Shown one piece after another: positions 1 to 64,000 of a stretch of DNA of 64,000 nucleotides. The notes below the pieces were generated by a model. The model saw only the letters and a program-made list of their open reading frames with translations. It searched no databases and was not told the origin of the DNA. Every line of letters starts with the position of its first letter. Position 1 is the first letter of the stretch. Made by a program: the position numbers and the translations under genes. The DNA comes from Synergistota bacterium (GTDB lineage: Bacteria > Synergistota > GBS-1). The stretch is from NCBI GenBank assembly GCA_025060595.1, contig JANXBX010000006.1, positions 62,001 through 126,000 on the forward strand. The letters are read 5' to 3'.

Positions 1-646
1 CCAAAAGCTCACAACCCCTTTTCTCAAGCTCCCTAAGAATATTAAGCTTGACTCCCCCATCATAAACCACAACTTTATATGGTTTATCACTCTCCCTCCA
101 AGACAAACAACTTAGGCTCTCTACATAAATCCTTTCTCCACCGCTCCAAAAATAAGGCTTCTTAGTAGATATCGGCGTAGCTAAATCTCTTCCGACCATG
201 CTTGGGAAAGCTTTGAGTCGTTCAAATAGTGATGAAGGATTCAAATCCTCGGTCGAAACTATTCCCTTCATAGCACCATAAAGACGTAACCTTCTTGTCA
301 AGGCCCTCGTATCTATGCCCTCAACCCCTAAAACTCCAGCTCCCTTTAAATATTCAGCTAAGCTCTTTTTGGACCGCCAGTTACTCGGAAACGGACAATA
401 CTCCTTAACCAATAACCCCTCAACCTGAATTTGCGATGACTCCACATCCTCCTCATTAATTCCATAGTTACCTATCAACGGGTAAGTCATGGTGACTATT
501 TGCCCTTTGTAAGAAGGATCGGTTATTATTTCCTGATAACCGGTCATACTGGTATTAAATACCACTTCTCCAATAGCTTCGCCAGGTCCGGTAAATGAAT
601 AGCCTTCAAAGGCGGTCCCGTCTTCCAAAACCAGGAGAGCCTTCAT
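1..646 (-). CDS. carA: Carbamoyl-phosphate synthase small subunit (5' part only)
   Basis: CarA is the glutaminase subunit of carbamoyl-phosphate synthase; it supplies ammonia to CarB for carbamoyl phosphate, which feeds arginine and pyrimidine synthesis in the cytoplasm. The visible 215 codons match the CarA amino-terminal domain: an opening LEDGTAFEG, then GEVVFNTSMTGYQEI and GVEGIDTRALTRRLR. The class I glutaminase domain lies beyond the window edge. The ATG at 646 is preceded by GAGGAGGTG at good spacing. A T-box leader directly upstream implies control by tRNA charging, so an arginine role is more likely than a pyrimidine one. The CarA assignment is firm; whether carB follows cannot be seen. 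Confidence 0.95.
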   Translation of the reverse strand, partial: MKALLVLEDGTAFEGYSFTGPGEAIGEVVFNTSMTGYQEIITDPSYKGQIVTMTYPLIGNYGINEEDVESSQIQVEGLLVKEYCPFPSNWRSKKSLAEYLKGAGVLGVEGIDTRALTRRLRLYGAMKGIVSTEDLNPSSLFERLKAFPSMVGRDLATPISTKKPYFWSGGERIYVESLSCLSWRESDKPYKVVVYDGGVKLNILRELEKRGCELL

Positions 647-659
647 CTTTACACCTCCT

Positions 660-972
660 CGTAAAAAAGCCCCGCCCCCCACAAGGGGCGGGGCTTTTTA
701 TCAAGCCTCGCGGTGCCACCCTTCTTGACAGGGAATACATATCTTACTTTAAGCTTCCCTGTCCACTCTAACGGCCGCTAACGGAGCCATCCGGAGACTC
801 TACTTGGCACAAGCCTTTCTTCGAGTCTCAGCTCAGGGGCCCGTTTCAGCTTAACCTTAAAACCGAGGAGCACTCTCAGCCCACCGATGCTCCCTCTCTG
901 TCGGCAAGGTAAAGCTTACTTCACCCCTTCACAGCCTTTAACTCTATTAAGCCCTGCTAATCTATTCTGGTA
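660..972 (-). promoter_or_regulatory. T-box riboswitch leader of carA
   Basis: Read on the minus strand, the leader contains the T-box core AGGGTGGCACCGCG (709-722). It has a long Stem I region with an AGUA element and a matching GAA, and ends in a GC-rich terminator just before the carA SD. In this RNA class uncharged tRNA pairs with the specifier codon and with the T-box, stabilising an antiterminator. The triplet directly after GAA is ACG (844-842, Thr); one base further it would be CGG (843-841, Arg). Arginine fits the gene better, but the specifier is unresolved without a structural alignment. Confidence 0.92.
663..697 (-). terminator. Intrinsic terminator of the carA T-box
   Basis: A 10-bp GC-only stem pairs GCCCCGCCCC (69-78 of the 601-700 block) with GGGGCGGGGC (685-694) around a 6-nt loop, followed on the minus strand by a run of T. 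It lies between the T-box core and the carA SD, where a regulated terminator is expected. Confidence 0.9.
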
Positions 973-973
973 T

Positions 974-1002
974 ATTATAACCAGGAACATTCAAAAAATC
1001 AA
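974..1002 (-). promoter_or_regulatory. Promoter of the carA T-box transcript
   Basis: On the minus strand TTGATT (997-1002) and a perfect TATAAT (974-979) are separated by 17 bp. Transcription would begin about 320 nt upstream of carA, so the whole T-box is in the leader. Confidence 0.8.
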
Positions 1003-1021
1003 TAGTTAAATAAAATTTTTC

Positions 1022-1765
1022 CTAAACTCGAAGAAACCTATATAGAGTAACTAATACAAGAACCACTCCAAAAATATGCTTCAGATGCCTCTGAGGCACA
1101 TAGAGGCTTGTGATACGAGACCCTAAGTAGCTTCCTAAAGCTCCCACAGTTACAAGAATAAGAGTAGTATTTAAATTCAACTGAGCGGTGTGAATATGAG
1201 GTAAAAGAGCAGAAAATGAGGGAGGCATAACAGCAAAAGCATTAATAGCTGCAGCTTGTTTTGGATCATGACCTGTAAGAATCAACACGGGCATAAGAAG
1301 GAAGCCCGGCCCAACACCTAAGAAACCCGAAAGAACAGATATAGGCATGGCTAAAATCATCGCTATTGAAAACCTTTCTCTCACATATCCCTTTCTAACT
1401 GGCTTAAAGAGATTATAAGCTAAGTAAATCACCGCCCCCAAGTAAATCCACCAAACTAAACGAACCTCAACCTGATGTACTAGCCAAGATCCCAAAGGAG
1501 CAAAGGTCGTAGTAACGAGAGCTAAAAGAACGGCTTTGCGCCAACTCACCAAACGACTCTGTGCAAAACCAAAAACAGCGAAGAAGGCAGTCACACCATT
1601 AAGAAGTAAGGATAGAGGCTGGACTTGATGCACGAGATCAGAGAAAAAGAAGCTTAAAAAGGGAACAGCAACGAAAGCTACACCAAGACCTAACATACCA
1701 GATATCAAGGCTAAAAGAAATAATCCAGAAGCCATTAGAAATACCATGCTATCAGTAATAAGCAA
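1022..1765 (-). CDS. TauE/SafE (TSUP) family membrane permease
   Basis: A roughly 247-residue very hydrophobic protein with about eight predicted membrane helices and the two-half glycine-rich organisation of the TSUP family (LISGMLGLGVAF near the start, LSGFLGVGPGFLLMPVL in the middle). Family members export sulfite, sulfoacetate or other organosulfur anions; the substrate here cannot be told. I prefer the TTG at 1765, eight bases after GGAGG, over an upstream in-frame TTG at 1792 with no SD. It lies between the divergent-looking carA leader and a permease pair and shows no clear operon partner. Confidence 0.85.
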   Translation of the reverse strand: MLITDSMVFLMASGLFLLALISGMLGLGVAFVAVPFLSFFFSDLVHQVQPLSLLLNGVTAFFAVFGFAQSRLVSWRKAVLLALVTTTFAPLGSWLVHQVEVRLVWWIYLGAVIYLAYNLFKPVRKGYVRERFSIAMILAMPISVLSGFLGVGPGFLLMPVLILTGHDPKQAAAINAFAVMPPSFSALLPHIHTAQLNLNTTLILVTVGALGSYLGSRITSLYVPQRHLKHIFGVVLVLVTLYRFLRV

Positions 1766-1877
1766 GTTAAACACCTCCATCTGAATCTTCAATTTCTTTT
1801 TAAACTATCTCAGTAGCTCCTCAAAAAGCGGCACAAAAGCTTAAGATCATTCACGATAACCCTATATAAGTTATAAG

Positions 1878-2372
1878 CTAACCTTTCTCACAGAAAAAAC
1901 CTATAACGAAACCAGACACTAAAGCATATACAAATATCAGTAAGTTGAAAAACAATATAAACTTAAAACCAAGGATCGCCACAGCGAGAGGCACAGCCTG
2001 AAGCCTTATAGCCCAAGCGCCTATAGTAGCAGCGATCACCCTTAAACTAGCACCCTTATCTATAAGATCCCTAAATAGGGGATAAAACACGTAAGCGGGT
2101 CCCACCATAAGCGCTCCGAAGGTAGCGCCTATAAGCATCCCCTTAAAACCGCTTTCTTTACCCACTATCTTTTTAACAAGATCCGAAGTCAAAAGCTCAG
2201 ATATCAACCCTGCAAGAAAAGCCACTGAAAGGACCATAGGAAAAAGCTCTATATACGTTTTAACCGCGTAAATTAAACCTGATATCATCCTGTCAGGTTT
2301 TAATAAAACCAAGCTTAAAGTCAGAAGGGCAATAGAAAGCTCAACAGGATAGTCCTCGAAGAGCTTCTTCAT
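1878..2372 (-). CDS. Half-size permease of the COG0701/ArsP-like type, second of a pair
   Basis: 164 residues with about four membrane helices and a conserved loop, KGMLIGATFGALMVGPAY. The same pattern (GILIGTFVGAIMMGP) occurs in the adjacent gene. This is what is seen when the roughly 300-residue predicted permeases of COG0701 (UPF0718/ArsP-like) are encoded as two half-proteins that presumably pair. Full-length relatives include trivalent organoarsenical exporters, but no substrate can be inferred here. The ATG follows GGAGG at good spacing and overlaps the upstream half gene by 4 bases, indicating translational coupling. A nucleoside-recognition (gate) fold is an alternative. Confidence 0.6.
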   Translation of the reverse strand: MKKLFEDYPVELSIALLTLSLVLLKPDRMISGLIYAVKTYIELFPMVLSVAFLAGLISELLTSDLVKKIVGKESGFKGMLIGATFGALMVGPAYVFYPLFRDLIDKGASLRVIAATIGAWAIRLQAVPLAVAILGFKFILFFNLLIFVYALVSGFVIGFFCEKG

Positions 2373-2854
2373 AGCAAAACCTCCATTATCAAAGCTAAGA
2401 TAATAGCAGAAATGAGAGCGAAAGAGTTCCTAAGCAAAGTAAACCTCCCACCAAAGTTCTTTAACTCAATGGGAATAGAAATTACACCTACCATAACCCA
2501 AGAGAAGAGAAAAGAGGAAATAAGACCAAAGCTAGCCCCATGATCTAGAAGGTATCTACATATGGGGTATCCGGAAATAACAGGACCCATCATTATGGCA
2601 CCTACAAAGGTACCAATCAATATACCCTTGATTCCAGAAAAGCTCATTAAAAACTTCCCGACCGTTCCCTCAGCGAGAAAGCTTTGCAGTATACCTATAA
2701 TGATGAAGATAGAAAGGATCCTAATTGAGTTTCTTAATAAGTTTTTAAGACCTCTTGAGGATGCTTTTTTGACTTTGCCTCTATCTCTTATAAGGGCCCA
2801 AACGTAAAAGAACAGAGTTAAAAATAAAATCACAATTTGAGCCTTAAGGTTCAC
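2369..2854 (-). CDS. Half-size permease of the COG0701/ArsP-like type, first of a pair
   Basis: 161 residues, about four membrane helices, GTG start at 2854 after AAAGGAGG. Its GILIGTFVGAIMMGPVISGYP segment is equivalent to the loop of the next gene, so the two arose by duplication and most likely form one heterodimeric transporter. The basic segment between helices 1 and 2 (DRGKVKKASSRG) suggests a cytoplasmic loop there. Function beyond membrane permease is not supported. Confidence 0.6.
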   Translation of the reverse strand: MNLKAQIVILFLTLFFYVWALIRDRGKVKKASSRGLKNLLRNSIRILSIFIIIGILQSFLAEGTVGKFLMSFSGIKGILIGTFVGAIMMGPVISGYPICRYLLDHGASFGLISSFLFSWVMVGVISIPIELKNFGGRFTLLRNSFALISAIILALIMEVLL

Positions 2855-2916
2855 TTTCGATAACCTCCTTTAAGAGCGCTAAAGGTCAAACTTTTATATC
2901 TATTTTCTCATAAAAC

Positions 2917-2951
2917 TATAGGGGAAACCCTCCTAAAGGGCTCCCCCTATA
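2917..2951 (-). terminator. Terminator after the AbgT-M20 operon
   Basis: TATAGGGG (2917-2924) pairs with CCCCTATA (2944-2951), with an inner CCC/GGG pairing. The minus-strand sequence that follows is T-rich. It lies between the M20 gene and the half-permease pair. Confidence 0.6.
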
Positions 2952-3005
2952 TCTAATCTTATGACCTTATTATTTCGCTATCTAGATTTTATTTTCTCTT
3001 AAGCC

Positions 3006-4178
3006 TTAAAATTTTTCAAAATATCTATAAGCCAGAAGGGCGTATAGGGCAGCTCCCTCCCATAGTACGCTTTCATCAACATTAAACTTCGGATGATGAT
3101 GCGGATAGATTATCCCTCTTTCCTCATTTCTTATACCCAAGAATATAAAAGCGCCTGGAACCTTCTGGAGATAGAAGGCAAAATCTTCTGCCCCCATAGT
3201 CATCTCAGCCTCGGTAACCGGACCTATAGCCTTTGCTACATTCATAACGAAATCCGCAAACTCAGGCGTATTCACCGTAGGCGGATAGGAAACCCTAAAG
3301 AGTTCAAAACTGCCCTCGCAATCCCAGGCCTTTGAGTAATACTTAACTATATCCCCTATCTTCCCTATGACTTTATCCCTGAGCTCCATATCAAAAGTCC
3401 TAAGCGTTCCAGTTATCTCTACCTCATCAGGTATAACGTTATATCCGTTACTTCCCTTAATAACTGGAGTGCTTATCACCACAGGGTGAAGGGGATTAAC
3501 ATATCTTGTAACGACCTTTTGAAGAGCATTGTAAATATCAGATGCAGGATTAGTTGGATCTATTGCAAGATGAGGAGAGGCAGCATGCCCTCCCTTCCCC
3601 TTAATCTTTATTACATATCCATCAGAGGAAGCCATAAACGGACCCCTTCTTGTAGCTATCACTCCAGAGGGAAGATGTGCCCATACATGAATTCCGAAGA
3701 TAGCATCTACATCATTTAAATGCCCCTCATCAACGACCTTTTTCGCTCCAGCTCCACCTTCCTCAGCTGGTTGAAAGATGAGCTTTACTTTACCACGAAT
3801 ATTATCTTTAACCTCAGCCAATATCTTAGCTGAGGCAAGCAGCATAGCAGTGTGCGCATCGTGCCCACAAGCATGCATCTTGCCAGGAACTTTAGACTTG
3901 TAAGGAACATCATTTTCTTCCTCTACAGGTAAAGCATCCATGTCTGCCCTGAGGGCAACGGTCTTTCCCTTCTCGCTACCCACAATAACCCCCACAACGC
4001 CCGTCTGAGCCGCTTTAAATACTTTAAATCCCAGACTCCCTAGCTCTTCTTCCACAAACTGAGAGGTTCTGAATTCCTCAAACCTAAGCTCTGGATGCTG
4101 ATGAAGATCTCTCCTAACTTTAACTATATAGGGCTCTAACTCCTTAGCGATCTCCTTGATCCTATCTTCCACATTCAC
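3006..4178 (-). CDS. M20 family N-acyl-amino-acid amidohydrolase
   Basis: 390-residue zinc hydrolase of the M20D type (hippurate / N-acetyl-amino-acid / IAA-amino-acid hydrolases). Visible metal and catalytic motifs are ALRADMDALP (75-84), HACGHDAHT (102-110), the QPAEEGG motif near 135-141, and a histidine-rich stretch PHHHPKF near the end. It would cut an acyl or aminobenzoyl group from an amino acid in the cytoplasm. It follows the AbgT-type transporter by 11 bases, so the pair probably imports and hydrolyses the same amidated substrate. The acyl group is not predictable. Confidence 0.9.
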   Translation of the reverse strand: MNVEDRIKEIAKELEPYIVKVRRDLHQHPELRFEEFRTSQFVEEELGSLGFKVFKAAQTGVVGVIVGSEKGKTVALRADMDALPVEEENDVPYKSKVPGKMHACGHDAHTAMLLASAKILAEVKDNIRGKVKLIFQPAEEGGAGAKKVVDEGHLNDVDAIFGIHVWAHLPSGVIATRRGPFMASSDGYVIKIKGKGGHAASPHLAIDPTNPASDIYNALQKVVTRYVNPLHPVVISTPVIKGSNGYNVIPDEVEITGTLRTFDMELRDKVIGKIGDIVKYYSKAWDCEGSFELFRVSYPPTVNTPEFADFVMNVAKAIGPVTEAEMTMGAEDFAFYLQKVPGAFIFLGIRNEERGIIYPHHHPKFNVDESVLWEGAALYALLAYRYFEKF

Positions 4179-4189
4179 CCTAATCCCCC

Positions 4190-5716
4190 CTACTTAAGTC
4201 TTATGCCAGCTCCTGGTCCCACCGGAAGGCCTAAGAAATACCATATTATCGCCATAATTATCCAAGTCACTAAGAACAGCATAGAATATAAGAAGGTCCT
4301 TGAAATTATAGTACCTATACCTACGTCTTTTTTGTAAATTGAGGCATAACCTATAACTATCGGGAAGTAAGTCATAAGCGGAGTAAATGAGTTAGTGCTT
4401 GAATCACCTATTCTGTATAAAACTAATGTCCACTCAGGAGTATAACCAAGATAGTACATCATGGGTACTATAACAGGAGCCATAAACGCCCATTTGGTAG
4501 AACCGCTTGTTATGAAAAGATTTATGAAGGTTGAAATCAATGTGATGGCAACAAATAAACCTATTCCTGTGAACCCTGCACCCTTAAGGAAGTCCGCAAG
4601 CTTTATAGCAAGCACAGAGGCCATGTTTGTCTGAGTAAAGGTATAAATGAAGTTAGCTATGGGAAGTATTATAACGATATACGATGCCATAGTTTTCATG
4701 CTTTCCACCATGTAGTTAACCATGTCAGTTGGCCTCTTGATCTTTTCCATGCTCTTACCATAGACATATCCTCCTATCACAAAAAAGATAAAGAGTATCG
4801 GAACCATGCCTTCAAGGAGAGTAGATGGTACTATCGTATTCTTGGCAGGGTCTCTTAAAGGACCACCGGGAATAAACGTTAGCAAAAGAACTATTAAAAG
4901 ATATATGCCAGAAGACCATAAGGCTTTCCTAAGCGCACTAATCTCCTTGTCACTAAGATGACTTAAATACTCAGGTGGGACTTGCGCACGATCATACTCT
5001 TCCTCCCATTTAGCGAATCTCGGCATAGCATACTTTATGGTGAATATAGTACCAACTATGGTAAGCACGAAGGTCGAAACTACCATAAAGTAATAATTAG
5101 CGGTAGGATATACGCTATACTTGGGATTTACCGCCTTAACAGCGGTATCAGTAATCCCCGCAAGCAAGATATCAGTACCAGCTATAAATAAGTTAGCGGT
5201 GAAACCTGAAGCTGCTGCAACATAGCCTAAAATAAGCCCAAAGATCGGATCCTGTCTTCTTGAATAAAATAAAGCCGCTGATAAAGGAGGAATGATGACT
5301 AAAGCCGCATCGGAAGCTAAATTACCGCAAATGCCGAAAATAAAAATAGCTGGTATAAGATACTTGTCCGAGACTCTCGTCATGGTCCTCATGAGAGCCG
5401 GGATGAAACCCACCTTTTCAGCAAATCCAGCAGCCATAACCATAACTAACACCAAACCTAATGGTGGGAACTTCGCAAAATTGGAAACCACGTTATTAAG
5501 GATCCAAGCGAGACCGCTCCTATTTAAAAGGCTTATCACTTTTATCTCCTTACCCTTTGAAGGATCTATAGCGGAGGCTCCTTCAAACACACCAGAGAGT
5601 AATATTACTAAAATCCAAAGAAAAAGGAAAATCCAGAACATATGCGGAAGCTTGTTACCTACCCTTTCTATCCAGTTGACAAAACGTGTTAGAGCACTTC
5701 CCCTAGCTTCGGACAT
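4190..5716 (-). CDS. AbgT family transporter (p-aminobenzoyl-glutamate type)
   Basis: 508 residues with about 11-13 membrane helices and AbgT family signatures, including FIPALMRTM, ASGFTANLFIAGTDILLAG and the late STNSFTPLMTYFPI segment. Family members import p-aminobenzoyl-glutamate or export sulfonamides, using an ion gradient. Linkage to an M20 amidohydrolase mirrors abgT-abgA/B and supports uptake of an N-acylated amino acid. ATG at 5716 follows GAGGGGGGTAGG. A TATAAT sits in the upstream gap (minus strand), but I find no convincing -35. Confidence 0.9.
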   Translation of the reverse strand: MSEARGSALTRFVNWIERVGNKLPHMFWIFLFLWILVILLSGVFEGASAIDPSKGKEIKVISLLNRSGLAWILNNVVSNFAKFPPLGLVLVMVMAAGFAEKVGFIPALMRTMTRVSDKYLIPAIFIFGICGNLASDAALVIIPPLSAALFYSRRQDPIFGLILGYVAAASGFTANLFIAGTDILLAGITDTAVKAVNPKYSVYPTANYYFMVVSTFVLTIVGTIFTIKYAMPRFAKWEEEYDRAQVPPEYLSHLSDKEISALRKALWSSGIYLLIVLLLTFIPGGPLRDPAKNTIVPSTLLEGMVPILFIFFVIGGYVYGKSMEKIKRPTDMVNYMVESMKTMASYIVIILPIANFIYTFTQTNMASVLAIKLADFLKGAGFTGIGLFVAITLISTFINLFITSGSTKWAFMAPVIVPMMYYLGYTPEWTLVLYRIGDSSTNSFTPLMTYFPIVIGYASIYKKDVGIGTIISRTFLYSMLFLVTWIIMAIIWYFLGLPVGPGAGIRLK

Positions 5717-5793
5717 ATCCCTACCCCCCTCGCTAAATAAGATTTTAACAACTTACACTACTATAATTATAACATGCTTAAATTAATCATAAT

Positions 5794-7431
5794 TTATCCT
5801 CTATCATCTACATTCGCAGCCAAGACAGCCACTATCTCTCCTTTGTCATTTCTAACGGGACAAGATACCGCAAAAGCAGGTCTATTTGTTCCCAAACTCA
5901 CGTAGGGCTCCCCAACAAAGGGCTCACCCTTCAAAGCGCCTTGGAACCAGGGCCTAAAAGACCAATCGATATTCCTATCAAGCTTAGAATCAGCGTGGAT
6001 TATCTTACCGTTTAAACCAACAAGAAGGGGCGTTCTTATGTAAGGATGGCCCTGAAAGGCCTTATCAAAAAGAGGAATTAAACGATTAAGTTCAAGATTT
6101 TTAAACTCTGGAGTTTCAGCTAACTTCAAGAGTACACTTAAGCTTTCTTTGGCCATGCGCTCCTTGGTTTCTTTGCTCCACGTTTCCTTAGTATATTGAC
6201 CAGCTATATTCCTCAATCGACCAGCTACATCAACAAGTCTCTTAACATAGCCCTCTATATGCTCTATGGCGGTGCTCTGTTCATTTATGGAAGCGGTAAC
6301 TTCCTGGATACTTGCTGCCATCTCTTGAGAAAGGGAGGCCAACCTTTCAGACTCATGGGCTATCTCGTTTAATCTCTCAACCTGCCCCTTAACCTTATCA
6401 TCTATAAGATCTAAGGCCCTAGAAACCTCAGAGAAGGTTTGGGAAAATCTATCTAAGGAAGATACAACCTCTTCACCCTTTTTCAAGTTACCTTTAACAA
6501 GCTCAGCTCCCTTAGTTACCTCGGCAGCTACAGATGTAGCATTTCCCCTCATCTCCTTAGCTAGCGTAGCTATATCCAAAGCCGAAGCTCTCGATCTTGT
6601 AGCGAGCTTTCTTACCTCTTCAGCCACAACAGCAAAGCCCCTTCCGCTTTCCCCAGCTCGAGCAGCCTCTATAGCAGCGTTCAAGGCTAAAAGATTGGTT
6701 TGCTCAGCTATCTCAGCCAAGGTATCGACAAAACGATTAATCTGCTCCATTTGCTCAGCGAGCTCCAACACCCTTTTAGCGGTCTCCTCATTGGAAATTG
6801 TAACCTGTCTTATATCTCTCAACAGCGATCCCATCTTTTCCTTAACCTCTTGAGATAAAACCTCTGCTTCACCAGATAACTTCCTTACACCCGATGTAGT
6901 GCTCGATATATCCTGTGCCAAAGAAGCTAAAGCCTCTATGCTATTAGCTACCTTCTGAGCTACCCCAGCCTCTTCATCAGCGGCAGTAGATACCTCATTC
7001 ATGGCATTAGATGCCTCCTTCAACCCTTTCCTGTTAATTTCAACATCTTTATCAAGAAGAGATATAAAGTGGCTAAGCTCCTCCGAGCTTCTCTGAACAT
7101 TGCCTATTAATTTGAAGAAGACATCAAGAAGAGGTAAGATAGCATTTCTGACATTTTGAGGGAACCCCTCCTTCCTTCTGAGAAGAGCGTGATCAACACC
7201 TACGATATCGCCGCTCCCTAGGAGCTTAATCAGAGCCTCAATCCTAGACAAAAACCTTAAATCCTTTAAGGCCCAAAATAGACCAAAGATACCGCTACCT
7301 ACACCCAGGATGGCCAAGCCCAATGGTAGCGACAGTCGAGCCCAGGGAATCCCCCTTAAAAAATAAATAATAACTATAAACTCTAAAAAAAGACCTGTTA
7401 AAATAAATAGAGCGAATACTCTGATTTTCAA
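5794..7431 (-). CDS. Methyl-accepting chemotaxis protein with a C-terminal Cache-like sensor
   Basis: Domain order is unusual. Two adjacent membrane helices lie at residues 5-60 with almost no periplasmic loop. A methyl-accepting signalling domain follows, with hairpin tip [20 protein letters not shown] near 240-260. A C-terminal segment of about 120 residues then carries a PDC/Cache-like pattern ([35 protein letters not shown]). That domain should be cytoplasmic, so it may sense an internal metabolite. I chose TTG at 7431, ten bases after AGGAGG; an ATG 21 bases upstream overlaps that SD. The MCP assignment is certain; the Cache call is likely. Confidence 0.9.
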
Positions 7432-7483
7432 GGCAAAAATCCCTCCTCCCATTAAATTTTAAAAACATGAAAACCTAAAATAA

Positions 7484-7511
7484 ATGATAGCATGTCTAAA
7501 AAAACGGTCAA
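7484..7511 (-). promoter_or_regulatory. Promoter of the chemoreceptor gene at 5794-7431
   Basis: On the minus strand TTGACC (7506-7511) and TATCAT (7484-7489) are separated by 16 bp. The -10 forms an inverted copy of the GCTATCAT at 7518-7525, which may serve the divergent sfsA gene. Confidence 0.55.
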
Positions 7512-7531
7512 GGTTTTGCTATCATATTCCT

Positions 7532-8689
7532 ATGATAAAGCTATTCCAAAAACTAGAAAGGGTAAGCTTAATAGACAGGTTGAATCGATTTACACTTTTA
7601 GTCTCAAACGATAAGGGAGATATTATGAAAGCCTATCTTCCTAATTCAGGTAGCCTAGAGGAGTTATTAATCCCCGGTAGAGTTATATTAGTTACTCAAA
7701 ATCCCGGTGGAGGACTGCCTCTTAGGGTAGCAGGAACCATAGATGAAGATGGAAACGCAATAATGATAGACTCCTTAAAGATTAATGAGATATTCCCGGC
7801 AATTATAAATAATATCCCCTCATTAAAAGGATATAGTATATCCCAAAGAGAGGTGAGATATAAAAACGCAAGATTCGATTTTCTACTAGAGAAAGAGGGA
7901 GAAAAGCTTATATTAGAAATTAAGGGATGTACCCTATTTACACAAGATGTGGCATCCTTTCCAGACGCTCCTACTAAAAGAGGAGTCAAACATTTAAAGC
8001 TGCTTTCAGACCTGCAATCAGACCTTAAAGGTGGTATCCTCTTTTTAATCCAAAAGCCGGTTAAATATTTCCTGCCTAACTTTCATACAGATTTAGAGTT
8101 CGCAAGGGAGATATTCAAGGCAAAGGATAAAATTCTTATAGAAGCTATAAGCTTAAAATGGGATGAAGAGTTAAACCTTATCGAAGATTCCATATCTAAG
8201 GTGGAAATCCCCTGGGAAGCAACTAAGCCCTTCTTAGAGGACAAAGGTGTATATCTGATACTCATGTTTAACGAGAAAGATAAACAGATAAGCTTCTCAA
8301 GAGGATTAAGGGAAAAATCTGCCCTTTTCCCCAGAGGCTTTTACATATATACCGGTTCAGCGTTAAAGGGACTCTCCTCAAGGATAAAGAGACATATTAA
8401 AAAAGAAGGAAAAAACTTCTGGCATATAGATTATATAAAAAGACACATGAAAACTCTAAAAGCTATAACCATAAAAAGCCCTAACAAGATAGAGTGCGAA
8501 ATAGCTAATGAGCTTATGACAATAGCAGATAGCTACATCCTAAACTTCGGATCAAGCGACTGCAACTGCAAAAGCCACTTACTTTATTTCCAAAAAGATC
8601 CAAGAAAAATGGATAAATTTATTAAAACTATATTAAAATTTAGATTCGACATTATAAAAGACATTGTTGAAAGGACTTCGCAATGGTAA
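7532..8689 (+). CDS. sfsA: SfsA nuclease fused to a GIY-YIG (DUF123) domain
   Basis: The first ~235 residues form an SfsA domain (sugar fermentation stimulation protein family, later described as a DNA/RNA nuclease), with LPNSGSLEELLIPG, LILEIKGCTL and FPDAPTKRG(V)KHL motifs. A DUF123 GIY-YIG-like domain follows (GVYLILMF, GFYIYTGSALKGLSSRIKRH, WHIDYI, DCNCKSHLLYF). The fusion joins two nuclease folds in one 385-residue protein. The ATG at 7532 starts at the SfsA amino terminus; an upstream extension to 7484 is the -10 of the opposite promoter. No SD is visible, but TATCAT lies six bases upstream, suggesting a leaderless message. Confidence 0.88.
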   Translation: MIKLFQKLERVSLIDRLNRFTLLVSNDKGDIMKAYLPNSGSLEELLIPGRVILVTQNPGGGLPLRVAGTIDEDGNAIMIDSLKINEIFPAIINNIPSLKGYSISQREVRYKNARFDFLLEKEGEKLILEIKGCTLFTQDVASFPDAPTKRGVKHLKLLSDLQSDLKGGILFLIQKPVKYFLPNFHTDLEFAREIFKAKDKILIEAISLKWDEELNLIEDSISKVEIPWEATKPFLEDKGVYLILMFNEKDKQISFSRGLREKSALFPRGFYIYTGSALKGLSSRIKRHIKKEGKNFWHIDYIKRHMKTLKAITIKSPNKIECEIANELMTIADSYILNFGSSDCNCKSHLLYFQKDPRKMDKFIKTILKFRFDIIKDIVERTSQW

Positions 8690-8692
8690 AAT
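8664..8692 (+). promoter_or_regulatory. Probable promoter of the seven-gene peptide operon
   Basis: TTGTTG (8664-8669), a 17-bp spacer and TAAAAT (8687-8692) overlap the end of the sfsA gene, about 20 bases before the first operon gene and its AAGGGGGTG SD. Confidence 0.5.
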
Positions 8693-8712
8693 AGCATCAA
8701 GGGGGTGCCTTT

Positions 8713-9378
8713 ATGAATAGACACAGAGTGGGATTAATAAGGGTTCTAACTATAGAAAACGAGGAGCTTTTAAACGCTCATGGCAGAATGATAGAAAAGG
8801 CCTTCCCTGAACTTAAAGTTATAAGCAAATGCATAGAGGATCAACCAAATGGAATTTACGATGAAGAAACAGAAAGAATAGCAAAGCCAAAGATTTTACG
8901 GTTAATCAGAGAATTCGAGGAAAAGGAAAGCGTTGAAGCTATAATCATAAGCTGTGCTGCGGATCCGGCAGTTGAAGAGGCAAGGGAAACATCGAAGATA
9001 CCAGTAATAGGCGCAGGGTCTTCCTCTGCTGCAATGGCATTGGCCCTTGGTAAAAAGGTGGGGGTGCTAAACTTAACGGAAAAAACACCGAAGGTTTTCA
9101 AAAGCATTTTAAAGGAAAACTTGGTTGCCGAAGATAGCCCCGAAGGAGTTAAAAACACCTTAGATCTCCTAACCGATTGGGGCAAGGAAAAGGCATTGGA
9201 AGCCGCCATAAGGTTAAAGGAAAGAGGATCTCAGGTTATAGCTTTCGCCTGCACTGGATATTCAACGATCGAGCTCGCCCCCTTACTGGAGAAAGAGATT
9301 AAAATCCCCATAGTAGATGCAGTCTTAGCCTCAGGAGCAGTTACACTTTATGCTTTAAAGATATTTAAAGGTAGGTGA
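8713..9378 (+). CDS. Aspartate/glutamate/hydantoin racemase family protein
   Basis: 221 residues of the cofactor-independent Asp/Glu racemase fold. Two cysteines sit in the expected places for two-base racemisation, C81 in IIISCAADPAVEEA and C180 in AFACTGYSTIELAP. Relatives racemise hydantoins, aspartate or glutamate; the neighbouring DUF917 gene leans towards the hydantoin-racemase-like branch. It is the first gene of an operon with DUF917, DUF1177, AroM, peptidases and an OPT transporter. ATG follows CAAGGGGGTG. The substrate is not established. Confidence 0.8.
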   Translation: MNRHRVGLIRVLTIENEELLNAHGRMIEKAFPELKVISKCIEDQPNGIYDEETERIAKPKILRLIREFEEKESVEAIIISCAADPAVEEARETSKIPVIGAGSSSAAMALALGKKVGVLNLTEKTPKVFKSILKENLVAEDSPEGVKNTLDLLTDWGKEKALEAAIRLKERGSQVIAFACTGYSTIELAPLLEKEIKIPIVDAVLASGAVTLYALKIFKGR

Positions 9379-9385
9379 GAAGAGC

Positions 9386-10468
9386 ATGATACTGAAGGTG
9401 AATGAAAAAATCGCTGAGGCTGCAGTTTTAGGAGGGGCCTTTCTAGGCGGCGGTGGAGGCGGAGATTTAAAGTTAGGGCTTTCTCACGCCATCTTAGCAC
9501 TAGGCTTAGGTGAAATAGTAATAGCAGATATAGATAGTTTACCTCAAGATAGCTATATAGTAACTGCATCCTTAGTAGGTGCCCCAGCTGCAAAGGAAAG
9601 ATACGTACTTCCATCACACATGGTCAAATCCTTCGAGTTGCTAAGGGAAACAATTAAACTTGAAATTAATGGAATAATATCCTCTGAAAACGGTGGATAC
9701 TCAACTATAAATGGATGGATAGTTTCAGCACTTACCGGTATACCAATAGTAGATGCGCCTGCAGATGGAAGAGCTCATCCAACAGGAGTAATGGGGGCTA
9801 TGGGATTACACAAACTTAGAGATTATATATCAATCCAAACTGCCGTAGGAGGAAATAAGGATGAGGGAAGATATACAGAAATCCTCGTTAAGGGAAGCCT
9901 TGAAAGAGCCTCAAGGATGGTAAGAGAGGCTGCGGTTCAAGCTGGAGGCTTAGTAGCGGTAACAAGAAACCCTGTAAAAAGGGAGTACGTTAAGGAAAAC
10001 GGAGCTATCGGAGGAATAACACAAGCAATAGAGATCGGAGGGCTTATGAAAAAATACAAAGATGATCCATACACGCTATCAGAGAAGATCATAGCTTACT
10101 TCGGCGAAGGAAAAATAATAGACAAGGTAAGAATAGAAGAAGTATCTTTAAAGACCGAGGGAGGCTTCGATGTTGGGAAAATAATGGTTAAAGGGGAAAA
10201 AGACAGCTATGAAATAACCTTCTGGAATGAATTTATGACCTTGGAGAGCTTAAGCGGTGAAAGGCTCGGAACCTTCCCAGACCTTATATCCATGATAGAA
10301 ATTGGGAGCTCTATCCCTCTAACTTCCTCTCAGGCGAAGGAAGGCATGGAAGCGCTTTTACTAGTGATACCAAAAGAGAAAATCCTTCTAGGCTCAGGCG
10401 TAAAGGACCCAGAGATTTTAAAAGGGATAGAAAAAGTTATAGGTAAAAAGATAGTAGGAGGCGATTAA
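9386..10468 (+). CDS. DUF917 family protein
   Basis: 360 residues beginning with the DUF917 hallmark GGAFLGGGGGGDLKLG and continuing through SSENGGYSTINGWI and DAPADGRAHPTGVMGAMGL. DUF917 proteins are related to the hydantoinase/oxoprolinase world and one branch has been described as an S-methyl-thiohydantoin desulfurase. The gene follows the racemase by seven bases and precedes DUF1177 by two, so the three are co-translated. A role in handling a cyclic amide or peptide-derived compound is inference. Confidence 0.85.
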   Translation: MILKVNEKIAEAAVLGGAFLGGGGGGDLKLGLSHAILALGLGEIVIADIDSLPQDSYIVTASLVGAPAAKERYVLPSHMVKSFELLRETIKLEINGIISSENGGYSTINGWIVSALTGIPIVDAPADGRAHPTGVMGAMGLHKLRDYISIQTAVGGNKDEGRYTEILVKGSLERASRMVREAAVQAGGLVAVTRNPVKREYVKENGAIGGITQAIEIGGLMKKYKDDPYTLSEKIIAYFGEGKIIDKVRIEEVSLKTEGGFDVGKIMVKGEKDSYEITFWNEFMTLESLSGERLGTFPDLISMIEIGSSIPLTSSQAKEGMEALLLVIPKEKILLGSGVKDPEILKGIEKVIGKKIVGGD

Positions 10469-10470
10469 AA

Positions 10471-11409
10471 ATGCTAAAACAGGTCATTGAGGCATTTGAG
10501 CTTCTTGACAGCGCTTATATTAACGGGGAGAGGGTAAAAGAGGCCTTAAACCAGAGGGGTCTTAATAACGTGGAAGTTAAAAGGATCAGCGGAGAAAAGG
10601 GCTCTACAGATTTTATAAAGATCCTGATACCTGGTAAAAGAGGAAAATCCTCTGGTGGAAGCGCACATACTTTAGGAATAATAGGAAGGCTTGGAGGCAT
10701 AGGAGCAAGACCAGAAAGAATTGGACTCGTATCTGACGCTGACGGAGCTATAACTGCCATAGCTGTAGCGCTAAAACTCGGAGACATGATTAAAAACGGT
10801 GACGTCCTTGAGGGAGATGTCATAATCGCAACTCACATATGTCCAAATGCTCCAACCCAGCCTCATGAGCCTGTTCCCTTCATGGGTTCACCTGTTGATA
10901 TGGCTACAATGAACAAGTTTGAGGTAGATCCCCAAATGGATGCTATATTATCTATAGATACCACTAGGGGAAACAGGATAATAAACGTTAGAGGCTTCGC
11001 CATAACTCCAACAGTAAAAGAGGGATGGATTTTAAGAGTAAGCGATGACCTTCTTGACATAATGGGCTATGTAACAGGGAGAATGCCAGCGGTTGTTCCT
11101 ATAACTATGCAAGATATAACTCCTTACGGCAACGGCATCTACCACCTAAATAGCATCATGCAGCCTGCAACAGCAACAAATGCACCAGTTGTAGGAGTTG
11201 CCATCACCGCTGAGATCCCGGTTCCAGGTTGTGCTACCGGAGCAAGTCAAGCAATAGATATAGAGCTCGCTGGGAGATTTTGTATAGAGGTAGCAAAGGG
11301 ATTTGGAAGAGGAAAGGTGAAGTTCTATAACGAAGAGGAGTTCAAAAGGTTAATAGAACTTTACGGTCCCATGAACCATCTGCAAGGGCTGGGGAGGCAA
11401 TGCAAATGA
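10471..11409 (+). CDS. DUF1177 family protein
   Basis: 312 residues matching the DUF1177 family, with RGKSSGGSAHTLGIIGRLGGIGARP, LVSDADGAITA and THICPNAPTQPHEPVPFMGSP (a His/Cys-rich segment that could bind metal). No activity is known to me. It recurs beside DUF917, AroM and peptide transport genes, which argues for a shared pathway. SD TAGGAGG lies upstream of the ATG; the end overlaps AroM by 10 bases. Confidence 0.8.
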   Translation: MLKQVIEAFELLDSAYINGERVKEALNQRGLNNVEVKRISGEKGSTDFIKILIPGKRGKSSGGSAHTLGIIGRLGGIGARPERIGLVSDADGAITAIAVALKLGDMIKNGDVLEGDVIIATHICPNAPTQPHEPVPFMGSPVDMATMNKFEVDPQMDAILSIDTTRGNRIINVRGFAITPTVKEGWILRVSDDLLDIMGYVTGRMPAVVPITMQDITPYGNGIYHLNSIMQPATATNAPVVGVAITAEIPVPGCATGASQAIDIELAGRFCIEVAKGFGRGKVKFYNEEEFKRLIELYGPMNHLQGLGRQCK

Positions 11410-12062
11410 GGCTCGGCCTTATAACCATAGGTCAATCACCAAGGTCAGATGTAGTCCCAGAGATGCGACCATATATCAAAGATGTAGAGATATTCGAACT
11501 TGGCGCATTAGATGGTCTCTCCTTAGAGGAGATTAAAAAGCTTCATCCTAAAGAGGGAGAGCCAGTTTTGGTAAGTAGACTTAGGGATGGCACACAAGTT
11601 AAGCTAAACGGAAACATAATAGCCCAAAGATTAAAAGAGTGCGTGAAAAGGCTCGAAAATGAGGTAGATATAATAGGGCTATTGTGCACAGGAGAGTTTA
11701 AAGAGTTACGCTCAAATAAAATTCTAATTGAGCCATCTCTTATATTAACTAAGGTAGTTGAAGCTTTAAATGTTGAAAGACTCGGAGTGCTGATTCCCGA
11801 ACCTGAACAAGAGGAGATGACCTTAAGAAAGTGGGATGGCAAGGCAAAAGAAATATTGATAAGTAGCGTATCTCCTTATACCGGAAGGGAAGAGGATTTT
11901 TTAAGCGCTGGAGAGAAACTAAAGAACTGTGACATGGTGGTTTTAGACTGCATAGGCTACAACCTAAAGGTAAAAAGCCTTATAGGGAAAATAACAGAAA
12001 GACCGGTTCTCCTACCAAGAACCCTTATGGCAAGAGTTATAGGAGAGCTCTTAGAGAGGTGA
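11400..12062 (+). CDS. AroM family protein
   Basis: 220 residues with the AroM opening GLITIGQSPRSDVVPEM and a conserved LLCTGEF motif in the middle. The fold is expected to resemble the Asp/Glu racemase superfamily, so the operon may contain two related folds. Despite the name, AroM has no proven role in aromatic synthesis, and nothing aromatic is nearby. Start overlaps the DUF1177 end; a second ATG lies six bases downstream. Confidence 0.8.
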   Translation: MQMRLGLITIGQSPRSDVVPEMRPYIKDVEIFELGALDGLSLEEIKKLHPKEGEPVLVSRLRDGTQVKLNGNIIAQRLKECVKRLENEVDIIGLLCTGEFKELRSNKILIEPSLILTKVVEALNVERLGVLIPEPEQEEMTLRKWDGKAKEILISSVSPYTGREEDFLSAGEKLKNCDMVVLDCIGYNLKVKSLIGKITERPVLLPRTLMARVIGELLER

Positions 12063-12069
12063 TGAAATA

Positions 12070-13038
12070 TTGAAAATAGAAATTAATAGGGATCTATATA
12101 GCGCCTGTGAGACAGCTTTAAGGGAATGCATGGGAGTAAAAGAAGATGAAATAGTGCTTATAATAGCTGACGAGGAAAAAAGAAATATAGGCTTACACCT
12201 ATGGATAAAGGCAAAAGAGCTTAAAACGGAAGCAATATACGTAGAAATGTTACCGAGAAAGATGCACGGAGAAGAGCCACCCCTACCCATAGCTGAAGCT
12301 ATGAAATCAGCAGATGTAGTTTTAGCACCTACCTCTAAATCCATAACGCATACCCTTGCTAAAAAGGAGGCTTGCGAACGTGGAACGAGAGTAGCAACCC
12401 TTCCTGGAATAACGGAAGACATATTTATAAGAACATTAAACGCGAACTATGAGGAAATGCTTAAGATAACTAATAAAGTGGCAGACATCCTTGACGAAGG
12501 AGAAAACATTGAAATAATAACTTCCCTTGGAACACATTTAAGCTTTTCCATAAAGGGTAGAAAGGCTAAAAGAAGCACAGGGATATATAGAAAGGTTGGA
12601 GAGTGTGGCAACCTCCCTGGAGCGGAAGCTTTCATAGCTCCGGTAGAGGGGACGGCTCAAGGAGTAGCAATTATAGATGGATCGATGGCAGGAATAGGCT
12701 TGTTAAAGAAGCCTATTCGTCTAATAATTAATGAAGGAATGGTCAAAACTATAGAAGGAGGTGAAGAGGCGGAAAAGCTCAAAGATATTCTATCGAGGTA
12801 TAGCGAAGAGGCGAAAAATATAGGAGAGTTTGGTATAGGAACTAATCCAAAAGCCATGATAAGCGGAAACACTCTTGAAGATGAAAAGGTTTTGGGAACC
12901 ATTCATATAGCGATAGGAAACAATATAGACTTTGGGGGAACGATCAAGGCACCAATTCATCTTGATGGTGTAATAAAGGTTCCAACAGTTATCGTAGACG
13001 GAAGACCTCTCATAAGAGAGGGTAAGCTCCTAATTTAG
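12070..13038 (+). CDS. M29-like metallo-aminopeptidase, short form
   Basis: 322 residues with the carboxy-terminal architecture of the M29 / leucyl aminopeptidase-like family: GAEAFIAPVEGTAQG, FGIGTNPKA, then DEKVLGTIHIAIGNN and PIHLDGVI, where conserved Glu, His and Asp would bind two metal ions. It is shorter than classical thermophilic M29 enzymes (about 400). TTG start at 12070 follows AGAGGTGATG. A second, diverged copy lies on the far side of the OPT transporter, implying hydrolysis of the imported peptide. Metal-ligand residues were judged by eye. Confidence 0.75.
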   Translation: MKIEINRDLYSACETALRECMGVKEDEIVLIIADEEKRNIGLHLWIKAKELKTEAIYVEMLPRKMHGEEPPLPIAEAMKSADVVLAPTSKSITHTLAKKEACERGTRVATLPGITEDIFIRTLNANYEEMLKITNKVADILDEGENIEIITSLGTHLSFSIKGRKAKRSTGIYRKVGECGNLPGAEAFIAPVEGTAQGVAIIDGSMAGIGLLKKPIRLIINEGMVKTIEGGEEAEKLKDILSRYSEEAKNIGEFGIGTNPKAMISGNTLEDEKVLGTIHIAIGNNIDFGGTIKAPIHLDGVIKVPTVIVDGRPLIREGKLLI

Positions 13039-13054
13039 AAAGGAGGGGAATCAA

Positions 13055-14638
13055 ATGGAAGCGAAAGGAAGACACCCATCAGCGCTTGAGCCTGCGGTCC
13101 TTATACTTAACATAGCGATGGCCGTATTCGGAGCCATAATAGGGCTTGAACTTATAACTCGTTTAGGTATATCAACCAATACCTCAATTATCGGTGCCTT
13201 AATAGCTATTATCCTTGCAAGGGTTCCGGTTATGGCTTTACAGAAGTTCTTAGATATTAATAGGCAAAACTTGGTTCAAACCACGATATCAGGAGCAACC
13301 TTCGGAGCAGCAAATGCCATATTCCTGCCAGCAGCGATACCTTGGCTTCTTAAAAGACCTGACCTTGTTATGCCTATGTTAATAGGGGCCTTCTTAGGAG
13401 CAGTAGTAGACATGACCATACTTTATTGGCTTTTCGATACAAGAGCTTTCCCAGCAAAACATGCTTGGCCACCAGGAATCGCTACAGCTGAGACCCTTCT
13501 TGCAGCCGCCCAAAAGGGTAAAAGAGCTATGTATCTCATATATGGAATGCTTGGTGGGGGAACCCTAGCTTATTTTGGCATACCTGCTGACGTAGCTGGA
13601 GTAGCTTGGATAGGGAATATATGGGCTTTAGCGATGTTCGGCATAGGCTTAATAATTAGAGGATACTCAGTTAAGCTATTTGGCATCGATATTAATAAGT
13701 ACTACATACCTCATGGGATAATGATAGGTGCCGGTGTAGCAGCCTTAGTCCAGATGTTCATGGTCTTGCGCGAGAAAAAAGCTTATACTAGAGAAGAGCA
13801 TAAAGAGTACAAGCCCTCGAGACCTGATAAAGACATAGCTCTGGGCTTAAGCAAAGGTTTCATACTATACATAGCTATAGGCCTGCTTATAGCTGTTACC
13901 AGCGGATTATATACGAATATGTCAGCAGGAATGTTTATATGGTGGATAATATTTGCGGCTATAGCAGCGCTTGTTTCTGAGCTTATGGTGGGGCTTTCAG
14001 CAATGCATGCGGGGTGGTTCCCAGCTTTCGCAACGGCATTAATATTCCTAACCATAGGAATGCTTATGGGATTTCCACCCATAGCTTTAGGCTTACTTGT
14101 AGGATACACGGCTTCAACTGGACCGGCTTTTGCAGACATGGGATACGACCTTAAAACTGGTTGGATAATAAGAGGATATGGAAAAGACCCAGCCCTAGAA
14201 ATGGAAGGAAGGAAACAACAATATATAGCTGAGTTAACAGGACTTGTAGTAGCAGTCATCATGGTAATGATTTTAGCCAAAACATACTTAGTTCAGGATC
14301 TTGTACCCCCTGTTGACAGAGTATACGTTAAGACCATAGAAGCTGGAGCTAACCCTCAAATAGCTAAATATCTAATCATATGGGCTATACCTGGAGCTAT
14401 AATACAGGCAATTGGCGGACCGGATAGACAGATAGGAATACTACTCGCTACAGGTCTTCTAATATTAAACCCCTTAGCTGGTTTCACAGTACTTGCGGCC
14501 TTAGGAATCAGGCTTTTGGTCTTAAGCAAATATAAGCAGGAAGGACAAAACGTCCTTTATGTTCTTGGAGCAGGCTTTATAGCGGGAGCCACACTTGTTA
14601 GCTTCTTCAGATCAACACTAAGGCTTGGAAGGAAGTGA
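13055..14638 (+). CDS. OPT family oligopeptide transporter
   Basis: 527 residues with about 14 membrane helices and OPT-like features (KHAWPPGIATAETLLAAA, SAGMFIWWIIFAAIAAL, TGPAFADMGYDLKTGW). OPT carriers import small peptides or metal-chelating peptides with protons. It sits between two M29-like peptidases; its stop codon overlaps the start of the second one. This supports oligopeptide uptake as the operon's entry step. ATG follows AAAGGAGGGG. Confidence 0.88.
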   Translation: MEAKGRHPSALEPAVLILNIAMAVFGAIIGLELITRLGISTNTSIIGALIAIILARVPVMALQKFLDINRQNLVQTTISGATFGAANAIFLPAAIPWLLKRPDLVMPMLIGAFLGAVVDMTILYWLFDTRAFPAKHAWPPGIATAETLLAAAQKGKRAMYLIYGMLGGGTLAYFGIPADVAGVAWIGNIWALAMFGIGLIIRGYSVKLFGIDINKYYIPHGIMIGAGVAALVQMFMVLREKKAYTREEHKEYKPSRPDKDIALGLSKGFILYIAIGLLIAVTSGLYTNMSAGMFIWWIIFAAIAALVSELMVGLSAMHAGWFPAFATALIFLTIGMLMGFPPIALGLLVGYTASTGPAFADMGYDLKTGWIIRGYGKDPALEMEGRKQQYIAELTGLVVAVIMVMILAKTYLVQDLVPPVDRVYVKTIEAGANPQIAKYLIIWAIPGAIIQAIGGPDRQIGILLATGLLILNPLAGFTVLAALGIRLLVLSKYKQEGQNVLYVLGAGFIAGATLVSFFRSTLRLGRK

Positions 14639-15696
14639 AAAGATATATGACCCTTTACGAGTTTGAGCTTGGGCTTGCAGCAAAAAAGCTCGTTAGAGAT
14701 ATACTTGATGTTCAACCTGATGAAATAGTAGCGATAACAGCAGATACGCTATCCAGCGAAGCTGTGGCTAACGCCACCGCAAGAGCAGTTTTCGAAGCTG
14801 GAGCAAAACCTATGACCATATGGGTTGCCACACCCTTGGGGGTTGGAAAAGCCGCTGATCCGATGCTTCCTCAAAAAGCCTTAATAGGAGCCTTAAACAA
14901 TGCAGATGTATGGATAGAGTTTAACTACCAGTGGCTCTTATACTCAACGGTATTTGATAGGGTGATTGCGGAAAACAAAAACCTAAGATATATATGCCTT
15001 GTGGGAATGAACCCAGATATGATGGTAAGAGTCATAGGAAGGGTGGATATAAAGGTTTTAGCACAATTCCTAAAAACGATTGCAGAGATAACTATGAAAG
15101 GGAAACACGTGAGAGTAACAACACCCGCTGGAACAGATGTGGAATTTGATAATCACCCGCAAAGGCCACCTATAGTTCACTCAGGATACATACCTAAAGG
15201 GACCTATGGAATGCTACCTGGACAGATAAGCTGGACACCCAAGCTCGAGACTATAAAAGGGTACATAGTTTTCGATGGCTCCATATATCCACCTATAGGG
15301 TTGCTAAAAGAACCTATTAAACTAACCATCGAGAAGGGCAGAATAGTAAAAATAGAAGGGGGAAGAGAGGCAAGGGAGCTTGAAAGCTGGATCAAAAGCT
15401 TTAACGATCCAAACATGTATCAGTTAGCCCACATTTCTTATGGGTTTAATCCGGGAGCAAAACTTACCGGTGATATAGTTGAAGATGAAAGAGTATGGGG
15501 AGCAACCGAATGGGGAATAGGAAACATAGGTCCCAGATTAGTTCCAGATATACCAGGAGGGGTACCTGCAGCCTCCCATACCGATGGAATATGCTTAAAT
15601 TCATCAGTATGGATCGATGGAGTTCAAATAACAGATAAAGGGGTCGTAGTAAACCCACCTGAGCTTGTTGAACTTGCAAAAAGGATAAAGAAATAG
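14635..15696 (+). CDS. M29-like metallo-aminopeptidase
   Basis: 353 residues, GTG start overlapping the OPT stop (GTGA). The amino-terminal half has LVRDILDVQPDEIVAITAD. The carboxy-terminal half carries the metal-binding pattern seen in M29-like enzymes: AHISYGFNPGA, DERVWGATEWGIGN, HTDGICLNSSVWIDG. It is a paralogue of the gene at 12070, differing in length and motif details, so the two may cut different peptides. It ends the operon. Confidence 0.78.
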   Translation: MKRYMTLYEFELGLAAKKLVRDILDVQPDEIVAITADTLSSEAVANATARAVFEAGAKPMTIWVATPLGVGKAADPMLPQKALIGALNNADVWIEFNYQWLLYSTVFDRVIAENKNLRYICLVGMNPDMMVRVIGRVDIKVLAQFLKTIAEITMKGKHVRVTTPAGTDVEFDNHPQRPPIVHSGYIPKGTYGMLPGQISWTPKLETIKGYIVFDGSIYPPIGLLKEPIKLTIEKGRIVKIEGGREARELESWIKSFNDPNMYQLAHISYGFNPGAKLTGDIVEDERVWGATEWGIGNIGPRLVPDIPGGVPAASHTDGICLNSSVWIDGVQITDKGVVVNPPELVELAKRIKK

Positions 15697-15743
15697 AAAA
15701 TTACCTTCAAATCAGATTAAAATTAGATACCAAGTATGTTATA

Positions 15744-15768
15744 GGGCTCCAGTATTATACTGGAGCCC
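15744..15768 (+). terminator. Hairpin after the peptide operon
   Basis: A perfect 11-bp stem, GGGCTCCAGTA (15744-15754) with TACTGGAGCCC (15758-15768), closes on a 3-nt loop. The following bases TAATAGTCATAAGTTTT are only moderately T-rich, so termination may be weak. Confidence 0.5.
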
Positions 15769-15806
15769 TAATAGTCATAAGTTTTAAAATTAATGGAGTG
15801 TAAAAA

Positions 15807-17882
15807 GTGAGAACATATAAAAAGCTATCCCTCATTGGACTTGATTGCCCTAACTGTGCAGTAAAAATCGAAAAGGATGTAAAGGGCATAAAGGGAGTTA
15901 AAGATGCGATAGTATCCTTAAGCTCTCAAAAACTAACCTTAACGATAGAGGAGGAAAGTAGCTGGCCAGACATCTTAAATCAGGTAAAGCTTGTGGTTAA
16001 TAAGTACGATACAAACATAAAAGTCTTAGAAAAGGACCTTGAAGATAAACATAAGATAACTAAAGAGATTATAAAACTAGCTTTAGGAACCTCTCCCTTT
16101 GTGATAGCTTTTCTCGCTAATGGCAGCTTAAAGCAGGCGCTATTTATCCTTTCCTATATTGCAATTGGACACAGCGTGCTTTTAAAGGCATTTAAAAATA
16201 TACTAAGCGGCCAAGTATTCGACGAAAACCTGTTAATGTCAATTGCCACCTCTGGAGCGCTTTTGATAGGTGAGGTGCCTGAAGCAATTTCCGTAATGCT
16301 CTTTTATAAGATAGGCGAGCTTTTGCAAAACATAGCAGTAGAAAACTCAAGAAGATCTATAACCGCATTATTGGACCTGCGTCCGGAGTTTGCAAACTTA
16401 CTAATTGGAAACGAAACGAAAAAAACTAAAGCAGAAGCGATAAAGATAGGAGACACAATAATTGTGAGACCGGGGGAGAGAATCCCGCTTGATGGCATAG
16501 TCATAGAGGGAAGCTCAAGCGTTGACACATCTACTATTACAGGGGAATCTATGCCGAGAAGCGTAACAGTTGGAAACGAGGTTTTAGCGGGATTTATAAA
16601 TCTAGATGGCCTGTTAAAGATAAAGGTAACCAAGGAGTTCAAGGAATCGACGATTAGTAAGATCTTAGAGCTAGTTGAAAATGCAAGTGCCAGAAAGGCA
16701 AGAACCGAAAACTTTATCACTAAGTTTGCAAGGTTTTACACACCTATTGTCATTCTCCTGGCTCTACTTATAGCTTTAATCCCGCCTATGGCGTTCGGAC
16801 GACCCTTCTCCCTATGGATATATAGAGCTTTGGTTTTCTTAGTAGTCTCATGCCCATGTGCACTGCTAATATCGATACCCCTTGGCTTCTTTGCAGGAAT
16901 CGGATCAGCTTCAAGGAATGGCATTCTGATGAAAGGAAGTAACTACTTAGAAGCCTTAAACGACGTTAATACGATAATCTTCGATAAGACCGGAACCTTA
17001 ACCATGGGAAGATTTAAAATAAAAAACATATGGTCAGCTAAAGGATACGAAAGAGAAGATATCCTTAATTATGCAGCCCATGCAGAGTTCTACTCTAATC
17101 ATCCCATAGCCCAATCAATTTTAAACGAATACAGCAATATAGACGAAACTAAGATAAAGGAGTACAGAGAAATACCCGGCTTTGGGGTAGAAGCGAAAAT
17201 AAACGATAAAAGAGTTCTAGTAGGAAATGCTAAACTGTTATCGGATAGAGGAATAGATATTGATAAAGAAATCGAAACAGAAACGGGAGTTTACGTAGCC
17301 ATCAACGATAAGCTTGCAGGATACATCACCTTTGAAGATGAGATAAAGAAAGACGCAAAGGAAACGATCGACCGCCTAAAGGAAATCGGAATTAAAACCG
17401 TACTTTTCACAGGGGATCATAAGAATGCAGCGAAATACGTTGCAGAAAGCCTAGGGATAGACGAATTTTACCATGACCTTTTACCCCACCAAAAGGTGGA
17501 GAAACTGGAAGAATTAAAAACCAAGAAAAGCAGAGGAAATATAATTTTCGCAGGAGATGGCATAAATGATGCAGCAGTCATCGCTAGAGCAGATATAGGC
17601 ATCGCAATGGGAGCATTAGGACAAGATGCAGCCATCGAAGCTGCAGACGTGGTCATCATGAACGATCAAATTAAAAGTATACTTACAGCTATACATATAG
17701 CAAGAAAAACCAAAAAGATAGTGTGGCAAAACATCTTCCTTGCCTTATCCATAAAGTTTCTCGTTTTAATCACGGCCTCGCTAGGAATGGTAAATATGTG
17801 GGAAGCGGTCTTTGCGGATGTAGGAGTAGCTCTTATGACAATCTTAAACTCACTGAGAATAACCAATGAGAATTTCGATTAA
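15807..17882 (+). CDS. P1B-type heavy-metal ATPase (Zn/Cd/Pb type)
   Basis: 691-residue metal efflux pump. In order it shows a heavy-metal-associated domain with C14-P-N-C17, the actuator loop with TITGES, the membrane CPC at 349-351 (SCPCALLISIP), the phosphorylation site DKTGTLT with Asp393, the nucleotide-binding HP region (NHPIAQS) and the hinge GDGINDAA. The late segments NIFLALSIKFLVL and FADVGVALM fit the Asn/Lys and Asp-x-Gly signature of Zn/Cd/Pb pumps rather than copper pumps. GTG start at 15807 follows GGAGTG. No metalloregulator is adjacent. Confidence 0.9.
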   Translation: MRTYKKLSLIGLDCPNCAVKIEKDVKGIKGVKDAIVSLSSQKLTLTIEEESSWPDILNQVKLVVNKYDTNIKVLEKDLEDKHKITKEIIKLALGTSPFVIAFLANGSLKQALFILSYIAIGHSVLLKAFKNILSGQVFDENLLMSIATSGALLIGEVPEAISVMLFYKIGELLQNIAVENSRRSITALLDLRPEFANLLIGNETKKTKAEAIKIGDTIIVRPGERIPLDGIVIEGSSSVDTSTITGESMPRSVTVGNEVLAGFINLDGLLKIKVTKEFKESTISKILELVENASARKARTENFITKFARFYTPIVILLALLIALIPPMAFGRPFSLWIYRALVFLVVSCPCALLISIPLGFFAGIGSASRNGILMKGSNYLEALNDVNTIIFDKTGTLTMGRFKIKNIWSAKGYEREDILNYAAHAEFYSNHPIAQSILNEYSNIDETKIKEYREIPGFGVEAKINDKRVLVGNAKLLSDRGIDIDKEIETETGVYVAINDKLAGYITFEDEIKKDAKETIDRLKEIGIKTVLFTGDHKNAAKYVAESLGIDEFYHDLLPHQKVEKLEELKTKKSRGNIIFAGDGINDAAVIARADIGIAMGALGQDAAIEAADVVIMNDQIKSILTAIHIARKTKKIVWQNIFLALSIKFLVLITASLGMVNMWEAVFADVGVALMTILNSLRITNENFD

Positions 17883-17928
17883 GAAAGCTTTATAGGCGTA
17901 TCGCTCGCTTTTCAAGGTAAGCTTTCTT
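17881..17928. terminator. Inverted repeat between convergent genes
   Basis: AAGAAAGCTT (17881-17890) and AAGCTTTCTT (17919-17928) form a 10-bp inverted repeat spanning the end of the ATPase gene and the tail of the M20 gene. It could act as a bidirectional terminator; the loop is long and the tails are short. Confidence 0.35.
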
Positions 17929-19114
17929 CCTTCCTCTTAGCCTCTATGAAAGCCCTCCTTAATGCCTCTTTAATATCCTTGTCCTTAAGAACCAGAATAG
18001 CCATTCTTCCTAAGGCTTTAGCGCCTAAAACTATGGCCTCATGAGCTCTCTCAGATTTAGTAAGCTCTGAGAATTCCCTTGTGTGCAGAGGTACCTTCTT
18101 TCCAGTTATATCTAAGACAGGTTGAATGGCTGGACATCTATGACTGACATTACCTATGTCTGATGAGCCCATAGGACCTGGTGGCTCGGACAGCTCAACC
18201 TTAAGATCACGTAATATATCCTCGAAAAGCCTCTCAGCCACCTCATTTGGAAGCATGTTATCAAAGCTAAACTCATAGTTTCGCCAAGTCACCTCTGTAG
18301 CTGTAGCCAAAGCAGCACCCTTAGCGCAATTAAAGACCTGCTCAACGAGTCTTTTAAGATAACCCCTCCATGGTGCCCTAAAGTAGAACCTCGCTACAGC
18401 CCTTTCCGGGACTATATTAGGAACACTACCACCATCAACTATAACACCATGCATTCTAACTTCCGGCTTCACATGTTGCCTTAACATATCTATAGCATGA
18501 AAGAAAAGCTGAAGACCATTTAAAGCGTTCCTACCCTCCCAAGGAGCTGAAGCAGCATGGGAGGATTTCCCCTTAAACTCAAACTCTATGGCATCAAGAG
18601 CCAACGAACGATATTTGGCAAAACTTATACCTCCACCCGCATGGATCATCATAGCTAAGTCCACATCATCAAAAACTCCTCTTTCAGCCATCAAAACTTT
18701 GGCCCCGCTCGTTTCCTCAGAAGGAGTACCTATGACTAAAAGCTCCCCTCTTAGCTCACCCCTTTTAAAGAGTTTTATCAAAGCTATCCCAGCTAATGTG
18801 GACATAGCACCATGAACGTTATGACCACAAGCATGACCAATCTCTGGTAAAGCATCATACTCCACTAAAAGAACCACCTTAGCACCATCACCATTTTTCA
18901 CCTTACCGATAAAGGAATAGGGTATACCTATAAATGGCGATTCCATATCAAATCCATGTCTTCTAAGAAGATCCATGTGGATCTTACTTGATCTTTCCTC
19001 TTCTCCGGAAAGCTCAGGGTTATCCGCAAGGTAATCACTTAAGGCTATGGCCTCCTGAGCGCTTTCCTCTACTAATCTATCAATCTCGTTAAAAAGCCCT
19101 CTGTATTTTTCCAT
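17912..19114 (-). CDS. M20 family metallopeptidase / aminoacylase
   Basis: 400 residues with M20 metal motifs LLVEYDALPEIGHACGHNVHG near 75-95 and GTPSEETSGA near 130. It resembles the AbgA/AbgB-like and amidohydrolase branch rather than the carboxypeptidase G2 branch. SD AAGGAGG precedes the ATG at 19114. It is the last gene after a D-aminoacylase and a YfcC transporter, so the three probably import and de-acylate N-acyl or N-blocked amino acids of both configurations. Confidence 0.85.
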   Translation of the reverse strand: MEKYRGLFNEIDRLVEESAQEAIALSDYLADNPELSGEEERSSKIHMDLLRRHGFDMESPFIGIPYSFIGKVKNGDGAKVVLLVEYDALPEIGHACGHNVHGAMSTLAGIALIKLFKRGELRGELLVIGTPSEETSGAKVLMAERGVFDDVDLAMMIHAGGGISFAKYRSLALDAIEFEFKGKSSHAASAPWEGRNALNGLQLFFHAIDMLRQHVKPEVRMHGVIVDGGSVPNIVPERAVARFYFRAPWRGYLKRLVEQVFNCAKGAALATATEVTWRNYEFSFDNMLPNEVAERLFEDILRDLKVELSEPPGPMGSSDIGNVSHRCPAIQPVLDITGKKVPLHTREFSELTKSERAHEAIVLGAKALGRMAILVLKDKDIKEALRRAFIEAKRKEESLP

Positions 19115-19117
19115 GAT

Positions 19118-20461
19118 TTACCTCCTTATGATCTTCCCTTCTGGCGGTTCTATAATTTTCCCATCTTCCACAGAAACCTTTCCATTAACCACAACATACC
19201 TTATACCCTTTGGGGAAGCTAATGGCTCCTTAAAGGTAGCCATATCTTTAAACTCCTTAGGATCAAATATGGTTATATCCGCATAAAAGCCCTCCTTTAT
19301 CTTTCCTCTATATTCCATGAAGGCATTATCTGCGGGAATCGTTGTAGCATGCCTTAAAGCCTCTTCCCAACTAAATCCCGCTTCCCTAAGCCACAACAAC
19401 GCCCTAGGAAAGGCACCAGATGCCCGGGGATGTCCCCAACCACCTCTTATAACAGCATCAGAAGCTATAGCACACATGGGGTGAAGGATACAAAGCCTCA
19501 TCTCATCTTCATTCATAACGTGAGCAACAACCAACGTTTCTGGCGCATTTTGCCTTAAAAAGCTAAAAAGCTCGGGATCAAGCCTACGCCCCCTGAAACT
19601 TCCACTTGCCACCTCTATATATTCTAGCCCCTTACCCCACCTCTCCTCAAACCCAGGATCGAAAACAGCCGAACCTATGTAGGTACAAAAGGCAGAGTAG
19701 GGATAGCTATCGAATCTCAAATCCACACCCTCCGATATCGCTTCCTCAATCAATCTTAAGGCCTCTTTAGAATAGCCAAAAGCCGTCATACTCCCTAAAT
19801 GAGATATAATAACTCTCACCTTAACATCTTTAGCTAAAGAAATGGCTTCCTTCACTGCCTCAATACACCTTGGACCATCATACCTTATATGTATAGAAAT
19901 GAATCTCCTCTCGAATTCCCTTAAAACCCAAGCTAGACCATATATCTCATCTTTATCAACATATGGAGTATATTCAAGACCGAGAGAAAAACCGAAAGAA
20001 CCATGTCTTAACTCTTCTCTCAATATCTCTCTCATGGCCTCGATCTCAGAGGGACTGGCACACCTATAAGGATCATTTATACCTATAGACTCCCTTAAGG
20101 CTCTATGACCCGTTAAAAAGCCAAGGTTGATATACTTATCTTTCACGACCTTTTCTATTTCTCTAACCAAAGCACCAGAGCCGCAGTTTCCAGAAATCCC
20201 AGTAGTTACACCTTGAAGAAGGAGCAACTTCTGTACCGTATAAGGATCAGAAGGATCCTCATCTACATGCATATGAGTATCTATAAAGCCAGGTGAAACA
20301 ACAAGACCAGTAGCATCAATAACCCTCTTAGCATTCACCTCGGCTTCTAGATCTGCAACCTTCTCTATATATACATCTTTTATTAATATAAGAGCAGATT
20401 TAAAGGTCTGGGACTCACCATCCCAGACCTTATCTCCCATTATGGCTAAATCATAAATCAT
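19118..20461 (-). CDS. N-acyl-D-amino-acid deacylase (D-aminoacylase)
   Basis: 447-residue amidohydrolase-superfamily enzyme. It has the metal motif GFIDTHMHVD near 60, a QGVTTGISGNCGSGA segment typical of D-aminoacylases, SIHIRYDG and HLGS in the barrel, and the late GAFPRALLWLREAG motif. It hydrolyses N-acyl-D-amino acids to D-amino acid plus carboxylate. The ATG begins one base after the stop codon of the upstream transporter, so translation is probably coupled. Confidence 0.9.
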   Translation of the reverse strand: MIYDLAIMGDKVWDGESQTFKSALILIKDVYIEKVADLEAEVNAKRVIDATGLVVSPGFIDTHMHVDEDPSDPYTVQKLLLLQGVTTGISGNCGSGALVREIEKVVKDKYINLGFLTGHRALRESIGINDPYRCASPSEIEAMREILREELRHGSFGFSLGLEYTPYVDKDEIYGLAWVLREFERRFISIHIRYDGPRCIEAVKEAISLAKDVKVRVIISHLGSMTAFGYSKEALRLIEEAISEGVDLRFDSYPYSAFCTYIGSAVFDPGFEERWGKGLEYIEVASGSFRGRRLDPELFSFLRQNAPETLVVAHVMNEDEMRLCILHPMCAIASDAVIRGGWGHPRASGAFPRALLWLREAGFSWEEALRHATTIPADNAFMEYRGKIKEGFYADITIFDPKEFKDMATFKEPLASPKGIRYVVVNGKVSVEDGKIIEPPEGKIIRR

Positions 20462-20462
20462 G

Positions 20463-21842
20463 TCACTGATATCCTATGAAAGTAGCTATTGCTATAAAAA
20501 GCATTTGAACAGGGAATATTAACAGGAAGAAAGGAGTAAAGAACTTCCACCACCTTTCTATAGGGACCTTAGCTATACTACATATGACCGGGAGAAGAGT
20601 CGTAGGCCAAAGGAGATTAGAGAAACCATCTCCATACTGGAAGGCTAAAACAGCAGTTTGCCTCGTTATGCCAAGCAAGTCAGATAGGGGAGCCATAATA
20701 GGCATGGTAACAGAGGCCTGTCCTGAACCAGAAGGTATGAAGAAGTTTATTATTGTTTGAACAACAAGCATACCCTCAGCTCCAACCCATGGAGGAAGTC
20801 CCTCAAGAGGTTTTGACAAACCGTATATAACGGTATCTATTATTCGTCCTTCTCTCATAACTATGAGTATCGCTCTTGAGAGTCCTATAACAAGCGCCCC
20901 AAAAACTATATCTCTTGCACCTTCAAGGAAGGACTCAGCAATCTTATTAGGAGTAAAACCAGCTATTAGGGCACAAACAACGCCCATAATTAAAAATAAA
21001 CCCGCTAACTCATTGAAATACCAACCAAGCTCTATAACTCCCCAAATAAGCAAGCCCACTGTAAAGATAACAATACCAAAAATTAATTTTTCCCTTAGTG
21101 TAAACTCCCTAACTATAAGCTCATCATGCCTTAAGGCTAACACACCCATATCTAAGCCATACATTAAGCTCTTCTTAGGATCCTTTTTAATTCTTCTGGC
21201 ATATCTTATGGTCCACCAAACGGCCAAAGTTACAAAGGTAAACCAGCTTACGATCCTAAAGCCCAAACCTGAAAAGAGCGGTAACTCCGAAAACTTTTGA
21301 GCCAAACCAACGGTAAACGGATTCATAAAAGCTGCAGCAAATCCCATACCAACGCCAAAACAAACCATGCTTAAACCAACTATGGCATCATAACCCATAG
21401 CTATAGCGAGTCCAACAAAAAGGGGAACGAAGCCTAAGGCCTCTTCAAACATACCGAAAACAGATCCGCATAGGGCGAAGAAATACATGAAGACAGGAAT
21501 CATAAATATCTCTTTGCCCTCAAGCTTTCTCAGCAAGAAACCTATAAAGGAGTGCAATGCTCCCGTCTTCAAAACCATATAGAAGGAAGCATAAACGATG
21601 AAGACGAAAAATATGACCTCAGCTGCATCTATCATCCCTTTCTGAACGGCAATAAAGGTTTCAAAGAAACCGACAGGATTAGGATCAACCAGCTTATAGG
21701 TTCCAGGAACAACCACAGTCTTATTAGTCTTCGGATCCTTTACCCTATCAAACTCCCCAGCTGGAAGAGCATAAGTAAGAATAGCAGCTATCACCACTAA
21801 GGAAAAGAGCAAAACAAAGGTGTGAGGAACACGGACTCTCAT
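20463..21842 (-). CDS. YfcC/DcuC-type membrane transporter
   Basis: 459 residues, about 12 membrane helices, with the YfcC-like pattern PAGEFDR near the start, FGMFEEALGFVPLF in the middle, and INFFIPSGSGQASVTMPIM near 370. The family (C4-dicarboxylate anaerobic carrier-like) is often next to peptidases or deacylases and probably carries small peptides or acyl-amino acids; the substrate is inference. ATG follows GAGGGGAAG and leads an operon with D-aminoacylase and M20 genes. Confidence 0.85.
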   Translation of the reverse strand: MRVRVPHTFVLLFSLVVIAAILTYALPAGEFDRVKDPKTNKTVVVPGTYKLVDPNPVGFFETFIAVQKGMIDAAEVIFFVFIVYASFYMVLKTGALHSFIGFLLRKLEGKEIFMIPVFMYFFALCGSVFGMFEEALGFVPLFVGLAIAMGYDAIVGLSMVCFGVGMGFAAAFMNPFTVGLAQKFSELPLFSGLGFRIVSWFTFVTLAVWWTIRYARRIKKDPKKSLMYGLDMGVLALRHDELIVREFTLREKLIFGIVIFTVGLLIWGVIELGWYFNELAGLFLIMGVVCALIAGFTPNKIAESFLEGARDIVFGALVIGLSRAILIVMREGRIIDTVIYGLSKPLEGLPPWVGAEGMLVVQTIINFFIPSGSGQASVTMPIMAPLSDLLGITRQTAVLAFQYGDGFSNLLWPTTLLPVICSIAKVPIERWWKFFTPFFLLIFPVQMLFIAIATFIGYQ

Positions 21843-21909
21843 CTAAACTTCCCCTCCTCTCTAAAATAAAATATTTCTGCAAAAATGATAAATTAAAAAC
21901 TTAGCTATG

Positions 21910-23931
21910 TCAATATATACTATTCTTTGTACCATTTCCCTCCTCTCTCAAAACTTCAAGAAAAGCTTTAACTACCTTAGGATCAAAAAGCTTTCCGCTT
22001 TCTCTTTTTATATAATCGATGGCTTCTTCCCTGCTCCATGCTTTTCTGTAGGGACGATCATGTATCAAAGCATCATAAACATCAACTACAGCAAATATCC
22101 TCGCTGAAATAGGGATTTCCTCTCCCTTCAAGCCCTTAGGATAACCGCTTCCATCCCATCTCTCGTGATGATAATAGGGGATTTCTAACGCTGGCCGAAG
22201 ATACTCTATTTTTGAGAGAAGCTCATAAGCATAAACCGGATGCTTTTTCATTATCTCCCAATCTTCCTCGCTCAGCTTACCAGGTTTAAATAATATACTA
22301 TCTGGAATAGCGAGCTTACCTATGTCATGAAGCAACGCCCCTCTTCTTATGTGAAGGAGAGCTTCCCCGCATATCCCGAGCTTTTTCGCCACTTTAACCG
22401 TTAATTCCGTTACCCTCTCGCTATGCCCTTCGGTTTCCCTATCTCGAAGCTCAAGCACCTTAGCCAAGCTCTCGATAGTAGCCTCATAAGCTTGAATCAG
22501 TTTAAAATTGGTGGTCTCAAGGGATCTTAAAAGCTCAATGTTATCTATAGCTATTGCCAACTGCCCAGCTAAGGTTTCAAGGAAACTAAGCCACTCCTCA
22601 TCGACATCAATAAAACTTCTCTTAAAAATTTCTAAAACTCCCAGGACCTTCCCCTTACTTATAAGTGGAGCAACAACATAGCTTTTAAAGCCCTCTTCTC
22701 TCATAAGCCTTCCCCTAACCGGATCCTCATCCGCGTTTTCTAGCCACAGAACTCGCTTTTCAAGGATAGCTCTTCCAGCTAATCCTTCCCCCACCCTGAT
22801 TCGGATCCTCTCCCAATTCCTGGTAGTGAAACCGAAACCACAGCAATTGATCCCCAACTCCATAACCCAAGGATCAAGATGAAGCACAGAAGCAGCGTTA
22901 ACGCCAAGCTGATTTACCACCTCCTCGAGAACAACCTTTATCGTTAACTTTGGATCTAAGCTACCACTTATCGCCCTATCTATGTTCCTTAAAGCTTGAA
23001 GCCTATTAAGCCTCTTTTGAGACTCCTCAAAGAGTCTAGCGCTTTCCAAAGAAGAGGCAGCAAAGTTAGCAATGGCCTGAAAGACCTCTACTTTTTCTTT
23101 CGTAAAGAAGCCTAGCTCCTTAGAGTACAAGGTTAAAACCCCATAGACCTTTTCCTTACTTATCATAGGGAAAGAGGCAACCGTTTTAATACCGAAGGGC
23201 TCAGCCCTATCCCCCCATACCTTGAAGAAAACATCTTTATATATATCCTCTATAACCTGAGGAAGACCGCTTCTAATTGCCCTACCAGCGCTACCCATAC
23301 CATAAGGGCTATCATCCCAGCGTACTATCAGACCATCGAAATAGGGGTGACCTTCAGGATAATTAGCTAATATCCTTACCCGTCCATCGGGCTCAGCCCA
23401 ACCTATCAGAGACATATAAGAGCCAAAGTGTTCAACACAGCTTTTAACGACTATTCTCGCCCTCTTAAGAAAATCTAGATCTTCCAATATAAGCTCTTTA
23501 GCCAGGTTATACATATTAGTCATTGAGTTAACATATGTTTTAAGCTCAGTTATATCCTCTCCAGCGCTTATAATTTCCACTATATTACCAGACTCATCAC
23601 GTAAAAAGCTATTGTGCCAGGCTATAAGCCTTCTTCTGCCATCCTTAGTAAGTATCGGATTCTCATTATACTTAACTGGCTCAAGCTCCCCATTAATTAG
23701 CTTTTGAAAGACCCTTTCAACATCCTTTCTAATCTCCTGAGGGAGAAAATTATCAAACCAGCTCTTACCCAAAATCTCCTCTTCACTACAACCTAAAATC
23801 TCACAACCCTTGCGATTGATGAAGGTCACCCTTCCATCCCTATCAAGGGTGAGAATGATCACTTGAGCTAAATTTAAAAGAGCCTTTAACTTGTTTAAGT
23901 CGCTCCCGTAATCGACCTCACCTCTCATCAA
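21910..23931 (-). CDS. PAS-GAF-GAF-HD-GYP signalling protein (putative c-di-GMP phosphodiesterase)
   Basis: 673 residues without a membrane segment. A PAS domain at about 10-125 is followed by a GAF domain (about 150-300), a second GAF (about 315-470) and an HD-GYP domain (about 490-660). The last has HSERVTELT, GALLHDIGKLAIPD, HHERWDGSGYPKGLKGEEIP and VDVYDAL, so the HD and GYP signatures are intact. HD-GYP proteins hydrolyse cyclic di-GMP. A PAS/GAF input suggests response to a small ligand or redox state. It is divergent from the Cache chemoreceptor at 24094. Confidence 0.92.
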   Translation of the reverse strand: MMRGEVDYGSDLNKLKALLNLAQVIILTLDRDGRVTFINRKGCEILGCSEEEILGKSWFDNFLPQEIRKDVERVFQKLINGELEPVKYNENPILTKDGRRRLIAWHNSFLRDESGNIVEIISAGEDITELKTYVNSMTNMYNLAKELILEDLDFLKRARIVVKSCVEHFGSYMSLIGWAEPDGRVRILANYPEGHPYFDGLIVRWDDSPYGMGSAGRAIRSGLPQVIEDIYKDVFFKVWGDRAEPFGIKTVASFPMISKEKVYGVLTLYSKELGFFTKEKVEVFQAIANFAASSLESARLFEESQKRLNRLQALRNIDRAISGSLDPKLTIKVVLEEVVNQLGVNAASVLHLDPWVMELGINCCGFGFTTRNWERIRIRVGEGLAGRAILEKRVLWLENADEDPVRGRLMREEGFKSYVVAPLISKGKVLGVLEIFKRSFIDVDEEWLSFLETLAGQLAIAIDNIELLRSLETTNFKLIQAYEATIESLAKVLELRDRETEGHSERVTELTVKVAKKLGICGEALLHIRRGALLHDIGKLAIPDSILFKPGKLSEEDWEIMKKHPVYAYELLSKIEYLRPALEIPYYHHERWDGSGYPKGLKGEEIPISARIFAVVDVYDALIHDRPYRKAWSREEAIDYIKRESGKLFDPKVVKAFLEVLREEGNGTKNSIY

Positions 23932-23966
23932 GATACCCCCTCATGACATAAAATTTTAAGAGCTTA

Positions 23967-23995
23967 TTGACAGAAGAAAAAACAAAGATTAAAAT
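23967..23995 (+). promoter_or_regulatory. Promoter of the Cache chemoreceptor gene
   Basis: A perfect TTGACA (23967-23972), a 17-bp spacer and TAAAAT (23990-23995). The 5' leader of about 90 nt holds a 10-bp hairpin (TTTTGGAGAT 24040-24049 with ATCTCCAAAA 24062-24071) just before the AAAGGAGG SD. Confidence 0.8.
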
Positions 23996-24093
23996 CTTCC
24001 TGGTCATTTCAACAGAGTTTCAAAATCAAAACAATATAATTTTGGAGATTTCGCAACAAATATCTCCAAAACCTTAAAGGAGGTTATTCAGTT

Positions 24094-26112
24094 ATGAGCG
24101 GTATTAAAAGCCTCAGGTTAAAGATGTTAATCCTTCTACTTCTTCCCACCATAGCTCTATCAACTATTATAACATTTATTACTGAAAAAAGACTGAGTTT
24201 CTCAATTGCCTCCATAGTTGAAAACATGTCGCTTGAGTTATCTGTTAAAGGAGCTAACATAATTGATGAGTGGCTTAAGAGCGTAGTAAATGACATGGAC
24301 TGGCTTGCAGGAACGAATGCGGTAAAGGATGCATTAAAGAGCGGTGACTGGAATAATCTGCTAAAAAACTACCTTCCGCCAAGAATAAAGAATAAACCAT
24401 TCCAAGATTTGTTTATAGCTGATGCTACGGGAAAGGCCGCAAGCCCGACCACCCCTGACTCAACTGTAGATGTAAAAGATAGAGAATACTTTAAGCAAAT
24501 ATTTCAGCAAGGTAAAGATCTCCATATCGGAAACGCTATTATCTCAAGAGTAACAAATGAACCTGTCTTTGTAATTGCTAAAGCAGTGAAAGATGAAAAG
24601 GGTAATACTATGGGAATAATTTTTGCAGCCATACCTCTTACCACCTTTTCTAAGATAGCCTCGGAAATAAAGTTAGGAAAATCGGGATATGGATGGATAG
24701 TAGACGCAAGCGGAACTGTTGTAGCGCATCCTCGCCAGGAATATCTCATGAAGCTTAAGATAAGCGAGGCCTCCAAAGCTAACTTTAAGGGACTTGAGGA
24801 AGCATCAGGAGACATTCTAAACGGCAAAACAGGATACACCAAAGTTACTCTACCTAATGGATCTACTAATTTAACTTTCTATGCTCCCATCAAGGTCGCT
24901 AAGGGCTGGGCTTTCCTAGTAGACATGCCTGAGAAGGAGCTATATTCTTATAGTGCAGGCATAGTAAGAAACATAATAGTGCTTTTGGGAATATTAATAG
25001 GCGCAACAGCTTTAATAATCCTCCTTGTGAGCTTTTCCATATCCAAGCCTTTAAAGGAGCTTGCCCAGAAGGTGGCAAACTTCGGTAAGGGAGATTTAAC
25101 GGTTAGCTTCCAGGCAAAGGGTAAAGATGAGGTAGCCCAAATAGCTCAGGCATTAAACCTAATGGCGAATTCCTTAAGAGAATCTTTAAAGACCATAAGT
25201 GAAGGATCCAATCAGGTAACATCCTCGGCAGAAAACCTCGCAACTATAGCAGAAAATGTAAGCACAGCAAGTGAGGAGCTTGTAGCGCAAATGGAGGAAA
25301 TAAACAAGGCAGCGCAAGATGCTTCTGCATCCATAGAAGAGGTCAATGCTGGTATCGAAGAGATAGCATCAAGCGCTCAAAACCTCTCAAAAGCCGCACA
25401 GGACTTAACGGAAAGGGCAAAAGAGGTTGATAATGCCGTTAAAGAGGGAGAGGAAGCCATAAAGCTTATAGTTGATGTAATAAATCAAACTAAGGAAAAG
25501 TCTAAAGATACAGAAAGGGCGGTATCTGAGCTTTCCGAAATGGCCAAAAACATCGGAGATATACTCCAAACTATAAGCTCTATAGCTGAACAGACTAACT
25601 TATTAGCATTAAATGCCGCTATCGAGGCAGCTCGCGCAGGAGAGGCTGGTCGCGGATTTGCCGTTGTAGCTGATGAAATAAGAAAGCTTGCTGAAGGGAG
25701 CAAAGTGGCGACAAATAAGATATCCCAGATACTAAACCAAATAAAGCAAGGGGCTCAAACTGCAGGCCTAGCCACATCTGAAACTGCAAAAGCGGTAGAA
25801 AAGGCTATGGAAAGCTCCATAAGAGTGAAAGATAAGCTCTTAAGTATATTAAGAGAGATAGAAGGAATGAGCTCTCAAATAGAGAGCCTAGCGGCAACAG
25901 CTCAAGAACAAAGCGCAGCTACTCAAGAGATGAGTAGCGCTCTAGACATAGCTACAAGATCCATAACCTCTATAGCTCAACAGGTTGAAGCTGCTACTGA
26001 GGTATCAAAGAAGCAAGCGGACTCAAGCCAGAACGTCAGTGCCTCTGCAGAAGAGCTATCCTCCATAACTGAGAGCCTGCAGGAGATGATAAGGAAGTTT
26101 AAGGTAGCATAA
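24094..26112 (+). CDS. Methyl-accepting chemotaxis protein with extracytoplasmic dCache domain
   Basis: 672 residues in standard order: membrane helix at about 10-30, a periplasmic double-Cache domain at about 35-285 ([33 protein letters not shown]), a second helix at 290-312, HAMP at about 313-365 ([13 protein letters not shown]), then a long signalling coiled coil with hairpin tip [20 protein letters not shown]. dCache domains usually bind amino acids or carboxylates, matching the catabolic genes nearby. Own promoter and strong SD; followed by a bidirectional terminator. Confidence 0.95.
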
Positions 26113-26120
26113 AATAAATA

Positions 26121-26148
26121 AGGCCTCCCCTTTTAAAAGGGGAGGCCT
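26121..26148. terminator. Bidirectional terminator between MCP and malic enzyme genes
   Basis: A 28-base perfect palindrome, AGGCCTCCCCTTTT (26121-26134) with AAAAGGGGAGGCCT (26135-26148), lies between convergent genes with T-rich tails on both sides. Confidence 0.88.
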
Positions 26149-26164
26149 TTAATTCAACCTTTAC

Positions 26165-27514
26165 TTAAACTTCTGGAGCAGGTGGGATTATCTTCGACTC
26201 CATTAAAAGCTTGACCATTTCCCTTGACGACTTTATCGCCTCTTCCGCCTTCTTAAGCAGTTCCTCACGAGTAAGCTTAACCCTCGCTATACCTTGCTCT
26301 ATAGCCTTAAGTCCGACAGCCGCGGCTTCCTCCACATATACCTCCCACATTTCCATGGTAGGAAGTATAAAATCCTCTGAAAGAAGATTCTTTTTCTCAA
26401 CATAGTCAGCCAAGGCGGTAGCAGCAGCTATACACATCTCATCAGTTATAGTTTTAGCTCTAACATCCAACGCTCCACGGAATATGGCTGGAAAACCAAG
26501 AGAGTTATTAACCTGATTTGGGAAATCAGATCTTCCTGTTGCAACTACCTTAGCCCCCGCCTCCTTAGCATCCCATGGCCATATCTCAGGAATAGGGTTA
26601 GCACAAGCAAATACCACTGCATTCTTAGCCATACCCTTTACCCAATCCTTCTTCACAGTATCAGGCCCAGGGGTGGAAAGAGCTACTAATGCATCGGCAC
26701 CCTTCATAGCGGCTTGGGCATCCCCAGCCACCTTTTCAGCGTTGGTCTTTTCACACATCTCCCACTTCTCCTTAAACTTATCTTTGTTCTTTTCTATGTC
26801 GGTCCTACCCTTATGAAGGGTACCCTTAGAATCACAAAGTATTAAGTTTCCACCAGGAACGCCAGCAGCCATAAGAAGCCTCGCAGTGCATATACCGGAA
26901 GCACCTGCACCTAAAATGACTATTTTCATATCCTGAAGTTTCTTCCCTACTATCTTAGCAGCGTTAATCAAGCCAGCTAATACCACAGCGGCGGTACCTT
27001 GCTGATCATCATGCCATACAGGTATTTCCATTTCATTTCTTAACCTCTCAAGTATATAGAAACACTTAGGCTGTTCTATATCCTCGAGATTTATTCCACC
27101 AAAGGAAGGTTGAAGGTATTTAACGGTCTTAATAAACTCATCGGGATCCTTAGTATCAAGGCACACAGGAACAGCATCAACTCCACCAAGGTACTTAAAG
27201 AGCAGAGACTTACCCTCCATAACAGGCATGGCAGCTTCAGGACCTATGTCACCTAATCCTAATACCCTTGTCCCATCAGTTACTACAGCAACTACATTCC
27301 ACTTCCAGGTATACTCATACACAAGCTCCTTATTAGCCTGAATAGCTTTGCATGGAGCAGCAACACCAGGAGTATACCAAATAGCAAAATCGTCGATGCT
27401 TCTTACAGCACACCTTAAGCCAGTTTGAATTTTACCGCGGTAAAACTTGTGCAATCTCATCGCATCCTCAGCTGGCTTGCTCGCCTTCTTTAAGAGCTCC
27501 TCCTTAGTTAACAT
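26165..27514 (-). CDS. NAD(P)-dependent malic enzyme
   Basis: 449 residues, the compact bacterial malic enzyme. Malate is oxidatively decarboxylated to pyruvate. Motifs include AIWYTPGVAAPC, TDGTRVLGLGDIGPEAAMPVMEGK, the metal-binding PVWHDDQQGTAAV and the Rossmann GAGASGICTARLL. The nicotinamide cofactor preference is not read from sequence. It ends a run containing two-subunit fumarase, so fumarate, malate and pyruvate are linked. SD AAGGGAGG precedes the ATG. The amino terminus LTKEELLKKA is echoed by LTREELLKKAEEA near the end, a curious helix repeat. Confidence 0.93.
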   Translation of the reverse strand: MLTKEELLKKASKPAEDAMRLHKFYRGKIQTGLRCAVRSIDDFAIWYTPGVAAPCKAIQANKELVYEYTWKWNVVAVVTDGTRVLGLGDIGPEAAMPVMEGKSLLFKYLGGVDAVPVCLDTKDPDEFIKTVKYLQPSFGGINLEDIEQPKCFYILERLRNEMEIPVWHDDQQGTAAVVLAGLINAAKIVGKKLQDMKIVILGAGASGICTARLLMAAGVPGGNLILCDSKGTLHKGRTDIEKNKDKFKEKWEMCEKTNAEKVAGDAQAAMKGADALVALSTPGPDTVKKDWVKGMAKNAVVFACANPIPEIWPWDAKEAGAKVVATGRSDFPNQVNNSLGFPAIFRGALDVRAKTITDEMCIAAATALADYVEKKNLLSEDFILPTMEMWEVYVEEAAAVGLKAIEQGIARVKLTREELLKKAEEAIKSSREMVKLLMESKIIPPAPEV

Positions 27515-27527
27515 CTGTATCCCTCCC

Positions 27528-28079
27528 TTAAAGCACTCTATATTTCTTTACTCCCTCTACATAAAGATCGTTACCATTAGCATCTATACCCACTATCAGA
27601 GGAAAATCCTCCACCTCAAGCCTGTATATGGCCTCGGGCCCGAGATCTGGAAAGGCTATAACCTCTGCTTTCTTTATGCGCTTTGCAAGCAAAGCTCCAA
27701 GTCCACCTATGGCTAAAAAGTAAACTGCCTTATGCTTTTTCATAGCCTCAATAACCTGAGGCTTTCTTAACCCCTTACCTATCATACCCTTTAACCCATG
27801 CTCTATTAACGTAGGAGTATAAGGGTCCATTCTACCGCTCGTGGTAGGACCAGCAGAGCCTATCACCTGACCAGGCTTAGGGGGACAAGGTCCAACATAA
27901 TAAATTACTTGCCCCTGAAGATCAACGGGAAGCTTTTCTCCACGAGATATCATCTCAAATAAGCGCTTGTGAGCTGCATCACGACCAGTATATATAACAC
28001 CAGAGAGCAACACTTCATCTCCCGATTTAAGGCTTAAAACCACTTCATCCGTTAAAGGAGTAGTTATCCTTTTAACCAT
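27528..28079 (-). CDS. Class I fumarate hydratase, beta subunit
   Basis: 183 residues matching the carboxy-terminal (swivelling) domain of class I fumarase/tartrate dehydratase, with GRDAAHKR, YVGPCPPKPGQVIGSAGPTTSGRMD and KHKAVYFLAIGGLGALLAK. With the alpha subunit next to it, it forms the [4Fe-4S] fumarase that interconverts fumarate and malate. Strong SD (AAGGGGGTG) and 14-base spacing from the alpha gene indicate an operon. Confidence 0.93.
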   Translation of the reverse strand: MVKRITTPLTDEVVLSLKSGDEVLLSGVIYTGRDAAHKRLFEMISRGEKLPVDLQGQVIYYVGPCPPKPGQVIGSAGPTTSGRMDPYTPTLIEHGLKGMIGKGLRKPQVIEAMKKHKAVYFLAIGGLGALLAKRIKKAEVIAFPDLGPEAIYRLEVEDFPLIVGIDANGNDLYVEGVKKYRVL

Positions 28080-28093
28080 GCGTTAGCACCCCC

Positions 28094-28939
28094 TTAAAGG
28101 ACTACCTCAACGTGCCTTGCAACATGACACTGAATACTGACTGCCACAGGCAAAGCAACCAAGTGCGTCGGATACATCTCGATGTTAACTGCCAGAGCAG
28201 TTACTCTACCACCCAATCCCTGAGGACCTATACCTAATTTATTTACTTCCTCTAAAATCTCCCTCTCAAGAGCAGCTACTTTAGGATTCGGATGAAACTC
28301 TCCTACCTTTCTAAGTAAAGCTTTCTTCGAGAGAACCGCCGCCTTATCCATAGTCCCGCCGACACCCACACCAACTAATATAGGAGGACAAGGATTAGGG
28401 CCAGCCTTTTCAACAGCCTCTAAAACAACTTTCTTTATTCCCTGAGGGCCATCCGCTGGAATTAGCATTCTAACCTGAGACATGTTCTCACTACCGCCAC
28501 CTTTAGGCATAACAGCTATCTTAAGTTTATCTCCAGGAACGATATCAGTGTAAATCACGGCAGGGGTATTATCCTTCGTATTCTTTCTCTCAAAGATCGG
28601 GTCGTCAACAATAGATTTCCTCAAATAGCCGTTTATATAGCCGCGCCTTACACCCTCGTTTATAGCATCATAGAGATTACCGCCAACTATATGAAGATCC
28701 TGACCTAACTCAACGAAAACAAGCACAATACCTGTATCTTGACAAATAGGAACCTCCTCTTTGGCAGCAACGAGAGCGTTTTCCACAAGGAGATTGAGAA
28801 TATTCTTACCAATAGGGGATTCTTCAATGTCGTAAGCCTTTTTAATAGCATCCATAACATCAGAGGGCAATATATTACAAGCTTCTATACACATCTTCTC
28901 AATGACAGGAATAATCTCGTTTACATGAAGCTCCCTCAC
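28094..28939 (-). CDS. Class I fumarate hydratase, alpha subunit
   Basis: 281 residues carrying the iron-sulfur half of class I fumarase: PICQDTGIVLVFVELG, MPKGGGSENMS, PCPPILVGVGVGGTMDKA, and LGIGPQGLGGRVTALAVNIE. Cysteines in these motifs would ligate the labile [4Fe-4S] cluster. I prefer the GTG at 28939, ten bases after AGGAGG; an upstream GTG at 28948 is too close to the SD. It precedes the beta subunit and lies just downstream of the GntR regulator. Confidence 0.93.
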   Translation of the reverse strand: MRELHVNEIIPVIEKMCIEACNILPSDVMDAIKKAYDIEESPIGKNILNLLVENALVAAKEEVPICQDTGIVLVFVELGQDLHIVGGNLYDAINEGVRRGYINGYLRKSIVDDPIFERKNTKDNTPAVIYTDIVPGDKLKIAVMPKGGGSENMSQVRMLIPADGPQGIKKVVLEAVEKAGPNPCPPILVGVGVGGTMDKAAVLSKKALLRKVGEFHPNPKVAALEREILEEVNKLGIGPQGLGGRVTALAVNIEMYPTHLVALPVAVSIQCHVARHVEVVL

Positions 28940-28965
28940 ACAGATCACTCCTCCTTTACATAGAG

Positions 28966-29631
28966 CTAAAGGGAAGAAAGCACATTCTTGGATATATTTT
29001 GTATATGCTCTCTTATTGCTTCCTCAGCCTTTACAAGATCCCTTTCCTTTATAGCTTCCCAAATCTTTTCATGTTCCCTCAAAGAGTCCAAAGCTCTACC
29101 TGCAGTAAGAAGAGAGCGAAACTTATATCTTATAAGATGAACATTAGCACGCTCATAAAGCTGTTTCAAAACGGAGTTATTAGCGAGATTTATTATTTTA
29201 TCATGGAACTTACTATTTAGCTCAGAGTAACGAACAAAATCGTATTTCTCTAAGGCATCTTTCATCTCTTTTATTATGTCACCCAGCTCAGCGATATCCT
29301 TCTCGCTTGCCCTAGTACAAGCAAGCCTAATAGCCGTGATCTCTAGCCCTTCACGAACTTCAAAACACTCTGCCAAAGTTTTCTCAGACACAGGAGCAAT
29401 TACAGCGCCTTTTCTTACCTCTAAAACTGCAAGTCCCTCATAAGCAAGTCTCTCAAGGATCTTCCTCGCAATCCTCCTTGATATCCCGAATTTCTCCATA
29501 AGTTCAGCCTCTCTCAGTCTCATTCCTTCTGGAAAATAACCTGTAACGAGCGACGTGTAAACCTTATTAAATACTTCTTCGAAGGTTAATGCCTCAGCCG
29601 AGGAAGACGATCCTCTTTTACCCCTTTTCAT
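28966..29631 (-). CDS. GntR family regulator, FadR/FCD subfamily
   Basis: 221 residues: an amino-terminal winged helix-turn-helix (LREAELMEKFGISRRIARKILERL near 40-65, LAVLEVRKGAVIAP) followed by an all-helical FCD ligand domain (EVREGLEITAIRLA, then ELNSKFHDKII and a REHEKIWEAI helix) whose Asp/His residues usually bind metal and a carboxylate ligand. FCD regulators commonly sense organic acids. Its position between the Ldh_2/Tct genes and fumarase/malic enzyme suggests it controls this region. ATG follows GGGGGG. Confidence 0.9.
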   Translation of the reverse strand: MKRGKRGSSSSAEALTFEEVFNKVYTSLVTGYFPEGMRLREAELMEKFGISRRIARKILERLAYEGLAVLEVRKGAVIAPVSEKTLAECFEVREGLEITAIRLACTRASEKDIAELGDIIKEMKDALEKYDFVRYSELNSKFHDKIINLANNSVLKQLYERANVHLIRYKFRSLLTAGRALDSLREHEKIWEAIKERDLVKAEEAIREHIQNISKNVLSSL

Positions 29632-29702
29632 TGCAACCCCCCCTATTTCTCAAATCCCCCTCCTAATCTACCATCGAATCAACCCTTTTATTTTAATGAA
29701 CT

Positions 29703-30791
29703 CTATAATTCCTTTTTCCTTGCTTCACTTAAAAACCTATTAAAGAGCTCTGAGGCACCTATTCTTTCGCACACATCTTTAAATTCCTTCAACACTTCAG
29801 AAGTCAAAAGCACGTCTTTACCTTCGCTTTCAGCCGCCTTTAGAAACTCTATCTCTCCTGGCATATAAATCCTTTCCCCTTCTTTGGTCGGAGAAGATTT
29901 TACCTTTCTGATGTAATCATCAACGAGAGTCTCGAAATCTCCAGGAACAAAAACTGACGGATCCAAAACCATAAATAAATGGCCTATTCTCATCACCTTA
30001 GAAAAGTCATCATTTGCTCCTACATCCTCAAGAAAAGCCGAACCTGTCAACAAGCCGCTTAACAGATCTATTATCAAGGCAAGACCATAACCTTTAGGCC
30101 CGCCTATTGGAAGCAAAGTCCCTTTCAAAGCCTTAACCGGATCATCAGTAGGCAATCCATTCTCATCTATAGCCCAACCTAAAGGAATCTTTTCACCTTT
30201 TAAAGCCGCCAATCTTATCCTTCCACGAGCAACTACAGAGGTAGCCATATCAAGAACAATGGGAAGCTTGTTCTTAGCTGGTATACCTATAGCTATAGGA
30301 TTGGTCCCAAAAAGAGGAGTCTTCCCACCCCACGGAGCCATTGCTGGAGCAGTGTTAGATATGGCCAAACCGATCATGCCAGCTTTAGTAGCTCTTATAA
30401 CATAGTAAGCCAAGCTTCCTAGATGATTAGAATTTCTAACTCCTACAACTCCAACACCATATTTACCGGCAAGCTCAATGCATCTATCGATCGCCCAACA
30501 TCCAACAACAGGTGCTATACCATTACCCGCATCAGCAAGTATAACCGCCCCCCGCGAGGAAACCTCCCTTATATCCGTTTTAGGGTTCATGAGGCCCAAG
30601 TTTATCCTCTTAATATAAACTGGAAGGCGAGCTATACCATGAGACTTTACTCCTCTAAGCTCAGAAAAAATTAAAGAATCAACGAAAAGCTCAGCATCCT
30701 TCTGAGGAACTCCTACTAAAGACAACAGGGAAGAGCAAAAACTCCGCAAACTATCCATCTTCACCTCAACATTACTCATAAGGCACTCCAT
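29703..30791 (-). CDS. Ldh_2 family NAD(P)-dependent 2-hydroxyacid dehydrogenase
   Basis: 362 residues of the malate/L-lactate/ureidoglycolate dehydrogenase family (no Rossmann fold). Family motifs are SELRGVKSHGIARLP, VGVRNSNHLGSLAYYV, ISNTAPAMAPWGG, FGTNPIAIGIPA and GPKGYGLALIIDLLSG. It reduces an oxo acid or oxidises a hydroxy acid. The gene sits between the U32-like gene and the GntR regulator in the carboxylate region, so malate or a related hydroxyacid is likely but unproven. SD AGGAGG precedes the ATG. Confidence 0.88.
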   Translation of the reverse strand: MECLMSNVEVKMDSLRSFCSSLLSLVGVPQKDAELFVDSLIFSELRGVKSHGIARLPVYIKRINLGLMNPKTDIREVSSRGAVILADAGNGIAPVVGCWAIDRCIELAGKYGVGVVGVRNSNHLGSLAYYVIRATKAGMIGLAISNTAPAMAPWGGKTPLFGTNPIAIGIPAKNKLPIVLDMATSVVARGRIRLAALKGEKIPLGWAIDENGLPTDDPVKALKGTLLPIGGPKGYGLALIIDLLSGLLTGSAFLEDVGANDDFSKVMRIGHLFMVLDPSVFVPGDFETLVDDYIRKVKSSPTKEGERIYMPGEIEFLKAAESEGKDVLLTSEVLKEFKDVCERIGASELFNRFLSEARKKEL

Positions 30792-30944
30792 TTTATTTAC
30801 CTCCTTCAGAACCTTTCAAGAGGCTATTATATCAATTAAAGTAAAATAAAAAAAGGAGGGGGGAGGGGGGTGGGGATCGCTACGCTATCACTTCCCCCTC
30901 TCGATCTTATTATGTTTATCCTAACCCGAAGGGTTGATATCTCT

Positions 30945-31856
30945 TTACTCAGGAATAGCCATATCAGGCTGACCGTTCGCACTCTGAACAGCCTCAGGAT
31001 AGTAGCGTCTCACAAACTCGACAGTTAGAGCAGCCTGATAAGCCATATCTTTACCATTTTGAGCGGTCGTCTTTACACCATGAGCGCTAACAACGGAGTT
31101 ACCCGTCTTAAGATGTATAGGAGCAGCTATTCTAACCATCTCAGGAGCCTCAAAAACCCTTATAAAACCACCAGAAGCTGGAGGATTATCTACATGAACA
31201 TCCAAGGGAACTTTAACAGCCTGTCTTAAGGCAGCTATCATGGGAAGCTGCATATCTCTAACAGGGTTAATAGAATCAGCACCTAGATTCTCAAGCAACT
31301 TGAAGGACGCGGGATTAGCATGTCCACAGTGAGCGGATACCTTGAACCTCACATTCTTAGGAAGCTCTCCGGCCTTTCTCATCTCATTTAGTACCCAGAG
31401 CATACCTTCATCATAAACCAATATTCCCCTAACACCCAACTCAACACCACGCAAAACATCCTCAATGGCCCTGACAAGCTGCTCAGCACCCCTTAGCCTA
31501 TAACCGATTCTAACACCCTGAGAAGTTAACATGGTAGCGCTCGTATCATAAGTAGCTCTGGGACCAACAGACATATTAAGCTCTATACCATTATCCTTAC
31601 AAATAGCAACAAACTCCTTTATCTCCTTAGCGGTGTAACGCATCATACCGAACGTATCATCAACACGGTTTATAGTTATTCCCAAACTTTTAGCAGTATC
31701 CAAAAGGGCCCTCAAAGCCTCAGCAGAGTTAACGGTGGGAACCTCTATACGGAAGTGAGCCCCATCCGGAAACCTCATATTAGAAGTAGGTAAATCCCAC
31801 GAATCTGAACCAGGTAAACCAAGCTTCTTTAAAAACGCTCTTGTCCGATCGAACAT
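30945..31856 (-). CDS. Predicted TIM-barrel protein, distantly U32-peptidase-like
   Basis: 303 residues. I do not recognise a characterised family. Visible features are a repeated beta-alpha pattern, FRIEVPTVNS near 37-46, NRVDDTFGMMRY, ELNMSVGPRATYDTSA, KVSAHCGHANPASF, LGADSINPVRDM, VPLDVHVDNPPASGG and HLKTGNSVVSAHG. The DVHVDNP and SAHCGH segments look like active-site loops of a barrel enzyme and vaguely resemble U32 peptidases. Strong SD (TTAAGGAGGG). It is the first gene after the TctA terminator and before Ldh_2. Function unknown. Confidence 0.7.
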   Translation of the reverse strand: MFDRTRAFLKKLGLPGSDSWDLPTSNMRFPDGAHFRIEVPTVNSAEALRALLDTAKSLGITINRVDDTFGMMRYTAKEIKEFVAICKDNGIELNMSVGPRATYDTSATMLTSQGVRIGYRLRGAEQLVRAIEDVLRGVELGVRGILVYDEGMLWVLNEMRKAGELPKNVRFKVSAHCGHANPASFKLLENLGADSINPVRDMQLPMIAALRQAVKVPLDVHVDNPPASGGFIRVFEAPEMVRIAAPIHLKTGNSVVSAHGVKTTAQNGKDMAYQAALTVEFVRRYYPEAVQSANGQPDMAIPE

Positions 31857-32000
31857 AACTCATTCCCTCCTTAAAAATCTAAGTTCTCTTCAATGCTAAC
31901 ATTAATATAGCACTTTCAAACCAACTTGTCAATATAATCTTCGAGCACAACTTATAAATATTTTTTGTAAACATTCTTGTTACAAAAACGAACATCAATA

Positions 32001-32037
32001 AAAGAAGAGCCCATACGGATAATATACCCGCATGGGC
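32001..32037 (-). terminator. Terminator after the tctA gene
   Basis: GCCCATACGG (32009-32018) pairs with CCGCATGGGC (32028-32037), with one A/C mismatch; the minus strand then reads TCTTCTTTTATT. The CCCATACGG core recurs in the terminator at 39252. Confidence 0.65.
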
Positions 32038-32058
32038 CACTATCCCTTCCAAACCTCT

Positions 32059-33516
32059 TTAAACTCCCTTCTTCACATATCTATACTGCAAAAGATAGCT
32101 TGCCACCACTAGCAGGATTATTACAAGACTTATGGGACGAGTAAAGAAAGATATGAAAAGATTTCCAAGGCCACCAGAAATTATCAAAGCTTTTCTGAAG
32201 TTCGTCTCTATCATGGAACCAAGTATTAAAGATAAAACTATGGGGCTGACGGGGAAACCACCTTTTTCCATAGCATATCCAAGAAGGCCAAATATGATCA
32301 TAAAAAGGACATCATAAACGTTGTTTTGCAGAGCATAAGAACCAACGATGCAAAGTACGGAAATAAACGGAATCAAGAACCACTTAGGAAGGTTCAACAT
32401 CCTAAGCATCAAGTTGCTTCCAAGAATACCAAGAACATAAGCGAAAATCGTTCCTATAACTAGAAAAACAAGTATCATATAAAAATAATGTCTTTCCGTT
32501 AGCATAAAGGTAGGACCTGGTAATAACCCATGAAGGTAGAAAGAACCCAACATAACAGCTGTAACAGAATCACCGGGTATTCCAAGAGTTAAAAGGGTTG
32601 TTATAGCTCCACCAATAGCAGCATCATTGGCTATTTCAGGTGCAGCAACTCCCTCATAAGCTCCCTCACCAAAAGGTCTGGTTGGTTCCTTTATCAGCTG
32701 TTTTGAAACACCATAAGATACCAACGCTCCTATGTCTCCACCAGTTCCAGGAAGCAGCCCTATTATAGCCCCTATAGGGGCAGACCAGATAAAACATTTG
32801 GCTACCTTTTTAAAAACATCAAATCTAGGGAATAACCCTCTAAGGTTGAAATAAAATCCCTCAACTTTAAAAGATCTCCTGCTACTTAGCTGGACAAACA
32901 CCTCCTTCATACCAAAAAGACCAATCATTGCAACGATGTAGTTTATCCCGCCCCCTAGAGCAGTTATACCAAAGGTAAATCTCATTAAGCCTGTTATGGG
33001 ATCCATACCTACAAAGGCTATTATTAAACCCAAACAGGCCGCTGCCAGCCCCTTAAGCATACTCCCCTTACTTAAAACGGAAACAAGAGTTAAACCCCAA
33101 AGACACATCAAGAAGTACTCATGATCTCCAAACCTTAAAGCAAATTTTCCAATAATGGGGCCAAGAACAGCAAGAAAGAGTATCCCAAAAAAACCACCAA
33201 GTAAGCTTACAAACATGGAAAGGCCTAAGGCAGTATCTGCTTCCCCTTTCTGCTTTAAGGGATAACCATCGAATACTGTGGCTACTGCAGCAGCAGTTCC
33301 AGGAATGTTCAAAGTGATAGCTGAGATAGAACCTCCCATAACTCCTCCACAGAAGGCACCTATTATAAAAGCCAAAGCATCCATCATATGCCAGCCAAAG
33401 GTTAAGGAGACGACCAGAACCATAGTCATGGTCACCGTTAAACCAGGCAGTGCCCCCATTATTAACCCAATGATTGTTCCTATCAAGATGTACACAAGAA
33501 GAAGAATTATACTCAT
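32059..33516 (-). CDS. tctA: Tripartite tricarboxylate transporter, large membrane subunit
   Basis: 485 residues with about 12 helices and TctA signatures: GLIMGALPGLTVTMTMVL, CGGVMGGSISAITLNIPGTAAAVAT, LPGTGGDIGALVSYG and LGIPGDSVTAVMLG. The carrier works with TctB and a periplasmic TctC binding protein to import citrate or other di/tricarboxylates with a cation gradient. Gene order in this operon is tctC, ferredoxin, tctB, tctA. SD TAAGGAGGG precedes the ATG. Confidence 0.95.
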   Translation of the reverse strand: MSIILLLVYILIGTIIGLIMGALPGLTVTMTMVLVVSLTFGWHMMDALAFIIGAFCGGVMGGSISAITLNIPGTAAAVATVFDGYPLKQKGEADTALGLSMFVSLLGGFFGILFLAVLGPIIGKFALRFGDHEYFLMCLWGLTLVSVLSKGSMLKGLAAACLGLIIAFVGMDPITGLMRFTFGITALGGGINYIVAMIGLFGMKEVFVQLSSRRSFKVEGFYFNLRGLFPRFDVFKKVAKCFIWSAPIGAIIGLLPGTGGDIGALVSYGVSKQLIKEPTRPFGEGAYEGVAAPEIANDAAIGGAITTLLTLGIPGDSVTAVMLGSFYLHGLLPGPTFMLTERHYFYMILVFLVIGTIFAYVLGILGSNLMLRMLNLPKWFLIPFISVLCIVGSYALQNNVYDVLFMIIFGLLGYAMEKGGFPVSPIVLSLILGSMIETNFRKALIISGGLGNLFISFFTRPISLVIILLVVASYLLQYRYVKKGV

Positions 33517-33533
33517 CCTAATCCCTCCTTACG

Positions 33534-34025
33534 CTACGGTAAAGCAACTAAAAAGATCTTATTAAAAACAATATCTATTGAGTACACGATACAGAGAGAC
33601 ATGGCAAGAAGAATTACAGTCTTCTTTAAGATATTCCCATTAAGCTCGTTCCCAGAAAAAGCGAACATCGTTCCCATACAGAAAATCAGCGTAGTAAGTT
33701 TAAAGTGAAGCTTCTCCACAACCATAACATACACCACGAGCGCAAGGAAATATAATATAACAGTCCGCAAGTCCCTCATGTTAGCGAGATGAGTTTCTCT
33801 ATCGATTTTATGCTCTTTCCAAAACTTAAACTGAGTTATCAATATAGATAACAATAGAATCAAAAGCGTAACAGCAACCAAAAAAGGAAAGATCAAGGGA
33901 GAATCAATAGTCAATAAAGGAATGTTATCAACTTTATTGAAAGTGTAAAGGCTATAAAAAACAAGGGAATTCGCAACAAACATAACAACTAAGGTTACTA
34001 TGTCTAATAGCCTAGAGTAATCCAT
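33534..34025 (-). CDS. tctB: Tripartite tricarboxylate transporter, small membrane subunit
   Basis: About 163 residues with four membrane helices and weak sequence conservation, as is usual for TctB. It lies between tctA and an embedded ferredoxin gene, seven bases after that gene's stop when the ATG at 34025 is used; a GTG start at 34034 is also open. TctB pairs with TctA in the membrane complex. Identified mostly by size, topology and position. Confidence 0.8.
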   Translation of the reverse strand: MDYSRLLDIVTLVVMFVANSLVFYSLYTFNKVDNIPLLTIDSPLIFPFLVAVTLLILLLSILITQFKFWKEHKIDRETHLANMRDLRTVILYFLALVVYVMVVEKLHFKLTTLIFCMGTMFAFSGNELNGNILKKTVILLAMSLCIVYSIDIVFNKIFLVALP

Positions 34026-34039
34026 CACCCTCACCTTCT

Positions 34040-34213
34040 CTAAGCTTTTTCTTCAATAGCCTCGCTTGGACAAACGCTCTTACAGGCATAACACTCCACA
34101 CACAAATTCACATTTATATAAGCCTTACCATCAACCATTTGAGTTGCACCAGTTCCGCAGACCGCAATACAAGCTTCACAAGCTTCGCACTTACTAACAT
34201 TGACTACCAGCAT
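34040..34213 (-). CDS. Small 2[4Fe-4S] ferredoxin
   Basis: A 57-codon gene starting ATG at 34213 behind AAAGGGGGA. It has two cysteine clusters of the CxxCxxC...C type: KCEACEACIAVCG and LCVECYACKSVCPSEAIEE. The first carries a Gly after the fourth Cys instead of the usual Pro; the second is canonical (CPSEA). It has no signal peptide, so it is a cytosolic electron carrier, possibly for the aldehyde:ferredoxin oxidoreductase encoded upstream at 39913. Its location between tctC and tctB is unexpected. Confidence 0.92.
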   Translation of the reverse strand: MLVVNVSKCEACEACIAVCGTGATQMVDGKAYINVNLCVECYACKSVCPSEAIEEKA

Positions 34214-34254
34214 TGATTATTCCCCCTTTTAAGTATCCTCCGCGTTTTAAAATA

Positions 34255-34287
34255 GGCTCACCCCTCTTTAAAAGGGAGGGGTGAGCC
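34255..34287 (-). terminator. Hairpin between tctC and the ferredoxin gene
   Basis: A 12-bp stem, GGCTCACCCCTC (34255-34266) with GAGGGGTGAGCC (34276-34287), is followed on the minus strand by TATTTTAAAA. It lies directly after tctC and would reduce readthrough or stabilise tctC mRNA, giving more binding protein than membrane subunits. Confidence 0.8.
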
Positions 34288-34302
34288 TTTAAATCTCAAA
34301 AT

Positions 34303-35313
34303 TTATTTAGGCCTCTTTATGCCGAAATCCTCTGGTGACTTCTTAGCAACGCCAGCATCGTAAAGAAGCCAGGCGGCCTTAGCCGTCCAGTTTTTAACAT
34401 ACTCATAAGCATAAGGACCAGAGTAATCCAAAGGCACCAGGAAGAATTTCTTGCAATACTCAAGCCATCTTGGGTCTTTCGCAGCTTCATCCATAGCCTT
34501 CGTTAAGACCTCTACAACCTCTTGTGGAACACCTCTTGGGGCAAAGAGCCCAAAGTAAGGACCATAAGGCAAATGCTTAGCAAGAGATGGGAAAGCCTTA
34601 CCCATAGGAGTAACGTCCAAGCCTGGGACAGGTTCGTTAGTGAAGGAAGCCAATATCTTTATCATCTTACTCTGGTGAGCTTCGATCATCTGCTGAACCA
34701 TCTCTATAGTAGAATCAACATGGCCACCCATACAAGCAGTTACAGCTGGCTTTCCACCCTGATAAGGAACAAAGGTGAATTTGCAACCAAGTTCCTTCTC
34801 CAAAAGAAGTCCACAAACATGAGGAACAGTAGCCGGACCAGCGGTACTCAACTTAAGCTTTCCAGGATTCTCTTTAGCATACTTTATAAACTCCTCTACG
34901 GTATTAAAGGGAGAATTAGGAGGAACAGCTACCACAGGAATAGCTTCAGCTACAAGTCTAATTGGGATAAAATCTATGTAAGGACTTAACTCGGCTGTTC
35001 CCATAACCTGCCAAGTAGACATCGCTTCAGAACCAAACATTAAGGTATAACCATCCTTTGGACGAGACATAACCTGTGAAGCAGCTATAGCGCTTGCAGC
35101 TCCAGGGACATTCGTAATCCCGATTCCAACACCAAGCTTCTCCTGAAGTATGGGGAGTATACCACGAGCAATAACATCAGTAGCACCACCCGCAGGGAAA
35201 CCAACAAAGACAGTAATAGGTTTTTCAGGATACTTCGCATAAGAGCTCGTAACAAAGCCCAAAGCCAAAACCACCATCAAGGCCACCAAACCTAATACCA
35301 CTACCTTACGCAT
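34303..35313 (-). CDS. tctC: TctC-type periplasmic substrate-binding protein
   Basis: 336 residues with an amino-terminal signal peptide (hydrophobic core VVLGLVALMVVLALGFV) and the TctC/Bug family pattern YPEKPITVFVGFPAGGATDVIAR, GKLKLSTAGPATVPHVCG, FVPYQGGKPAVTACMGGHVD. Bug/TctC proteins bind carboxylates by two backbone-rich loops. It feeds the TctAB carrier downstream. The ligand cannot be read from sequence. SD AAGGGGGTG; a terminator-like hairpin follows. Confidence 0.95.
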   Translation of the reverse strand: MRKVVVLGLVALMVVLALGFVTSSYAKYPEKPITVFVGFPAGGATDVIARGILPILQEKLGVGIGITNVPGAASAIAASQVMSRPKDGYTLMFGSEAMSTWQVMGTAELSPYIDFIPIRLVAEAIPVVAVPPNSPFNTVEEFIKYAKENPGKLKLSTAGPATVPHVCGLLLEKELGCKFTFVPYQGGKPAVTACMGGHVDSTIEMVQQMIEAHQSKMIKILASFTNEPVPGLDVTPMGKAFPSLAKHLPYGPYFGLFAPRGVPQEVVEVLTKAMDEAAKDPRWLEYCKKFFLVPLDYSGPYAYEYVKNWTAKAAWLLYDAGVAKKSPEDFGIKRPK

Positions 35314-35390
35314 GAAATGCCACCCCCTTCTTTATTTTTAAGATTTAGACAATGAAAAGCTTTCCCTCCCTCTCCCTCTATCACCCCCTT

Positions 35391-36152
35391 TTATATGTAC
35401 ATGCGTTGAGGATCGATCTTTTTCCTAAGAAGATCAATTTCCTCGGCAGTAGGCTCATCAGTAGTTTTAACTCCGCTCGATAAATCTAAAGCGACTCCTG
35501 TATTTTGAATAACATCTTCAGGCTTTACACCAGGATGAATAGAGAGAACCTTAATAGCCTTGGTCTTCTCATCAAAACCAAAGACACATAGGTTTGTTAT
35601 TATTTTTACATCCTCAGGTACAGGAAGCCCCTCCTCCTTCCTGCTATCATAGCCCCTTAGATATCCTACGCTCGTTAGATAATCTAAGCTATCCACTATC
35701 TTTCTCTTCTCGTGCCTCATCATTATAAGAAGCCTCCTAGCCATTGTAGCCATATCTGCAGCTCCACCGCTACCATTTATATGCCTTGTACCTTTCTCCG
35801 TTTTAACAAGCGTGCTGTTTATATTCCCATATTTATCAACCTGAAGCCCTCCCAAAAACCCAACATCTATCAGGCCCTTCTGAAGAATAGCTCCCAGCGT
35901 ACCGACGAAGCTTGTAAAGTGCTCAGCTTTATACCAAAGCCTTGGATCAGCAACTCCCACTCCCATCTCTTCAGCCTCAGGATTAATAACCCCTATTTCA
36001 TAAATTATCGTTAAATTAGGAGCGTGAGTGTTTTGAGCAAGTAAAGCAGCTATCTGAGGCAAACCCAATCCTACAACTACATTCTCCCCATCCCTTAAAA
36101 GCCTTGCGGCCGTAACCGCCATTAACTCATTAGTTGTGTAAGGTAAAGACAC
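35391..36152 (-). CDS. Family I CoA-transferase, beta subunit (GctB-like)
   Basis: 253 residues resembling the beta subunit of glutaconate/3-oxoacid CoA-transferases, with VVVGLGLPQIAALLA, the catalytic-glutamate region IIYEIGVINPEAEE and GFLGGLQVDKYGNINST. It moves CoA between acyl groups as a heterodimer with the gene upstream. GTG start eight bases after AAGGGG. The acyl substrate is unknown; a carboxylate imported by TctABC is a reasonable guess. Confidence 0.88.
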   Translation of the reverse strand: MSLPYTTNELMAVTAARLLRDGENVVVGLGLPQIAALLAQNTHAPNLTIIYEIGVINPEAEEMGVGVADPRLWYKAEHFTSFVGTLGAILQKGLIDVGFLGGLQVDKYGNINSTLVKTEKGTRHINGSGGAADMATMARRLLIMMRHEKRKIVDSLDYLTSVGYLRGYDSRKEEGLPVPEDVKIITNLCVFGFDEKTKAIKVLSIHPGVKPEDVIQNTGVALDLSSGVKTTDEPTAEEIDLLRKKIDPQRMYI

Positions 36153-36165
36153 CTCAAATCACCCC

Positions 36166-37065
36166 TTAATAACCATATACTGGATCCGCCTTTATCTTAT
36201 TCAATCGTCTAACGCCACCCACTTTTTCCAAAAATTCCTCAAAATCCTTAGTACCTAAAATGTACTCATCAACAAATTTCTTAAATTTTTCCCCGTCCTT
36301 ACTAACCTCAGCATATTCTTCAAGCATCTCCTTGTCATAGTCATAGCACTTGTACACAGCGTTAGGAAAAGCCCCAAAAGGTACCTCAGCAACAGCATGA
36401 ACATAAACGCTGGGTATAATGACCTTTTCAGGATGTCTCTTAACAAACTCAGTTGAAACTACCTTTTCAACAGTAACGAATAACTTTTTCGCAGACTTTG
36501 CAGTCTCCACATCCCAATAAGGGCCTTCAATGATAACGTTACCCTTTTCATCGGCATATTGAGCGTGAATAATCGCAAAATCCGGTTGAAGAGCCTTAAG
36601 ATATACATACTTTTCACCATCAAAAGGAGATCTCTCAACCCTAACGGCGTCATCCTTTTTCTCAAGCAAGACTTTAAGCATTTCGGTTCCCAACAAGTAT
36701 TTTGTAGGAATAAATGGTATACCCATAGATCCTGCTAAAAACCTCAAAGCCATACTTGTTCCACTATACTCCCTAACATCTATCAATTTTTTATCTATAG
36801 CCTCGTTAATTCTCTCAAGCCTCCCAAATCTATCAAGAGAACCAGCACTGTACTCGAGTCTCTTAACTAATCCCGCCCCAACAAGAAGATCTGTCTCCAT
36901 ACCGCCCACTATTTGGTATACAGTTAGATTCTTCTTACCCTGCCTTATAAGCTCAAAAACGAAGGCCACAGGATTCCTCGTTATAGCGAAACCACCTAGA
37001 GCTATATGAGCACCATCGGGAATCTCAGCTACGATATCCTTTAAAGCTCTCACCTTGCTGTTCAA
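36166..37065 (-). CDS. Family I CoA-transferase, alpha subunit (GctA-like)
   Basis: 299 residues of the CoA-transferase alpha type: GAHIALGGFAITRNPVAF, LTVYQIVGGMETDLLVGAG, LEYSAGSLDRFGRL and DFAIIHAQYADEKGNV. Pairs with the beta subunit 13 bases downstream. TTG start at 37065 lies eight bases after AAGGAGGTG. Together they would activate or recycle a carboxylic acid as its CoA ester. Confidence 0.88.
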   Translation of the reverse strand: MNSKVRALKDIVAEIPDGAHIALGGFAITRNPVAFVFELIRQGKKNLTVYQIVGGMETDLLVGAGLVKRLEYSAGSLDRFGRLERINEAIDKKLIDVREYSGTSMALRFLAGSMGIPFIPTKYLLGTEMLKVLLEKKDDAVRVERSPFDGEKYVYLKALQPDFAIIHAQYADEKGNVIIEGPYWDVETAKSAKKLFVTVEKVVSTEFVKRHPEKVIIPSVYVHAVAEVPFGAFPNAVYKCYDYDKEMLEEYAEVSKDGEKFKKFVDEYILGTKDFEEFLEKVGGVRRLNKIKADPVYGY

Positions 37066-37080
37066 AACAGGTTCACCTCC

Positions 37081-37521
37081 TTAACTCTTAACGACCTCGG
37101 AGGTGCCCATCTTCGCAAGGGTTATCTTACAATCGCCATCTTCAACTTCAACAGGCAAAAGCTCAGGAGCAAGCCCACTATTAAGCTCCATAGAGTACAT
37201 GAAAATATTAGCTATAGGACAGGAAAGAGGATTAATCTTAGAGCTTAAGAAAGCGTCTCTTACATTTTTCAAGCAACATCCCTTTATCTTCATCTTAAGA
37301 GTATAGTTATCCTCTTCAAATTCCACTTCACCACAGAACCCGCTTTCCTTCAACCATTTCTTTATCGTCTCTCTATCCTTGATACCTTCACCAAGCTTAT
37401 CCTTAGCGAAGGCAACACCAACTCTCGTAAGCCTATAACGAGCTCCCTTCCCACGTTCATTCCAAAACTCTTTCTGAACCTCAAAAACCAAATTCTCCAT
37501 AAACTTTTCAAATAAACTCAT
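37081..37521 (-). CDS. Cysteine-containing protein of unknown function
   Basis: 146 residues from the ATG at 37521, seven bases after AGGAGG. I do not recognise the family. There is an amino-terminal helical segment (FMENLVFEVQKEFW), a basic stretch (GARYRLTRVG), and a cysteine-rich half with KGCCLKNV, LSCPIANIFM and DGDCKITLAKMG. The spacing loosely recalls V4R-type or thiazoline-hydrolase-type domains, where Cys residues bind metal or ligand. It lies between a nitroreductase and CoA-transferase alpha, suggesting a specific step of the same pathway. Confidence 0.75.
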   Translation of the reverse strand: MSLFEKFMENLVFEVQKEFWNERGKGARYRLTRVGVAFAKDKLGEGIKDRETIKKWLKESGFCGEVEFEEDNYTLKMKIKGCCLKNVRDAFLSSKINPLSCPIANIFMYSMELNSGLAPELLPVEVEDGDCKITLAKMGTSEVVKS

Positions 37522-37541
37522 TCGATTTACCTCCTTTCGAA

Positions 37542-38201
37542 TCACTCGGAGTAGTAAGGCTTACCAAACTTCTCGCTAAAAACTATGTCCTTAAGAGCTA
37601 ACCTTGGTCGAGGATTGGGCATTCTTGCAGGCTTACCTATAGATATTATGCTTATTACCTTATAGTCCTCCGGTATCTCAAAATAGGTCCTTACCTTCTC
37701 TTCATCCCTCACATCTATGCAAGGAGCAATAACCCAACAGGCTCCCAAGCCCAGACTTGCAACCGCAAGAAGGATATTCTCTATAGCCGCAGAGGTATCG
37801 TAAGGAAGATCCCAAACATCCTTTCTACCTATGACCATAAGTATCAAATCTCCTTGACTTACGAACCCAGATACATCACCAGATGTAAGCTTCTTAAAAG
37901 CAGCTAATTTCTTCTGTTCATCCTGAAGCCCTTTGAATCTCTCTTGCATGTGCTTACTTAAAAATTCACCCGTAAACCTTCTTCCACTTGCCTTCTTTGA
38001 CACATCTGCCAAGAACTTTTTCCCTTCCTCATCCCTAACGATTATGAACCTCCAAGGCTGAGCATTTTCACCAGAAGGTGCCCAACGGGCGCATTCCAAT
38101 ATAAACCTTAAATCTTCTTCAGATACTTTTTCCGGAGTATAATCCCTTACACTTCTTCTCTCGTAAACCACTTGAAAAAACGTATCTTTTCTTGAATCCA
38201 C
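37542..38201 (-). CDS. Nitroreductase family flavoprotein
   Basis: 219 residues with nitroreductase-fold motifs: YERRSVRDYTPEKVSEEDL, ARWAPSGENAQPWRFIIVRD, and a late AIENILLAVASLGLGACWV. It would bind FMN and reduce a quinone-, nitro- or enone-like group with NAD(P)H. GTG start after AAGGAGGG. In this operon it could act on a ring or unsaturated intermediate; that is inference. Confidence 0.88.
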   Translation of the reverse strand: MDSRKDTFFQVVYERRSVRDYTPEKVSEEDLRFILECARWAPSGENAQPWRFIIVRDEEGKKFLADVSKKASGRRFTGEFLSKHMQERFKGLQDEQKKLAAFKKLTSGDVSGFVSQGDLILMVIGRKDVWDLPYDTSAAIENILLAVASLGLGACWVIAPCIDVRDEEKVRTYFEIPEDYKVISIISIGKPARMPNPRPRLALKDIVFSEKFGKPYYSE

Positions 38202-38242
38202 AATCGCTCCCTCCTTGCCTAAATTTTATGGCAGGGTTACCC

Positions 38243-39202
38243 CTAAAAGCGAGGTAACCCCAAGGAATAAAGGCTTTTTCCACCTCTACGAGGCCCTTTC
38301 AACAATGCCTCAACTTCCTTCTCATCTCTTTCTGTTAAGTACTTAGCGTCAGGAAGCTTGCCAGGCGGGAATCTCTCCAATATATCGTTGTGAAGCTTAA
38401 TAAGATAATCTATAATCTTGTCCACAGCGTTATAAGCCTTTTCAGCTCTGGCTAAAGATGGCTTTCCGATAACCCCCTGAGGATAAACCATAAGCTCCAA
38501 ACCACCCATACCCACTTGAGCATGACCAGGTATGGGATATTGATATATATCCCCACCTTTATCTACATGCCCCTCGGGCATAAATCCCCACGGCTCAGAG
38601 TCCTCCATATGCTCAGGCTCGTTCATCTCGGGAAAGAGAGCTAAAGATATAGAGGCTTCAACCTCATCTGCATGCCTAAAGGGGGTGTCCCATGGCCCAC
38701 CGTGAGCTTTATCTTTAAGCTCATTTGCTACAACCGTTGGCCAGTTAACCATACATATTATCGCAGGAACTTGATATTGCTTCCAGAAAGCTTGTATAGC
38801 AAGAGGAATAACATACTCTTGACCATGACCATTAAGAAGGATTTGCTTTCTAAAACCCGCGTTCCAGTAACCAGCTATAACTGACATAAGATAGGGAATA
38901 AACACCTCATCGGGAACAATGACAGTACCAGGCTGACCTACCTGATTCCATGGGTGAGAGCCAAACCAAATAGGCTGTGATACAGTACAACCCGTTTCCT
39001 TCGCAACAGTTTCAGCGATCCTTGTAACTATAAAAGTATCCTCTCCAAAACACTGTCCCTTACCGTGATTTTCCGTACAGCCTACAGGAATTATTATGAT
39101 ATCGTTCTTCTTAAGTCTTTCCTCTACCTGACGCCAGGTCATATTTTGAAAGTATATACCATCAGCTTTATCCATGGAGCCTGTAGAGTATTTATATCTC
39201 AT
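38243..39202 (-). CDS. Creatininase family amidohydrolase
   Basis: 319 residues with creatininase metal motifs: PVGCTENHGKGQCFGEDTF near 40-58 (Glu, His, Asp ligands), WFGSHPWNQ, LLNGHGQE near 140 and the FRHADEVEAS motif with a second Glu. Family members hydrolyse cyclic amides such as creatinine, or act on peptide-derived cofactors. I use ATG at 39202, eight bases after GGAGG; a GTG at 39211 overlaps the SD. The extended carboxy-terminal part is longer than classical creatininase. Confidence 0.85.
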   Translation of the reverse strand: MRYKYSTGSMDKADGIYFQNMTWRQVEERLKKNDIIIIPVGCTENHGKGQCFGEDTFIVTRIAETVAKETGCTVSQPIWFGSHPWNQVGQPGTVIVPDEVFIPYLMSVIAGYWNAGFRKQILLNGHGQEYVIPLAIQAFWKQYQVPAIICMVNWPTVVANELKDKAHGGPWDTPFRHADEVEASISLALFPEMNEPEHMEDSEPWGFMPEGHVDKGGDIYQYPIPGHAQVGMGGLELMVYPQGVIGKPSLARAEKAYNAVDKIIDYLIKLHNDILERFPPGKLPDAKYLTERDEKEVEALLKGPRRGGKSLYSLGLPRF

Positions 39203-39251
39203 AAACTGCACCTCCTCCCCTTATAGAAACACCATACCAAGCGTGACAAAA

Positions 39252-39284
39252 CCCATACGGATTTACTTATTCTACCCGTATGGG
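39252..39284 (-). terminator. Hairpin between creatininase and cupin genes
   Basis: CCCATACGG (39252-39260) pairs with CCGTATGGG (39276-39284) and is followed on the minus strand by TTTTGTC. The same CCCATACGG core is in the hairpin at 32009-32037. Confidence 0.6.
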
Positions 39285-39293
39285 CCTTTGAAA

Positions 39294-39656
39294 TTACTTC
39301 GCTAAGTGTTCAGGAAGCGGTGGAGAATAAGCCCAGACAAGCTTTATAGGCTCATCTCCCGTATTAATTATCTCGTGCTTTACCCCACACGGAGCAAATA
39401 TAGCTGTTCCTGGTGTAAGCTCGTACTCACCGTAACCCTCGACTATAAGCTTTCCTCTACCAGAGATAATAAACATCGCTTCCTCATGACCCTCATGACA
39501 ATGGGCAGGAATCCTACTTCCCACCTCTGTAACATTTACCCCCATAGAAATCTTAGTAGCTCCTACAGTCTTATTACATATAAGAACCTTAGAGACCCTA
39601 GGAGGAACCCTCTTTACTCCTTCAACTTCACTTTCATGAACAGTGAATTTAGCCAT
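39294..39656 (-). CDS. Single-domain cupin protein
   Basis: About 120 residues forming one cupin barrel, with IPAHCHEGHEEAMFIISGRGKL (motif 1) and the ATAPCGVKHEIINTG-like motif 2 reading GTAIFAPCGVKHEIINTG. Such proteins bind metal through His/Glu and may be isomerases or small-molecule sensors. It lies between a MoaD-like gene and the creatininase gene. ATG at 39656 or 39662; the former has better spacing to AAGGGG. Function not assignable. Confidence 0.85.
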   Translation of the reverse strand: MAKFTVHESEVEGVKRVPPRVSKVLICNKTVGATKISMGVNVTEVGSRIPAHCHEGHEEAMFIISGRGKLIVEGYGEYELTPGTAIFAPCGVKHEIINTGDEPIKLVWAYSPPLPEHLAK

Positions 39657-39684
39657 CTTCATCTACCCCTTTCCTCTAGAAGTT

Positions 39685-39909
39685 TTAACCTCCAAGATAT
39701 ACGGGAAAAATCTCTACCTTATCCCCATCTTTTAAAAGGTAATCTATATCTTGCCATTTACCGTTCACGGTAACTATTCCCACTTGATCCACAGGAACTC
39801 CCATATTCACAAGCAAATCTCCTATCTTAAGGCCATTTTTAACCTCTATTTCCCTTTCCTCAGCCCTGGCATACTTTTTAAGATAAAGGTGAAACCTTAC
39901 TTTTACCAT
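39685..39909 (-). CDS. MoaD/ThiS-like small sulfur carrier
   Basis: 74 residues of the ubiquitin-like fold ending in Gly-Gly (VYLGG), the residue pair that is adenylated and thiocarboxylated. It begins three bases after the aldehyde:ferredoxin oxidoreductase gene stops, as is common for AOR-linked MoaD homologues that supply dithiolene sulfur to tungsto- or molybdopterin. The E1-like partner (MoeB) is not in the window. Confidence 0.9.
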   Translation of the reverse strand: MVKVRFHLYLKKYARAEEREIEVKNGLKIGDLLVNMGVPVDQVGIVTVNGKWQDIDYLLKDGDKVEIFPVYLGG

Positions 39910-39912
39910 ATC

Positions 39913-41616
39913 TTAAACTATAGCCTTTTTCATCTCCTCTTCAGGAACATCAAAAACAGCGTTTGTTGGAGGAAGCGGCTCCTTATAGAAGAACTCAGCA
40001 AGTCTATCATGAGCCGGGCTTATTCCGGCTCTCACATTAAACTCCCTCTCTACCTTGAGAGTCTCGATTCCCATCTCCCATACCTGATCGACAGTAAACT
40101 TAACCCCATAACGATAATAAAGCATATCAGCAAGCAATTGAGGCTCCTTAAGAAGAGGCGGTCTAGCAAATATACAGAAACCAAGACACTCTAAGGTTGT
40201 GATTTTTATCTGAAGGTTTCTTGAAAGCTCCCCCTGCTTTTCTCTACTTAACGGATTAACTTCATTCCTCGAACCAAAAGCGTTACCCGCAGTATGGTCA
40301 GCACCCATAGGTGATGTAGCGTAAAGCACGCCATTTCCTTTTAAAGCCCTTGGATCATATCCAGGAATACCTTGCCCTTTTGCAACAGGCACTCTGTAGA
40401 CACCTAAAACCTTCCCTGTTATTTCAACGCCATTACCCAAAACCCTACCTAGAACGGATCCTTTCCTTATCTCATCAAGGAGAACCATACAGCTTTTCTC
40501 ATCACCAAACTTAGCTAAACCAGCATCTATTGCAACACCTAAAACGCCACCTATCTCTATCGTATCCATTCCGATATCGTTTATCTCCCTATTTAACCTT
40601 GCAACGGAGTCCAAATTATCAAAACCAAGATTTGAACCTACAAGAGCTATAGTCTCATACTGTAATGTGGAAACTATCTTCTTACCACGCTCATCCGGAT
40701 AGATGTTACCGCACATTATCATGCAACCAGGCATACAAGTAACACCAGTTCTACCCTCTCCGCCTCTCTTCACAACCGTTTCATAAAGAACCTCCCCACT
40801 TAAGTTCTTAGCATATTCAAAAGCACCATATCTAAAGTTCATCGTTGGAAGAGCACCAATAGCATTTACAGCATTGACTATCTGAGCGGTTCCATATTTT
40901 TTATAAGCATCACCCGTCTTAGGATCCTCTAAAAGCGCTCTATTTATCTTCTTCGCAACCTCTAAAAAGGCATCCTTATCGTAATAAGAAACGCTTTCCT
41001 TAGAGGGCTTAACTACTATTGCTTTAATACCCTTACTCCCCATAACAGCGCCAACTCCACCCCTAGCGGCAAACTTAAGCTCCCCATTAGGATCACTCAA
41101 GGCAATAGATGCAGATCTTAACCTCATCTCCCCAGCAGGTCCAATACAGATTATCGCTACATCTTTGCCATACCTAGAATAAAGCCTTTCAACCGTAGCA
41201 TAAGTTCCTAAACCCCTAAGATCGTTGGCAGACAACAGCTTGACATTATTCCCATCTATTTCCAGAAGATATAACTCCTCATCCTTAGGCAATCCTTCAA
41301 TAATCAAAGCCTTTATGCCAGCCCTCGACAAGTATGTGCCGGCTAAACCTCCACTATTAGCCTCCTTTATGCCATTCGTAAGGGGGCTTTTACAACCAAC
41401 AGATATCCTACTTACGCTTGAAACTGCCGTACCACCCAATAAACCAGGAGCGATCACAAGCTTATTAAACTCACCTAGAGGATCACAGGTAGCATCAACT
41501 TCGTCTAAAACAATTCTTGAAGTAAGCCCTCTTCCACCTAAAAATTTATAATCTTCCTTAACAGCTCCCACTCTTATCTCCTTAGTTCCAACATCCACCC
41601 TAATTATTTTGTCCAT
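39913..41616 (-). CDS. Aldehyde:ferredoxin oxidoreductase (tungsten/molybdenum pterin)
   Basis: 567 residues of the AOR family. Amino-terminal pterin-binding features are KFLGGRGLTSRIVLDEV and a central FAARGGVGAVMGSKGIKAI. The [4Fe-4S] cluster cysteines appear as CMPGCMIMCG near 290-300, with a distal Cys in LGFCIFARPP. It oxidises an aldehyde or hydroxy-carboxylate with ferredoxin as acceptor. It heads the minus-strand catabolic cluster; MoaD follows, and a ferredoxin gene lies 6 kb downstream. It is slightly shorter than typical AORs (about 600). Confidence 0.92.
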   Translation of the reverse strand: MDKIIRVDVGTKEIRVGAVKEDYKFLGGRGLTSRIVLDEVDATCDPLGEFNKLVIAPGLLGGTAVSSVSRISVGCKSPLTNGIKEANSGGLAGTYLSRAGIKALIIEGLPKDEELYLLEIDGNNVKLLSANDLRGLGTYATVERLYSRYGKDVAIICIGPAGEMRLRSASIALSDPNGELKFAARGGVGAVMGSKGIKAIVVKPSKESVSYYDKDAFLEVAKKINRALLEDPKTGDAYKKYGTAQIVNAVNAIGALPTMNFRYGAFEYAKNLSGEVLYETVVKRGGEGRTGVTCMPGCMIMCGNIYPDERGKKIVSTLQYETIALVGSNLGFDNLDSVARLNREINDIGMDTIEIGGVLGVAIDAGLAKFGDEKSCMVLLDEIRKGSVLGRVLGNGVEITGKVLGVYRVPVAKGQGIPGYDPRALKGNGVLYATSPMGADHTAGNAFGSRNEVNPLSREKQGELSRNLQIKITTLECLGFCIFARPPLLKEPQLLADMLYYRYGVKFTVDQVWEMGIETLKVEREFNVRAGISPAHDRLAEFFYKEPLPPTNAVFDVPEEEMKKAIV

Positions 41617-41863
41617 TCTTTTAATCCCCCCTTACTCAACCTAAGTGTGCCTGTTGAGAGCTTCATATCATCCGCGATTACTTGTCAATTTAAAGTTAAC
41701 ATATTTTGGTTTCAATGTCAAGCTATCATTTAGATCAAAGTATTGATATTCATTATGAACATTTTTGTTCTCATGATTTATTATATTTAATGTTCTCTAT
41801 AAAGCAACTCAGTTTCATAAAAAGTAAAACAATCTCTCAAAGCTTTCTGATATAATCATTCTT
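41617..41863. other. AT-rich intergenic region between divergent genes
   Basis: About 250 bases, rich in A/T, upstream of both the AOR gene (minus) and the prepilin-like gene (plus). I see a GAACATTTTTGTTC inverted repeat at 41757-41770, a possible operator, and a TATAAT at 41851-41856. No gene is evident. Confidence 0.5.
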
Positions 41864-42337
41864 ATGAGGAAAGGGCTAACGCTAATAGAGCTTCTTATAG
41901 CCTTAGCTATAGCAGCATTAATAGGTGGAACTCTCCTAGGGCTACTTATGGGGGCTACAAGAAGCAGAGAGTTTTCAGAAAATGTCGCTTTAGAAAACCA
42001 GATAGTAAGGGGAATTTTAGAACTACTTTACTCCGATCTAAGAGCGTCTTTTCAAATTAAGACGGGTTTAAACTTTGTAGGAGAAAAGACGAGGCTATCT
42101 TTCCTAAAAGCTGGAAGAAACGGATTAGAAAAGGTCGACTACGAACTAAAGGATGGAAAGCTTTTAAGAAATAATGAGGTTTTGTTGGAAGATGGTAGTT
42201 TTGGCATATCTTTTAAATTCATCAAGGATAAGAAATATATGGAGGTTTGGGAAGTTCAGGGAGATAAACCTGATGCAGTCGAAGTCGAGATAAAATATAG
42301 GGGAGCAAGTTATAAGAGGCTTATCTTAACCTATTAA
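41864..42337 (+). CDS. Prepilin-like protein with type IV N-methylation motif
   Basis: 157 residues opening with the prepilin cleavage motif RKGLTLIELLIALAIAALIGG, a Gly before the mature hydrophobic helix with Glu five residues later. The rest resembles pseudopilins of the GspJ/PulJ type but is not specific enough to name. No SD is visible; TATAAT lies seven bases before the ATG, suggesting a leaderless message. It is followed 13 bases later by a secreted clostripain-like protein, so it may belong to a secretion or competence apparatus whose remainder is elsewhere. Confidence 0.8.
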   Translation: MRKGLTLIELLIALAIAALIGGTLLGLLMGATRSREFSENVALENQIVRGILELLYSDLRASFQIKTGLNFVGEKTRLSFLKAGRNGLEKVDYELKDGKLLRNNEVLLEDGSFGISFKFIKDKKYMEVWEVQGDKPDAVEVEIKYRGASYKRLILTY

Positions 42338-42350
42338 GGAGGGGATATAT

Positions 42351-44528
42351 TTGAAAACGACATTAAAGATGATACTTATTGCATCCTTGATTTTATTTCC
42401 CGGATACGCTTGGGGGATAGCAAATTGGACAGTAATGATTTACATGGCAGCGGATAACGATCTAGAATATTATGCTTTAAATGATTTTTTAGAGCTTTCA
42501 TCAGTAGGCTCAAGCACAAACGTTAAAATAGTGGTCCAGCTTGACAGAGGTGGATACGATTCAAGATATGGGGCTTGGACTAAAGCCCATAGGTTTTACG
42601 TAACTAGAGGAATGACCCCAACTGAAGGTAATGCAATCTCAAATTGGGGAGATGGAAAGGGTGGAAGAGAGATAAATACGGGAGATCCAGGAGAGCTTAA
42701 GAAGTTTGTAGAATGGGCAATAACTAACTATCCAGCAAATAATTACCTTCTTGTGCTATGGAATCACGGACAAGGTTGGAAAAACAAAAGCGAAAAGGAA
42801 GGAAAAGAGCCCACCAAGTGGATTTTCTACGATGATACCAGCGACGATGTATTATGGATGTTTGAGTTGAAAGAGGCATTAAAAGGAAAGAGATTAAGCA
42901 TAGTCGCAATGGATGCCTGTTTAATGGGAACTATAGAAGCTATGACCGAGCTTCTCGGAATAGCAGATTATTTCGTAGGTTCGGAAGCAGAGGTACCCGC
43001 AAATGGACTACCCTACAACACGATAATGAGCTCCCTTTTATCTAATCCGTCGATGACACCAAGGAGCTTATGCGAGATTATAGTGGAAAAATATGGAGAC
43101 TTTTATAAAAGTAGCGTCCTTCCAGTGACCATCTCAGCAATAGATATGAGTAAGTTAAACCAAGTTATAGAGGCATTAGATAATTTCGTAGAGGGAACGA
43201 TTTCAAGAAAGGACTGGAACTCCATTAAAAACGCAAGAAGCAGCGTTTTAAGTTTTCCGTATGAAGAAGATTATAGATATCAAATCGACTTGGGAAACTT
43301 CACCAGTGACCCGAGCCTTAAGAGCGCAATAGGAAACGCGGTTTTCAAGAAATATAACTCTTCAGAGTTAAGCAATGCTTCAGGAATATCTATATACTTT
43401 CCCCAAGGAAGAGAGTACAATCCTTTCTATAGCGATACAAGAAGAACGTTCTTAAGCCTGTCCAAATGGAATAACCTGCTTAAGGAATACCTGAAAGGAA
43501 CAGCGCCTCGAGCCGATATCCCAAAAAGCGATGTTAAACCTAATATAGATGGAATAATAAAAGGAAATGAGTGGGAAGACGCATATATTATAGAAAAGGA
43601 AGGAGTTAAGATTTACCTAAAGTGCGATGAAAAATATATTTATATAGCCGTAGATGATATAAAAGACTCTACGCTCAACATAAACGATAGGGTAGGAATA
43701 TACTTTGATACAAATGGAGATTGGAGCTGGCCTCAGAGCAGGGGTAACGAAGGTAACTATTGGATCAGATACGATGGAACAAAGTGGGAGGGAGTTTTTA
43801 GAGCCATCTGGGGCAATTCTGGGATGCCAAACTCCGATGAAAACTATGAAAGTCTCTCAAGCAACGAACTTACCTTTGCGACGTCTCTCTCTACAGGACA
43901 TTTGGTTTACGAAATAAGGATAGATTATACCCTAAGATGGAAGGCAAATCCTGGTGATGAGGTCCATCTTTACATATTTGCTTATGATGGAGGAAAAAAT
44001 CAGGACGATATTTGCTGGCCACAAGATTTAACAGGCATTGACTATGGACATCTTTCTCCCCTTAATTATGGAACGGTCAAGCTCGGTGAAAGGATAGAAA
44101 TCCCATCGATAGAAGTAAAACCAGAGGAAATAGACTTCGGAGAAGTTAAAGTGGATAAAACCGAAACCAGAAATATAACGGTTAAAAACGTGGGAACAGG
44201 AACATTATTTGTAGAAGCGAGCTTAGAGGGGAAGGGTTCTTCAAGCTTCTCCATATCTCCCGCAAGCTTAGCTCTTTCTCCAGGGGAATCAGGTAATATA
44301 AGCGTATCCTTCAAACCAAAGAGGGATGAAAGCTATACCGCCTACGTAGTCATCCGAAGCAACGATCCCTTAAAAGACACCTGTTATGTCTACCTAAGAG
44401 GAGAAGGTAAAGAAGAGATCTGGCTTTTAGGGGGATGTACAGCGTCTGGGTGTGAAAACGGGCTTTCCTACCTTCTTTTCTTAATACCTCTATTCTTAAT
44501 AGGCTCCCTTTCCAAGAAGGACAACTAA
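42351..44528 (+). CDS. Clostripain-family (C11) secreted protease with DOMON-like, SPD-2-like and CTERM regions
   Basis: 725 residues. A signal peptide (residues 1-22) precedes a C11 protease domain with the catalytic His139 in LWNHGQGW and Cys190 in MDACLMGTIE. Next is a DOMON/CBM9-like beta domain at about 400-590 (DGIIKGNEWEDAYII). An ASPM/SPD-2/Hydin-type domain follows at about 598-690 (IDFGEVKVDKTETRNITVKN). The protein ends in GGCTASGCENGL, a hydrophobic helix and SKKDN. That tail looks like a CTERM surface-anchoring signal. TTG start after AAGGAGGGG. It would be a surface or secreted peptidase. Confidence 0.9.
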   Translation: MKTTLKMILIASLILFPGYAWGIANWTVMIYMAADNDLEYYALNDFLELSSVGSSTNVKIVVQLDRGGYDSRYGAWTKAHRFYVTRGMTPTEGNAISNWGDGKGGREINTGDPGELKKFVEWAITNYPANNYLLVLWNHGQGWKNKSEKEGKEPTKWIFYDDTSDDVLWMFELKEALKGKRLSIVAMDACLMGTIEAMTELLGIADYFVGSEAEVPANGLPYNTIMSSLLSNPSMTPRSLCEIIVEKYGDFYKSSVLPVTISAIDMSKLNQVIEALDNFVEGTISRKDWNSIKNARSSVLSFPYEEDYRYQIDLGNFTSDPSLKSAIGNAVFKKYNSSELSNASGISIYFPQGREYNPFYSDTRRTFLSLSKWNNLLKEYLKGTAPRADIPKSDVKPNIDGIIKGNEWEDAYIIEKEGVKIYLKCDEKYIYIAVDDIKDSTLNINDRVGIYFDTNGDWSWPQSRGNEGNYWIRYDGTKWEGVFRAIWGNSGMPNSDENYESLSSNELTFATSLSTGHLVYEIRIDYTLRWKANPGDEVHLYIFAYDGGKNQDDICWPQDLTGIDYGHLSPLNYGTVKLGERIEIPSIEVKPEEIDFGEVKVDKTETRNITVKNVGTGTLFVEASLEGKGSSSFSISPASLALSPGESGNISVSFKPKRDESYTAYVVIRSNDPLKDTCYVYLRGEGKEEIWLLGGCTASGCENGLSYLLFLIPLFLIGSLSKKDN

Positions 44529-45902
44529 GAGTGTCCTGATTATTATCTTCAAGTCAAGCCATAAGGACCAATTTTGTATGTAGTACGCATCAAGGCGCAG
44601 CCTCTCCTCGAAAGTGGTGAGGTTGCGCCCGCTTATCTGCCAAAGCCCCGTTATCCCAGGTTTAACCTCCAATATTACGTCAAAGTAGTCCCCTATTTTC
44701 TCCCTTTCCCTTGGAAGATAAGGTCTCGGCCCAACTATACTCATCTCTCCCCTAAGAACGTTCCAGAGCTGAGGAAGCTCATCGAAGCTCCATCTCCTCA
44801 AAAACCTCCCAACCCTTGTAAGTCTTGGATCATGTCCCCTTAGTTTAGCAAACTTTTCCCACTCCTCTCGGGCCATTGGATTCTCTTTAAGATATTTCTC
44901 AAGGATATCGTCAGCGTTAAGGTACATGGTCCTAAATTTATAACAAGGAAATGTAGTACCTCCCTTACCAAGTCTTGGTGCTACATACAAAGCAGGACCA
45001 GGAGAGTCAATTTTAATTAATATAGATATAAGTAGAAGTATAGGGGATAAGATTACCAAAGCAGGGATAGATATAAGAAGATCGAAAGCCCTCTTTACTA
45101 AGGCATTCCAACCCTTTATGAGGTTTCTTTTTATTTCTATAAGAAATAGACCCTCTACCTCCTCAAGGCGAACAGAGGCAGAGGAAAGCCCATAAATGTC
45201 CGGAACAACTTTAACTGGAACGTTAAGTCGCCCGCATCTTAGGGCTATAGAGTTAAGGCCGTTACGACTCAGGGATGGAACAGCAATGATGACCATGTCA
45301 ACCCTTCTCTCATTAATGATCCTTTCTATGTCCTCTAAACCCCCTAAAACAGGAAGACCTTCAACAACATCTTCAAAAGCTTCATTATCAATAAAACCGA
45401 TAGCTTCGTATCCCCAAAGCGGGTATTTCCTCAGCTTAGACAATATTAACTTGCCTGTCTCTCCTGCTCCAACTATTAGAGTTTGTTTTCTAAAAAGCCC
45501 GATCTTCAAAGAAAGATATCTTATTAAGTATCTCACATAGAAGATCACCGGCAAAGATATCAAGAAAGAAAGCAATACGACAACTCGAGAAAACTCAAGA
45601 AGCCTATAAAGAAAGCTGAAAGAGAGGAATAAAAGAGCGGTTATAAATGTAGCCTTACCTATATAAAAAAGCTCATCTAATGGATCTAAGAAGGACTCCA
45701 CGTATAGACCTTCCCATGCTAGGGCTAATATCCAGATTAAAAGAATAAAAGGTATTATATCAAGATATGCCCCCCATGGAACAGCTCCCCCTACGAAGAA
45801 ACCTTTTAAAACCTCATGCCTTAAAAGATAAGATAAAACGAAGGATAAAAGTATAGCAAAAGCATCACCGATCAAAAGAAGCATAGGGAAAATTTTTCTC
45901 AA
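44496..45902 (-). CDS. Polyprenyl glycosylphosphotransferase (WbaP-like)
   Basis: 468 residues. An amino-terminal half has four or five membrane helices, and a CoA-binding-like Rossmann segment lies near 140-260 (LIVGAGETGKLILSKL). The carboxy-terminal bacterial sugar transferase domain has KRAFDLLISIPALVILSP, DSPGPALYV, YKFRTMY, FLRRWSFDELPQLWNVLRGEMSIVGPRP and KPGITGLWQISGR. It transfers a sugar-1-phosphate to undecaprenyl phosphate, starting exopolysaccharide or O-antigen synthesis. TTG start after GAGGTGG. It overlaps the clostripain gene tail by 33 bases. Confidence 0.93.
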   Translation of the reverse strand: MRKIFPMLLLIGDAFAILLSFVLSYLLRHEVLKGFFVGGAVPWGAYLDIIPFILLIWILALAWEGLYVESFLDPLDELFYIGKATFITALLFLSFSFLYRLLEFSRVVVLLSFLISLPVIFYVRYLIRYLSLKIGLFRKQTLIVGAGETGKLILSKLRKYPLWGYEAIGFIDNEAFEDVVEGLPVLGGLEDIERIINERRVDMVIIAVPSLSRNGLNSIALRCGRLNVPVKVVPDIYGLSSASVRLEEVEGLFLIEIKRNLIKGWNALVKRAFDLLISIPALVILSPILLLISILIKIDSPGPALYVAPRLGKGGTTFPCYKFRTMYLNADDILEKYLKENPMAREEWEKFAKLRGHDPRLTRVGRFLRRWSFDELPQLWNVLRGEMSIVGPRPYLPREREKIGDYFDVILEVKPGITGLWQISGRNLTTFEERLRLDAYYIQNWSLWLDLKIIIRTLLVVLLGKGAY

Positions 45903-46978
45903 CTTTTCACCACCTCTAAATAAAGCGAGGAAAGCTTTTCTATCAAAACTTCAAGGGAAAATTCCCTTTCAACCCTTCTTCTACCCTGTATTCCCATCTT
46001 TAACCTTAAATCCCTATTCTCTATAAGCCTTCTAAGGTAAAGAACTAGCTCATTTTCGTCTTTGCCCACAAAGCCCGTTTCCCCATGGATAACTACATCC
46101 CTATTTCCAACCACATCAGTCGCAACAACAGGTTTAGAGCAGGCCATAGCCTCAAGCACAGCTATAGGCATACCTTCCCATAAAGATGTCTGAAGATATA
46201 TATCTATGCCTTTAAGATAAGATATAGCCTCTTTTCTACTAAGCCAGCCTAAAACCTTTACGGGAGAGCTTTTAATCTCGTCTTCAAGTTCTCCTCCGCC
46301 TATCCACAAAAACTCAACTAAAGGAGAGGAAAGTTTACAAGCTATGTTCTTAAAAAGCCATGGAGCTCTCGCATAAGTCACTCTACCAACGATAGCTACT
46401 CTAATTTTATCCTCATTAAAGATATGAGGTGGAATTTCGTCTATCTCCTCAAGGTCGATAGCGTTATTCAAAAGCTTCGCTTTAAGCGAAAGCTTCTTAG
46501 CTTCAGCGAGCTCACTAAGCGAACACGCGAGTATTACCCCCCCAAATGAAGCGGCTATCTTCTCAAGATAGAAAAATAGAGCTCTTTTCCATACAGAGAC
46601 ATCTTTCATTAAGAAAGAAAAACCCCTTGGAGAGTAAAAAACCCTCTTCCTCCGGAGAAGAAAAGCAGCAAGCCTTCCTAAAAATCCAGCTTTAGAAGAG
46701 TGAAGGTGAATTATATGAGGATCATATCTTTTTATCAACTTAATCAAACCAAAGAGAGCCTTTAAATCCGCAATAGGAGAGATTTCCCTTGTCATTGGAA
46801 GATATATCTTTTTTACATCTTCTCTGATAAGAGACTCCCAATTAGAAGGGGTTTCCTTTCTTAAGGAATAAATGAGATAAACTTCGAAAAGATCACGAGG
46901 AAGATTATTACATATCTGCCTTACCGATTGAAAGACCCCTCCGCCGAAGGACTCAACTACCTGAAATACTCTATACAT
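45899..46978 (-). CDS. Family 4 glycosyltransferase
   Basis: 359 residues, GT-B fold. Amino-terminal FGGGVFQSVRQICNNL, then HIIHLHSSKAGFLGRLAAFLL, and a carboxy-terminal nucleotide-sugar domain with VAIVGRVTYARAPWLF, YLQTSLWEGMPIAVLEAMACSKPVVATDVVGN. It would add a sugar to the lipid-linked product of the adjacent transferase; the genes overlap by 4 bases. No SD precedes the ATG; TAAAAT lies about ten bases upstream. Confidence 0.92.
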   Translation of the reverse strand: MYRVFQVVESFGGGVFQSVRQICNNLPRDLFEVYLIYSLRKETPSNWESLIREDVKKIYLPMTREISPIADLKALFGLIKLIKRYDPHIIHLHSSKAGFLGRLAAFLLRRKRVFYSPRGFSFLMKDVSVWKRALFFYLEKIAASFGGVILACSLSELAEAKKLSLKAKLLNNAIDLEEIDEIPPHIFNEDKIRVAIVGRVTYARAPWLFKNIACKLSSPLVEFLWIGGGELEDEIKSSPVKVLGWLSRKEAISYLKGIDIYLQTSLWEGMPIAVLEAMACSKPVVATDVVGNRDVVIHGETGFVGKDENELVLYLRRLIENRDLRLKMGIQGRRRVEREFSLEVLIEKLSSLYLEVVKS

Positions 46979-47002
46979 TACAACAATAATTTTATCAGAT
47001 TA

Positions 47003-47041
47003 AAAATTTTTGGGGTAGAGGGCGGGAGCACCCCCTACCCC
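47003..47041 (-). terminator. Terminator of the LysW operon
   Basis: GGGGTAG (47012-47018) pairs with CTACCCC (47035-47041), and the minus strand continues with AAAAATTTTTAATC. It is seven bases after the lysK stop codon. Confidence 0.75.
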
Positions 47042-47047
47042 ATCTAT

Positions 47048-48085
47048 CTATAGGGTGGGAGGAATGGAGCTCAAAACATCCTTCAATATCTCAATGGAAA
47101 TAAGATATTCCTTCAAATTTATGTGCTCTCTCGGAGTGTGATCAAGGGAGCTATCACCAGGGCCATAAGCCACTGAAGGACAACCCCAAGCCGGAGCAAG
47201 CAAGTTCATATCGGCTGTACCGCTCTTCATCTTATGCTTCGGAGTTAAGCCTCTTCTTCTTATAGCCCTGTTAAAGGCTGAAACTAAAGGATTGCTTCTG
47301 TCACACTTATAAGCTTTAGCCTTAAAGTGTGGTACCCAACCATCGCCTAATATATTAAGAAGATCATCGGGATCAAGCCACAAGGGAAGCCTAAAGGAGA
47401 TCCCCAGGTCAAGCCTTTCAAACAAACCATCGCTAAAAGATCTTATTTCCCTAACCTTTATATCAACCCTATCTATAGAGCCATCTCTACCTTCGTTTAA
47501 CCCTTCTAAAAGCTTAGATATATCATTTAGGCTCCTTAAACCTTCCTCTATAGCTCCATCGTTTCCAGAAGCAGGGTGAGAAACCTCAGAGATAAAGCTC
47601 TTCTTTATAAACAATGAGCCCTTGTATCCTAATGTAACTCCATCAATACCGCTCGGCTCACCTATTATTAGATAAGAGGGTGGCTTTGAAACCTTCTTTA
47701 AAAGATGAAGAGCTCCTGTCGATGGTCCCTCCTCTTCAACTGCACCAACTACTACAAGCTTAAGATGCTCAGGAATAGAAACCTCAGAAGCAGCCACTAT
47801 AAAGGCTGCTAACGGACCTTTTGCATCAACACTTCCCCTACCATAAAGAAGATCACCATCGATTCTCGGCTCTATCCATCCAGGAGCTGTATCCATATGT
47901 CCCACAAGATAAACCTCGGTTTGCCCTTTACCACGAACAGCGATAAAGTTTCCTACCTCATCCAAATAAGCTTCATCAAAATTAAGATTCTTTGAAGCAT
48001 CAAGTAAAAACTCACCTATTTCCTTTTCCTCTCCAGCGAAGCTTTTTATCTCAACCATCCTGCGAAGAAGCTCTATCGGACACAT
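47048..48085 (-). CDS. lysK: [LysW]-lysine/ornithine hydrolase
   Basis: 345 residues of the M20-like LysK family, with VYLVGHMDTAPGWI near 60, YGRGSVDAKGPLAAFIVAA near 80-100, and EEEGPSTGALHLL around 118. It releases lysine or ornithine from the carrier protein LysW in the final step. ATG at 48085 overlaps the LysJ end by 35 bases. The upstream AGGAGG is 13 bases away, longer than usual. It ends the operon. Confidence 0.9.
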   Translation of the reverse strand: MCPIELLRRMVEIKSFAGEEKEIGEFLLDASKNLNFDEAYLDEVGNFIAVRGKGQTEVYLVGHMDTAPGWIEPRIDGDLLYGRGSVDAKGPLAAFIVAASEVSIPEHLKLVVVGAVEEEGPSTGALHLLKKVSKPPSYLIIGEPSGIDGVTLGYKGSLFIKKSFISEVSHPASGNDGAIEEGLRSLNDISKLLEGLNEGRDGSIDRVDIKVREIRSFSDGLFERLDLGISFRLPLWLDPDDLLNILGDGWVPHFKAKAYKCDRSNPLVSAFNRAIRRRGLTPKHKMKSGTADMNLLAPAWGCPSVAYGPGDSSLDHTPREHINLKEYLISIEILKDVLSSIPPTL

Positions 48086-49253
48086 CTCTTGAAAGCACCC
48101 TCCTAACTTTATCTACGACAAAAAGGATTTCCTCCTCACTTATAACAAGAGGAGGAAGAAACCTCATTACAGTAGGCCCAGCTTGAAGGGCTAAAACCCC
48201 TTCTTCAGCCAGAGCCTTAAGGTAAGGGGCGCTCCTTTTCTTTAACTCGATACCTATCATTAAACCTAAACCCCTTACATCTTTAACAAAGGGGGAATCT
48301 ATGCTTTTCAATCCATCGATAAATAAACCACCTAATTTTTCAGCCCTTTTGTCGAGGACCTTCTCTCTCATAAACCTTATTGCCGCCCTCGCAGCAGCAC
48401 ATGAAAGAGGATTTCCGCCAAAGGTCGAACCATGGGTTCTAGATGGTACTTTGCCTAAAGACTCTCTCATTACGACTGCACCTATAGGAAGACCTCCTGC
48501 CATACCTTTAGCTAAACAAACCATATCAGGGGAAAGATCATGCCACTGGAAACCGAAGAACTTACCGGTTCTACAGAAACCAGTTTGAATTTCATCAGAT
48601 ATAAATAAAGCCCCTTTACTTTTACAAAGATCCTGAGCAAATCTTAAAAACCCCCCACTTATAGGGTAAACCCCTCCTTCACCCTGAACGGGCTCGAATA
48701 TAAACGCTGCAGTATCTTCATCTATCGCCTTCTCAAGCTCTTCCCCATTCTCTGGTTCCACGTGAACAAAACCCGGAACCAACGGTTCAAAAGGCTCTCT
48801 ATATTTAGGATTCCAAGTAGCGCTTAAGGCCCCAAAGGTTCTTCCATGAAAACCCCTTTTCAAAGCAACTATCTTCTTTCTCCCTGTTAGAAGTCTCGCA
48901 AACTTTATAGCCGCTTCAATAGCCTCTGTACCACTGTTACATAAAAAAACGCTACCCATATACTCCGGCATAACATCAAGAAGCTCTTTATAAAGAAGGG
49001 CTCTCTCCTCATGATAAAAAGTTTCGGAGCAAACTATAAGTTTTTTAGCCTGCGTTTCTATAGCTTCAAGAACATAAGGATTAGCATGCCCTACTATGCC
49101 TACCCCGTGCCCTCCAACACAATCTATATATTCCCTCCCCTGATCATCCCAAACTCTAGCTCCCTCTCCCCTAACTAACCTCAAGGGCACCTTGGGATAT
49201 ACTCCACTTCCATACTTCTCTTCCAGCTCTATCAGATTCAAGGTTAAGCTCAC
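48051..49253 (-). CDS. lysJ: [LysW]-aminoadipate/glutamate semialdehyde aminotransferase
   Basis: 400 residues, PLP aminotransferase class III, ArgD/LysJ type. LEEKYGSGVYPKVPLRLVRG and YIDCVGGHGVGIVGHANP near the start are typical of LysJ. NSGTEAIEAAIKFAR, the GFHGRTFGALS motif and the Lys of AKGMAGGLPIGAV bind PLP. It converts the LysW-bound semialdehyde to the amine. GTG start at 49253. The first 83 bases overlap the lysZ reading frame. Confidence 0.92.
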   Translation of the reverse strand: MSLTLNLIELEEKYGSGVYPKVPLRLVRGEGARVWDDQGREYIDCVGGHGVGIVGHANPYVLEAIETQAKKLIVCSETFYHEERALLYKELLDVMPEYMGSVFLCNSGTEAIEAAIKFARLLTGRKKIVALKRGFHGRTFGALSATWNPKYREPFEPLVPGFVHVEPENGEELEKAIDEDTAAFIFEPVQGEGGVYPISGGFLRFAQDLCKSKGALFISDEIQTGFCRTGKFFGFQWHDLSPDMVCLAKGMAGGLPIGAVVMRESLGKVPSRTHGSTFGGNPLSCAAARAAIRFMREKVLDKRAEKLGGLFIDGLKSIDSPFVKDVRGLGLMIGIELKKRSAPYLKALAEEGVLALQAGPTVMRFLPPLVISEEEILFVVDKVRRVLSRDVSDRASSQDG

Positions 49254-50061
49254 TCCTTCCTCTAAATATGGTTCCTTTACCCTGGAGAGCTGATATAATC
49301 GGGCTCTCGATACAACCAGAGGCTATTACACCTTCCCTGACTCCTCCTCTAACAGCTTCAAACAATGCCATCACCTTTTTCTTCATTCTACCTTTGGCTA
49401 TCTGAAGTATCTCCTCTTCCATGTCAAGAGAAACCTCTTGAATTAAGCTTTCAGGATCACTTAAATCCCTTAAGAGGCCTGGCACATCCGAGAGAATAAC
49501 CAAGCTTTCACTTCCTAAGGACAAAGCTATCTTTGATGCAAGGGTATCTCCATCAACGTTAAGGAGCTCTCCATTAAAGCCAAAGGCCAAGGGAGCTACT
49601 ACAGGAACAAAACCCATATTTAAAAGCTCCCTTAAGAAAGAATCGTTAATCCTCTCTATCTTGCCGGAGTAGTCATCTTTTATAACCTTAACCTTCCCAT
49701 CAGGTGTAAGAGCCTTTATAATCTTCCTCTCGGCTTCAATCAGCCTACCATCGGCTCCGCTTAAACCTATAGCTTGAACCCCTATGCTTTGAAGCTGAGC
49801 AACAAGAAATCTGTTTATCTTTCCAGCACACGCCATAACAAAGACTTCAAGAACCTCTTTCGTCGTTCTTCTGCTTTCAAACCCAGAAGGAGAAACCACC
49901 TTTTCTACCTCGACACCTAGCTTCCTTGATAGCTCATTTGTAGCCTCACCACCGCCATGGACTATAACAAGCTTTTCACCCATATCATAAAGCCTTTTAA
50001 TATCACTGCATACATTTTTGAAATTCCCATTCAGGCTTCCACCTATCTTTAAAACTATCAA
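49171..50061 (-). CDS. lysZ: [LysW]-aminoadipate/glutamate kinase
   Basis: About 296 residues of the amino-acid kinase fold (ArgB/LysZ): IVLKIGGSLNGN at the start, VIVHGGGEATNEL, VPVVAPLAFGFNGELLNVDGDTLA and SDVPGLL. It phosphorylates the LysW-bound acid side chain. I use TTG at 50061, about eight bases after AGGGGGG; the longer frame from 50097 would overlap lysY. The carboxy-terminal about 28 residues run through the lysJ start and look non-conserved. Confidence 0.9.
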   Translation of the reverse strand: MIVLKIGGSLNGNFKNVCSDIKRLYDMGEKLVIVHGGGEATNELSRKLGVEVEKVVSPSGFESRRTTKEVLEVFVMACAGKINRFLVAQLQSIGVQAIGLSGADGRLIEAERKIIKALTPDGKVKVIKDDYSGKIERINDSFLRELLNMGFVPVVAPLAFGFNGELLNVDGDTLASKIALSLGSESLVILSDVPGLLRDLSDPESLIQEVSLDMEEEILQIAKGRMKKKVMALFEAVRGGVREGVIASGCIESPIISALQGKGTIFRGRSELNLESDRAGREVWKWSISQGALEVS

Positions 50062-50074
50062 AAACTTCACCCCC

Positions 50075-51103
50075 CTAAACGGGATAAACAGGTACAAGCT
50101 TTAACCCCATATCTTCAGGCAATCCCAAAGCGATATTAGCCGCTTGAACTGCACTGCCTGATGCTCCTTTAACCAGATTATCTATAACGCTTACCACGGT
50201 TAATGCTCTTCCACCAGGATGAAGTTTAAGCCCGATCATACAAAGATTAGTCCCTGTAACCCATCTTGGATCAGGAAAACGAAGATGCTCCGGCTTAAAA
50301 GGACAGAGCTCAATAAAAGATTCAGAAGAATATCTATCCCTATAGATCTTAAGTATCTCCCTTTCACTAAGATCCTCTTTAAGCTCACATCTAACAACAG
50401 CTTGAATACCTCTGACAAGCTCAACAGCTGTTATCCTTATCTCTCCATTAACTCCCGTCTCTTGAGTGACCTCAGCAAGGTGCCTATGCTCATAAGTAGC
50501 ATAGATCCTTAAGGCCCTGCTTCTTTCTGGATGATGTCCGCCCTCTGAAGGCTTAGCTCCTCCCGCAGAAGAACCAACCCTTACATCCGCATGAAAACTT
50601 TCCAATAGCTTCTTCTCAGCCAATGGCAAAAGAGCCAAATTTATAGCTGTTGCATTACATCCCACACCCGAGATCAACTTAGCGCTTCGTAACTCCTCTC
50701 TATGAGCCTCGGGAAGACCATAGACTGAACTTTTCAGAAGCTCCGGATAAGGATGGCTCCAAGAGTACCACTTTTCATACTCCCTGGGCTCCTTAAGCCT
50801 GAAGTTAGCGCTTAAGTCAACAACCTTTTTCCCCTTATCGTATATTTCTTTAACGAGATCAGCTCCCTCACCATGAGATAGAGCAACAAAGGCTATATCA
50901 AAATCCTCATCAAGGGCTTCTCCGTAACTTATAAAGTTATCCTTAAAAAAAGGCCTTAGGTGAGGATGATACCTCCAGATGGGCTCCCCTACCGCCCCCT
51001 GAGAGGCAACGCCTATAACCTTTATCCCTTCATGAAAAGAAAGTATCCTCAACAGCTCTCCTCCAGTGTATCCCCTTCCTCCGAACACAATAGCCTTTAT
51101 CAC
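50075..51103 (-). CDS. lysY: [LysW]-aminoadipyl/glutamyl phosphate reductase
   Basis: 342 residues, ArgC/LysY type. Motifs are the NADP-binding GGRGYTGGELLRIL, the catalytic Cys in ISGVGCNATAINLALLPL, and PSEGGHHPERSRAL with the histidine region near 200. It reduces the LysW-bound acyl phosphate to the semialdehyde. GTG start seven bases after AGGAGG, overlapping the upstream ligase by 4 bases. Confidence 0.93.
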   Translation of the reverse strand: MIKAIVFGGRGYTGGELLRILSFHEGIKVIGVASQGAVGEPIWRYHPHLRPFFKDNFISYGEALDEDFDIAFVALSHGEGADLVKEIYDKGKKVVDLSANFRLKEPREYEKWYSWSHPYPELLKSSVYGLPEAHREELRSAKLISGVGCNATAINLALLPLAEKKLLESFHADVRVGSSAGGAKPSEGGHHPERSRALRIYATYEHRHLAEVTQETGVNGEIRITAVELVRGIQAVVRCELKEDLSEREILKIYRDRYSSESFIELCPFKPEHLRFPDPRWVTGTNLCMIGLKLHPGGRALTVVSVIDNLVKGASGSAVQAANIALGLPEDMGLKLVPVYPV

Positions 51104-51993
51104 GAAAGCACCTCCTCAACATAGTCAGCTATCATCTCTCCCACATCGATTCCAACATCTCTGGATGATCTTGCAAACTCTGGCGTAGAATTAACTTCAT
51201 TAACTAGAAGCCCTCTTTCGCTCTCAAAGAGATCCAAAGCTATAAAGTCTCCACCAACGATAGAAGCCACCTTTTCCGATATTCTAATTAACTCATCACT
51301 TACGGAACATAACGCAGCTTTAGCTCCTCTAGCCGTATTTGTTACCCAATGGGAAGAGCTTCTATAAACCGCATACTTAACTTTCCCACCTATAACAAGA
51401 ACCCTGATATCCCTTCCAGGCTTCCTTACATACTCTTGAATATAAAAGGCCTTCTGATGAACTCCTCCTAAGTTCCAGCGACAAAATATTATAGCTTCGG
51501 CAGCATCCCTATCATTAACCTTTGCTAAGAGCCTTCCCCAGGAACCGTTAACGGGCTTTATAACAGCAGGATAACCAATCTCCTCTAAGGCCTCTAAAGC
51601 CTTCTCAGGGGTAAAAGCAAGATAGGTACGGGGAACAGGAATTCCCTCCTTGGCCAAAAGCTCGGTAGTCAAAGCTTTATCGTTACAGACGACCATTGTT
51701 CTAAAGGGATTTATAACCTTAACTCCCCTATCCTCAAGCAAAAAGGATATATAAGTAGCCTGAGAGGCACTTAAGGTTCTATTTATAGCTAATCTAGCTC
51801 CAGGAACTCCATTACCTAACTCCCAAAGGGTCCTATTCCCCAGAACCTTTTCCACCTTTATCCCCCTTCTACTTAAAGCTTTATCTATTATCCTTTCCTC
51901 ATCCCTCAAAATCGTATAGATTAAGAGAATCTTCTTGTCCTCCGTCCCAAGGCTACTCCCCCCAATCCTCTTCAACCTCGGGAGCAACCTCAA
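51100..51993 (-). CDS. LysX/ArgX-type LysW ligase, downstream copy
   Basis: About 297 residues as opened, RimK/ATP-grasp fold. Shared core: [52 protein letters not shown] and FIALDLFESERGLLVNEVNSTPEF. It joins the amino group of glutamate or 2-aminoadipate to the LysW carboxy-terminal Glu. The start is unresolved: the TTG at 51993 overlaps lysW by 41 bases, while an ATT at 51930 lies eight bases after GGAGG. NSTPEF replaces the NHSPEF of the neighbouring ligase, so it may be the glutamate-specific ArgX. Confidence 0.85.
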   Translation of the reverse strand: MRLLPRLKRIGGSSLGTEDKKILLIYTILRDEERIIDKALSRRGIKVEKVLGNRTLWELGNGVPGARLAINRTLSASQATYISFLLEDRGVKVINPFRTMVVCNDKALTTELLAKEGIPVPRTYLAFTPEKALEALEEIGYPAVIKPVNGSWGRLLAKVNDRDAAEAIIFCRWNLGGVHQKAFYIQEYVRKPGRDIRVLVIGGKVKYAVYRSSSHWVTNTARGAKAALCSVSDELIRISEKVASIVGGDFIALDLFESERGLLVNEVNSTPEFARSSRDVGIDVGEMIADYVEEVLS

Positions 51994-52123
51994 GCTCCAA
52001 AGGATTAAGACTCACAATCTCAAGTTCAACACCACAATCAGGACATATAACAATTTCTCCCACCTCTGGATCTTCAAGCTCTAATACCACATCACACTCA
52101 GGACAACGAGATTTAATCACCAT
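51953..52123 (-). CDS. lysW: LysW amino-group carrier protein
   Basis: 56 residues starting ATG at 52123, about seven bases after GGGGGTG. Two CPxC zinc-ribbon halves (RCPECDVV near 7-14, VICPDCGVELE near 26-36), an acidic patch and the exact carboxy-terminal motif EDWGE, whose terminal glutamate is the site of substrate attachment. It shields the amino group of glutamate or 2-aminoadipate during lysine/ornithine synthesis. Overlaps the downstream ligase. Confidence 0.97.
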   Translation of the reverse strand: MVIKSRCPECDVVLELEDPEVGEIVICPDCGVELEIVSLNPLELEVAPEVEEDWGE

Positions 52124-52137
52124 TAAATTCACCCCCA

Positions 52138-52974
52138 TCAAAGGAAACTTTTTATATACCTTACTATCTCCCCTGGTATGTCCACACCCGTAGGGGCAAT
52201 GCTATTTCTAAACTCAGGGGAGTGATTTATCTCGTTAACCAAGAGCTCACCCGAGGGTGTCTCAAAAATATCAAGGGCTACCACCTCTCCATCTACAGCA
52301 CGAGCTGCTCTTTCAGAAAGCTCAACTAGCTCAGAAGTTAATGGGCAGTTTCTAGCTTCACCACCACGAGCGGTATTTGTTATCCAGTGAGGCGAAACCC
52401 TATATATGGCAGCAACACACTTGCGTCCTATAACGAAGCTTCTTATATCCCTGCCAGGCTTATTCACATACTCTTGAATATAGAAGATCTTCTGAAGCCC
52501 ATTTCCTAAAGTGTACTTATGTTCCAATACCGCCTCAGCCGCATCTTTATCATTAACCTTCGCTAAAAGCCTTCCCCAAGAACCATTAACAGGCTTAACA
52601 ACCGCTGGATATCCAACCCTCTCTATTGCCTTTAAAGCATTCTCTGGAGAAAAAGCAAGATAAGTACGCGGAACAGGAATACCATTTTCCACCAAGAGAA
52701 GAGTTGTTATAGCTTTATCTAGACAGCTAGATATTGCCCTAGAGGAACTTATTACCCTTATTCCGTTACTTTCAAGGACCCGCGATACATAGAAAGCATG
52801 AGAGGCTGAAATAACGCGGTTTAAAACCACCGCAGGGGGTTTAATAGAAAGCTCCCCATTAGCAAAGAGAGGAAGTAAAAGACTATCCTCGTGAAGAAGA
52901 TTTAGAGCAACACCCTCCCTTTCAAAGGCATCGATAAGCAACTTTTCCTCAACTCTTAACCTTGAGTAGACCAT
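52138..52974 (-). CDS. LysX/ArgX-type LysW ligase, upstream copy
   Basis: 278 residues, ATP-grasp ligase. Core motifs [82 protein letters not shown] and [15 protein letters not shown]. The last two match Thermus-type LysX more closely, so I favour the 2-aminoadipate ligase. ATG at 52974 lies inside a 12-codon mini-ORF behind AAGGAGG, so its own SD is weak and coupling is likely. First structural gene after the attenuator. Confidence 0.88.
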
Positions 52975-52994
52975 CCAAGCCTGCGCTTCCCCAA
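52956..52994 (-). CDS. 12-codon mini-ORF overlapping the first ligase start
   Basis: TTG at 52994 lies nine bases after a strong AAGGAGG (53004-53010) and encodes [12 protein letters not shown] followed by TAA. It contains the ATG of the ligase gene in another frame. It could serve translational coupling, with Lys-Arg-Arg codons adding sensitivity. Chance cannot be excluded. Confidence 0.35.
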
Positions 52995-53030
52995 GTCAAC
53001 CACCCTCCTTAAAAGATAGATATAAAAAAA

Positions 53031-53061
53031 GCCCCGCTCACCCTGGGAAGGTGAGCGGGGC
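53031..53061 (-). terminator. Attenuator terminator of the LysW operon
   Basis: Perfect 12-bp stem, GCCCCGCTCACC with GGTGAGCGGGGC (53031-53042 and 53050-53061), loop of seven bases, followed on the minus strand by seven T. It lies between the leader ORF and the first ligase gene. Confidence 0.93.
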
Positions 53062-53188
53062 TTTTAAAAATCCCTAGAGTTTAGCTTCAGCCTAAAGCTG
53101 AAGCAATAAACCCACCTTCCCAAGCCCTAAGCTTAGGCTTCTTGTAACCCTTGTTCCGCTTCAAAAGAGACTTGGAAAGATGAGCCTT
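53044..53188 (-). promoter_or_regulatory. Attenuator with mutually exclusive pairings, LysW operon leader
   Basis: Three pairings compete on the minus strand. Region 1, CTTTCCAAG (leader codons 8-10), can pair with region 2, CTTGGGAAG. Region 2 (TGGGAAGGTG, 53113-53122) is an exact 10-base complement of region 3 (CACCTTCCCA, 53044-53053), which is the loop and 5' arm edge of the terminator. Pairing 2 with 3 would abolish the terminator; pairing 1 with 2 would allow it. A further hairpin, GCTTCAGC with GCTGAAGC, spans the leader stop codon. This is a classical 1-2-3-4 attenuator layout. Confidence 0.8.
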
Positions 53189-53200
53189 TAAATTAATCAC
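53087..53200 (-). CDS. Lys/Arg-rich leader peptide of the LysW operon
   Basis: 37 codons, GTG start at 53200 nine bases after GGGAGG (53210-53215), stop TGA at 53087. It has seven Lys codons (all AAG) at positions 5, 10, 14, 17, 20, 21 and 23 and Arg at 15 and 25, so nine of residues 5-25 are Lys or Arg; the rest of the peptide is unremarkable. A ribosome slowed by low lysyl-tRNA around codons 14-23 would cover region 1 and leave region 2 free, favouring antitermination. It has no homologue I can name. Confidence 0.8.
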   Translation of the reverse strand: MINLKAHLSKSLLKRNKGYKKPKLRAWEGGFIASALG

Positions 53201-53233
53201 CCCAATTAACCTCCCTCACCAATTATCGCGCAT

Positions 53234-53263
53234 AATATAGCATACTACTCTCTTCCCTGTCAA
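53234..53263 (-). promoter_or_regulatory. Promoter of the LysW operon
   Basis: On the minus strand a perfect TTGACA (53258-53263) and TATATT (53234-53239) are 18 bp apart. The start of transcription would lie about 25 bases before the leader-peptide GTG. The 457-base gap upstream of the first ligase also holds the leader ORF, attenuator and, on the plus strand, only weak signals for the anion permease. Confidence 0.8.
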
Positions 53264-53431
53264 GGGTTTTTGAAATCAATATTTAAAGAAATTTACACCA
53301 GGGAAGTCTCAGAAATAACACCTTAAAAATAATCTCCTTTCAAACTTATAGACACATAAATAGTCACTATCTATAATATTATTAACTTAAGCTGTAGATA
53401 TTAAGCAAAATCTTAAGGAGGGATACCTCTT

Positions 53432-54643
53432 ATGGATCTTTCCTCTTTAATATTTATTATAACTTATATACTTTTAGCAATAGGACAGCCACCTATCTTT
53501 CGAATAGATAGAACGGGTGCGGTACTTATAGGCGCTACAGCTATGTTAGCATTAAAGGTTATATCCATTCAAGAAGCTTACTCGGCAATAGATTATAAAA
53601 CGATAGCTACACTTTTCGGCTTAATGGTCTTGGTGGCCCACTTTCGACTATCAGGAGCTTTAAATCTATTAGTAAAATACCTGATTTCAAAAGTTAAAAA
53701 CCCCTCTGAACTTTTATATTTTATAATCTTTAGCGCTGGTATTCTCTCAGCATTTCTAATGAATGATACGATATGCTTACTTTTCACTCCTCTGGTTTTA
53801 AAGATAACCAAGATATCAGGATTAAATCCTAAACCCTTTCTCTTAGCCCTATGTATGTCTGCAAATATTGGAAGCGTTGCCACGATCACTGGAAATCCCC
53901 AAAACCTTATAATAGGTATCTCCTCTGGACTAACATATAGTGAATTCTTTTACTATCTTTTCCCGGTTGCCATATTAGGGCTCCTCACTCTAATAACAAT
54001 ACTCAAAATAGCTTACAAGAAAGAATTATCAAAGCCTATAAATAACGAAGTAAAGCTTAAATTTAGATACAAAAAACCCATCGTAATTAAATTCTATATC
54101 ATCGCTCTATTATGTTTAATTGGCTTCTTTATAGGGCTACCCATACAAGGAGTGGCCATGATTACCGCCTGCCTACTTTTGATTACAAGGAGAATAAAAC
54201 CTGAAAAAGTTTACAATCTGATAGACTTCAAGCTTTTAGTCCTTTTCATAGGCCTATTCATAATAATAAAATCCTTCGAAAACTCAGCCCTATTTAAGCA
54301 TCTCTCAGAAATCTCTGGAACCTTTCTAAAAAACCCACTTACCTTTGTATCATCGGTTACCATTTTATCTAACGCTGTAAGTAACGTCCCTGCAGTCTTA
54401 ATATTCAAGCCCTTCATAGAAACCCTATCTTTAGGCAAGGAAGCATGGCTATACCTCGCCATGAGCTCAACATTAGCAGGAAATCTTACCGTACTTGGCT
54501 CTATAGCAAACATAATAGTCATAGAGTCAGCCTATCCGAAGGTAAAAATATCCTTCCTTGAGTACCTAAAGCTTGGCTTACCGGTAACCACTCTTACGCT
54601 ACTTATTGGAACCCTATGGTTAAAAATAGCTTTACTCTGGTGA
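53432..54643 (+). CDS. ArsB/CitMHS-superfamily anion permease (YbiR-like)
   Basis: 403 residues, about 11 membrane helices. Ion-transporter superfamily motifs are FLMNDTICLLFTPLVL near 108-124, ANIGSVATITGNPQNLIIG near 150-168, and a late NAVSNVPAVLIFKP repeat with internal symmetry. Substrate is unknown; the family carries arsenite, citrate or dicarboxylates. ATG follows AAGGAGGG. It diverges from the LysW operon leader; TATAAT (53382-53387) lacks a good -35. Confidence 0.85.
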   Translation: MDLSSLIFIITYILLAIGQPPIFRIDRTGAVLIGATAMLALKVISIQEAYSAIDYKTIATLFGLMVLVAHFRLSGALNLLVKYLISKVKNPSELLYFIIFSAGILSAFLMNDTICLLFTPLVLKITKISGLNPKPFLLALCMSANIGSVATITGNPQNLIIGISSGLTYSEFFYYLFPVAILGLLTLITILKIAYKKELSKPINNEVKLKFRYKKPIVIKFYIIALLCLIGFFIGLPIQGVAMITACLLLITRRIKPEKVYNLIDFKLLVLFIGLFIIIKSFENSALFKHLSEISGTFLKNPLTFVSSVTILSNAVSNVPAVLIFKPFIETLSLGKEAWLYLAMSSTLAGNLTVLGSIANIIVIESAYPKVKISFLEYLKLGLPVTTLTLLIGTLWLKIALLW

Positions 54644-54659
54644 TGAATCCTGATATAAT
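54631..54659 (+). promoter_or_regulatory. Orphan promoter facing the TPR gene antisense
   Basis: TTTACT (54631-54636), a 17-bp spacer and perfect TATAAT (54654-54659) lie at the very end of the anion permease gene. It points into the 3' end of the oppositely oriented TPR gene and no plus-strand gene follows. Confidence 0.4.
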
Positions 54660-54693
54660 GGTCGCGCTTGTATATAGCTAAGCAGCTAAAGTA

Positions 54694-55704
54694 TCATCTA
54701 TTAATCATAATGAAAAGATCATTAGCTAAATCTTTATCAAGATTTTTTAAAACTTTATACTGCTTTATAGCAAAATTTTCCTCACCAAGCGCTAAATAAA
54801 CCAGACCAAGACCATAACGTGATTTAGCGTGATCAGGTTTTAGCTCCACAGCTTTCTCTAAAGCATTTGATGCCTCAACATAGCGTTCAAGTTTCGCATA
54901 GCACACACCAAGATTATAATAGGCCAAGGCATAATCTGACTTTAACTCATTCACTTGCCTATAAATCCTTATTGCTTCACCATAGCGGCCGATCTTGCCA
55001 TAAGCTGACCCAAGGTCATTAAGCATATTAATATCATCTGGCTTCAGCTCAACAGCACACTTGAAGGCCCTTACCGACTCAGAATATTGATTTAGCTCCC
55101 AATAGTGCACTCCTATGCTATAATAGGATAAAGCGAGATTATCATTGGCTTCCTTATAGTCAGGTCTTATCCTTACGGCCTGTCTAAAAGTCTCTATAGC
55201 ATTTTCATACCGACCCAGTTTAGCATAGGATAAACCGAGATTATAATAGGCTTCAGCACAATTAGGCTCTAACCTTATAAATTCCTTGAAAGCTTTGATC
55301 GCATCCTCATAGCAACCGAGATATCCATAGACTAAGCCAAGACCTATATACGCTTCAGCAAAATTAGGATCCAGCTTTAAAGCTTTCTTAAACGATTCTA
55401 TTGCTTCAGCATAACGTTCCAGCTTTATGTACGATAATCCATGGCTAGAATAACCCTTAGGCTCAACATACTGACCGAATTTAATACTAGATAAACTAAG
55501 CCCATGATAAGCTAAGACAAAATCAAGCCTTAATCTTATAGCTTCCTTAAGCTCTTCAATTCTTTCATCATCCTCTTCCTCAAAAACTCTTATACCAATA
55601 CCAGAATAAAATTTAAGCATACTCTGCGCAAAAGCCATAGAAACAGGCAAGAAACAGAAAGTGAAAATAAAACAAGCTAATAAAAACCTTCTTCTTTGTA
55701 ACAT
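54694..55704 (-). CDS. Secreted/periplasmic TPR-repeat protein
   Basis: About 336 residues: signal peptide (residues 1-26, ending MAFAQS), then seven to eight tetratricopeptide repeats with the YxxLGxxYxxLGRYxEAIxxFxxAxxLxPD pattern across about 60-330. TPR arrays scaffold protein complexes. No enzymatic domain is seen, and the neighbours give no clear partner. ATG at 55704 or GTG at 55710. A promoter-like site lies in the opposite direction at its 3' end. Confidence 0.88.
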   Translation of the reverse strand: MLQRRRFLLACFIFTFCFLPVSMAFAQSMLKFYSGIGIRVFEEEDDERIEELKEAIRLRLDFVLAYHGLSLSSIKFGQYVEPKGYSSHGLSYIKLERYAEAIESFKKALKLDPNFAEAYIGLGLVYGYLGCYEDAIKAFKEFIRLEPNCAEAYYNLGLSYAKLGRYENAIETFRQAVRIRPDYKEANDNLALSYYSIGVHYWELNQYSESVRAFKCAVELKPDDINMLNDLGSAYGKIGRYGEAIRIYRQVNELKSDYALAYYNLGVCYAKLERYVEASNALEKAVELKPDHAKSRYGLGLVYLALGEENFAIKQYKVLKNLDKDLANDLFIMINR

Positions 55705-55848
55705 ATCCACACCACCCTAAGAAGCCTTAAAACAGGCTAATATCATTAGGTATTATCTCAAAAATAAAATTAAAGTCAATAGATTTACAAAAGGCAGAAA
55801 AGAAATAAAAATTATTTTAAGCAAGATGCCAACCGCATCAGAAAATCA

Positions 55849-55877
55849 TTGACTTTTAAAACTCATTAATTTAAATT
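55849..55877 (+). promoter_or_regulatory. Promoter of the sodium:solute symporter gene
   Basis: TTGACT (55849-55854), a 17-bp spacer and TAAATT (55872-55877), about 35 bases before the ATG and its AAAGGAGGG SD. Confidence 0.7.
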
Positions 55878-55911
55878 ATCCTTGAAGTAATTTCAGAAAG
55901 GAGGGAAGGAT

Positions 55912-57291
55912 ATGATTTTACCTATCATTATCATTTACATGATCGCTATGCTACTTATAGGATGGTGGGCAAGCAAATATTACATAAAAGGTATGACCGA
56001 CTTCCTACTTGCTGGTAGAAGGCTTGGCGTATTACTTGGTGCTGCCACTTTAGCAGCGACGCACTTTGGCGGTGGAGCTGTAATGGGTGGAGGAGAATAT
56101 GGCTTTAAATATGGTATCTCTGGCGCATGGTATGGAGTATCTTGCGGAATTGGCTTGCTGTTCTTAATTTTAACGGCAGAAAGATTTAGAACCCTTGCTC
56201 TTTATACTGTGCCTGATTATCTTGAACAAAGATACGGCGGAAAAACAATAAGAGTCTTAGGGGCATTACTTTCACTTATAGCCCTTATAGGTATTCTTGC
56301 AGCTCAAGTCTTAGCTGCAAGAAACGCTTTAAGCATAGTAGGATTAAAGGGGAATACCGGCGCCATAATAGCAACCTTAGTATTTATAATTTACACTACC
56401 ACTGGAGGACTATGGGCCGTTACGCTAACCGATCTATTTCAGCTCATCTTAGCAGCTATAGGGGTAATAATAGGAGCTTTTGTAGTTCTTGTTAAGGTTG
56501 GAGGCTTTACTGGATTAACATCCGCTTTAACTTCAAAAGGAGTTGCCGCAAGCTACTTCAGCTTCTGGGGAATGGGAACGGCTAGCATAATGTGGTTACT
56601 CCTTCCTACAGTAATGTATACCCTTATAGGTCAGGACTTTTACCAGAGACTATTTGCTACAAAAGACCCAAAAACAGCTAAGAACGCAGCTCTTCTTGGT
56701 GGAATAATATTAGTTATAATAAGCTTTTTCCCAACGATAATAGGAATGGGAGCTAAAGCGTTATCAAGTGAAGATCTGGGAAGAATGTCTGTACCATGGG
56801 TCTTACAAAACCTTATGCATCCTATCCTAGGAGGAATAGTTCTATCGGCTATACTTGCGGCCATAATGTCCACAGCGGATTCCCTTCTTACCGCTGCCAC
56901 ATCCCATATAATTAAAGACCTCTGGATCGAAACTTTCAAGGCAGATGAGTTAAAAGAAGAGAGGAAGCTCTTAACCTTATCAAGGATCTTTACCTTCATA
57001 GTCGGCATTTTATCACTTATAATAGCTCTTATCGTCCCAGGAATAATAGACGCACTTATATACTCCTACACTATGTACACAGCAGGAGTATTCATACCTG
57101 TAATAGGAGGAATCTTATGGAGTGGAGCAACAAAGGCAGGAGCGATTACATCTCTTGTTGGTGGAGCAATAGTAGCGCTCTACGGCATATTAACAGGAAC
57201 AGAAGTCTTTGGAGCACCTGCTGAAATATACTCAGCTTTAGTATCATTAGTATTATTTATACTAGTATCAGCGGTAACGAAAAAGGCTTAA
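55912..57291 (+). CDS. Sodium:solute symporter (SSS) family protein
   Basis: 459 residues with about 13 membrane helices. Motifs are DFLLAGRRLGVLLGAATLAATHFGGG near the start, YTTTGGLWAVTLTDLFQ near 160-180 and ILAAIMSTADSLLTAATS with the conserved sodium-site serines. The family imports sugars, amino acids, pantothenate or short-chain acids with Na+; the exact substrate is not predictable. It has its own promoter and a terminator, so it is monocistronic. Confidence 0.93.
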   Translation: MILPIIIIYMIAMLLIGWWASKYYIKGMTDFLLAGRRLGVLLGAATLAATHFGGGAVMGGGEYGFKYGISGAWYGVSCGIGLLFLILTAERFRTLALYTVPDYLEQRYGGKTIRVLGALLSLIALIGILAAQVLAARNALSIVGLKGNTGAIIATLVFIIYTTTGGLWAVTLTDLFQLILAAIGVIIGAFVVLVKVGGFTGLTSALTSKGVAASYFSFWGMGTASIMWLLLPTVMYTLIGQDFYQRLFATKDPKTAKNAALLGGIILVIISFFPTIIGMGAKALSSEDLGRMSVPWVLQNLMHPILGGIVLSAILAAIMSTADSLLTAATSHIIKDLWIETFKADELKEERKLLTLSRIFTFIVGILSLIIALIVPGIIDALIYSYTMYTAGVFIPVIGGILWSGATKAGAITSLVGGAIVALYGILTGTEVFGAPAEIYSALVSLVLFILVSAVTKKA

Positions 57292-57299
57292 AAACAAAA

Positions 57300-57325
57300 G
57301 GGGCTGGAGGTTTTCTTCCAGCCCC
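57300..57325. terminator. Bidirectional terminator after the symporter gene
   Basis: GGGGCTGGA (57300-57308) pairs with TCCAGCCCC (57317-57325), with T- and A-rich flanks. It separates the symporter from the convergent SPASM fragment. Confidence 0.85.
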
Positions 57326-57343
57326 TTAATTTATACCATTTAT

Positions 57344-57724
57344 TTAGAGTGGACACAACGATAGCCTATGCAAATAGGGACAGTGAGCGCAATTAGGTAA
57401 GTTCCCCCAGCAATCGCTTTGGTTACTTAAAGTAAAATCACAACCTTCCTTAAAGGGGCACTCGAAACAAGAAGGAAGATAATTGAAAGTTAATCTTAAA
57501 AACATTTCAGAGTATTTATCTCTCCAAACATCCATTAGATTATCACAAGCTATATTACCTAAGGAAACCTCTTTTATATTCCTCTCCTTATTTAGGACCT
57601 TGACCTTCCATGACCTTGAAAAGTATAAGCACGGAGCTATTTCTCCATCACATCTTATAAAAAGAGCTCTGTTTGAAGCAAAAGGACAACCCCTTGCAAA
57701 CCTTGTTAGATGATAACAACACAA
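57344..57724 (-). pseudogene. SPASM-domain fragment of a radical SAM maturase
   Basis: About 126 residues corresponding only to the carboxy-terminal SPASM part of a radical SAM enzyme: CDGEIAPCLYFS, CFECPFKEGCDF, SDCWGNLPNCAHCPYLHRLSLCP. The final cysteine spacing resembles tungsten-cofactor oxidoreductase maturases. The radical SAM CxxxCxxC domain is absent. In-frame stop TGA lies about ten codons upstream of the TTG that opens the frame, and I found no rSAM remnant upstream. It is probably a truncated remnant; AOR at 39913 is its natural partner type. Confidence 0.6.
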
Positions 57725-57915
57725 CTGAAGAACAAAGCACTGGAGGATAAGTCACAGTGCTAAGGATAATCATACTTCATTTGTCATCCCAGTGATATTA
57801 GCTATCACAATTTTTAATAAGATAATTCCTCAGAAAGGCCATTAGATTCTAACGAGGAGCCTCTATTACTTTAACAGCTTAAATTCCGCACCTTACTTAA
57901 AAAGCTTTAAATCTA

Positions 57916-57944
57916 TTGACTTGATAGAAGAGACCGTTTAAACT
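57916..57944 (+). promoter_or_regulatory. Promoter of the MCP-PhnD fusion gene
   Basis: TTGACT (57916-57921), a 17-bp spacer and TAAACT (57939-57944). Confidence 0.65.
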
Positions 57945-57975
57945 TAAGATAAAAGCTAAAGAGCGGCAGAGAAAG

Positions 57976-58013
57976 GGAGAGCCATTCTTAGAGTGAAGAG
58001 TGGCTCTCCTTTT
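57976..58013 (+). terminator. Leader terminator ahead of the MCP-PhnD fusion gene
   Basis: GGAGAGCCA (57976-57984) pairs with TGGCTCTCC (58001-58009) and is followed by TTTT. It sits between the promoter and the AGGAGG SD, so it may act as a regulated terminator; no known riboswitch consensus is visible. Confidence 0.65.
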
Positions 58014-58035
58014 ACTTTATAGGAGGTGACCAGGT

Positions 58036-59736
58036 TTGAAAAAAGAACAAAAAACAGGAAACGCATCAAAACTCTTAGAAAGTATCGAAAACATGTTCTT
58101 CGAGATTTTCCAATTAACTTGGCTTTTAAACGAAAATATAAAGGTTTTTGAAAACATAGCTGAAAGTTTCTCTAACGTAGAAAAGCTTAATATTAAGAGC
58201 TTTGACAATGCCTCAATAATAATGGAGATAGTGAATGAACTTGTAAAAATATCCAACAAACTAAGGGAAGAAACTCTACGAGCGAAAAACATTACAGAAA
58301 CACTTGAAAACACCTGTAGAAACTTAAGCATCTCTATAGCTATGGCGCGGAACGCTTTAGAAGAACAAGAAAAAATCTTCAAAAAGGTTGTAGAAACTAA
58401 TGAAAATCTTATAAATCAATCAGGAGCCGTAGCAGAAATAATAAAAACTTTAAACCTGCTTGCTAAACAGATAAACCTGCTTTCTCTCAACGCCTCTATA
58501 GAAGCCGTAAAGGCCGGTGAAAAAGGGAAAGGCTTTGCGGTTGTATCACAAGAGATAAGAAAACTCTCAGAAAAAACAAGAGAGGCTAACTCTGAAATAG
58601 AAAAAACGATCAAAAATATCGTGAACACGATAAAGGAATCTTTTGAAATAACTAATAAATCCTTTGAAGAGTTTTCGAAACTTAAAGAATCGTTTAAGGC
58701 GTTTATGGGTTTTATATCCCAAACGGCCTCAGGATTCGAAAACGTTTTTCAAGTAACAACAACGATAAATAGCATATCTGATGAAGTTCTTAAAGTAACA
58801 AACAAAATAGAGGAATCTTCAAGGGAAATTTTTGATACATCTAAGAATGTAAGAGAGCTATCAAGGGAGGTGGGAAATACCGTAAAGACCCAAGAAAGCA
58901 AAAACCAAGAGGTTTTAAAAATGATATCCTCTCTCAACAAAACCCTTTTCGATATACAAAGGCAAGCATCCACCTTAAGATCCGAACAGGAGATAATTTT
59001 TGGAGTCAATCCTTTCACAAATCCTAAAACTATAAGAGAGATGTACTACCCCATAATAAAGTGGGCTTGCGAAAAAGCAGGTTATACATCAAGAATGGTT
59101 ATCGTTCACAGTTACGATGCTTTGACTCAAGCCTTAAAAGAAGAGATAGTTGATGGAGGTTGGTTTTCCCCATTCGCATATGTTGAAGCAAAGGAGACTT
59201 TGGATAATATAGTTCCTATAGCGACTCCCATAGTTAACGGAAGAGCAAGCTACGATGGATATATTATTACCTCCAAAAAGTCCAATATAAAAAGCCTTAA
59301 AGACCTTAAAGGAAAGCGCTTCGGATTTGTAGATCCCAAAAGCGCTTCAGGTTATCTATTTTCAAAATATGCTCTACTTCAAGAGGGAATAAACCCTGAT
59401 AAGGACTTCAAAGAAACCCTCTTCCTGGGAAGTCACGATAATGTTATAAAGGCTGTTCTTCAAGGAGAAATAGATGCAGGTGCCACTTACAATGAAGCAC
59501 TAGAAAGAGCTAAAGAACAGGGAGTAGACATAAGTGATGTAGTTATAATAAACACCGTTAAAGATATACCTAAAGACGCAATAGTCTTACTTAATCGCCT
59601 ACCACATAACTTCATAGAAAAATTCAAGGAGGCGCTTCTTTCATTTAAACAAGCCAAGGGAATTCAAGGTTTTGTTGAAGCAAGAGATGAGCGCTATGAC
59701 ATCATAAGAAGGGTTAAAAAAACTATATCTTTATAA
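58036..59736 (+). CDS. Soluble chemoreceptor fused to a C-terminal PhnD-like binding domain
   Basis: 566 residues with neither signal peptide nor membrane helix. The first about 310 residues are a methyl-accepting signalling domain with hairpin tip KQINLLSLNASIEAVKAGEKG. Residues about 320-566 are a periplasmic-binding-protein fold of the PhnD type: GGWFSPFAYVEAKETL, PIVNGRASYDGYIITSK, LKDLKGKRFGFVDPKSASGYL, LFLGSHDNVIKAVLQGEIDAG. Such domains bind phosphonates or phosphite outside the cell; here it would be cytosolic, so it may sense an internal ligand. TTG start nine bases after AGGAGG. Confidence 0.9.
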   Translation: MKKEQKTGNASKLLESIENMFFEIFQLTWLLNENIKVFENIAESFSNVEKLNIKSFDNASIIMEIVNELVKISNKLREETLRAKNITETLENTCRNLSISIAMARNALEEQEKIFKKVVETNENLINQSGAVAEIIKTLNLLAKQINLLSLNASIEAVKAGEKGKGFAVVSQEIRKLSEKTREANSEIEKTIKNIVNTIKESFEITNKSFEEFSKLKESFKAFMGFISQTASGFENVFQVTTTINSISDEVLKVTNKIEESSREIFDTSKNVRELSREVGNTVKTQESKNQEVLKMISSLNKTLFDIQRQASTLRSEQEIIFGVNPFTNPKTIREMYYPIIKWACEKAGYTSRMVIVHSYDALTQALKEEIVDGGWFSPFAYVEAKETLDNIVPIATPIVNGRASYDGYIITSKKSNIKSLKDLKGKRFGFVDPKSASGYLFSKYALLQEGINPDKDFKETLFLGSHDNVIKAVLQGEIDAGATYNEALERAKEQGVDISDVVIINTVKDIPKDAIVLLNRLPHNFIEKFKEALLSFKQAKGIQGFVEARDERYDIIRRVKKTISL

Positions 59737-60826
59737 GCTCGTATGCTTGGTTTCCTAAACCTATCTCCTCAGCATAGTCAAGCATGACCTTCCAGTTAGT
59801 TTTAGGATGAATCAAGGTAAACTTATCCTCCCCTTTACGCATGTCTTTTTCGGAAAGAGGACCAAAGGGATTTGGCAAAGCCTGATTTACAAGATCAACT
59901 GAAGCCTTATCTATAGCAACAGGATCAAAAGAGGCTAAAACACCTATATCAGGAACTATAGAAGCATCGTTATAATTCCAGCAGTCACAAAATGGAGAAA
60001 CATTAGTAATGAAGTTTATGTGAAAGGCTGGCTTATTCTTCAAAACCGCATAGGCATACTCCACTATACGCTCACACGCTTCCAAGCTCATATCCCAATC
60101 TATATCTATCGCCTCTGAAGGACAAACAACTATACACTGACCACATCCAACGCATATTTCGTAATTTATGTAAGCCTTCCTATTCTCATCAAAGCTTATA
60201 GCGCTATAATTACAGTTTCTAATGCACGCTCCACAAGAAACACAATCATTCTTTGAGATCCTGGGCTTAGAGTTAGAGTGCATCTTAAGCTTGCCTTCCC
60301 TGGAAGCACAACCCATTCCAACATTTTTAATTGCGCCTCCAAAACCGGTTAACTCATGTCCTTTAAAGTGATTTAAGGAAATAATCACATCAGATTCCGC
60401 TATAGCAGAAGCTATCAACGCATAAGAAAAGTGTTTTAAGTTTATCTCTACCTTTCTACAATCAAAGCCCCTTAATCCATCGGCTATTAAAACATGACAC
60501 CCAACCGTTAACGGATTAAACCCATTCTTGAAAGCAGCTTCAAGATGACTTACCGCGTTAGACCTGCTTCCCCTATAAAGTGTATTCGTATCTGTCAAAA
60601 AGGGTTTGGCACCTAAATCTCCCAAAATCTTAACGAGCCTACCAACAAAGTTATGCCTCACATAGGCCAAGTTTCCGAGCTCTCCGAAATGCATCTTTAT
60701 GGCCACAAATCTTTCGGAGAGACTCAAATGACCTATGTGGGCCGTTCTAAGAAGACGTTCAAACTTATCCAGAAGATTCTCCCGAGAAGAAGCTCTAAGG
60801 TCCATAAAATATACCTTTGAAGCCAT
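59723..60826 (-). CDS. DUF362-family iron-sulfur protein
   Basis: 367 residues. The amino-terminal DUF362 domain has ERFVAIKMHFGELGNLAYVRH and LNHFKGHELTGFGGAIKNVGMG. A 2[4Fe-4S] ferredoxin insert near 195-245 has CVSCGACIRNC and CVGCGQCIVVCPSEA. A carboxy-terminal region includes PDIGVLASFDPVAIDKASVDL. Related proteins are annotated as Fe-S centre proteins of unknown role. It overlaps the preceding chemoreceptor gene tail by 14 bases and follows the DUF59 gene by six, so a two-gene operon with the DUF59 protein is likely. Confidence 0.88.
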   Translation of the reverse strand: MASKVYFMDLRASSRENLLDKFERLLRTAHIGHLSLSERFVAIKMHFGELGNLAYVRHNFVGRLVKILGDLGAKPFLTDTNTLYRGSRSNAVSHLEAAFKNGFNPLTVGCHVLIADGLRGFDCRKVEINLKHFSYALIASAIAESDVIISLNHFKGHELTGFGGAIKNVGMGCASREGKLKMHSNSKPRISKNDCVSCGACIRNCNYSAISFDENRKAYINYEICVGCGQCIVVCPSEAIDIDWDMSLEACERIVEYAYAVLKNKPAFHINFITNVSPFCDCWNYNDASIVPDIGVLASFDPVAIDKASVDLVNQALPNPFGPLSEKDMRKGEDKFTLIHPKTNWKVMLDYAEEIGLGNQAYELIKI

Positions 60827-60832
60827 TATTTA

Positions 60833-61150
60833 TTACTCCTCCTCTCCTCCATAATAGGCTATACTTGGATTAATGGCCTCAACCACCTTAATTCTCTTAA
60901 ATCCCATACCCTCTAATTTACTAACGATGTCCCTTGTGATCTTATCTACTATGGTCCAACCCAAGGCTTTACAGAAGGGACATACACTAAGCCTCCGAGC
61001 TAAACTGACCCATATTTCAGCATAGCTTTCCTTAATCGTCATACCATAAACTAAACCAAGGGAAACGATATCGCTTTCGGTCTCGGGATCCTTAACCTTC
61101 TTAAGCTCCTCCAAAACACTCTTTTCAATTTCATTAAGCTCTCTTTTCAC
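60833..61150 (-). CDS. MIP18/DUF59 family metal-sulfur cluster protein
   Basis: 105 residues of the DUF59 (MIP18/SufT/PaaD) fold, with LKKVKDPETESDIVSLGLVYGMTI near 14-38 and CPFCKALGWTIVDKI near 57-71. Such proteins help iron-sulfur cluster insertion, and the CPFC pair is suggestive of metal handling. Linked six bases upstream of the DUF362 ferredoxin-like protein, whose clusters it may help build. GTG start after AGGTGAG. Confidence 0.85.
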   Translation of the reverse strand: MKRELNEIEKSVLEELKKVKDPETESDIVSLGLVYGMTIKESYAEIWVSLARRLSVCPFCKALGWTIVDKITRDIVSKLEGMGFKRIKVVEAINPSIAYYGGEEE

Positions 61151-61323
61151 TTCAAGCTCACCTCTGAATCAAAAGATTTATATAATTATAGCACTAAATA
61201 ATATAATACGGTAGCGGATTCTCGCAAAGAAAGACCATCAAATTAGCTTTTAGTTCTATAATCAAAGGGATCTTTAATCGCACTCCTGATATAGATGTGA
61301 CCATTCCTAAGCTTTATAAATAT

Positions 61324-61356
61324 AAAAGGGCTCTCAAGCTTAAAACTTGAGAGCCC
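61324..61356 (-). terminator. Terminator after the cupin gene at 61384
   Basis: Perfect 11-bp stem, GGGCTCTCAAG (61328-61338) with CTTGAGAGCCC (61346-61356), followed on the minus strand by TTTTATA. Confidence 0.85.
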
Positions 61357-61383
61357 TTCGAAATCAAAGATTAATAGCTGTAC

Positions 61384-61791
61384 TTAATCCTCCTCAAAGA
61401 TCTCATAAGGGCACGATGTAGGCCACTGAGGTAGCAAGCCAACAAACATTATTCCTGCTACAACCAAAAGCCTTAAATCCTCATCGCCTGTATTAAATAC
61501 CCTGTGACATGTATTCTCTTTATTATAAACGGCATCACCAGCCTCGAAAGGAAACCTCTGTCCCTCTACCTCAACTTCCCCTTTACCTTGAAGAACGTAA
61601 TATATTTCCTCACAATTATGACGATGAAGAGGGCTATGAGCACCTGGCGGAATCTCCACTATCCCAACTATTAGCGATTTTGTAGGAAATCCAGTCTCAG
61701 GATATATTACCTTCCAGTCCCTTACTCCCTTTTTCTTTTCCATGGGAGCTCCTCCTATAAACTCGCTCTTTTTTATGACCACCTTATGCAA
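61384..61791 (-). CDS. Cupin-domain protein
   Basis: 135 residues from TTG at 61791 (AAGGAGG ten bases upstream) or 119 from an internal ATG at 61743 (AGGAGG seven bases upstream); both have SD sites. One cupin barrel with PGAHSPLHRHNCEEIYYVLQGKGEVEVEG and a second motif VYNKENTCHRVFNTG. It follows the GntP permease and enolase-superfamily genes and may bind a sugar acid or metal. No specific role assignable. Confidence 0.82.
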   Translation of the reverse strand: MHKVVIKKSEFIGGAPMEKKKGVRDWKVIYPETGFPTKSLIVGIVEIPPGAHSPLHRHNCEEIYYVLQGKGEVEVEGQRFPFEAGDAVYNKENTCHRVFNTGDEDLRLLVVAGIMFVGLLPQWPTSCPYEIFEED

Positions 61792-61823
61792 TGTTTGTAC
61801 ACCTCCTTATGTTCTTATCTCTA

Positions 61824-63158
61824 TTAAAATATAGCCATAAATACCAATATCATAACAAGGGTTGTAACCGCATTAATAGCAGTGGCCAAAGTATAGGTCT
61901 TAAAACCACCTTTAGTAGTTAGCCCTGAGACCTTAGCAACAACCCAAAAACCGCTATCGTTTATATGACATCCCAAAAGAGCTCCAGAACCAATAGCCAA
62001 TGCTAGCCACAAGCCAGGTACATTGAGCTGAGATATCAAAGGAGCCATAAGATTGGCAGTGGTTATTATAGCAACAGTTCCTGAACCTTGAGCTATCTTT
62101 ATAACAGAAGCTATTATCCATGCTAAAAACAGAATAGGTATCTGATAAACTTTCATAGCTTCTGCTAAAACCTTTCCTATATTACTTCCACCTAAAACGG
62201 CCCCAAGAGATCCACCTGCGCCAGTTATAAGTAAAACTATTCCAGCGCTTGCAAGAGCCTTATCTACAGACTTAGATAAACTCTCTCTGTCCATGGTGGT
62301 ATAACCCACATAGAGGGCACACATCGCACCTAAAAGCATAGCTATGTTCCTATCACCTATGAAAAGAAGGAAGCTACCAAAAGGACCTGGTTCCTTTCCA
62401 GCTATAACCCTTACCAAAGAAGCTAAAAGAATCAAAACTATAGGTGTAACTATAGGAAGAAGAGAAAGAGCAAGAGAGGGAAGTTTACCCTTCGTTGTCT
62501 CTTCGTAAGAAACATCCTTAAAGAAAACATCTTCATCTTCAGAGGTATTCCAGAAACCCTTAACCTGAGTTATAAACTTATAGATGTAGAGAGCCAAGAA
62601 AGCTCCAGGTGCTCCAACTAAAAAGCCTCCCAAGATCATCTTTCCTAAAGGAACCTTCAAGGTATCAGCCACAACCAAAGGCCCAGGGGTAGGTGGAATA
62701 AGCATATGAGCCGTTCCTAAACCGATGATAAGCGAAGATAAAAGAAGAGGCACGCTTCCACTAGTAACTTTAGCGATCCTTCTTGCTATAGGAGCTAAGA
62801 TTATAAAGCCGACGTCAAAAAATACAGGCGTAGATACTATCAGCGAAGCGGAACAAAGCGCTTCAGGTGTCCTCTTAGGAGAGAAAACCCTCAGTAAGGA
62901 TCTAACTATACTCTCAACAGCACCAGAGTCAGCCAAAAGCTGTCCTATAATCACACCGAAACCTACAACTAAGCCTATTCCCGTCATTGTGGTACCAAAT
63001 CCAGAAGCTATTGTAGAAGCGGTTTTTAAAGCACCTTGACCCGAAGCTATTCCAAAGTACAAAGCTCCCAAGATCAAACCAAAGACTGGAGACCATCTAT
63101 AGCGTATTATAAGTATCAGAGCTATCGCTATAGCAACAACTAAATGAAACACAAGCAT
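61824..63158 (-). CDS. GntP family gluconate/sugar-acid permease
   Basis: 444 residues with about 12 membrane helices and GntP motifs: VGFGVIIGQLLADSGAVESIV near the start, HMLIPPTPGPLVVAD near 150-165, IKIAQGSGTVAIITTANLMAP near 360 and GCHINDSGFWVVAKVSGL. Imports gluconate or another aldonic/hydroxy acid with H+. Lies between an enolase-superfamily dehydratase and a cupin, consistent with sugar-acid catabolism. ATG after GGAGGAGGTG. Confidence 0.93.
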   Translation of the reverse strand: MLVFHLVVAIAIALILIIRYRWSPVFGLILGALYFGIASGQGALKTASTIASGFGTTMTGIGLVVGFGVIIGQLLADSGAVESIVRSLLRVFSPKRTPEALCSASLIVSTPVFFDVGFIILAPIARRIAKVTSGSVPLLLSSLIIGLGTAHMLIPPTPGPLVVADTLKVPLGKMILGGFLVGAPGAFLALYIYKFITQVKGFWNTSEDEDVFFKDVSYEETTKGKLPSLALSLLPIVTPIVLILLASLVRVIAGKEPGPFGSFLLFIGDRNIAMLLGAMCALYVGYTTMDRESLSKSVDKALASAGIVLLITGAGGSLGAVLGGSNIGKVLAEAMKVYQIPILFLAWIIASVIKIAQGSGTVAIITTANLMAPLISQLNVPGLWLALAIGSGALLGCHINDSGFWVVAKVSGLTTKGGFKTYTLATAINAVTTLVMILVFMAIF

Positions 63159-63177
63159 AAATTAACACCTCCTCCTA

Positions 63178-64000
63178 TTAAAATGCATATTTATTCAAGG
63201 CTTCTTCATTTACATCTATCCCTAAGCCTGGTCCATCAGGCGGGATAGCATAACCATCAACTATCTCCAACGGGGTTCTCAGCACCTCCTCCCTTAAGGG
63301 TGTTAAAGAGACATCCCTTGGCACCTCTAAGCGGTTAGGAACTGCACAAGCAAAGTGAAGGGTAGCTGCAAAACCCACATCGCTACCATAAAAGTGAGGT
63401 GAATAAGGAAGCCCTCTTTCTTTCAGCAGATCGCATACCTTTCTCATTTCACCTATACTTCCCACTCTCGTTATATCAGGCATACCAATATCTATAGCTT
63501 TAAGGTCAAGGGCTTTCCTAAAGTCGCTAATACCGAAATAGTTTTCTCCAGCAGCAAGGGGGATGGTTAATCTTTCAGCTATTTCCGACATGGTTTTCAG
63601 GTCTTCACAGAGCGTAGGCTCTTCTATCCAGTCAGCTCCAGCTTCTTCCACCCTAAGCACCATTTCATAAGCCTCCTCGCTTTCCCAACCTTGATTAGCA
63701 TCCACGTAAACCTTAACATCCTTACCAACGATAGATCTCGCCTTCTTTACAAGAATAACATCCTCTTCTTTGTCAAAACCTACCCTTATCTTCAAAGCCT
63801 TAAAACCAAGTTTTAAACACATAGTTAAAGAGCTCTCCAAATCAGACATATCCATACCTATCGCATAAAGTAGAACTTTATCCTTTTTCCCTCCGAGAAG
63901 CTTATAGAGAGGCTTATCCTCTACTTTACCCTTTATATCCCATAGCGCTATGTTAATGGCACTTATAGCCTGGTATATACAACCGCGAGCCCCCCACTGA
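63178..64000 (-). CDS. Mandelate racemase/muconate-lactonizing (enolase superfamily) enzyme, 5' end missing
   Basis: 274 codons to the window edge; the frame opens upstream with AINIALWDIKGK and PLYKLLGG, so the amino terminus is outside the window. Active-site pattern is KALKIRVG (K-x-R), metal ligands in YVDANQGW, WIEEP and AGENYF, and an Asp-His dyad (IDIGMPD, PYSPHFYGSDVG). That dyad is typical of sugar-acid dehydratases in the mandelate racemase group. With GntP and a cupin it probably degrades the imported acid. Exact substrate unknown. Confidence 0.9.
   Translation of the reverse strand, partial: QWGARGCIYQAISAINIALWDIKGKVEDKPLYKLLGGKKDKVLLYAIGMDMSDLESSLTMCLKLGFKALKIRVGFDKEEDVILVKKARSIVGKDVKVYVDANQGWESEEAYEMVLRVEEAGADWIEEPTLCEDLKTMSEIAERLTIPLAAGENYFGISDFRKALDLKAIDIGMPDITRVGSIGEMRKVCDLLKERGLPYSPHFYGSDVGFAATLHFACAVPNRLEVPRDVSLTPLREEVLRTPLEIVDGYAIPPDGPGLGIDVNEEALNKYAF

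Follow-up and report, generated by a model that had tools for sequence, protein, structure and literature searches.

The seven-gene LysW operon in the analysed DNA (a stretch of 64,000 nucleotides, here called the window) is preceded by a leader that we read, with a probability of roughly 0.6, as a bivalent ribosome-mediated transcription attenuator that responds to both lysine and arginine and controls lysX-lysW-lysX2-lysY-Z-J-K. That the element is a ribosome-mediated transcription attenuator, whatever its signal, is very probable. Genomes employed for the comparison include the window's own genome (G000; 1.86 Mb, 34 contigs) and G003 and G002, which belong to other genera of the same family and are the two with contigs extending to the leader site. 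The comparative set for the leader therefore consists of three homologues from one family. The fourth family member, G001, belongs to the same genus as G000 and is uninformative on the leader because its contig ends inside lysX1, short of the leader site.

All parts of the element lie on the minus strand, in the order promoter, Shine-Dalgarno sequence, leader ORF and terminator, ahead of the operon. The sigma-70-type promoter (53234-53263) consists of TTGACA (53263-53258), a 17-18 nt spacer and CTATAT/TATATT (53240-53234), and would be expected to start transcription near 53228. The Shine-Dalgarno sequence GGGAGG (53210-53215) precedes a leader peptide ORF of 37 codons (53087-53200; MINLKAHLSKSLLKRNKGYKKPKLRAWEGGFIASALG) with a GTG start and a TGA stop, in which seven Lys and two Arg codons all fall within codons 5-25; the probability of at least nine Lys plus Arg codons in 21 codons was about 2e-4, before correction for the choice of stretch. 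Segment 1 (the protector, or anti-antiterminator) covers codons 5-10 (53171-53187) and is followed by the control codons 14-22 (53135-53161) and by segment 2 at codons 26-31 (53108-53124), whose partner is either segment 1 or segment 3. The stop codon is contained in a 9-bp hairpin, GCUUCAGC..GCUGAAGC (53084-53104), which is a probable pause hairpin. A small GGG...CCC hairpin (53058-53074) is predicted to tie up the base of the terminator 5' arm when the antiterminator forms. Segment 3 (53044-53056), formed by the upper 5' arm of the terminator and its loop, is the antiterminator partner of segment 2. The intrinsic terminator (53024-53065), identified from sequence and fold, has a 16-bp stem of 12 GC-rich and 4 A-U pairs and a T run.

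Segment 2 was found to contain TGGGAAGGTG (53122-53113), the exact complement of CACCTTCCCA (53053-53044), and with G·U pairs counted this 2:3 antiterminator reaches 13 bp (53122-53110 with 53056-53044). Codons 8-10 (53179-53171) are complementary to 53124-53116 and form part of a 1:2 stem of 17 contiguous bp, again with G·U counted (53187-53171 with 53124-53108). The initial annotation of this DNA had put forward the promoter, the GGGAGG site, the 37-codon ORF with its Lys and Arg codons, the 10-base and 9-base pairings and a 12-bp terminator; direct reading of the minus strand bore these out together with their coordinates, the two pairings being parts of the longer ones given above and the 12 bp being the GC-rich pairs of the terminator stem. 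Folding of the leader gave z = -6.15, with none of 200 shuffles equally good. Both pairings were jointly equalled in 1-3 of 2,000 trials per genome when the peptide was kept fixed and codons were resampled by usage, and in none of 2,000 trials when the codon order was shuffled.

The leader peptide was searched for in 61 genomes, giving clear matches in G000 and G003 and a weaker one in G002 (E 0.003), each directly 5' of lysX1. In G003 and G002 both promoter elements, TTGACA and the -10 region, line up with those of G000, and a GGAGG precedes each leader as well. All three leaders have 37 codons, with the TGA inside the same conserved hairpin (9 of 9 pairs kept in each genome) and at an identical spacing of six codons past segment 2. 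The peptide motif LKRNKxxKKP is conserved in all three, with K14, R15, N16, K17, K20, K21 and P22 kept; codons 13-17 and 20 are identical across the genomes, compared with an invariant codon at just 34% of the invariant residues of lysX1.

The pairings themselves are also conserved, and the mutually exclusive 1:2, 2:3 and 3:4 structures are present in all three genomes. Two-sided compensation is clear for the 1:2 stem, of which 12 core pairs are kept in each genome with changes such as U-A to C-G and A-U to G-C, and for the 3:4 (terminator) stem. For the 2:3 antiterminator, 12 of 13 pairs are kept in every genome and changes are one-sided only, since segment 2 has two partners to satisfy. Across the aligned cells of the termination structure in the three genomes, 93.7% are standard pairs; nine pairs carry two-sided changes (shuffled mean 4.6, with none of 500 shuffles as high), and this signal was lost when partners were slid by 1-3 columns. 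The small GGG...CCC hairpin is predicted in all three genomes, yet has just 3-6 bp and is out of register in the alignment, and the terminator of G003 has a short, interrupted T run. With the Lys codons conserved and compensatory changes found across G000, G003 and G002, conservation and covariation lend strong support to the earlier proposal of a ribosome-mediated attenuator ahead of a LysW operon.

An RNA model searched against 185 genomes of the phylum scored strongly in G000, G003 and G002 and returned no further strong member, so that the element is, as far as seen, confined to this family. Weak matches in G103 and G043 (E 0.003 and 0.026, respectively) look like chance and are without lysW-operon genes nearby. 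A Lys-rich short ORF before lysW at L028, L031 and L036 was considered as a second leader and rejected because it sits upstream of the TTGACA promoter.

Every sequence-level feature of an attenuator that was tested was found in this element (a leader ORF with a Shine-Dalgarno sequence after the promoter, a cluster of codons for the product, a terminator, exclusive pairings and the position of the stop codon), and a mechanism can be proposed on this basis. When charged tRNA-Lys and tRNA-Arg(CCG) are plentiful, the leading ribosome would reach the TGA, segments 1 and 2 would pair, and segment 3 would be left free, allowing the terminator to form. A shortage of Lys or Arg would make the ribosome stall at K14, R15 (CGG), K17, K20 or K21 and mask or separate segment 1, and the 13-bp 2:3 structure would pair before the 3' arm of the terminator is made, leaving the operon to be transcribed. 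Because most of the control codons sit within the 1:2 loop, a ribosome at K17-K21 would have to block the 1:2 stem by steric separation and not by covering segment 1.

Folds were modelled with the ribosome at different positions. In G000, G003 and G002 alike, a transcript extending as far as segment 3 adopts the antiterminator when a ribosome occupies codons 14-21 and the 1:2 stem when no ribosome is present. If a ribosome at the stop codon is taken to cover about 18 nt upstream of the A site, segment 2 falls immediately 5' of the covered stretch and is left free for segment 1. Most of the terminator 5' arm is predicted to be sequestered in the antiterminator state, since the second small hairpin covers part of the arm base. 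In the finished RNA the terminator is still the lower-energy fold with a stalled ribosome in place; for that reason antitermination would have to be kinetic, as in textbook attenuators.

The operon downstream, also on the minus strand, begins with lysX1 (52138-52974, signature EFRNS; TIGR02144, 326 bits), followed by genes for the carrier protein lysW (51953-52141; TIGR01206), lysX2 (51100-51993, signature EFARS; TIGR02144, 306 bits), lysY/argC (50075-51103; TIGR01850), lysZ/argB (49171-50097; NF010659, [LysW]-aminoadipate kinase), lysJ/argD (48051-49253; profile match) and lysK/argE (47048-48085; TIGR01902 above cut-off and NF003367 just below). lysX1 and lysX2 flank lysW, and a tree places lysX2 as a lineage-specific paralogue of lysX1 that arose by duplication within this lineage and separately from the LysX/ArgX pair of archaea. 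The residues after EFR are N-T in archaeal LysX and G-F in archaeal ArgX (PMC10433800); when this published signature is mapped onto our alignment, a mapping of our own, lysX1 would be of the LysX type by its N-S after EFR. The EFARS of lysX2 was compared with the LysX (N-S/T) and ArgX (G-F) types and fits neither.

argG and argH are present and ArgJ was not found, so ornithine is probably made via LysW. The features of a bifunctional Lys/Arg LysW pathway were found together, namely LysW, LysX/ArgX-type ligases, argG/argH and no ArgJ, X2 being a putative ligase. The lysX duplication, the presence of argG and argH and the lack of argJ together make it probable that the operon supplies both lysine and arginine and that the leader senses both; a shared Lys/Arg operon with a leader sensing both tRNAs is the simplest reading.

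The arginine signal is carried by codon 15 (53156-53158), which is CGG in all three genomes. Among the 61 sense codons, CGG was the least used in the genes sampled from each genome (0.84, 1.57 and 1.27 per 1000), making up 35 of 2,030, 22 of 888 and 9 of 463 Arg codons, and the naive product of the three shares (8e-6) is an overstatement because the genomes share ancestry. A tRNA-Arg(CCG) gene is present in the window's genome. Five Arg T-boxes were found in the three genomes, ahead of carAB in G000 and G003 and of argG in G000, G003 and G002, all with GAA-A-CGG-G; that of carAB in G000 lies at 681-941 of the window (minus strand), with the carAB genes past the window edge. By the usual T-box layout (B. 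subtilis glyQS), we take CGG to be the specifier of all five. As a separate observation, UUGAAGCGG (codons 13-15, 53156-53164) could pair over about 9 bp with UUGCUUCAG (53098-53106, minus strand) at the stop-codon hairpin, similarly in G003 and G002, and such a pairing could be an alternative, RNA-level reason for the invariant CGG.

The initial annotation had held lysine, not arginine, to be the main signal. A monovalent lysine attenuator, in which the Lys codons alone matter and CGG is incidental or a fixed pause, would account for the conserved control codons being four Lys (K14, K17, K20 and K21) to one Arg (R15) and for a first gene of the LysX type. It would also accord with some lysW operons of relatives in other families of the phylum, which have T-boxes with AAA or AAG (Lys) at the specifier position (full matches at L019, L020, L023, L027 and L029, and the antiterminator only, in the same context, at L033), all of these matches scoring below the gathering threshold; the same six loci have LysX-type EF[KR]NS signatures. 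We nevertheless consider it unlikely that lysine acts alone, given that the one conserved Arg codon is invariant, is used less than any other sense codon in each of the three genomes and is the same as the inferred specifier of the five Arg T-boxes, and given that the pathway context fits both amino acids, with ornithine probably supplied via LysW where ArgJ is absent.

The opposite reading, an arginine attenuator of a true arginine operon, would need lysine to be made by another route and the Lys codons to be mere context, and its standing depends on how lysine is made in this family. The lysine branch is uncertain, with the aminoadipate route partly supported: G000 has candidates for each step (homocitrate synthase, homoaconitase and homoisocitrate dehydrogenase), the homocitrate-synthase candidate being below cut-offs. 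The DAP pathway is patchy across the family, with LysA in G000 and G003, DapF in G000 and G001 only, and none of LysA, DapF and DapB in G002. The presence of LysA in G000 and G003 and of DapF in G000, together with argG/argH and the absence of ArgJ, would suit an arginine operon. That reading is nonetheless made quite improbable by the Lys codons, which are conserved and more numerous than the Arg codons, by the LysX signature of X1, and by DapB, which was not found in the family (sub-threshold matches only); the DapB-like match in G000 (L084 1501-2511) was identified as 2,4-diaminopentanoate dehydrogenase (Ord) and not DapB.

Some further observations were made on these genes. The presence of Ord in G000 suggests that the organism ferments ornithine as well as making it. 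The homocitrate-synthase-like gene is intact in G000 (L077 9104-10315), carries an in-frame TAG in G003 (L080 7939-9104) and was not found in G002. Two pilin-like genes (L076 9617-10234 and 12092-12652; type IV N-terminal motif recognized by eye) lie around a leuCD/homoaconitase-like pair between argG and lysA in G000, and are absent between argG and lysA in G003.

Stalling might also be due to the nascent peptide, with LKRNKxxKKP arresting in the exit tunnel in a metabolite-tuned manner as opposed to simple codon starvation. L13, N16 and P22 are conserved though they are not control codons, and basic stretches followed by Pro are translated slowly; against this, a stall caused by excess product would raise expression when it should fall, a rare CGG would serve no purpose, and the N-terminal residues are highly variable, so that peptide arrest appears a poor prospect. 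A plain intrinsic terminator with a chance ORF ahead of it would explain the strong terminator, but is already disfavoured, and scarcely credible, given that three genera have kept the ORF in length, codons and position as well as both pairings, with compensatory changes, and given the chance controls on the pairings and on the Lys and Arg codons.

The bivalent attenuator can be set beside several known systems. A leader-peptide attenuator of the lysine (LysW-type) gene cluster of Thermus thermophilus was reportedly described in 2005, and for this reason the present kind of element is not new; the claim of the initial annotation that no such element had been described holds at most for this lineage. 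The two are alike in having a leader peptide, transcription attenuation and a LysW-type lysine pathway; they differ in phylum, and among the features of the present lineage are the rare Arg CGG and the duplicated lysX. The 1:2 / 2:3 / 3:4 architecture is the same as in the trp, his, thr, leu and ilv attenuators of Proteobacteria, among which multivalent control codons are known in thr and ilv and rare control codons in leu. Unlike those attenuators, the present leader has its control codons mostly in the 1:2 loop and not inside segment 1, an extra hairpin over the terminator base, and both Lys and Arg signals. T-box riboswitches (RF00230) sense the same tRNAs, through AAA/AAG on the lysW operons of other families and CGG on carAB/argG, whereas the proposed sensor here is the translating ribosome and not an RNA-bound tRNA; no T-box match (Stem I, antiterminator bulge GGUGG) was obtained before lysX1. 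Lysine riboswitches share lysine-responsive leader control, and no Rfam match to their aptamer was obtained in or near the leader. The novelty is that such an element is present in this lineage, that it likely combines Lys with an Arg signal on a rare codon which T-boxes also use, and that one operon appears to have changed between a T-box and a leader peptide within the phylum.

For a wider scheme we put the chances at about even: tRNA-Arg(CCG), the reader of the rarest codon, would serve as a dedicated sensor of arginine starvation in the carAB and argG T-boxes and in the leader attenuator, the leader would integrate lysine for a shared Lys/Arg LysW operon, and the lysW operon of the phylum would have been swapped between a tRNA-Lys T-box and a leader attenuator. 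With a single carrier protein, LysW pathways can make lysine, arginine or both, and the balance between the products has been little studied; a leader reading both amino acids, if true, would solve this simply. The match between the rare CGG of the leader and the inferred Arg T-box specifier would offer a clean case for asking why a tRNA isoacceptor that is hardly used is retained, and the phylum may serve as a natural experiment, with the same operon under one or the other of two sensors for one tRNA.
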